Source of the DNA: a virus
Length of the DNA: 23,137 nt
IMG/VR virus record: IMGVR_UViG_3300043331_000106
Span: 1-23,137 of that record
Reading direction: 5' to 3' (one strand)
Within the stretch, counting starts at the first letter, position 1, and the number at the start of each line of letters is the position of its first letter. A model generated the notes under the pieces. It was not told the origin of the DNA and did no database searches. It saw only the letters and a list, made by a program, of their open reading frames with translations. Of the stretch, positions 1 to 23,137 are shown in pieces. The translations under genes were made by a program, and so were the position numbers.

Positions 1-1963
1 GCACGTTCCCCGTCCCCGCCGTGGCGATCATGATCATGTCGTACGTCCCCGCAGGGACGCGGATCTCCTCGCCGACGTTCACGAGAGCCGCCACCCACCC
101 GTACGAAGTGCCGAGCGCAGAGTTCGGGATCGTCGGGATCACAACGATGTTTTTCGCGCCTGGTTCCGGCACCCCCGTAGGCGATGCGGGTTGGCTGATC
201 ACGTTGCCGATGCCGCGCGTGTCACCGCCAGCGCTCTCCTTCGCCCACACCGCGACGGCAAGGATCGGCGATTCTTGATCGAGCACAAAGCGTTGAGCGT
301 CGTTGTCGTTGGTCGCCACACCCATTGCGATCAGGCTGGGCGTGATGTTGCTCCAAGCCCCCGTAATGACGTTATAGACCGCGTTGAACCGCAACGCTTT
401 TAACACTGCGTCCGGTGTGATCGTCTGCGCTGCCCCGGCGTCTCTTGCGGCGCGGTCGTACGTTGCTAACAGCTTCTCCACACCGGTGTCGATATCCGCG
501 CCGTAGACACGCGCATTGAGCACCATGTCAGCGCCCGACGCCGTTCCGCCACCTGACACGCCATCGGCGATGTCAAAGGCGATGTTGGCACCGCCTGACT
601 TGACGCCGCACGGCACGTAGAGTTCAACGCTGTTGAACGGGTACAGCGGCAATCCGCCTAACGCCCCTCCCGGCGGCAGGTCGGCAAAGATCGCACCGCC
701 CGTCGACTCGCGATACGACAAGAGCGGCGCGGCGATGTTGTCCGCTGTGTAAATCATCTTCATGCGCCCGACCGTGTTCGGGTTCGCCGGCTGCGCCGGG
801 GTCGTGTTGTAGGTGTGCGCAAGATTGGTGGACGCCGACGACGACAGCGCCAGCGGTTGCACGGTCGGGTTGGCCGCTGCCGTGTAGTTCGAGACGATCT
901 GGATGTCGTGCTCCACCCAATCGATCACGGCACCGAGCGAGTGCGCCGCCGCCGTCGTGTTGCGTTGGCCGCGCTTGATGTTCATGAACTTCGTGCGGCC
1001 GTCTGCCGTGAGACCCTTCGCGCCGAACCAGATGCACTCGCTGTCGATCAGGAAGTAGCCGCGTTCGACGTCATCCCATCCCTGCAACAGCTCCGCACAC
1101 TCGATCTCGCCACCGTTCGCGGGCGATCCACCCGAAGCGATGGCAAGCCCGAGTGTCGTCTGTTTCCCCGGCGAGAACGGAATGCCGCACCACACTTTCG
1201 TGTTTGTGGTGTTCATGCCTGAGAGCGTGCGCGGGATCTCTACGCCGTCGAGGATGACGCGCAGATCGTCGCCATCGCTCTGCATCCGACTTGCGGAGAC
1301 TTCCGTCGCGGTGTCGAGGTTGCCGTCGGCGATATCGATCGGGTACGGCCCGCCCACAGAATCTTCGCCCGCCTCCTCGCTTCTCCACGCGATGATGATC
1401 TGCCACCTGCGGGTATAGTCCGCTGTGTTGGCCTTCGCCACGTCGCCCTCGACTTCGAACTTCGGGTACGTGATGTCCGTCCCTTTAACGACGGGATTGA
1501 GTTGCCACGTACCAGGCGAGGACGAGAACGAGCGGGCCGTGCCGGAGTTGTCCGACCGTTCTGCTGATTCCAGCAGGGGCCGGTTGGCGTAGATGTGGAC
1601 GCGCACCAGCACCGGGCGCGGCGTCTCTACCTGTTCGGCCTTGACGCCGATGTTGAACGTGTCGATGCCGTTGCTCACGGTCATCGTCACAAAGCCCTTC
1701 GTCTTGCGGAACACCCGCCGCAGCTCGTCGTAGTTGTCCTGTGACTGGTTGCGGAGTTCGACGGTCAGCACCCCGCGGGCGGACTGCGGCTGACTTCGCG
1801 GGCTGTCAGGGAAGCTGTAGTCGCCGGTGACCGGCACCTCGACGGCCTGCCGCCGGAACAGCCGCATGAAGTCGTCCTGGAACTCAAAGTACGCCTTCCA
1901 CTTGGTCGGCTGATCGAGGCTGATCCCGTCCCACGTCAGCGGCGTGAAGCTCCAGTCGGCCAT
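1..1963 (-). CDS. Dit-like/tail tip protein, 3' end outside window
   Basis: An uninterrupted minus-strand frame starts at ATG 1963 (MADWSFTPLTWDG...) and stays open to the left edge, so at least 654 residues are present and the C-terminus is missing. It directly follows the tape measure gene in transcription order, where siphophages encode the distal tail (Dit) and tail-tip proteins. The first ~130 residues look like a Dit-type tube-interacting domain (LTVELRNQSQDNYDELRRVF, then a stretch ending ...HIYANRPLLES). The rest is rich in Thr, Gly and Ala with beta-type patterns typical of tail-tip or fibre domains. Wobble positions are strongly G/C throughout, which confirms the frame. The Shine-Dalgarno is weak (GGGG about 9 nt upstream), and the ATG overlaps a TAA in another frame. 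The Dit role rests on position and general appearance, not on a recognised motif; a fused Dit/tail-fibre protein is equally possible. Confidence 0.82.
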   Translation of the reverse strand, partial: MADWSFTPLTWDGISLDQPTKWKAYFEFQDDFMRLFRRQAVEVPVTGDYSFPDSPRSQPQSARGVLTVELRNQSQDNYDELRRVFRKTKGFVTMTVSNGIDTFNIGVKAEQVETPRPVLVRVHIYANRPLLESAERSDNSGTARSFSSSPGTWQLNPVVKGTDITYPKFEVEGDVAKANTADYTRRWQIIIAWRSEEAGEDSVGGPYPIDIADGNLDTATEVSASRMQSDGDDLRVILDGVEIPRTLSGMNTTNTKVWCGIPFSPGKQTTLGLAIASGGSPANGGEIECAELLQGWDDVERGYFLIDSECIWFGAKGLTADGRTKFMNIKRGQRNTTAAAHSLGAVIDWVEHDIQIVSNYTAAANPTVQPLALSSSASTNLAHTYNTTPAQPANPNTVGRMKMIYTADNIAAPLLSYRESTGGAIFADLPPGGALGGLPLYPFNSVELYVPCGVKSGGANIAFDIADGVSGGGTASGADMVLNARVYGADIDTGVEKLLATYDRAARDAGAAQTITPDAVLKALRFNAVYNVITGAWSNITPSLIAMGVATNDNDAQRFVLDQESPILAVAVWAKESAGGDTRGIGNVISQPASPTGVPEPGAKNIVVIPTIPNSALGTSYGWVAALVNVGEEIRVPAGTYDMIMIATAGTGNV

Positions 1964-1966
1964 TAC

Positions 1967-2008
1967 TTGACGCCCCTGTTTGACATTGCCGATAGGGAGG
2001 CGGAGACT
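1967..2008 (+). promoter_or_regulatory. candidate plus-strand promoter
   Basis: Two -35-like hexamers lie just upstream of the only plus-strand gene: TTGACG (1967-1972) and TTGACA (1980-1985). Possible -10 partners are weak: GATAGG at 1991-1996 and GAGACT at 2003-2008. A promoter is expected because this gene opposes the tail operon, but the second pairing would leave almost no leader. This is a suggestion only. Confidence 0.25.
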
Positions 2009-2016
2009 GTGCGACG

Positions 2017-2241
2017 ATGGCCTGGTACGACAGCACAACCCAACGCAGCGCCGTTCGCGAATACAAGTCCCGGTCGGAGATGGACCGCGACATTGCCCAC
2101 GCCGGCGAGAAGGGGTGGCGTGTCGTCTCGGTAAACGAGATGAGCCAACGGAGCGGCTGCCTGCGTTTCCTGACGCTCGGCCTGCTCACGCTCTTCTTCA
2201 AGCCAAAGTCGCACTACCTCGTCACGTACCAGCACGACTAA
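2017..2241 (+). CDS. plus-strand accessory gene (moron-like), 74-aa membrane-associated protein
   Basis: This is the only convincing plus-strand gene. It encodes 74 residues with very G/C-rich wobble positions. The N-terminal half is polar and charged (EYKSRSEMDRDI..., then GEKGWRVVSVNE). The C-terminal half has a hydrophobic stretch (CLRFLTLGLLTLFF, about residues 48-61) followed by KPKSHYLVTYQ. I recall similar small proteins with a GWRVVSV segment and a hydrophobic helix from bacterial genomes, but know no function. Its TAA overlaps the tape-measure stop codon tail to tail. A GGAG lies 11 nt before the ATG, which is a weak ribosome site. Opposite orientation inside a tail operon is typical of a moron, an independently transcribed cargo gene. 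The function is unknown. Confidence 0.75.
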   Translation: MAWYDSTTQRSAVREYKSRSEMDRDIAHAGEKGWRVVSVNEMSQRSGCLRFLTLGLLTLFFKPKSHYLVTYQHD

Positions 2242-4055
2242 GCCCCCCTCCTGAAGTAGCGATCCAACTCCCGCGGGAAGTCCGCGGGCTCGTAGACGTT
2301 GGGGAGCACGATCGTCATGTTCTGCACCGACATGCCGCCGCTTGAGTAGTTGCGGTTCTCCTGGGCCGTCAGCACTCGCTCCCCTGGGTGGAGGATTGCC
2401 GGCATCGTGCGCGGCACGTAGGCAATACCGTGCTGGAACCCCGGCACTCCCGGCACATCGAACCCCGGCGAGAAGTCCAGGCTGGGCTTCGGGATGTCTT
2501 TGATGGTGCGGATCAACTCCTTGATCTTGTCGATGATCTTCTGCACCGGGTCGACGACCTTGCCGCGCACCTCGTCCCACACCCTGCCAGCCATATCGCG
2601 GAACTCGTTGAACGCGGTTTCAGCGATCGACTTGATCACGCCCCATGCGAGCGCCAGCGCGTCGCGCAGGAACCCCACCTTGAGCAGAATGTCATCGACG
2701 ATGCCCTGCCAGATGTCGTTGGCGAGTTGCTTCACGCCTTCCCATGCCGCGCTCCAATCCCCACGGATCAGTGCCGTGACGATGTTGATGATGTCCCGCA
2801 CGATGTTGATCGCCGTCTCGATCTGGTTCTTGATGATGTTGAAGTAGAACGTCGCAATCAGCACGAGCGCGGCGAAGTTGTCATTGAGGTACGCCTTGAT
2901 CGACTCCCATATCTCGATCGTCTTTGCCTTGATCTCGTCCCACTTGTCAGCCAACAAACCGATGCCGATGATCAGCGCCACGATCAGCGCCGGGATGCCG
3001 ATGATCGCCACGGCGACGAGCCCGAACGCGATGGCTACGGCAATAAGCAGCGGCCTGTGATCGGCGATGTACTGCGCCAGCCGAACGAGATGCGGGCCGA
3101 GTTCCTGCACGATCTTGAGCCAGCCTTGCAGCGCATCCAGCAGAATCCCGCCGATGACTTCACCGGCTCCGCGGGCGCCTTGCAGGAACGCCATGATCCC
3201 GTCGCGGTTCTCCGCCAACCACAGCGCCACGGCCTGGAGCGGCCCCGGTAACTCGTTAAAGAATGCGATCGCCCGCGCCGAATCCCCCGACAAGAACGCC
3301 TGGATCGCCCCGATGAAGTTGCTCAGGTGCGTCGTTGCTGACTCCATTGCGGGCACTACATGCGTCAACAGCACACCCGCAAGCGCCGTCGCCAGCGGCA
3401 GGAAGATCGCCCCGATCGACTCCTTGATCTCCCCCATCGCGATGTTGAACCGCTGCCACTTTCCGGTCGCGGTGTCCGCGAACACGGCTGCCTGCCCGCC
3501 AAACTTCTGCTGCACGGCGGCGAAGAGTTCCGTATCACTCGCGCCCTCGCGCACCTGGATGCCGTAGCGCGAAAGCACCGAGACGTTATCTGCGGTGACT
3601 TTCCCCAACAGCTTCGAGGCAGTCTCCAGGTCGATGTTCGCGCCACGCGAGAGGTCCATCGCCAGCGCAAAGCGCCGCTGCGCCTCTGCCGTCGAGCCTG
3701 TCTGCGCCGTCAGTAATGCCAGTGAGTTCCGCGCCTGGTCGTCGGAGAAGGCGAGCTGCATCGCCGACTTCACCGTGTTGTCGAACACAGCGCCGAGGTC
3801 GCGGTGCGCCTCGCCGGTGTTCCTCACCGCCTGTTCGAGCTTCGCCTGACTCGCCGCGTCCTCAGCCGCCGCCTTCGTGAATTTCACGAGCGCAAATGTC
3901 GCCGCGCCGATACCGCCCGCAGCCAGTAAGCCGCCCGACTTCAGCGCCGTGCCGATCGAGCCGCCGACGTTGTTGGCGACACCCTTGATCTTGTTCAGGA
4001 CAGCTGAAGCCTCGTCACGGGCACGGACGACCAATTCCACCGAGGCGCTGTTCAT
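2238..4055 (-). CDS. tail tape measure protein
   Basis: This 605-aa protein sets tail length by threading the tail tube during assembly. It follows the frameshifted chaperone pair and precedes the tail-tip gene, the diagnostic position. The N-terminus is helical and Ala-rich (MNSASVELVVRARDEASAVL). A long hydrophobic segment lies at about residues 335-369, followed by amphipathic helices (DEIKAKTIEIWESIKAYL...). The C-terminus has a Gly/Pro region with HPGERVLTAQEN, a motif I recognise from the C-termini of many tape measure proteins. At roughly 1.5 angstrom per residue, its length predicts a short tail of around 90 nm. ATG 4055 overlaps the previous stop (ATGA), so translation is coupled to the GT frame. 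Confidence 0.92.
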   Translation of the reverse strand: MNSASVELVVRARDEASAVLNKIKGVANNVGGSIGTALKSGGLLAAGGIGAATFALVKFTKAAAEDAASQAKLEQAVRNTGEAHRDLGAVFDNTVKSAMQLAFSDDQARNSLALLTAQTGSTAEAQRRFALAMDLSRGANIDLETASKLLGKVTADNVSVLSRYGIQVREGASDTELFAAVQQKFGGQAAVFADTATGKWQRFNIAMGEIKESIGAIFLPLATALAGVLLTHVVPAMESATTHLSNFIGAIQAFLSGDSARAIAFFNELPGPLQAVALWLAENRDGIMAFLQGARGAGEVIGGILLDALQGWLKIVQELGPHLVRLAQYIADHRPLLIAVAIAFGLVAVAIIGIPALIVALIIGIGLLADKWDEIKAKTIEIWESIKAYLNDNFAALVLIATFYFNIIKNQIETAINIVRDIINIVTALIRGDWSAAWEGVKQLANDIWQGIVDDILLKVGFLRDALALAWGVIKSIAETAFNEFRDMAGRVWDEVRGKVVDPVQKIIDKIKELIRTIKDIPKPSLDFSPGFDVPGVPGFQHGIAYVPRTMPAILHPGERVLTAQENRNYSSGGMSVQNMTIVLPNVYEPADFPRELDRYFRRGA

Positions 4056-4617
4056 TTCTTACGCCTTGCCTCTCGCTCTGCTGCCCGCTGCGCGTTGGCT
4101 TCTGCTTCCATGACGAGCAGATAGTCCTCGACGACGGATGCCGGCGTGTCCTGCAACTCCAGCCACGTCACCCCCATGCGGTCGCATAGCAGCACGTCGA
4201 TCAGTTCGACAGGCCAACGGCCTCGGCCCGGTCCGAAGTGGGCTGCGAGCCGTTGGCGGATGCTTTTACGTCCGCCGCGCTCCTGACGGAGAACGCGATG
4301 ATCTCTGAGAACAGCCAGATAGCCGACTCTTCGTCCAGATCCTCGACGCCCTGTTCCGGTGGGATGTCGTACGACCATGCCGTGACGCCGTGCCGCAGCA
4401 CGGTCATGCGGTCGTACTTGTTTTCTGGCGCGTCGGCGTCGACCGTGCCATCAGTCTGAGGAAGCGTCACACCTTCGAGCTTCCGCATCATCGCGAGCGC
4501 GGCGTCACGCTTGGCGTCGATCGCCTGCATGAGTTGGTGATGCGAGAGCTTGCGGATCGTGATGCTGCCCGTCTCATCAGGGACGGTAAGCGTCTTCGTG
4601 ATCTTCGAGGTGAGCAC
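4052..4617 (-). CDS. tail assembly chaperone GT fusion by -1 frameshift
   Basis: An open frame in the -1 register relative to the upstream chaperone runs to a stop at 4052. It encodes ELIDVLLCDRMGVTWLELQD... and ends in a charged helix (EANAQRAAEREARRKK). It lacks its own credible start and Shine-Dalgarno, as expected for the T part of a lambda-type G/GT pair. The most likely slip is at GTA AAA GCA: a run of four A (4264-4267) lets the Lys tRNA re-pair one base back, joining G residue 118 to KSIRQRLAAHFGP. The product would act with G as the tape-measure chaperone. The coordinates cover the whole fusion; the exact slip site is inferred. Confidence 0.68.
4201..4617 (-). CDS. tail assembly chaperone (G-like)
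   Basis: A 138-aa protein is encoded immediately before the tape measure, the position of lambda gpG-type chaperones that hold the tape measure during tail assembly. The sequence starts MLTSKITKTLTVPDETGS and has an acidic central part (PPEQGVEDLDEESAIWLFSEII). The start is GTG 4617 behind GGAGG with 5 nt spacing, just downstream of a strong terminator, so this gene may be first in a separate transcript or be read by read-through. The downstream part of the gene overlaps a -1 frame that continues past its stop. The family is assigned from position and the overlap arrangement rather than from motifs. Confidence 0.75.
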   Translation of the reverse strand: MLTSKITKTLTVPDETGSITIRKLSHHQLMQAIDAKRDAALAMMRKLEGVTLPQTDGTVDADAPENKYDRMTVLRHGVTAWSYDIPPEQGVEDLDEESAIWLFSEIIAFSVRSAADVKASANGSQPTSDRAEAVGLSN

Positions 4618-4632
4618 TGTTTCCTCCGAAAC

Positions 4633-4668
4633 AAAAAGCGAGCCGCACGGGATACACCGTGGGCTCGC
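4633..4668 (-). terminator. Rho-independent terminator in the tail operon
   Basis: On the minus-strand transcript a GCGAGCC/GGCTCGC stem of 7 bp and an inner CACGG/CCGTG stem of 5 bp, separated by a one-base bulge, enclose a 6-nt loop and are followed at once by TTTTT (4637-4633). This is the strongest classical terminator in the window. It lies between the second Com-like gene and the tail chaperone, so expression of the tape-measure group must involve read-through, antitermination or a promoter I could not see. Confidence 0.85.
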
Positions 4669-4688
4669 TCGGAGGCGTGCTCTTGTAT

Positions 4689-4871
4689 CTATCCTATTCG
4701 CTGCTTCGCGTGCCTGTCAATCATCTGCACCGGCAACGCATGGCCGTTCTCAACGTGAAACGTGATCACCGGCCGCTCGCAGAACCGCCGGAAGCAGCGC
4801 ACCTGGACGATGCTTCCCTCGGACGCTCGCCCAATGGCCTTACGGCAGAGCGGACACACCAGCAGGATCAC
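4689..4871 (-). CDS. small Com-like zinc-ribbon protein (second copy)
   Basis: A 60-aa protein with two Cys pairs: C6-PL-C9 and C26-FRRF-C31, in the setting LLVCPLCRKAIG...VQVRCFRRFCERPV. The pattern of a CxxC knuckle near the N-terminus, a Gly-containing turn and a second Cys pair in a beta strand recalls Com-type zinc-binding proteins such as Com of phage Mu. It has only weak identity to the other Com-like protein at 10136-10276. The second pair is CxxxxC, not CxxC, so classification is tentative. ATG 4871 overlaps the tail tube stop (ATGA), giving translational coupling. A strong terminator follows its stop. A role in RNA or DNA binding is inferred. Confidence 0.7.
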   Translation of the reverse strand: MILLVCPLCRKAIGRASEGSIVQVRCFRRFCERPVITFHVENGHALPVQMIDRHAKQRIG

Positions 4872-5881
4872 GTCAGCGTCGTCATGGCGTTGACCGCCTT
4901 TGCCTTCAGTCCGAGGGCGTTCGCCGCGTCGTACGATCCGACGAGCCGCAGCGTGACCGTGCCGTTGCCGTCGCGGTCGCCGTCCACATCGAACCCGCCC
5001 TGCTCGTACTCGAACGCGCCGTCGATCTCGATCTCGTAGTTGGACGCGCCCAGCGTGGCGCCCACGGCCTCGAGCCGGATGTAGCGCAACGCGCCGGGAT
5101 TGTCGTCGGCCTTCTGCTGTTCGGCGAGCATGTCCGCTGTGTACTCGGCGACAATCTCCAGGCTGTAGTCAGCATCCTTGAGCCCGTGCCCGCAAAACGA
5201 CAGGTCGGCCCGCCCGTCCAGGTAGAACTTCGCCTGAAACGGCGTCGTGTACGTGAGCCGGAACGAGACGATCGTGCAGGTCTTCTGCGTCGTGCCGAGC
5301 GTCCCGAACGTGTCGTTGATGTAGAGCTTGAACAGCGAGGACGGCACGTAGTTGACGGTCGGCACGGCGATCGCCCCGGTGATGGCCGTCGCCAACTCCA
5401 CCGGACGCCCCACCAGGTCGGCCGTGATCTTCGCGTTCTCGCCGATGTTCGCGCTGATCTCCCAGCTTTCGGCGAAGAGGTAGGCGATCCGCTCGTCCCA
5501 GTTGGTCGTGCCGTCAGACTTCCGGTAGCCGAGCGTGAACGTGTTCAGCGTTGGCGCCGTGACGGACGGCGTGAACTGCCACGTCCTGTCCGCGCCGGCG
5601 CCCGTCGGCGTCGTCAGCGCCGCGAGCCCCATGTTCCAGACGTACAACGGCTGCTCGAAGGTCAGGTCACCCTCAAACCTGACACGCGACGATCGCTGGG
5701 CGATGGTGCCGCGCTGCGAACGCGGGAACATGACACCGCTCTGCGTCCGCGACCAGAACTTCGGCTCTTCCGGCGTGACGTTGGTCTGCCCTACCCAGCG
5801 GGTTGTCTGCGGTACGGCCGTGCCCGGCGTTGTCTCGCGCCCCAGCTGGGCGATTTCAAGTACCCGGAGATCAGACGGCAT
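4868..5881 (-). CDS. major tail (tube) protein
   Basis: A 337-aa, Thr- and beta-rich protein between the tail completion genes and the chaperones, the position of the tail tube subunit. The N-terminus (LRVLEIAQLGRETTPGTAVP) is characteristic of tube proteins that begin with a statement of gene-input style GRE.TPGT. The C-terminus has IEIDGAFEYEQGGFDVDGDRDGNGTVTLRLVGSYD, which resembles a calcium-type acidic turn at DVDGDRDGNG, but this is a visual impression. The start is ATG 5881, with AAGGGGG 8 nt upstream in the end of the previous gene. It should polymerise into the tail tube around the tape measure. Confidence 0.82.
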   Translation of the reverse strand: MPSDLRVLEIAQLGRETTPGTAVPQTTRWVGQTNVTPEEPKFWSRTQSGVMFPRSQRGTIAQRSSRVRFEGDLTFEQPLYVWNMGLAALTTPTGAGADRTWQFTPSVTAPTLNTFTLGYRKSDGTTNWDERIAYLFAESWEISANIGENAKITADLVGRPVELATAITGAIAVPTVNYVPSSLFKLYINDTFGTLGTTQKTCTIVSFRLTYTTPFQAKFYLDGRADLSFCGHGLKDADYSLEIVAEYTADMLAEQQKADDNPGALRYIRLEAVGATLGASNYEIEIDGAFEYEQGGFDVDGDRDGNGTVTLRLVGSYDAANALGLKAKAVNAMTTLT

Positions 5882-5884
5882 GGC

Positions 5885-6064
5885 TTAGTCCCCCTTCTTC
5901 TTGGTGGCTTCCTCGAAGATCGCCACGCCTTCGCCGTGCTTCGCGTTGTCGCGCACGGCCTTCTTCTGATCGGCGGTCAACTGCTCCCAGTCGTCGTCGT
6001 CGAGGTCACGCGCCGGGATGCCTGGGAGGTACGATCCGTCACCGATGTACTTGTACTTCGCCAT
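5885..6064 (-). CDS. small charged protein upstream of tail tube
   Basis: A 59-aa frame from ATG 6064 to TAA 5885, preceded by AGGAGG with 5 nt spacing, an excellent ribosome site. It begins MAKYKYIGDGSYLPGIPARD, followed by an acidic patch DLDDDDW and a helix (EQLTADQKKAVRDNAKHG), and ends in KKKGD. Small head or tail proteins of this look (KYKYIG...GIPARDL) are common near capsid and connector genes of siphophages, with no assigned role. It fills the gap between the tail terminator-like gene and the tail tube with 3 nt between stop and next ATG. Function unknown. Confidence 0.85.
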   Translation of the reverse strand: MAKYKYIGDGSYLPGIPARDLDDDDWEQLTADQKKAVRDNAKHGEGVAIFEEATKKKGD

Positions 6065-6073
6065 GTCAGCCTC

Positions 6074-6517
6074 CTACGCCTGGGCGTTGATCGGGTCTTT
6101 GAGCTTCACCACGAGCAGCCCCATGACGCCGCGCTTTGTCGTATCGTCAAACGTCGCCTTCTCTTCCCAGTTCGGCCCCTCGACGACGCTGTATCCTCCG
6201 CCCAGTCCCAACGTGATCCTTGTGTCGAACGCCGTGATCGCCGCTTCCTCGAATGCATCGATAATCGCGTCGGCCCGGTCGAGGTCGGCGTCGTTCACCA
6301 TGAATCGCAGACGGATGTCGTACAGCTTCTCCCTGCTGCCACCTGGCGGGCGGACCGTCCTGCGCGGCACGTCGTAGATTTGGAAGCATGGAAAGTCCAC
6401 CGGGTTGGCGTGCTGCGACTCGTAGACTCGCCGCACCGAAGCCTTGATCGGCGTCGTAATCGTCACGTCGGCGAGGATTCCCGCGATCGCTGTGCGGGCG
6501 GTCAGCCAGTCGGTCAT
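6074..6517 (-). CDS. tail completion/terminator-like protein
   Basis: A 147-aa protein starting MTDWLTARTAIAGILADVTI and containing IYDVPRRTVRPPGGSREKLYDIRLRFMV, with an alpha/beta pattern (helix, strands, then DADLDRADAIIDAFEEAAITAF). This matches the shape of tail terminator or minor tail proteins that cap the tube and are encoded between the gp10-like protein and the tube protein. ATG 6517 overlaps the previous stop (ATGA). The assignment rests on position and fold-like pattern; no catalytic motif is expected. Confidence 0.7.
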   Translation of the reverse strand: MTDWLTARTAIAGILADVTITTPIKASVRRVYESQHANPVDFPCFQIYDVPRRTVRPPGGSREKLYDIRLRFMVNDADLDRADAIIDAFEEAAITAFDTRITLGLGGGYSVVEGPNWEEKATFDDTTKRGVMGLLVVKLKDPINAQA

Positions 6518-6852
6518 TTGCCCTCAGCAATCCGCAACGCTGCCTTCCTGAGCACCCGCGGCGCCATGCTCTTCACGATCCCGATGTTCTTGCGCTGCCA
6601 ACTCGTGCCCTTCGTGCGCGGCCATCGCCGCGTCGATTCAACGAGCAGTTCCAATTCCGACCGCTGCTCCTGCGTGACGACGTTACGCTCCACGCCAAGC
6701 CCCTTGCCACCGCTCCCCCGCTGCCCTCTGCGGTTCATGCGTTCGCCGACCTTGCGGATCACTTCCTCCTGCAACGCACGCCGGTTGCGGTTGATCAGGT
6801 TGCTACTGAACAGCGGCCCCTTGAGCGTCACGGTGACATCGAGTGTGCTCAT
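6514..6852 (-). CDS. HK97 gp10-like head-tail joining/tail protein
   Basis: A 112-aa basic protein starting at ATG 6852 (MSTLDVTVTLKGPLFSS), which overlaps the stop of the connector gene by ATGA. It is rich in Arg and Lys, with INRNRRALQEEVIRKVGERM and a C-terminal helix (MAPRVLRKAALRIAEGK). Proteins of this size and charge at this position are usually HK97 gp10-like tail components that bind at the head-tail interface. A longer in-frame reading upstream exists but overlaps the connector and looks non-coding. Family call by position, charge and pattern. Confidence 0.7.
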   Translation of the reverse strand: MSTLDVTVTLKGPLFSSNLINRNRRALQEEVIRKVGERMNRRGQRGSGGKGLGVERNVVTQEQRSELELLVESTRRWPRTKGTSWQRKNIGIVKSMAPRVLRKAALRIAEGK

Positions 6853-7457
6853 ACCAGCAGCGGCTTTCTGCTGTACGCCTGCGCCAGCCGCTCGACGATC
6901 TGCCGCGCTTGCATACTCGAACCGAACACCTGCCCGAGTTCGGTGACCTGGCTCTGCGCCCGCGGGGTTTCCAATCGCAGGATCGCCGTGAGATGGCACG
7001 TCGCCCGCTCGATCGCCTTTGGCACCGCCGGCCAGCCCCACTGTCCCGTGATCCGGACCAGCCGCCCGCGCACCCACGGCTCGCGCACCGACCACGTAGG
7101 GATGTAGATGCGCGTATAGGGCCGCGGCTCCGGCCCCTTTGTCGCGTTCAACGGCCAGAGTTCGTAGTTCCCGATCGTGATCGTGACGCTGGGTGTGCCG
7201 CTGTCGCTGTCGTCCACCTGGACGAGTGTTGGCGATGCCGCGAGGTCGTCGATCGCCAGATAATCCAGCCCTGCTACCGGACGGAAGTCCCGCGCCACGG
7301 CGACGGCGTCAAGGGTGAAATGACGGCCCAACTCCAGATCGAGAAACCGCGACACGGCATTGAGATCGTCAGCGATCTCGTTCTCCTCGCCCGCGTCGGA
7401 CTTGTCGATGACCGTCCGATACGTCGGCACCGTCGCGTAGCTGTCCCCGATCGCCAT
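6849..7457 (-). CDS. head-tail connector (gp6/Gp15-like) protein
   Basis: A 202-aa protein with an N-terminal segment (SYATVPTYRTVIDKSDAGEENEI) that leads into a helix carrying DDLNAVSRFLDLELGRHF, followed by a beta-domain (TPSVTITIGNYELWPLNA) and a C-terminal helical part with PKAIERATCHLTAILRLE. The pattern of an N-terminal helical bundle, a beta insertion around W/G residues (ITGQWGWPAVPKAIE) and a helix is typical of phage head-tail connector adaptors that bind under the portal. The motif GxWGWxxVPxxIExAxxxL is one I recognise from such proteins. It lies between the small head proteins and the gp10-like gene. ATG 7457 has a moderate AAGG site 9 nt upstream. Confidence 0.85.
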   Translation of the reverse strand: MAIGDSYATVPTYRTVIDKSDAGEENEIADDLNAVSRFLDLELGRHFTLDAVAVARDFRPVAGLDYLAIDDLAASPTLVQVDDSDSGTPSVTITIGNYELWPLNATKGPEPRPYTRIYIPTWSVREPWVRGRLVRITGQWGWPAVPKAIERATCHLTAILRLETPRAQSQVTELGQVFGSSMQARQIVERLAQAYSRKPLLV

Positions 7458-7461
7458 GCAT

Positions 7462-7731
7462 CTACGCCTTCTTGCGCTTCACCGAAGCCGTACTGAGCGC
7501 CTTGTCCTCGGCCGGTTCTGCGGCCTTGTCCTCGGCCGGCTCGTCGGCTTTCAGCAGCCCGTACCGTTGCGCGTCTTCCTTCGTGATCGTCTTTCCGGGC
7601 GTGCCGATCAGTTGCGATCCGTCAGGCTGCGATCCGTCCTCGTACACCTTGCCGTCCGGTCCGCGCCAGATCTTCGCAGTGACCTCGTAGCGCGTGACCA
7701 TCGCCGACTGCTCTTTGATGAACTTCGCCAT
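7462..7731 (-). CDS. small head/structural protein with acidic repeat
   Basis: An 89-aa protein starting MAKFIKEQSAMVTRYEVTAK. The middle contains GPDGKVYEDGSQPDGSQLIG, a short repeat of PDGSQ type, and the C-terminal half is a charged, low-complexity tail with two copies of an EPAEDKA unit before SVKRKKA. It sits between the capsid/decoration genes and the connector, where unassigned head-associated proteins are common. The start ATG 7731 has AGGAGG with 5 nt spacing. No enzyme motif is visible. It could be a head decoration, scaffolding remnant or adaptor; unknown. Confidence 0.78.
   Translation of the reverse strand: MAKFIKEQSAMVTRYEVTAKIWRGPDGKVYEDGSQPDGSQLIGTPGKTITKEDAQRYGLLKADEPAEDKAAEPAEDKALSTASVKRKKA
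7499..7546. repeat. 24-bp tandem duplication in coding sequence
   Basis: Two adjacent 24-bp units within the 89-aa gene share an identical 17-bp core (7499-7515 and 7523-7539). They encode the repeated EPAEDKA motif. An in-frame tandem duplication like this can change copy number by slippage without breaking the gene. Confidence 0.85.
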
Positions 7732-7740
7732 CGCCGCCTC

Positions 7741-7974
7741 CTACGTTTGGGTGCCCACGACCGTCCAGGTATTGGACGCCTTCGTGCCCGTGTTGATGTA
7801 GAGCTTGGCGTTCGTAGTGTCGATGCAGAGCGCACCCTTCTCGGCGATGGTGTTGAACGCCGTGGTCGGTGCGCCTGCGCTGAGGTACGGCCCGTAGCCG
7901 ACATCCTCCGCACCCGTCGCGCCGGCGACGTTCACCTTGCCGCCCCTACTTCGCGATCCTTCGATTACCGGCAT
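7741..7974 (-). CDS. small head fibre/decoration-like protein
   Basis: A 77-aa protein with a Gly/Ala-rich N-terminus (MPVIEGSRSRGGKVNVAG) and a C-terminal motif KGALCIDTTNAKLYINTG followed by TWTVVGTQT. The pattern KGxLxIDTTNAKLYxNTG...W resembles small beta repeats in phage fibre and head-fibre proteins. It is encoded immediately downstream of the capsid, the usual place of decoration proteins or head fibres. ATG 7974 is behind GGAG at 6 nt and follows a 66-nt gap containing a strong hairpin. Role inferred from motif type and position. Confidence 0.7.
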   Translation of the reverse strand: MPVIEGSRSRGGKVNVAGATGAEDVGYGPYLSAGAPTTAFNTIAEKGALCIDTTNAKLYINTGTKASNTWTVVGTQT

Positions 7975-7993
7975 GTTGTTCTCCTATGCGGTG

Positions 7994-8033
7994 CCGGGGA
8001 TGCGGCCGGCAGGTACAAGCCGCAGAGCCCCGG
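7994..8033 (-). promoter_or_regulatory. two-part hairpin after capsid gene
   Basis: CCGGGG/CCCCGG (6 bp) encloses TGCGGC/GCCGCA (6 bp) across a small internal loop, with a 12-nt terminal loop. It lies between the capsid stop and the Shine-Dalgarno of the next gene. There is no T-run after it on the minus strand, so it is not a classical terminator. It may protect the abundant capsid message from 3' decay or reduce downstream expression. Confidence 0.6.
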
Positions 8034-8040
8034 TCCCTAA

Positions 8041-9279
8041 TCAGATGCCCGTTACAGTGGCAAACGCCGCCGGTCGGTAGACCGCCAAGGCCAATCTTTC
8101 TTCAGCGAGGATCGTCACGAGGTTGCTGGTGAAGTCCGAGGCGTGCTCGGTCGCCAGTTCCACCGTGATCCCCGAGCGCCGGAAGATCTGTGCGTGCGGT
8201 CGGAACGCACCGACGAGGCCGGTGTTCTCCGTCATCGCCGTGGTCACGCGCACCGGCAGTCCCCACATCCGCTCCACGTCGGTATCCTGCGGTGAGCCGA
8301 AGATGTAGATGCCGTCCGCCGTCCTGAGCAGGCGGATGTCCTGCCAGTCGTTCGGGTGCATGACGATCGCCGTGGGTTCGCTGAACGCCACAGCGCGGAT
8401 CTTCGTGATCGCCTTGTACACCGCGTCCGGGGTCGGGTCGGCGCCCTTCGCCTGCGTCTGAAGCCCTACGCGGTCGGTGATGCCGGAGATGTTCGGCGCC
8501 GTGCCGTCCCCGACGAGCAGTTGCGTCTCTTCGCGCCTGCGGACCATGAACGCCAGCCGCTCACGGACGTAGGACTCGAAGCCCCGCACGTCTGCCAGCA
8601 GCTCGTCCGTGGCCTTGAGCCACGTCGCGATCTTCCGCACCGGCTCGGTTGTCTCGGTGAAGTCAAGCGCCGATTCCGGCTTCGCCGCCGCTTCCGCGAC
8701 TTCCGCCGCCGCGTTGGTGAACGTCGTCTCCGTGAGGATCGACAGGCTGTTGTTGTCCGTCGTGCCCTGCAGCATGAGATCCGCGACAGTGACTTCTTCC
8801 TGCGCCGACCGGACGATGTTCGGCAGTCGCGTGGCCGGGTTGTTGATGTCCGTCAACGCGATCGTGTTCTTGTACTCCGGGTCGGTGACCCACTTCAGCT
8901 CCGCTGCGTCCGAAAGGTCGATGAGGCAGGACTGTGCCTGTCCCATGCGAAACGCCTTCAGTTCGCCGGACTCGGCGAAGATCTGGCGCATGGCCTTGAC
9001 CTTCGGCTCGCCGCTCGGCTGCGGCGGGGTGCCGATGATGTTCGCTGGCTTGTTCCAGCGGTCGTTGCCCTTCACCGCCGCGTCGCGCACGTCTTCGAGT
9101 TGCTTGCGCTGCTCAAACTGCACACCGAGGTCGGTGAGTTCGTCGTTGCGCTTCTTGATGTCGGCGGCTTCGTCCGCCGTGAAGTCCAGGTCGGGCTTGT
9201 TGGCGAAGATGTCGTGGAGTTGCTTCTGCTTTGCGGCGATCTCCTCCTGGAGTTCCGCCGCGGTCCTGGTCTTGTTCAT
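8041..9279 (-). CDS. major capsid protein, HK97 fold
   Basis: A 412-aa protein that builds the icosahedral head. The first ~70 residues form a charged helix (TAAELQEEIAAKQKQLHDIF) like the HK97 delta/scaffold domain, which the adjacent protease should remove. The body has features seen in HK97-type capsids: a central AEVAEAAAKPESALDFTET segment, then KIATWLKATDELLADVRGFESYVRERLA, IVMHPNDWQDIRLLRTADG, GLPVRVTTAM and a C-terminal RPAAFATVTGI. The length and order (portal, protease, capsid) match the family. ATG 9279 overlaps the protease stop (ATGA), so the two are translationally coupled. Its downstream neighbour is separated by a hairpin. Confidence 0.95.
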   Translation of the reverse strand: MNKTRTAAELQEEIAAKQKQLHDIFANKPDLDFTADEAADIKKRNDELTDLGVQFEQRKQLEDVRDAAVKGNDRWNKPANIIGTPPQPSGEPKVKAMRQIFAESGELKAFRMGQAQSCLIDLSDAAELKWVTDPEYKNTIALTDINNPATRLPNIVRSAQEEVTVADLMLQGTTDNNSLSILTETTFTNAAAEVAEAAAKPESALDFTETTEPVRKIATWLKATDELLADVRGFESYVRERLAFMVRRREETQLLVGDGTAPNISGITDRVGLQTQAKGADPTPDAVYKAITKIRAVAFSEPTAIVMHPNDWQDIRLLRTADGIYIFGSPQDTDVERMWGLPVRVTTAMTENTGLVGAFRPHAQIFRRSGITVELATEHASDFTSNLVTILAEERLALAVYRPAAFATVTGI

Positions 9280-10064
9280 GTGTCCTTTCCTCCAAGCAGC
9301 GGCACGGGGCGATCGATAACGCCGATGCGCCGCAGCCCTTCGCTCATGCGCCGGAACCGCGCTTGTTCTGCGGCCACGTACAGAGCGATCCCGATCTCAT
9401 CCACGGCCTTCGGTTCAGGCGGCGCGACAAGCTCCTCCAAGTCGCTGGCGATCCCGCGTAGCGACTCGATGTTCTTGCCGATCCGTGAACGGTTGGCCTC
9501 GGAGAGCGTGCGGCCCTCCTTTTGGCGGAACTCGCGGCGCTCCCGCACGCGCTCCGCGTACGCAGACAAGCCGGACACCAGCTCGTCGGCGTGGTCTAAC
9601 GCTTCCTCGAATGTCGATGCCTTGATCGCCAGTGTCCCGGTGCCGATGCCGGCGCCGAGCGTCACGGGCGAGACTTCATGCACACGGAGCTTCTTCAGCA
9701 CGCGGACGTTGACGCCGTTCACGACGCCCGGTTCGGCGTCGATGACGTCGAAGCCGTACGACCATTCCTGCAAATCCCCGATGTCTTTGACCGACTCGTA
9801 CCAGTCTTTCCCCGCCGTGGTGTTCAGGTTGAACATGCCGTCGAAGATGGCTTGGGAGTCGTCGGCGGAGATCGAGCCCTTGCCGATGGCGTAGTGCGCC
9901 CAGTTGTGAGCCGGGAGGAGCCGCACGGCCTCGCCCTGCGTGAACGCGCCCGGAAGGGTTACATCACCGTCTTTATCGATGACGTTGAACGTGGAGAAGA
10001 TCGCCCGTACAGAGCCGGGCTTGTCCGCCTTGAGTTCGATCTGGAGGGATTTGCGCTCAGACAA
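9276..10064 (-). CDS. prohead maturation protease (HK97 S78-type)
   Basis: A 262-aa serine protease that cleaves the scaffold part of the capsid during head maturation. Visible catalytic candidates are His53 in LLPAHNW and Ser102 in LQEWSYGF, with the conserved KLRVHEVSPVTLGAG region (residues 125-139) carrying a third candidate, Glu130. The N-terminus has the family's IFSTFNVIDKDGDVTLPGAF. The start is TTG 10064: the AGGAG at 9 nt upstream lies inside a 13-bp hairpin. It is directly upstream of the capsid and shares an ATGA overlap with it. The C-terminal ~110 residues are a charged helical tail, likely a scaffolding-related part. Confidence 0.93.
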   Translation of the reverse strand: MSERKSLQIELKADKPGSVRAIFSTFNVIDKDGDVTLPGAFTQGEAVRLLPAHNWAHYAIGKGSISADDSQAIFDGMFNLNTTAGKDWYESVKDIGDLQEWSYGFDVIDAEPGVVNGVNVRVLKKLRVHEVSPVTLGAGIGTGTLAIKASTFEEALDHADELVSGLSAYAERVRERREFRQKEGRTLSEANRSRIGKNIESLRGIASDLEELVAPPEPKAVDEIGIALYVAAEQARFRRMSEGLRRIGVIDRPVPLLGGKDT

Positions 10065-10068
10065 GTGA

Positions 10069-10101
10069 AAGCGCTCCTACTCGCGACAAGTAGGAGCGCT
10101 T
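10069..10101 (-). promoter_or_regulatory. 13-bp perfect hairpin over protease RBS
   Basis: The minus-strand transcript folds AAGCGCTCCTACT against AGTAGGAGCGCTT (13 bp, no mismatch) with a 7-nt loop. The 3' arm contains the AGGAG that serves TTG 10064, so the ribosome site would be masked when the hairpin forms. There are three T and then mixed sequence after it, so termination is possible but not convincing. A third copy of AAGCGCTCC (10113-10121 read on the minus strand) could compete for the 3' arm. Confidence 0.8.
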
Positions 10102-10135
10102 GATGTCGCTGCGGAGCGCTTGTTATGCGGTTGGC

Positions 10136-10276
10136 TTAGTTTGCGGCTACAGTAAGCCCCTTGTCAAGGTTCACGCGGTTGGTTGCCCGACAATTCGAGC
10201 ACTTGATTACCACCGAGCCGACCCCTGTCTCGTTGACGGCGAGCTTGTGATTGCAGCGCCAGCAGCGGATGTCCAT
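10136..10276 (-). CDS. Com-like zinc-finger regulator
   Basis: A 46-aa protein with C5-WR-C8 and C26-SN-C29, in the setting MDIRCWRCNHKLAV...VVIKCSNCRATNRVNL. This spacing and the IRCxxCxxxL / IKCxxCxxxN pattern are those of Com of phage Mu and its relatives. Mu Com is a zinc-binding translational activator that opens an mRNA stem hiding the ribosome site of the DNA-modification gene mom. Here the next element downstream is a hairpin masking the protease ribosome site. ATG 10276 has AGGAAG with 6 nt spacing. It lies between portal and protease with 42 nt from the portal stop. Family fairly sure; regulatory role here inferred. Confidence 0.82.
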   Translation of the reverse strand: MDIRCWRCNHKLAVNETGVGSVVIKCSNCRATNRVNLDKGLTVAAN

Positions 10277-10318
10277 TCACGACTTCCTGTCAATTGGAGG
10301 ATTCTGCACGATCAGCGT

Positions 10319-11656
10319 TCACGCCACCAACTCCCGCACACCGTTCCCGTTTCCATTGGGCGAAGGCAACGCAGGCGGTTCCAGCACCGGCTCGTTATCC
10401 GGCCCTACCGCCGTGACATTCTGCGCGCGCAGGTAGATCTCGTCGTCCGACGTCACCGGCAGCGCCATCGCCCGCTTCGCCTCGGACACCATCACCCAGC
10501 CGTCTCGCACGCCCTGGCTCATGCGTGTCGCCATCTTATCCATGTCCGGCTGCAGCACGCGCACCTTCGACAGGTCGAAGCCAACGCGGATGTTGTCGCG
10601 CTCTCCCCAGAAGTCTGGGCCGAGCTGGTTGGTCAGATCTGCCGCAAAGAGTCTCTGTGTCGGGATCACGTTACCCTCATAGGCTGCTTCGCGGGCTTCG
10701 GCGAAGTTGGTAAACGTCGCCCGATCCAAGCCTGCACCCAATCCCACAACCACAGCGGCTACGCCGTAGATCGCCGTCACGCGCTCCTCTGGCACTCGAC
10801 GCAGGTCACGGAGCATCATCTGCTCGGGCGAGAACGAGAGAATGTTGACCTTCGCCGGCGCTGTCAGCACCATCGGACGCCCGCGGCCATCGCCGCCGAA
10901 CTTCTCCGAGAGCTTCTGTTCCGTCTGTTCCGCCTGGTCGAGGCTGATACTACCCACTTGCGGATCAGGAGATACGACCAATCCCGGCACGCCGTAATGG
11001 GACATCATCTGTGCCGTAAAGTTCGACGCCTCTTCGTCCGTGAAGATCTCACGCATCAGCGATCGCAAGGGAGAACAGCCCTTACGGGTGTTGTACGGGT
11101 CCATCCCGTAGCGGAAATGCACGATGTCTTCCGGCTTGATGACGACAGGATCGATCTCGGAGTTGGGCCGGTACTCATAATGCGAGATAAAGGCCGACCC
11201 GTCGTCGGGCCACTTCGGTTCGACCGTCCATGACGGCGCCCACCAGAGCTCTGCTACCGTCCCGCCTTCGGATCGACGCTTGAGCCAGTAGGCGTTACCG
11301 GACATCGCCCAGTCAACGATCGTGCTGTGCCACATCAGCACGCCCGAGTAGTACGGATTTGGCTTCTCAATGAGTTTGGGCAGGCGGTTATTCAGCCGGA
11401 CTTCGCTGCCGTCTTGCTGCTCCTCGACGACGATCACCGGCGCCTCTGGGAACGTACGCGCCATCCACAGCACCACCGCCTGCACGATGTTCGATCGCGA
11501 GCCGTCGCCGATCTCTTCGGCATAATTGAACCGTGAGCGTGGTAAGAGGCCGGTAACGTAGGCCGCACCGTAGCCGGCCCAGCGCATCGTGAAGGCTTTG
11601 ACCGTTCGAGGGACGCGCCCAAATTGGCGCATAATCCACTTCATACCGCGACCCAT
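10319..11656 (-). CDS. portal protein, HK97-like
   Basis: A 445-aa protein that forms the dodecameric ring at the head vertex through which DNA enters and leaves. Family features are NIVQAVVLWMARTFPEAPV near the start, PNPYYSGVLMWHSTIVDWAMSGNAYWLK, IVHFRYGMDPYNTRKGCSPL and VPEERVTAIYGVAAVVVGLG. The length is normal for HK97-like portals. The start at ATG 11656 has AAGGAGG with 4-5 nt spacing and overlaps the TerL stop by 16 nt; a second ATG at 11644 would give an ATGA overlap but has a poorer ribosome site. The C-terminal SPNGNGNGVRELVA is probably a flexible end. Confidence 0.94.
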   Translation of the reverse strand: MGRGMKWIMRQFGRVPRTVKAFTMRWAGYGAAYVTGLLPRSRFNYAEEIGDGSRSNIVQAVVLWMARTFPEAPVIVVEEQQDGSEVRLNNRLPKLIEKPNPYYSGVLMWHSTIVDWAMSGNAYWLKRRSEGGTVAELWWAPSWTVEPKWPDDGSAFISHYEYRPNSEIDPVVIKPEDIVHFRYGMDPYNTRKGCSPLRSLMREIFTDEEASNFTAQMMSHYGVPGLVVSPDPQVGSISLDQAEQTEQKLSEKFGGDGRGRPMVLTAPAKVNILSFSPEQMMLRDLRRVPEERVTAIYGVAAVVVGLGAGLDRATFTNFAEAREAAYEGNVIPTQRLFAADLTNQLGPDFWGERDNIRVGFDLSKVRVLQPDMDKMATRMSQGVRDGWVMVSEAKRAMALPVTSDDEIYLRAQNVTAVGPDNEPVLEPPALPSPNGNGNGVRELVA

Positions 11657-13107
11657 ACGACCTCCTTCTGCCCGAACATCTTCAGCGCCGTCGCCAGTGC
11701 CATGAGTAAGGCCACGGCCGCGTCGATCTTCTTCTTCGCCTTCGAGCCCTTCGTAATCCGCTCACCGCCGCGCTGTGTCTGCACCGCCACCGCGTTGCGG
11801 ATGTGGCGGGCGAAGTTCGGATCACCATCGTGCTCGACTTCGGCGTTCACGATCGCCTGATACGCCGCTTGCGTTGCCGGAATCATACGTGTATCCGACT
11901 GAGGCCATTCGGCCATCGGTAAGCCTTCGGCCGCGAGATCATTGGCAAGCCATGTGATAAAGGCCGGGTCGTACGCGATTCCCTTCACCGCGTACTGGTG
12001 CCGCCACATATCGCGCAGGAAGTTAGCGATCTCAGCACCAGGGACAGTCCAGTCGTCGATCGGGTTCCCGTCTCTGTCTCTCGGGCGCTCCCAGATCCAC
12101 GCCTTGCAGCGCCACTTCTCCTCGACACGCTGCACCGCGACGACGGCGGTCGAGTCCTCCTTCGTCGAGGCGTCCCAGCCGACGTAGGTTGGTGCACCGG
12201 GAATCAGATCGCAGTCGGGATTCGCGCACGCATCCCACGCCCCACCAGGAAGCCACAGATTCTCTGCCGCCATCCACTGATTGAGGAAGTAGCGCCGAAA
12301 CTCGGACTCAGGGACGTTGATCAACTTGTCCTGAAGCTGGTCGTAGGTAACGAGCTCGCCGAAGGAAGGGTTGTACTCGGCCCACACATTGGGGTCACGG
12401 TGATCAGCACCATCGGGAGCCCCGTACCACTTGAACAGGTACGAAGGATTCTCGATCTCGCCCTTCTGGATCGCCATACCCTTCTCGTACTCGTGGTAAC
12501 AGATGGTCTCTTCGTCGAATCCGGCAGTGGTGATCTGCACAACCTGTGCCCTGCGCCGACCAACCGTGCCGTTGGTGAGGATGGTCCAGTTGTCCCAGTT
12601 CCACTCGTGCAGCTCATCCACGACGACAAGGGATAGGTTCTTCCCGTCGAGTCGGCCGGCGCTCGCTGCTACGCGCTCGAGTTTGCCTGGTGCACCCTTC
12701 GGCCTGATCTCCCATCGGTAGCGGTCCGTCGCAGCCCGCAGTTCTGGCGAGAGTTCGCACATCTGCTTCGCCGCGTTGAAGACGATATCAGCCTGTCGAT
12801 CGGACGCAGCCGCACATACGGCCCACGGGTCTGATTCATACGGATCGCCGAGCAGGTGATAGAGCGCGAGCGCCGCGAACAGTGTCGACTTCCCGTTCTT
12901 CTTGGGGATGCCGAGAAGCGCCCAGCGGTACTGTAATCCGCCATCTTCGTCGCAACGGTAGAGATCAGCCAGCCATGCCCGCTGCCACGGCAACAGGCAG
13001 AATGGTTGCCCGATCTTCTCGCCAGTGGGATAGACGCAGTGCGCCTCGATCCAGTCGGCTACGTCCGCGCCGAGCGTCAGGCGCCGTTCAAGTGCCGCCG
13101 TCGTCAT
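11641..13107 (-). CDS. terL: terminase large subunit
   Basis: A 488-aa ATPase-nuclease that cuts and pumps DNA into the prohead. The ATPase half has Walker A GIPKKNGKS (66-74), Walker B SLVVVDELHEW (159-169, with the DE pair) and the coupling motif QITTAGF (191-197). The nuclease half has Asp312 in VGWDAS and a later acidic site in IAYDPA (Asp380), matching RNase H-like terminase nucleases. Length and motif order are normal. It follows TerS with a 20-nt overlap and precedes the portal with 16 nt. Together with the HNH protein upstream, the arrangement resembles cos-type packaging phages; the cleavage mode itself cannot be read from this sequence. Confidence 0.96.
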   Translation of the reverse strand: MTTAALERRLTLGADVADWIEAHCVYPTGEKIGQPFCLLPWQRAWLADLYRCDEDGGLQYRWALLGIPKKNGKSTLFAALALYHLLGDPYESDPWAVCAAASDRQADIVFNAAKQMCELSPELRAATDRYRWEIRPKGAPGKLERVAASAGRLDGKNLSLVVVDELHEWNWDNWTILTNGTVGRRRAQVVQITTAGFDEETICYHEYEKGMAIQKGEIENPSYLFKWYGAPDGADHRDPNVWAEYNPSFGELVTYDQLQDKLINVPESEFRRYFLNQWMAAENLWLPGGAWDACANPDCDLIPGAPTYVGWDASTKEDSTAVVAVQRVEEKWRCKAWIWERPRDRDGNPIDDWTVPGAEIANFLRDMWRHQYAVKGIAYDPAFITWLANDLAAEGLPMAEWPQSDTRMIPATQAAYQAIVNAEVEHDGDPNFARHIRNAVAVQTQRGGERITKGSKAKKKIDAAVALLMALATALKMFGQKEVVWVAV

Positions 13108-13579
13108 ATGCCCTCGGCTTCGCTGGCTGCTTCAACTTGGCGATCGCGCTCTGCTCTTCCACCAATGTCAGACCCAGCCGCAATCGAGAGAGCGCGTCCA
13201 TACCGAACGCCTTCTCCAGTTCTCGGCAGGATGTCTCGCAGAGCTTCAGGTATCGGATCGTTGGGTTCAAGATTCGCTGCCGCGCTCCGTCGATAGTAAT
13301 CGACTGATCAGCTACTTCACGCGAAGCGCGAAACCACTGATCCACCCACCACAGCCACCGCCTCAGCGTTGGGAGATCGCTTGGCTTGAAGGCGCCTGCC
13401 AGCGGCGAACTCCACACTTCGTGCCAGATCTCGATCGCCTCGTCTCCTTCGACGTTCGCAGGTACGGACGGCACGACAGATACCTTGGGAGGGTCCACCG
13501 GCACCAATTCCCGATAGCGCCCGCCCCGCTTGAATACGAGTGCGTCCGGGTGCTTCTGACGCTGGCCCGCCATGATCAA
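13088..13579 (-). CDS. terS: terminase small subunit (P27-like)
   Basis: A protein of about 161-163 residues directly upstream of TerL. The pattern IEIWHEVWSSPLAGAF (residues ~49-64), DLPTLRRWLWWVDQW, then NPTIRYLKLCETSCREL and a C-terminal LGLTLVEEQSAIAKL is that of P27-type small terminase subunits, which bind the packaging site and recruit TerL. The start is uncertain: TTG 13579 shares bases with the HNH stop, whereas ATG 13573 is a better codon; GGAG lies 4 and 10 nt upstream respectively. Translation is probably coupled to the HNH gene in either case. Confidence 0.85.
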   Translation of the reverse strand: MIMAGQRQKHPDALVFKRGGRYRELVPVDPPKVSVVPSVPANVEGDEAIEIWHEVWSSPLAGAFKPSDLPTLRRWLWWVDQWFRASREVADQSITIDGARQRILNPTIRYLKLCETSCRELEKAFGMDALSRLRLGLTLVEEQSAIAKLKQPAKPRAYDDGGT

Positions 13580-13971
13580 ACTGCTCCATCCCGCACGCGC
13601 GCAGAAACTGGGCGGAAGCTCGGTTCCGCTGATCGAACTTTAGAGATTGAATCGGACGGCCCCCACCGCGCGATCCGTGCTTCCTGTTGCGCCTTCGCCT
13701 TGTTGCACGGTACACATGCAGCTTGCAGGTTGCTGTCGTCGTCGCTACCGCCACGCGCTCGGTTCAGTCGGTGGTCTGCTACCTGCGCTATCCCTACACA
13801 GCCTGGTAGCCGTAGCTGGCAGACATAGCCGTCTCGCCGCAGCACTCGCGCTTTAGCGTTGCGGCTTGCCCGTGTAGTTACGTGCTTCCTGCCAGCGAAC
13901 GCGATAGGCCGATGCGTCTCGCAGGGTTCGAGGTTCCCGCACGTTGGGTTCGTGCAGAATCTCCTACTCAT
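13576..13971 (-). CDS. HNH endonuclease next to terminase
   Basis: A 131-aa HNH nuclease. The zinc and active-site framework is visible: CQLRLPGC (51-58), VADH with the catalytic His at about 67, Asn81, and CVPCNKAK (86-93). Three extra Cys near the N-terminus (C6, C11, C17, with H20) suggest a second zinc site. In many phages with cos ends an HNH protein encoded beside the terminase helps TerL cut at cos, which fits this position. ATG 13971 overlaps the previous stop by 8 nt. The role in packaging is known for related phages and inferred here. Confidence 0.9.
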   Translation of the reverse strand: MSRRFCTNPTCGNLEPCETHRPIAFAGRKHVTTRASRNAKARVLRRDGYVCQLRLPGCVGIAQVADHRLNRARGGSDDDSNLQAACVPCNKAKAQQEARIARWGPSDSISKVRSAEPSFRPVSARVRDGAV

Positions 13972-14278
13972 GACGGTGCGCCTGCTCCTCTAACGCATGG
14001 ATTCGTTGTTCGATGGTGAGGGTAGGTTCAGGCAGTGCTTCGCCGATCACCGTCACGGGGACGATGATCGTGTGCTTGCCGTCGAGGGTCTGCACTTCGA
14101 TCGACGCTCTGCCCGGCTTGCGGAGCACCACGAGGCCACTCGTGTCGACTGAGGCGACCGCGCTTTGCAACGAACCGAACCGTGCGGGGTGGCTGACGTT
14201 CAGCGCATAGCCGTTGCCCACGGGTCCGAGGATGGACCGTGGGTGGACGGTGAATGGCTTGGGACGGAAGAACGACAA
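13964..14278 (-). CDS. hypothetical protein with Ig-like (BIG2-like) pattern
   Basis: A 104-aa protein, first in the head/packaging block. Residues ~25-78 (NVSHPARFGSLQSAVASVDT, GLVVLRKPGRASIEVQT, then HTIIVPVTVIGE) have the alternating strands and the VDTSGLV...PGRASIEV motif typical of bacterial Ig-like BIG2 domains, which occur on phage surface and tail proteins. The C-terminus is a charged helix (TIEQRIHALEEQAHRHE). The start is TTG 14278, only two bases after a hairpin, with AGAGG inside the hairpin arm at 7 nt. Role unknown; I cannot exclude a later start. Confidence 0.7.
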   Translation of the reverse strand: MSFFRPKPFTVHPRSILGPVGNGYALNVSHPARFGSLQSAVASVDTSGLVVLRKPGRASIEVQTLDGKHTIIVPVTVIGEALPEPTLTIEQRIHALEEQAHRHE

Positions 14279-14279
14279 A

Positions 14280-14301
14280 GGCCGCCTCTCACTCGGCGGC
14301 C
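14280..14301 (-). terminator. hairpin/possible terminator at operon boundary
   Basis: GGCCGCC/GGCGGCC, a 7-bp GC stem with an 8-nt loop, is followed by CTTTG on the minus strand. It separates the accessory operon from the packaging block. The T-run is short, so it may be a weak terminator or an attenuator, and the 3' arm contains the AGAGG that could serve TTG 14278. Confidence 0.5.
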
Positions 14302-14332
14302 CGCACAGTGGAGCACTGCCCCTACGCTATCG

Positions 14333-14338
14333 ATTATA
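14333..14338 (-). promoter_or_regulatory. candidate -10 box for the packaging/head operon
   Basis: A perfect TATAAT on the minus strand lies in the 63-nt gap before the packaging genes, just after the last accessory stop codon. The position 17 nt upstream is TGCGAA, a poor match to TTGACA, so an activator or phage factor might be needed. Transcripts from here would begin near 14326 and contain two hairpins (about 14307-14319 and 14280-14301) before the first start codon. Confidence 0.45.
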
Positions 14339-14341
14339 CGC

Positions 14342-14500
14342 CTATGCTGCCATCCTTCGCACTTGCTTGGGCTTCCGCCTGATCACGTAGCCGTTCCCGC
14401 AGACGCAGAGCCGCACAACGTACCGCTTGCCGGTGTTCGCCCGCTTGATGGCCGCGTCGAGTTGCGCCATCTCCTTCGTCGGCGCACACGCATGGTTCAT
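14342..14500 (-). CDS. 52-aa basic Cys-containing protein
   Basis: A small frame from ATG 14500 to TAG 14342. It begins MNHACAPTKEMAQLDAAI and has a basic second half with LCVCGNGYVIRRKPKQVRRM. Three Cys (one near the start, two as CVC) could bind a metal. ATG overlaps the stop of a 13-codon frame (ATGA). Wobble positions are mostly G/C. It is the last gene before the gap holding the candidate packaging promoter. Unknown function; nucleic-acid binding is plausible from charge only. Confidence 0.75.
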   Translation of the reverse strand: MNHACAPTKEMAQLDAAIKRANTGKRYVVRLCVCGNGYVIRRKPKQVRRMAA

Positions 14501-14538
14501 GCGCCCTCGGCCTGTGCGAGCCTGGCTTCCTCAGCCAT
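14497..14538 (-). CDS. 13-codon linking ORF
   Basis: ATG 14538 to TGA 14497 encodes MAEEARLAQAEGA. The start overlaps the previous gene's stop by one base (TGATG) and the stop overlaps the next start (ATGA). The arrangement could pass terminating ribosomes from one gene to the next. The peptide may have no function of its own. Confidence 0.45.
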   Translation of the reverse strand: MAEEARLAQAEGA

Positions 14539-14849
14539 CACGCTGACCCCTTCGCGTCGTACTGAGCCTTGATCGCGCGGTTCTTCTGGCACGGCTGCAC
14601 CGCGCAGTCGGTGTAGTGCTTTGGGCTACCGTCCGTAAAGAGATGCTGCACGTAGTGAAGGTGCTGCGCCGTCTCGTCTAATGCTGCTCGTGCCGCGTCG
14701 CGTTCTTGGGCGATGGCGTTGATCGCGTCGGTAACGTCAGCCCTGTCGTAGCGCTCGTGGCACCCGTTGGCGGCACATGAGAACGCCTCAATGATCGCCT
14801 CTGCGCTGGTTGTGGCTGGCTGGGCCGTCGGCTCGCTGTGGTCAGTCAT
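14538..14849 (-). CDS. 103-aa Cys-containing hypothetical protein
   Basis: I do not recognise this protein. It has a disordered, Thr/Ala-rich N-terminus, a first Cys pair in SCAANGCHERYD (C25, C30), a central helix (DAINAIAQERDAARAALDETAQH, in two runs) and a second Cys pair in HYTDCAVQPCQKNR, consistent with a two-part zinc site flanking a coiled coil. ATG 14849 overlaps the ASCH gene stop by 8 nt. It belongs to the run of small metal-binding-looking proteins in this operon. Function unknown. Confidence 0.78.
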   Translation of the reverse strand: MTDHSEPTAQPATTSAEAIIEAFSCAANGCHERYDRADVTDAINAIAQERDAARAALDETAQHLHYVQHLFTDGSPKHYTDCAVQPCQKNRAIKAQYDAKGSA

Positions 14850-15279
14850 GCTTCACCCACTCCCAAAGGCCGAGAGCACCGCGCGCCGGGATCGGCGTCT
14901 CGAATCGCTCGACAAGCTTCGTCAGCCACGCCCACCGGCCCGGCGTGTAGTCGCCAAAGCGTAGTTCTATCGGCGAGAGGTGGGGCGCGATTTCTTCCGT
15001 CGGTACGCAATCGAACACCTCTACGACGCCGACGACGCCGGACAGCGGCACGGGATACGGGATCGTGCCAGCGAAGTATTCTGCGGCTGCGAACTCACGC
15101 GCCCACTTCGGGAAGCCCTTTGCTGCGTGAATCGCCAGCGGGCCGCGGTGCTTCGTCGCCCATGAGCGCGTCTCGTTGCGCTTGACGTCGGGCGTTAGGA
15201 CCATCGCGGTCGCGTAGGGCTGCGTCAGTGAGATCGCCTTCACGGCACCCTCGGCGGTGCGCTCCGGCTTGGGTGTCAT
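14842..15279 (-). CDS. ASCH-domain protein
   Basis: A 145-aa ASCH-domain protein. The family signature is clear: VKAISLTQPYATAM (13-26), a Lys-containing stretch with NETRSWATKHRGPLAIHAAK (36-54), SGVVGVVEVFDCV, and the C-terminal GRWAWLTKLVERF with a final LGLWEW. ASCH domains form a PUA-like beta barrel and bind modified RNA or DNA bases; some hydrolyse acetylated cytidine. In this operon, beside methyltransferases and a GNAT protein, it may read or edit modified nucleotides, which is inference. ATG 15279 overlaps the previous stop (ATGA). Confidence 0.88.
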   Translation of the reverse strand: MTPKPERTAEGAVKAISLTQPYATAMVLTPDVKRNETRSWATKHRGPLAIHAAKGFPKWAREFAAAEYFAGTIPYPVPLSGVVGVVEVFDCVPTEEIAPHLSPIELRFGDYTPGRWAWLTKLVERFETPIPARGALGLWEWVKHD

Positions 15280-15428
15280 GCGTAAGCCTCACAAGTACAT
15301 CGCCGCAATCGCTTATCGTGCGAGTGAAGGTTGGCGAGACAAGGCCCGCCTTTAGGGTGCCGCGCCTTGACGTGACCGCACGAGCGGCAGTGGTATCGTG
15401 GCCGCTCCGGTTTGGGTGGGGTGGTCAT
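15276..15428 (-). CDS. 50-aa zinc-ribbon-like protein
   Basis: A small gene from ATG 15428 to TGA 15276 with ATGA overlaps at both ends, which strongly supports it as real. The protein is basic and rich in Cys and His: C14-RS-C17-G-H19, C30, HSH at 35-37 and C44-T-C46. It resembles a short zinc ribbon. It may bind nucleic acid. I recognise no named family. Confidence 0.8.
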   Translation of the reverse strand: MTTPPKPERPRYHCRSCGHVKARHPKGGPCLANLHSHDKRLRRCTCEAYA

Positions 15429-15880
15429 GGTGTTAACTCGTCTTTCACAAACAGGATCTTGCCGCCGCTGCTGATGCGCTCTCGCCGCCAGCCAGCCATG
15501 AGGAAACAGTAACCGGGATTCGCGCTCTTGACGCTCGCGGGATCAACATACGTGTAGCCGCGATTCGGGCCCCACTTCGCCACCGCTAGGCGTTCGGCTT
15601 CGAGGATGATCTCAGAGGCGAGCCGCGGCGATTCGTTGCGGAAGATCGCGCAGTTGTAGCCCGTCTGCCCGTCCATCCGCATCGCATCGTCCGGCCACAT
15701 CCATCCGAACAGCACCGTGCCCTCGGCGTTGCGGAGCACGAGCTTCCGCCCGCTGTAGAGAAACTGCTTTGCGCCAACGGTGCGCCGCGAGTAGTGGCGG
15801 TCAGCGAGCATCCGGCACTCCTGATCGAAGGGCGTCGTGCGGATCAGGCCGTCGCCTACGAGCTCGCGCATCATCGGCAT
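15425..15880 (-). CDS. GNAT-fold, Mom-like protein
   Basis: A 151-aa protein with a GNAT-like order: an N-terminal helix with CRMLADRHYSRR (residues 22-33), a strand hairpin (RKLVLRNAEGTVLFGWMW), a conserved NCAIFRNESPRLASEIILEA, and YVDPASVKSANPGYCFLMAGW (two runs, 111-131). HYSR near the N-terminus, an R/E-rich central helix and an AGW close to the end recall Mom of phage Mu and its relatives, GNAT-fold enzymes that modify adenine in DNA. The similarity is one of pattern, not proven identity; many phages carry this protein without annotation. ATG 15880 has GGAGGG with 5 nt spacing. An adenine methyltransferase and a DUF4406 protein are encoded just upstream. Alternative: GNAT acyltransferase with another target. 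Confidence 0.68.
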   Translation of the reverse strand: MPMMRELVGDGLIRTTPFDQECRMLADRHYSRRTVGAKQFLYSGRKLVLRNAEGTVLFGWMWPDDAMRMDGQTGYNCAIFRNESPRLASEIILEAERLAVAKWGPNRGYTYVDPASVKSANPGYCFLMAGWRRERISSGGKILFVKDELTP

Positions 15881-15881
15881 C

Positions 15882-16148
15882 TCATCCCTCCAGCTCCTTC
15901 CCTTCGCTCCGCAGCAATGCGGCATGGGCTTGCTGGCGTACGAAATCCTCTGCGGAGTGCTCTATGACGAACTCCAACGCCGTCACCAGTTGCCTGATGC
16001 GCTGTTTCACCGGCTCCTGCGTTTCTCGGATGGCTCGGACAGCACTGTCAGCATCGTCGCTGGTCGCCGACCTTGCGACCGCGAGCGTGTACGCGCCCAC
16101 CAACCCCATGATCTCCTCTACCGCGTCCTGGCTGGCTGCCTCGCTCAT
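15882..16148 (-). CDS. 88-aa helical hypothetical protein
   Basis: Begins MSEAASQDAVEEIMGLVGAY at ATG 16148, which overlaps the previous stop (ATGA). It is predicted to be almost entirely helical (DSAVRAIRETQEPVKQRIRQ..., then HSAEDFVRQQAHAALLRSEGK). No Cys, no membrane segment and no catalytic motif are visible. Its first 16 bases match those of the preceding gene, which also starts MSEAA. A longer reading with an upstream Met would overlap the preceding gene and lacks a ribosome site. Function unknown. Confidence 0.78.
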   Translation of the reverse strand: MSEAASQDAVEEIMGLVGAYTLAVARSATSDDADSAVRAIRETQEPVKQRIRQLVTALEFVIEHSAEDFVRQQAHAALLRSEGKELEG

Positions 16149-16414
16149 TGCGTTAACTCCTTCCATGCGGCGAGGGCACGGCAGCGGGAGCATCTGCGCC
16201 ACTTCGCCTGATCCTCACGGACAGGCCCAGCACACGGCACTCGATTGTCTCCGTCACAGGTAATCTCGCCAAGCACCTTCACCACCAGCCCAGCGAATGC
16301 GCGCCGGGATGACGCACGTAACTCCAGCACGGCATCGACCGCGTTCTCCCCACGCATCGGCGTGTCCCAGATGGCCGCGTCGAGTTCATCCAGCAGCGTG
16401 GCTGCCTCGCTCAT
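16133..16414. repeat. 16-bp direct repeat at two gene starts
   Basis: TGGCTGCCTCGCTCAT occurs at 16133-16148 and 16399-16414. It covers the first codons (MSEAA) of two adjacent genes of similar length (88 and 89 aa). It could be a trace of duplication or a site for recombination that swaps cassettes. Confidence 0.7.
16145..16414 (-). CDS. 89-aa hypothetical protein with C-terminal Cys cluster
   Basis: Starts MSEAATLLDELDAAIWDTPM at ATG 16414, overlapping the MT-A70 gene stop (ATGA). A helical N-terminal half is followed by a Cys-containing end: ITCDGDNRVPCAGPVREDQA, then RRCSRCRALAAW. Four Cys in two pairs suggest a zinc site. I know no family. It is part of the translationally coupled accessory operon. 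Confidence 0.75.
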   Translation of the reverse strand: MSEAATLLDELDAAIWDTPMRGENAVDAVLELRASSRRAFAGLVVKVLGEITCDGDNRVPCAGPVREDQAKWRRCSRCRALAAWKELTQ

Positions 16415-17025
16415 CGGGGTGCTCCTTGCTCTAGCAGCGGGATGTCGGAATAGACCTCGTTGCCGTATACGTCCCAGCCGTCAAGCCGCTTGCGGCGAGC
16501 GAACACATCAAGGCGCGGTGCTGGCGATGCTGTCTCTACCATGTCGTAGAACGCACTCGGCTTCTGGCTGTGGTTCCTCTGAGGGCCTGCGCCACCTTCA
16601 CCACTGAACCACGTACCCAAATCGCGCCGCTGGAGCTTCAGTCGACCCTTGACTGCGAACAGCACATGCTCCGTCTGGCCGCGGTAGTAGAGGCCCATGC
16701 CGATCTGTTTCTTACACCACGTCAATGTCGTTTTGTACGAGAACCCCCATGCGTCGACCAAGTCAAACGCTTCGCGGAGAAACCCGTTCGTTGTCCAGAG
16801 GTACAAGTGGCAACCCTGATCGTCCGCCCACTCACAGATCGGGAGAGCTTTGATCGCGTCGACCGACATGCAGTCATAGTGCGAGGCCGCGCCCCGTATG
16901 CCCGCTGCATACTTCCTGCTGGCACCGCCGCCTGTCTTGAACATCGACGCGCCCGGAAACGGCTTCGCCCACTTCTGCCGGTACTCCCACGGCGGGTCGA
17001 CCACGATCGTCCGGTACTTCACCAT
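16411..17025 (-). CDS. MT-A70 family N6-adenine methyltransferase
   Basis: A 204-aa adenine methyltransferase, probably acting on DNA. The catalytic DPPW is at residues 10-13 (IVVDPPWEY), and the downstream family blocks are visible: HYDCMSVDAIKALPICEWA, LYLWTTNGFLREAFDLVDAW, GFSYKTTLTWCKK, YRGQTEHVLFAVKG and the C-terminal HSQKPSAFYDMVE with RLDVFARRKRLDGWDVYGNE. The start is ATG 17025 behind GGAAGG with 5 nt spacing; an upstream in-frame reading overlaps the DUF4406 gene and looks non-coding. It may protect phage DNA from host restriction, together with the C5 methyltransferase. Confidence 0.93.
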   Translation of the reverse strand: MVKYRTIVVDPPWEYRQKWAKPFPGASMFKTGGGASRKYAAGIRGAASHYDCMSVDAIKALPICEWADDQGCHLYLWTTNGFLREAFDLVDAWGFSYKTTLTWCKKQIGMGLYYRGQTEHVLFAVKGRLKLQRRDLGTWFSGEGGAGPQRNHSQKPSAFYDMVETASPAPRLDVFARRKRLDGWDVYGNEVYSDIPLLEQGAPR

Positions 17026-17026
17026 C

Positions 17027-17419
17027 TCATCCTTCCCCGGCAGGACGCGCGGCGAGATAGCCATTGCCGTACTTCGCGTGCCAATTAATGATGATGTCGC
17101 CCACGTCCACACTCCACGGGATATCTAACTCCTCCGCCCGCGCGATCTCGGCGAGGGTGCCTTTGCTGGCCTCCCACCCGCGTATCACCAGCAGCATTGC
17201 CGCGTTATCCACAAAGCCCAGCCCCATCGCCTTCCAGAACTCGACCGGAGCCTTCGGCGCAATCACCTCGAAGTGGGCGCAGTTGAGGTGCGGCGAGTAG
17301 AACGGGATACCCGCTTCGGCCAGGAGCTTGGCGACTTTCCGCGCGTTGTTGATCCGCTCGTCAATCGTGCAGTAGCCAGAACGGTCACCGTACGGCCCCG
17401 CGATGTACACGTATTTCAC
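17027..17419 (-). CDS. DUF4406, nucleoside deoxyribosyltransferase-like
   Basis: About 130 residues starting MKYVYIAGPYGDRSGY at GTG 17419 (AAGG with 7 nt spacing; a GTG at 17440 would add seven residues). The N-terminal YIAGPY, the HLNCAHFE turn, and the later segment VIRGWEASKGTLAEIARAEE with SKGT and Glu are the hallmarks of the DUF4406/nucleoside 2-deoxyribosyltransferase-like fold. Enzymes of this superfamily cleave or transfer bases on nucleotides, so a nucleotide-pool or base-modification role would suit the neighbouring methyltransferases and the Mom-like protein. The substrate is unknown. Confidence 0.85.
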   Translation of the reverse strand: MKYVYIAGPYGDRSGYCTIDERINNARKVAKLLAEAGIPFYSPHLNCAHFEVIAPKAPVEFWKAMGLGFVDNAAMLLVIRGWEASKGTLAEIARAEELDIPWSVDVGDIIINWHAKYGNGYLAARPAGEG

Positions 17420-17447
17420 TCTCCCGCCTTTCCGTGCCACGCCTCGA

Positions 17448-17744
17448 TCATCGCAGTACCTCGTCCAACTCTCCGGCGAACCACTGAGACGGCCTGATCA
17501 CGCCTGCGTACTTGCAGCCTGGAATCTCGGCCAGCGCGTCGAGCCATGCCCGCTGATACTCCGACACCTTGCCCCTCTCGGACTTCAACTCGATCGCGGC
17601 GAATACAGAGCCACGGACACAGAACAGATCCGGCCAGCCCCGCGGCGAGTGGATGCTCGTCCACGTCACCGCGACCTTCCAGCCCATCGTCTCGGCGAAT
17701 TGGCGGACGTGCTTCTGCAACTGCTTCTCCGTGAGATCAGTCAC
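17448..17744 (-). CDS. VRR-NUC domain nuclease
   Basis: A 98-aa VRR-NUC-type nuclease of the PD-(D/E)XK group. Active-site residues are visible: GWPDLF (Pro38-Asp39), IELKSERGKVS (Glu52, Lys54) and Gln64 in YQRAWLDAL; the N-terminal TEKQLQKHVRQFAETMGW is the usual first helix. The start is GTG 17744, overlapping the lysozyme-like stop (GTGA), with GGAG 6 nt upstream; a GTG at 17756 is also possible. Phage stand-alone VRR-NUC proteins resolve or cut branched DNA during replication or recombination. Exact activity unknown. Confidence 0.92.
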   Translation of the reverse strand: MTDLTEKQLQKHVRQFAETMGWKVAVTWTSIHSPRGWPDLFCVRGSVFAAIELKSERGKVSEYQRAWLDALAEIPGCKYAGVIRPSQWFAGELDEVLR

Positions 17745-17992
17745 CAGCAGCTCCACGGCCCCCAGCCGCCATGATCTGCCCAGATAGCGAATGCGACAGC
17801 GATATTCGTATCCGCTTGAAGCAGTGCGGACAGGTTGCCACTAACTCGTGCGCGGTGGATTTGGTTGATCTGGAAGACACCGAAGTTGGCACCGTCGGCG
17901 CTAACCGCGCTTGAGTTGAGCGAGCTTTCACAGCGGGCGACGGCGAGGGCTTCTTCACACGGCCACGGGTACGAGCAGATGAGTGCTTCAAT
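17741..17992 (-). CDS. lysozyme-like/transglycosylase (SLT-like) protein, ATT start proposed
   Basis: About 83 residues with the lysozyme-superfamily pattern: ALAVARCESSLNSSAVSADG (catalytic Glu22 in CESSLN), GVFQINQIH, and an Ala-rich helix ending WADHGGWGPWSCW. It would cut peptidoglycan. No signal peptide is present in this form. There is no ATG, GTG or TTG at the natural start; ATT 17992 lies 5 nt after GGAGG and just past the previous stop (17995). In the overlapped upstream part the same frame has poor G/C wobble bias, while the other frame is strongly coding, so a longer form is less likely. The start codon is an inference; GTG 18058 or 18055 is the alternative. Confidence 0.72.
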   Translation of the reverse strand: MEALICSYPWPCEEALAVARCESSLNSSAVSADGANFGVFQINQIHRARVSGNLSALLQADTNIAVAFAIWADHGGWGPWSCW

Positions 17993-17994
17993 TC

Positions 17995-18264
17995 CTACCT
18001 CCCCTCCTGGTCCGGCTCCGCTGACAACGGGATGTAGCCCAGGCAATCTGGGCACCACCGCTTCGCCGCTGGCAACGGCGGCGCGTTCGGCATCGGCTCG
18101 GTACTCACCGTCGTGAACGCTTGTGAGTGCCCACAGCGCGGCGAAGTCGCCGCCGGCGAGGACGATGGCTCCCGCGACTTCTGCCCCATCCAGTACGCGA
18201 ACCACAACATCGGAATGTCGAACAGCGTGTGAATCGCTACGCTCCACCAATCGATTTCCATCAT
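17995..18264 (-). CDS. 89-aa membrane protein with zinc-like Cys
   Basis: Begins MMEIDWWSVAIHTLFDIPML at ATG 18264 (or 18261), right after AAGGAGG. One membrane segment covers about residues 6-27, followed by KSRE, a Ser/Pro-rich linker and a C-terminal pair CPDC (71-74), with Cys44 and His46 possibly completing a metal site. Wobble positions are overwhelmingly G/C in this frame, and much less so in the overlapping lysozyme frame, so this is the coding frame between 18264 and 17995. Lying immediately before a lysozyme-like gene, it could be holin-like or an anchor, but one membrane helix and a zinc knuckle fit no known holin class I can name. Confidence 0.75.
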   Translation of the reverse strand: MMEIDWWSVAIHTLFDIPMLWFAYWMGQKSREPSSSPAATSPRCGHSQAFTTVSTEPMPNAPPLPAAKRWCPDCLGYIPLSAEPDQEGR

Positions 18265-18351
18265 CCTCCTTCGCACGGGGCATCTCCGTGCAGCCAACTC
18301 CTACGGCACTCATCATCGTGATCAGGGTTGCGATGAGTGCCGCACGAACGA

Positions 18352-18669
18352 TCAGGTAGACGCTCCGACAGGCTGGCGCAATTCCTCGGACGTGAGGACA
18401 TGTCCGCACCTCGCGCACACGATCCCGTGGCCGACGATCAGCGCAGCACGCGCCTCGTCAGGATGCTCACAGACGCCTTCACGGAGGACGGCGGCGAGTT
18501 CGCGCTTATCAGCCAACAGATCGCAGACGTGGCCGAGCATATGCGACTGCATGATCGAGGCGGCAAGGTCGCCGCGTGCTGCGAAGTCCATGCCGTCCGT
18601 CCGCTTTGCGGCAGTGCTCGCGTCGAACTTACAGCGTTTGCACTTCCACCATTCACTCATGTTCCTCAT
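18352..18669 (-). CDS. 105-aa zinc-binding-like hypothetical protein
   Basis: Begins MRNMSEWWKCKRCKFDASTA with a CKRC pair; a second pair, CARC, is near the C-terminus (HGIVCARCGHVLTSEELRQ). Between them is a helical segment (AARGDLAASIMQSHMLGHVC). Two CxxC pairs suggest one zinc site joining both ends. The start chosen is ATG 18669 with AGGA about 6 nt upstream; ATG 18660 is the alternative. Function unknown. Confidence 0.78.
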   Translation of the reverse strand: MRNMSEWWKCKRCKFDASTAAKRTDGMDFAARGDLAASIMQSHMLGHVCDLLADKRELAAVLREGVCEHPDEARAALIVGHGIVCARCGHVLTSEELRQPVGAST

Positions 18670-18693
18670 TCCCCTTCCTGTGTGCCGCGCTAC

Positions 18694-18900
18694 CTACGCA
18701 GATACCTCACTCTCGCCGTACCACCGCTTCCGTAACTCACCGCGCAGTTGGTAGTACGGCTCCCGCCACCGGCTCCGGTTCCGCCGAATCACCGTGCCGT
18801 CCTTCCCCTCGACGCGGACATAGACACGCTGCTTCAAGGCGAAGCGGTACGGCGGCAGCTCCGCCGCTGGCTCCCTGACCCGCTCTGCTAGATGACTCAT
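18694..18900 (-). CDS. 68-aa SH3-like hypothetical protein
   Basis: ATG 18900 overlaps the previous stop (ATGA). The core ALKQRVYVRVEGKDGTVIRR, then EPYYQLRGELRKRWYGESEV, has the short-strand pattern of SH3-like barrels that bind nucleic acids or other proteins: V.V...G.VI.R......YQL......W..ES.. . Basic residues are common. Many phages encode small proteins of this type with no known function. Confidence 0.75.
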   Translation of the reverse strand: MSHLAERVREPAAELPPYRFALKQRVYVRVEGKDGTVIRRNRSRWREPYYQLRGELRKRWYGESEVSA

Positions 18901-19154
18901 CCCTGCTCTCCTGCAATCAGTGCGCGTCGTTCCGCGATCGCGGCGAGCACCTTATCCGCGCCTTCGCACTTCGGGTTCGCGAGACACCGGATCGCCCAAA
19001 TCGCCGCCGCTTCCCGTTCCGGTACGTGCCAGATCGCCCACTCGTAGCGTTCAAAGTTGTTCATGCCGCCAACGCCGTCGATGATCTCGTGCACCCACGC
19101 ATAGATGTCGATGTCATCCTGTTCCGGTACGCGCGTGTGCTGCTGGCCGCTCAT
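18897..19154 (-). CDS. 85-aa acidic hypothetical protein
   Basis: Starts MSGQQHTRVPEQDDIDIYAW at ATG 19154, overlapping the previous stop (ATGA). A longer frame upstream exists but has no ribosome site and overlaps the preceding gene. It has an acidic, aromatic-rich first half (DDIDIYAWVHEIIDGVGGMN, NFERYEWAIWHVPEREAAAI) and a helical end with a pair of Cys far apart. Not recognised. Confidence 0.75.
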   Translation of the reverse strand: MSGQQHTRVPEQDDIDIYAWVHEIIDGVGGMNNFERYEWAIWHVPEREAAAIWAIRCLANPKCEGADKVLAAIAERRALIAGEQG

Positions 19155-19474
19155 GAACTGCCACCCCGTGCTTTGGCGATGGCGATGGATGCACGGCAGT
19201 ACACGCAGTCGAGAGCCGGATCGTTCATCGCGCAGAGACACGGCCAAAAGTCGATGTCGCGCTCGGCCTTGAAGTGCTCGCCGAGAGCTTCCAGCGCAGC
19301 CAAGAGATCCGGTGCCGCCGCGATCAACTGCGCGTTGGCCTCTGGCGTCCCTGCGTCCTCTGAGCCGTTCTCATAGAGGGCGATGGCGATGCGGCGGTCA
19401 GCTGTGCGGATCGTCGTCATGATCCCGCCGCCTGATGCGACTTCCCACGGCCCCGGCGTAAATGCTCGTTTCAT
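19151..19474 (-). CDS. conserved phage hypothetical (TPGPWEV family)
   Basis: A 107-aa protein that starts MKRAFTPGPWEVASGGGIMT and contains ANAQLIAAAPDLLAALEALGEH. This combination, TPGPW at the N-terminus and an ANAxLIAAAPDLLxAL motif, is one I know from many phages and prophages; no function is established. The C-terminal part here has Cys residues (FWPCLCAMNDPALDCVYCRA) that may bind metal. ATG 19474 overlaps the methyltransferase stop (ATGA). Confidence 0.88.
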   Translation of the reverse strand: MKRAFTPGPWEVASGGGIMTTIRTADRRIAIALYENGSEDAGTPEANAQLIAAAPDLLAALEALGEHFKAERDIDFWPCLCAMNDPALDCVYCRASIAIAKARGGSS

Positions 19475-20253
19475 CCGTGATCTTCCTCCGCCTGCGGCTC
19501 CCTGAGGGCCATGCGTACGGCTTTGGCGACGGCGCGCGCCATCGGGATCGGCACGCCGTTGCCGATGGCCGACTTCTTGCCGTGAACCGTGAAGTTGGGG
19601 AGGTCGAAGCCTTCAGGAAGCCCCTGAAGCCGCGCCATATCCTGCCACGAGCGCCCCTCGATGCCGCGTACCCGTTGGCCCATCGCGGGACCGTGGCCTG
19701 CCAGCACGACGGGCGGCTTGATCGCCGTGCGCTTCACCTTGCCGCTATCGCCGATCCGCACGGGCACGGCGCTATCGTTCGACGCACACACCGCCTGCTC
19801 GACCAGCGGCGACTCGAACAGCGCAACCTCGACGTGCCGCCGGATATCGACGTTGCCGCAACTGAAGTGCCGAAGCCGGTTCTGCTCCTCACCGAGCCAG
19901 CGGTTGTTGAGCGCCAGTATCGTCACGGCGTAGCCCTCGACGCTCGGTTGCGGCGCCTCTGGCACGTTCTCCATGACGAACCAGCGTGGCTGCGCTTCCC
20001 GCACCACGCGCTCGAACTCAGGGATCATGTTCCCGTGCTTCTTCCCCGCGTTCGGGTTCATGTGCCGGAGGCGGCTGAATATCTGGCACGGCGGCCCGCC
20101 GATCACGCCATCGAATACGCCCGCCGGCGGGTGGAAGTCCCGTACGTCGCCGCCCCAGATCAGGTCCGGCCCGCGGACGACGCAGAACCCCTCCTCCTCG
20201 AAGCCTCTGCCGAGGAGGTCGATGCCGGGGAAGATCGACAGCACAAGGTTCAC
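19471..20253 (-). CDS. C5-cytosine DNA methyltransferase
   Basis: A 260-aa DNA (cytosine-5) methyltransferase. Conserved blocks appear in order: motif I FPGIDLLGRGFEEEGF (8-23), motif IV GGPPCQ (52-57, catalytic Cys56), motif VI MENV (94-97), motif VIII QNRLR (124-128), and motifs IX-X RLQGLPEGF and AIGNGVP (229-235). The target-recognition part between VIII and IX is short. The start is GTG 20253, overlapping the previous stop (GTGA), with AGGAGG 7 nt upstream; upstream in-frame sequence belongs to the neighbouring genes. No restriction endonuclease is visible beside it, so it is probably an orphan enzyme for self-protection or DNA marking. Confidence 0.95.
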   Translation of the reverse strand: MNLVLSIFPGIDLLGRGFEEEGFCVVRGPDLIWGGDVRDFHPPAGVFDGVIGGPPCQIFSRLRHMNPNAGKKHGNMIPEFERVVREAQPRWFVMENVPEAPQPSVEGYAVTILALNNRWLGEEQNRLRHFSCGNVDIRRHVEVALFESPLVEQAVCASNDSAVPVRIGDSGKVKRTAIKPPVVLAGHGPAMGQRVRGIEGRSWQDMARLQGLPEGFDLPNFTVHGKKSAIGNGVPIPMARAVAKAVRMALREPQAEEDHG

Positions 20254-20366
20254 TGTTGCGCCTCCTGGCGGACCGCTGGACAGGATTCGATGCAACAACT
20301 CATGCAGAGTCCGCATGGCCACGACGACACCCGCCAGATGCAGGACTTGCACAGCGGCGTCTTCAC
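20250..20366 (-). CDS. 38-aa Cys-rich protein between loader and methyltransferase
   Basis: GTG 20366 to TGA 20250, overlapping both neighbours by GTGA. The 38 residues contain seven Cys: C6, C9, C18, C21, C24, C25 and C29 (KTPLCKSCIWR ... CGLCMSCCIESC). This would give one or two compact zinc sites. Tight coupling to the helicase loader on one side and the methyltransferase on the other supports a real gene. Not recognised. Confidence 0.72.
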   Translation of the reverse strand: MKTPLCKSCIWRVSSWPCGLCMSCCIESCPAVRQEAQQ

Positions 20367-21187
20367 CTTGCCCACGGCTTCGGTTCCAAATGCTGCTGGC
20401 GAAAGTCGATTCCGTTCGGGATATGCACGTGCCCCGGCGCCAGCCTCGACGCAACGCGGTGGCCGATCCGGTCGCTGTCCGGCGCGCAGTTGCTCGTCAC
20501 CAACGTGGGCTTTTTTCTGCCTGCACCGAGCCTGCGATCGACGATCGAGAACAGCTTTTCCTGAGCAAACTCGGTGCCCTTTTCCGCGCCAAGATCGTCC
20601 AAGACAAGCAAGCCAATATCGGCGTACGCCTTCATGCGCTGCGACAATCCATGAGGTGTGTCGTCGTCGAACGTGTCCCTGAGCTCCTGCAGAAGTTCCG
20701 GCACGGTGCGAAAGAGCGCCGAGCCCTTGCCCTGCCTGACCCACTCGACGACGGTGGCTTTCGCCAAGTGCGTCTTGCCGCAGCCCGTCCCCGCCGTGAG
20801 AAACGCCACGTGACGCTTGCCTGCAAGCAGTTCCTCGCACGCCTGTTTCGCCGGCCGCATCGCCACCGCATCGCGCCAGTCATCGAATGTGAGAATCGGT
20901 GCCACGCCGATGCGATCCCACCGCGCTTCGCGTTCAACAGCGGCGCATTTGCCGCACGGCTTGTAGCGGTTGCCCGTGAACATGCCGCCCGTGTACTCCC
21001 GCACCGCCACGTACCTGGCTCCGTTGCACCACGAGCACGAATCTTGATCCTCGCCGGGAGCGAAGCCGCACATCGAGCGCACCTCGATGCCGTCGCGTTC
21101 GACGGTCGGGCTCCACTCACGGAGTTCAGTGGGTGAAGCCGTCTCGGACTCGTCGCCCATGACTTTGCTGAGTCTTTGCAACGCCAT
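20363..21187 (-). CDS. DnaC-like helicase loader (AAA+ ATPase)
   Basis: A 274-aa AAA+ protein that should load the replicative helicase onto phage DNA. Features: zinc ribbon CSWC (51-54) with CGKC (78-81), Walker A AGTGCGKTH (132-140), Walker B LLVLDDLGAEK (193-203), sensor-I LVTSN (229-233) and a likely arginine finger in HRVASRL (R244/R248). Start ATG 21187 has AAGGAG with 7 nt spacing and overlaps the end of the replication protein by 62 nt. The order initiator-like protein then DnaC-like loader is a standard phage replication pair. Confidence 0.94.
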   Translation of the reverse strand: MALQRLSKVMGDESETASPTELREWSPTVERDGIEVRSMCGFAPGEDQDSCSWCNGARYVAVREYTGGMFTGNRYKPCGKCAAVEREARWDRIGVAPILTFDDWRDAVAMRPAKQACEELLAGKRHVAFLTAGTGCGKTHLAKATVVEWVRQGKGSALFRTVPELLQELRDTFDDDTPHGLSQRMKAYADIGLLVLDDLGAEKGTEFAQEKLFSIVDRRLGAGRKKPTLVTSNCAPDSDRIGHRVASRLAPGHVHIPNGIDFRQQHLEPKPWAR

Positions 21188-21821
21188 TTCTGCGCTCCTT
21201 CACCCGTGGCCCGTGGCCCTCGCCGCCGAGAATGCACGAATCGAAAATCCGCTTCGCATACGGCCACGGATCGTCTTTGCCGATGGCTTGCGTGAAGCCC
21301 CACGCCACGCACTCGAATCCATGAGCCGCTTGGATGTCGTCGAGTTGTTGCCGTAAGGCTCTGTCCTCGAGCGGCTTGCCTGTAACGTGCTCCCACCACT
21401 GCCTCGCGCTGCGCGCGTGAGACGTCGAGGAGTTAGGGGATGGGATCTGGGATGGGTCTGGGTCGGGGGCATTCCCGTTCGCATGCGGTCTGCCATGCCA
21501 ACGGGATGACGCACCCTTAGCACCTGCCATAGCTTTTGCTTTGCGTTTGCTATCGATTTGCTTAGCCGACGGGTTGTAGTCGAGGTAGTCATGCACGGTG
21601 AACCCGTCGCCAGCGGCTTCCCAGAGGCCGGCATTGTGGAGCTCAGCGACATGGCGCGCCGATCCTCCAAGCACCTTCAGCGCGGCCTTCGGGATCGCGC
21701 CGTCCGTGAGGTTGCGGGCGCAGTAGCACACCGCCGAGACGTGCAGCCGGAACGCCGCGTCGGAGAGCCCGATCACTTTCGGGTGCTGAGGGAAGCCGTC
21801 ATCTAATCGCGCCCAGGTTAT
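21126..21821 (-). CDS. replication initiator/organiser-like protein, ATA start proposed
   Basis: About 231 residues. The N-terminus TWARLDDGFPQHPKVIGLSD followed by FRLHVSAVCYCARNLTDGAI is the winged-helix start of phage replication proteins, which recruit the DnaC-like loader encoded next. Residues ~100-160 are a low-complexity linker rich in Pro/Ser/Lys, and a C-terminal domain (ARQWWEHVTGKPLEDRALRQ...) follows. There is no ATG/GTG/TTG at the natural start. ATA 21821 lies 7 nt after GGAGG and overlaps the HNH stop (ATAA). A GTG at 21944 gives a longer form, but that extension is antiparallel in frame to conserved HNH residues. Confidence 0.8.
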   Translation of the reverse strand: MTWARLDDGFPQHPKVIGLSDAAFRLHVSAVCYCARNLTDGAIPKAALKVLGGSARHVAELHNAGLWEAAGDGFTVHDYLDYNPSAKQIDSKRKAKAMAGAKGASSRWHGRPHANGNAPDPDPSQIPSPNSSTSHARSARQWWEHVTGKPLEDRALRQQLDDIQAAHGFECVAWGFTQAIGKDDPWPYAKRIFDSCILGGEGHGPRVKERRNGVAKTQQSHGRRVRDGFTH

Positions 21822-22177
21822 CGCAGCACCTCCGGCAACGCCCCGCCATCCCAGTGCTGCCAGCCTCGACCCGGTAGCGTCGAGAGATCGAACCCCATCG
21901 GGGCCAATCGCCTCGTCCCTTTCCGAACGTTGTGAGAAAAGCACGCGCTGGCGAGGTAGCGCGGGTCGTCATGGACAACCTTGTGCAAACGCCTCAATGC
22001 ATTCGGGATGATGTGCTCTACGGTCATGCCGCCGTCGCAGTTGCCAGCGAAGCGGTAGACGCACGGCGCCGCGATGATCGCGGCTCGCACATCCCTCTTC
22101 AGTCGGATGTGGCCCGTGGTGCGCTTGCGCTTCATTGGGGAACGGCGCAACCCGTTCCACGTGTATACCCTCGTCAT
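21818..22177 (-). CDS. HNH endonuclease
   Basis: A 119-aa HNH-type nuclease. The zinc or core residues are visible in APCVYRFAGNCDGGMTVEHI (two Cys, then the catalytic-type EHI), followed by the N-H motif in ASACFSHNVRKGTRR. A basic N-terminus (KRKRTTGHIRLKRD) suggests DNA binding. Start ATG 22177 with AGGGAG 7 nt upstream; TTG 22192 and ATG 22135 are less likely. It opens the replication operon after the structured gap. It could be a homing-type or a recombination nuclease. Confidence 0.85.
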   Translation of the reverse strand: MTRVYTWNGLRRSPMKRKRTTGHIRLKRDVRAAIIAAPCVYRFAGNCDGGMTVEHIIPNALRRLHKVVHDDPRYLASACFSHNVRKGTRRLAPMGFDLSTLPGRGWQHWDGGALPEVLR

Positions 22178-22198
22178 CCCTGACTCCCTCAAACCCCT

Positions 22199-22315
22199 GC
22201 GTGATGGGATCGGGCCTTAACCGAGAACACGGGCGGGCGGTTCCGCCGCGCACCCAATCCCATCGCGCAGGAACTCGAAAGCTCCTGCGGACTCCGGCAA
22301 CGCCTACGCAGGCGT
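22199..22315 (-). ncRNA. structured intergenic element, three hairpins
   Basis: The 126-nt gap between the acidic protein and the HNH gene has three consecutive inverted repeats: ACGCCT/AGGCGT (22300-22315, over the stop codon), a 10-bp stem with a TTCG loop on the minus strand (22266-22289), and a 16-bp imperfect stem (22199-22214 with 22253-22268, one mismatch and one wobble on the transcript) holding an inner GGCG/CGCC hairpin. No T-run follows. It may be a structured leader, an attenuator, a protein site or part of a replication origin. Confidence 0.5.
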
Positions 22316-22414
22316 CCCTTCTGTGGGTTCCGCCGGTTCGTCGCCTTCCGGCTTCTCCGGCTCGTCGTCAGTGGGCGGAGCACCGCCACCTCCCTGCAAC
22401 TTGATCACGTCCAT
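22304..22414 (-). CDS. 36-aa acidic, proline-rich protein
   Basis: ATG 22414 is preceded by AGGAGG and 8 nt spacing, the best kind of ribosome site. The product starts MDVIKLQGGGGAPP and is then nearly all Glu, Asp, Pro and Thr (DDEPEKPEGDEPAEPTEGTP). It must be unstructured and strongly negative. Possible roles are DNA mimicry or a linker for a protein partner; nothing proves either. A longer frame upstream overlaps the winged-helix gene and is not needed. Its stop is inside a hairpin. Confidence 0.7.
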   Translation of the reverse strand: MDVIKLQGGGGAPPTDDEPEKPEGDEPAEPTEGTPA

Positions 22415-22452
22415 GTGTCCTTCCTCCTGAAAGCCCCGAAGGGCAATACCCG

Positions 22453-22689
22453 CTAGATGAGCGTCAGTTGCCGATCTTCTGGCACCAAGCGCCAAAGCCA
22501 CTGATCTGGCCCCGTCTTGCGCTTCTCGATCCGCGCTCCGTCGCGTTCGGCTTCCCACAACCTGCGAGCCGCGGACGGGGCGACTTGTGCGATCTCTCGT
22601 GACGAGTGCCAGCGGCCATCGGCGAGCAAGTCCATCGCCCGCTCGCGGACACTTCGTCTGATCAGTGCTTCTTGTTCATAGACGTTCAT
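22453..22689 (-). CDS. winged-helix DNA-binding protein
   Basis: A 78-aa protein whose central segment RERAMDLLADGRWHSSREIA continues QVAPSAARRLWEAERDG and ends with EKRKTGPDQWLWRLVP: the helix, helix-turn-helix and wing of a winged-helix domain. ATG 22689 overlaps the preceding stop (ATGA). It may be a transcriptional regulator of this early operon or a replication accessory factor. Confidence 0.82.
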   Translation of the reverse strand: MNVYEQEALIRRSVRERAMDLLADGRWHSSREIAQVAPSAARRLWEAERDGARIEKRKTGPDQWLWRLVPEDRQLTLI

Positions 22690-22859
22690 GCGATCCGTCT
22701 CGCTTCCTCAACGGCCATCGCGATCTCGTGCTCCGATCGCAAGTGCGGCGGGCATTCATTTCGTCCGATGTTCCAGACGAGTCCGCACCAGCGACACAGC
22801 CTGTAATCAGGCTCCACGACGGAGTAGGAACGCGATGCGCGGATCACTCTTGCTTCCAT
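22686..22859 (-). CDS. 57-aa zinc-finger-like protein
   Basis: ATG 22859 to TGA 22686, overlapping its upstream neighbour by 16 nt and its downstream neighbour by ATGA. It has C22-RW-C25-G, C36-PP-H39 and H44, a treble-clef or short zinc-ribbon-like arrangement, followed by a C-terminal helix (EIAMAVEEARRIA). Probably binds nucleic acid or protein. Not a named family to me. Confidence 0.8.
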   Translation of the reverse strand: MEARVIRASRSYSVVEPDYRLCRWCGLVWNIGRNECPPHLRSEHEIAMAVEEARRIA

Positions 22860-23137
22860 TCACCCGTCCCGGCCCAGTCCGTCGCCGCGCAGTGCTTCGC
22901 TTTGCACTTGTACTGCGGCCCGTTCCAGCCGCCCGCCTTCTTCTGCGTGTTGTCGTAGGCCGGTCCGCGACAGACACCGCACTTCACGCTGGCGATGGGG
23001 GCTGCTCCTGCGGTGACATCCGCCGTGCCGTTCTGCGGGCGCGACTCAAACCCGCGCGTCTTGCACCACTCCAGTACTTGTCCGGTGTTCTTGATCAATC
23101 GCTGGATCGTCTCCGCGTCGTCTGCTGCGGCGATCTG
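22844..23137 (-). CDS. zinc-ribbon protein, 5' end outside window
   Basis: The frame is open to the right edge (reading QIAAADDAETIQ before the first possible TTG start at 23098), so the N-terminus is probably missing. The visible C-terminal ~97 residues have a linker with RPQNGTADVTAG, then CGVC and, 18 residues later, CKAKHC, ending GTGEWKQE: a zinc ribbon with CxxC and CxxxxC knuckles. Many phage single-strand-binding or recombination proteins end in such a ribbon, but the rest is outside the window. Confidence 0.72.
   Translation of the reverse strand, partial: QIAAADDAETIQRLIKNTGQVLEWCKTRGFESRPQNGTADVTAGAAPIASVKCGVCRGPAYDNTQKKAGGWNGPQYKCKAKHCAATDWAGTGEWKQE

Follow-up and report, generated by a model that had tools for sequence, protein, structure and literature searches.

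Com proteins are known as regulators of DNA-modification genes. In phage Mu, a small zinc-finger protein of the CCCC type is encoded just upstream of its target mom, whose start region is folded such that ribosome access is blocked; the stem of this fold holds the mom start codon, and the Com site forms a separate short hairpin (PMC6483171). SELEX with a Mu-type Com from Haemophilus sputorum returned the motif GAG(N)2CC, mostly in two copies, the natural Mu Com site being GAAUGCCUGCGAGCAUCCC, and binding of Com to the motif is weak when the latter is duplexed (PMC6483171). Members of the same family are encoded in P2-like and B3-like phages (KS5, B3 and Chuche), where the com gene overlaps a downstream DNA methyltransferase gene and tandem GAGNNCC motifs precede the start of the latter.

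Here, we analysed a viral contig, hereafter the window, over its whole length of 23,137 nt. As in Mu, a protein of the Com family is encoded just upstream of its putative target, the start region of the target is predicted to fold in a manner blocking ribosome access, as backed by compensatory changes, and GAG-containing candidate Com sites, which agree with the strict motif in six of ten leaders but not in the window, lie beside or within the fold. However, the gene behind the leader in the window and in the other contigs encodes a portal protein or a head protease (S78 or ClpP-like) and not a DNA-modification enzyme, and the site is present in two copies, each of which can pair with the Shine-Dalgarno arm to yield two exclusive hairpins. 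This architecture of first repeat (R1), spacer, second repeat (R2), loop and 3' arm was not found in the com-methyltransferase loci that we scanned. Head operons of the HK97 type whose ribosome site is open (L003–L013) share the protease, portal and capsid families with the window, but they lack com, and wherever their start is clear, TAGGAGG closely precedes it and a masking hairpin was not seen.

A Com-like gene within an HK97-type head operon

The head operon occupies the minus strand of the 23-kb contig in the order terminase, portal, small com-like gene, prohead protease and capsid (Table 1). Its protease is assigned a TTG start codon (10064-10062), which is supported by relatives of the protease that begin at the equivalent codon. 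The initial annotation had linked protease and capsid through an ATGA overlap, and the capsid ATG (9279) indeed overlaps the protease stop. As in many HK97-type phages, the small terminase gene is closely preceded by an HNH endonuclease gene (13576-13971, minus strand).

The product of the com-like gene, MDIRCWRCNHKLAVNETGVGSVVIKCSNCRATNRVNLDKGLTVAAN, carries the cysteine pattern CWRC...CSNC. Its proposed kinship to Com is borne out by a match to PHROG 6417 'translational regulator' (E=2.4e-7) and by profile-profile comparison with classical Com (97.7%). That is, alignment of the Com-like proteins collected here against classical Com proteins (KS5, B3, Chuche and others) using hhalign gave a probability of 97.7% at E=1.9e-12, which argues for membership of one family but, zinc ribbons being short, does not prove a common specificity. 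The Pfam Com model (PF10122) matched the window protein weakly, with 14.1 bits, below the cut-off of 22.9. The predicted structure is zinc-ribbon-like, with two strands of at least four residues and a mean pLDDT of 76.

Table 1. Features of the com-head gene region in the window
Feature	Coordinates	Strand	Evidence or remark
Portal protein	10319..11656	-	PF04860 E=9.1e-48; upstream neighbour of com
Com-like zinc-ribbon gene, 46 aa, CxxC-x17-CxxC	10136..10276	-	PHROG 6417 and profile-profile comparison
Promoter-like site at com 3' end	10138..10167	-	TTGACA (10167-10162), 18 nt, CAAACT (10143-10138)
R1, AAGCGCTCC, first direct-repeat copy	10113..10121	-	candidate Com site; 5' strand of alternative hairpin B
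Spacer GCGAC	10105..10109	-	complementary to loop GTCGC, with covariation among members
R2, AAGCGCTCC, second repeat copy	10093..10101	-	5' arm of hairpin A
Loop segment GTCGC	10083..10087	-	spacer partner in hairpin B
3' arm AGTAGGAGCGCTT with Shine-Dalgarno AGGAG (10078-10074)	10069..10081	-	
HK97-type prohead protease (S78), TTG start	9276..10064	-	PF04586 E=9.6e-12; PHROG 80 E=3.3e-32
Major capsid protein	8041..9279	-	PF05065 E=1.3e-48; start overlaps protease stop

The leader RNA is predicted to have two mutually exclusive foldings

A perfect 13-bp hairpin shortly downstream of com, masking the AGGAG of the protease in its 3' arm, had been noted previously, and each of these details holds: the arms (10101-10089 and 10081-10069 on the minus strand, AAGCGCTCCTACT/AGTAGGAGCGCTT) enclose a 7-nt loop, the 5' arm starts 34 nt past the com stop, and AGGAG is spaced 9 nt from the protease TTG. 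What does not hold is the notion of a simple single hairpin. Past com, the minus strand reads AAGCGCTCC GCA GCGAC ATC AAGCGCTCC TACTT GTCGC GAGTA GGAGCGCTT TCAC TTG, giving a leader of about 60 nt composed of R1, spacer, R2, loop, 3' arm and start codon. The R1 copy, the spacer-loop complementarity and a TTGACA within the terminal com codons had gone unreported. As the 5' arm occurs twice and the spacer is complementary to the loop, two mutually exclusive foldings arise, namely hairpin A, in which R2 pairs with the 3' arm, and hairpin B, in which R1 and the spacer pair with the loop and the 3' arm. We also considered an H-type pseudoknot, in which the spacer:loop and R2:arm pairings form simultaneously, but both in the window and in L113 the linkers seemed too short for it, and mutually exclusive hairpins are therefore preferred. 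Exact copies of AAGCGCTCC are confined to this leader, and a REP-like or stoperator identity of the repeat was rejected on this ground.

The window leader folds with z = -4.6, none of 200 shuffled sequences being equally stable. A 13-bp stem anywhere in the 23-kb window nevertheless appeared in two of 60 shuffles and is thus not very rare by itself. The decisive evidence for the element in the window is comparative rather than the rarity of its stem.

Related leaders precede head genes in uncultured phages

Nine further leaders were obtained, all on contigs of uncultured phages (L028, L068, L101, L102, L103, L113, which equals L128, L115, L121 and L124). The capsid relatives L028 and L029 carry a Com-like gene and a perfect hairpin of different sequence right before the protease ATG. 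Searching with a Com profile led to L068, whose Com is 68% identical and whose leader of the same kind lies ahead of a portal gene. The remaining seven leaders were found by three DNA-pattern scans built on the leader alone. In all ten leaders the Shine-Dalgarno sequence is masked in the predicted fold and the G-run lies 8–11 nt ahead of the start codon; seven of the leaders use TTG and three use ATG. The downstream gene encodes an S78 protease in the window, L028 and L101, a ClpP-like head protease in L103, L113, L115, L121 and L124, and the portal in L068 and L102.

A Com-like gene is located immediately upstream in nine of the ten cases, that is, in the window and in eight of the nine others, the leader without an adjacent com being that of L101. 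There, the leader is preceded by the gene of a small protein whose CxC...CxH pattern is SWIM-like (L101:2575-2892); this protein might be a substitute RNA- or DNA-binding partner. Among the seven leaders found through the RNA pattern only, six are preceded by a CWRC...CxxC gene ending at most 50 nt upstream, compared to none of about 49 other pattern sites, corresponding to p of about 2e-7 by our own arithmetic, although some of the contigs are related. Membership of the window is not circular, since a covariance model built without it detects the window site with 38.1 bits (E=1.6e-7); the next-best matches of this model had E=0.033 (same palindrome, other strand) and 0.21.

Distant Com-like genes lacking the leader, a kind of counter-case named in the initial annotation, do exist (L064, L065, L069 and L081). 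Two of these distant zinc ribbons lie near head-tail genes of the cultured Arthrobacter phages Ottawa (L064:1749-1922) and Kovu (L065:2492-2719), and they are followed by terminator-like hairpins distant from the next start rather than by the leader. Relatives of the protease without com (L003–L021) have no such leader, and the closest of them have TAGGAGG shortly before ATG. A zinc ribbon before the protease in L022 is a different protein and has no leader. In L009 and L012, the gene ahead of the protease ends in an intein/HINT-like manner (VYNLQTIRGFYVAEGIIAHNC).

The leader had no match up to E=1 among the 4227 Rfam families. The RNA model gave 13 weak matches in 398 Pseudomonadota genomes, none of which has a Com-like gene and none of which is a true member; those inspected represent a tRNA tail terminator (L158), coding sequence (L161) and a gene-end terminator (L167). 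A scan of 240 genomes of the same class with the leader pattern gave one match. Querying viral contigs with the portal did not reveal relatives, the single match of the Com query in bacterial contigs was false, and the DNA of the element gave only a chance match in sequenced phages. Our search of the open-access literature turned up no account of a Com leader placed before head genes.

Compensatory changes support both hairpins

Across the leaders, 93.7% of the R2:arm pairs are standard and three pairs are changed on both sides, as compared to 40–73% pairing when the strands are slid against each other. The spacer:loop pairs are standard in 100% of the cases in eight sequences, with UA/AU/GC and GC/AU swaps, and their covariation score was reached by none of 500 shuffles; the window has the same pairing as the members (GCGAC/GTCGC). 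In eight of nine leaders, the energies predicted for the two hairpins differ by no more than about 5 kcal/mol (A/B), e.g. -21.8/-22.0 in L068, -23.6/-23.5 in L102, -24.7/-24.6 in L124 and -28.8/-25.4 in the window. The exception is L028, where R1 is degenerate and hairpin B weak. As judged from these pairings, the conserved leader is predicted to mask the ribosome site of the head gene in both the A and the B state.

These data bear on two alternatives. First, the element might be an ordinary terminator or RNA-processing hairpin located by chance beside a zinc-ribbon gene and free of regulation by Com, as phages often contain stable GC-rich hairpins and 13-bp stems do arise in shuffled windows. 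Given the conservation of the duplicated repeat, the covariation of spacer and loop and the association with com in independently found contigs, we regard this as very unlikely. Second, the repeats and palindromes would be typical of protein sites on DNA, so that the conserved site could act as an operator, packaging or recombination site. Yet, it always lies on the coding strand at a fixed distance to the start codon, its position relative to the terminase and portal genes varies, and the asymmetrical spacer-loop pairing covaries, which renders a function as DNA highly improbable.

Promoter-like sites and U-rich tracts

The promoter-like site of the window has a weak -10 element, and two of 300 shuffles contained a site as good. 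Strong TTGACA-17/18-TANNNT sites overlap the 3' end of com in L103, L113, L121, L115 and L124, 25–33 nt before R1, and consequently the leader may constitute a genuine 5' untranslated region transcribed from a promoter of its own. In L124 (3230-3330), the promoter-like unit TTGACAGGCTCCCCAGGGGGGTCGTAGCAT is present in two identical tandem copies, which lengthens the Com frame by a repeat (FDRLPRGVVA).

Several members, such as L068 (TTTTTTCTTT) and L124 (TTTTATTT), show by eye a U-rich tract past the stem. One could thus envisage a transcription attenuator, in which hairpin and U-tract stop transcripts from the promoter at the com end, Com or the choice between the hairpins brings about antitermination, and the masked ribosome site would be of secondary importance. 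The TTGACA sites at the com end of the window and the five contigs named above would fit such a device, as would the U-rich tails. However, the tail in the window is poor (TCACTTGT) and its hairpin was not flagged as an intrinsic terminator by our criterion (a GC-rich stem followed by at least five T in eight bases), the stem of L102 is followed by TTTCCCC, and a terminator would have no need for the spacing of 8–11 nt between G-run and start codon seen in ten of ten leaders. We consider attenuation unlikely.

Candidate Com sites and the sign of regulation

GAGNNCC is present in both R1 and R2 of six of the ten head leaders, usually as GAGCGCCCC, a match that is partly selected, because AGCGCYCC was included in one of the scan patterns and parts of the repeat were fixed in the other two. 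Freer of this bias are L068, found through its protein, as well as L101 and L103, found with a looser pattern. The repeats of the window (AAGCGCTCC), L028, L102 and L113 miss the strict motif. The Com of the window may have shifted its specificity, or the idea of a Com site may be wrong for the window phage.

The RNA does not dictate the sign of Com action, as A and B both mask the ribosome site. Com might act as a repressor: by binding R2 where hairpin B exposes it in its loop, Com would hold the Shine-Dalgarno arm on R1 and limit the output of head protein. R2 sits in a 14–17 nt loop of this hairpin, and SELEX placed the core motif of Com in hairpin loops (PMC6483171). On the other hand, the RNA would already be closed in form A without Com, so that little would be gained, and the only characterised Com, that of Mu, is an activator (PMC6483171). 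Repression is thus a distinctly doubtful option, and activation by Com, rather than repression or antitermination, appears most likely.

A model for Com-dependent activation of head genes

We lean slightly towards a leader RNA switch through which Com would control a head-assembly gene. In this model of activation, Com made from the upstream gene would bind R1 and R2 in their single-stranded form. As the two repeats are alternative partners of one arm, occupation of both would break hairpins A and B and free the Shine-Dalgarno arm, switching on translation of the head protease and, via ATGA coupling, also of the capsid protein. With its site duplicated and A and B almost equal in energy, the switch would be cooperative and tight, and head genes would be delayed until Com accumulates. 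With respect to the initially proposed Com-switched protease-capsid pair, the masked site, the adjacent Com and the motif in six of ten leaders are in favour, but the device is not tied to this pair, since the leaders of L068 and L102 precede the portal gene.

The leaders and their association with Com suggest that, in phages, the switch serving DNA modification in Mu is redeployed for head assembly. There is a somewhat better than even chance that they represent an undescribed mobile phage cassette, consisting of a com gene with a promoter at its 3' end and a bistable leader, both hairpins of which hold the Shine-Dalgarno sequence, placed before a portal or head protease gene, with Com timing head assembly. 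If so, phages would possess a means of timing capsid assembly post-transcriptionally, one that moves between genomes. The small protein and its RNA would also form a testable pair, the roughly ten natural leaders could serve to determine the specificity of Com, and many unexplained Com-like genes beside portal and protease genes would become interpretable.

Tandem motifs upstream of methyltransferase genes

All seven com-methyltransferase leaders examined (L062, L066, L067, L071, L072, L077 and L079) contain at least two GAGNNCC motifs just upstream of the methyltransferase start; the leader of phage Chuche reads GAGAGCC-ATC-GAGCACCCC. This tandem arrangement suggests that Com may also regulate these methyltransferases.
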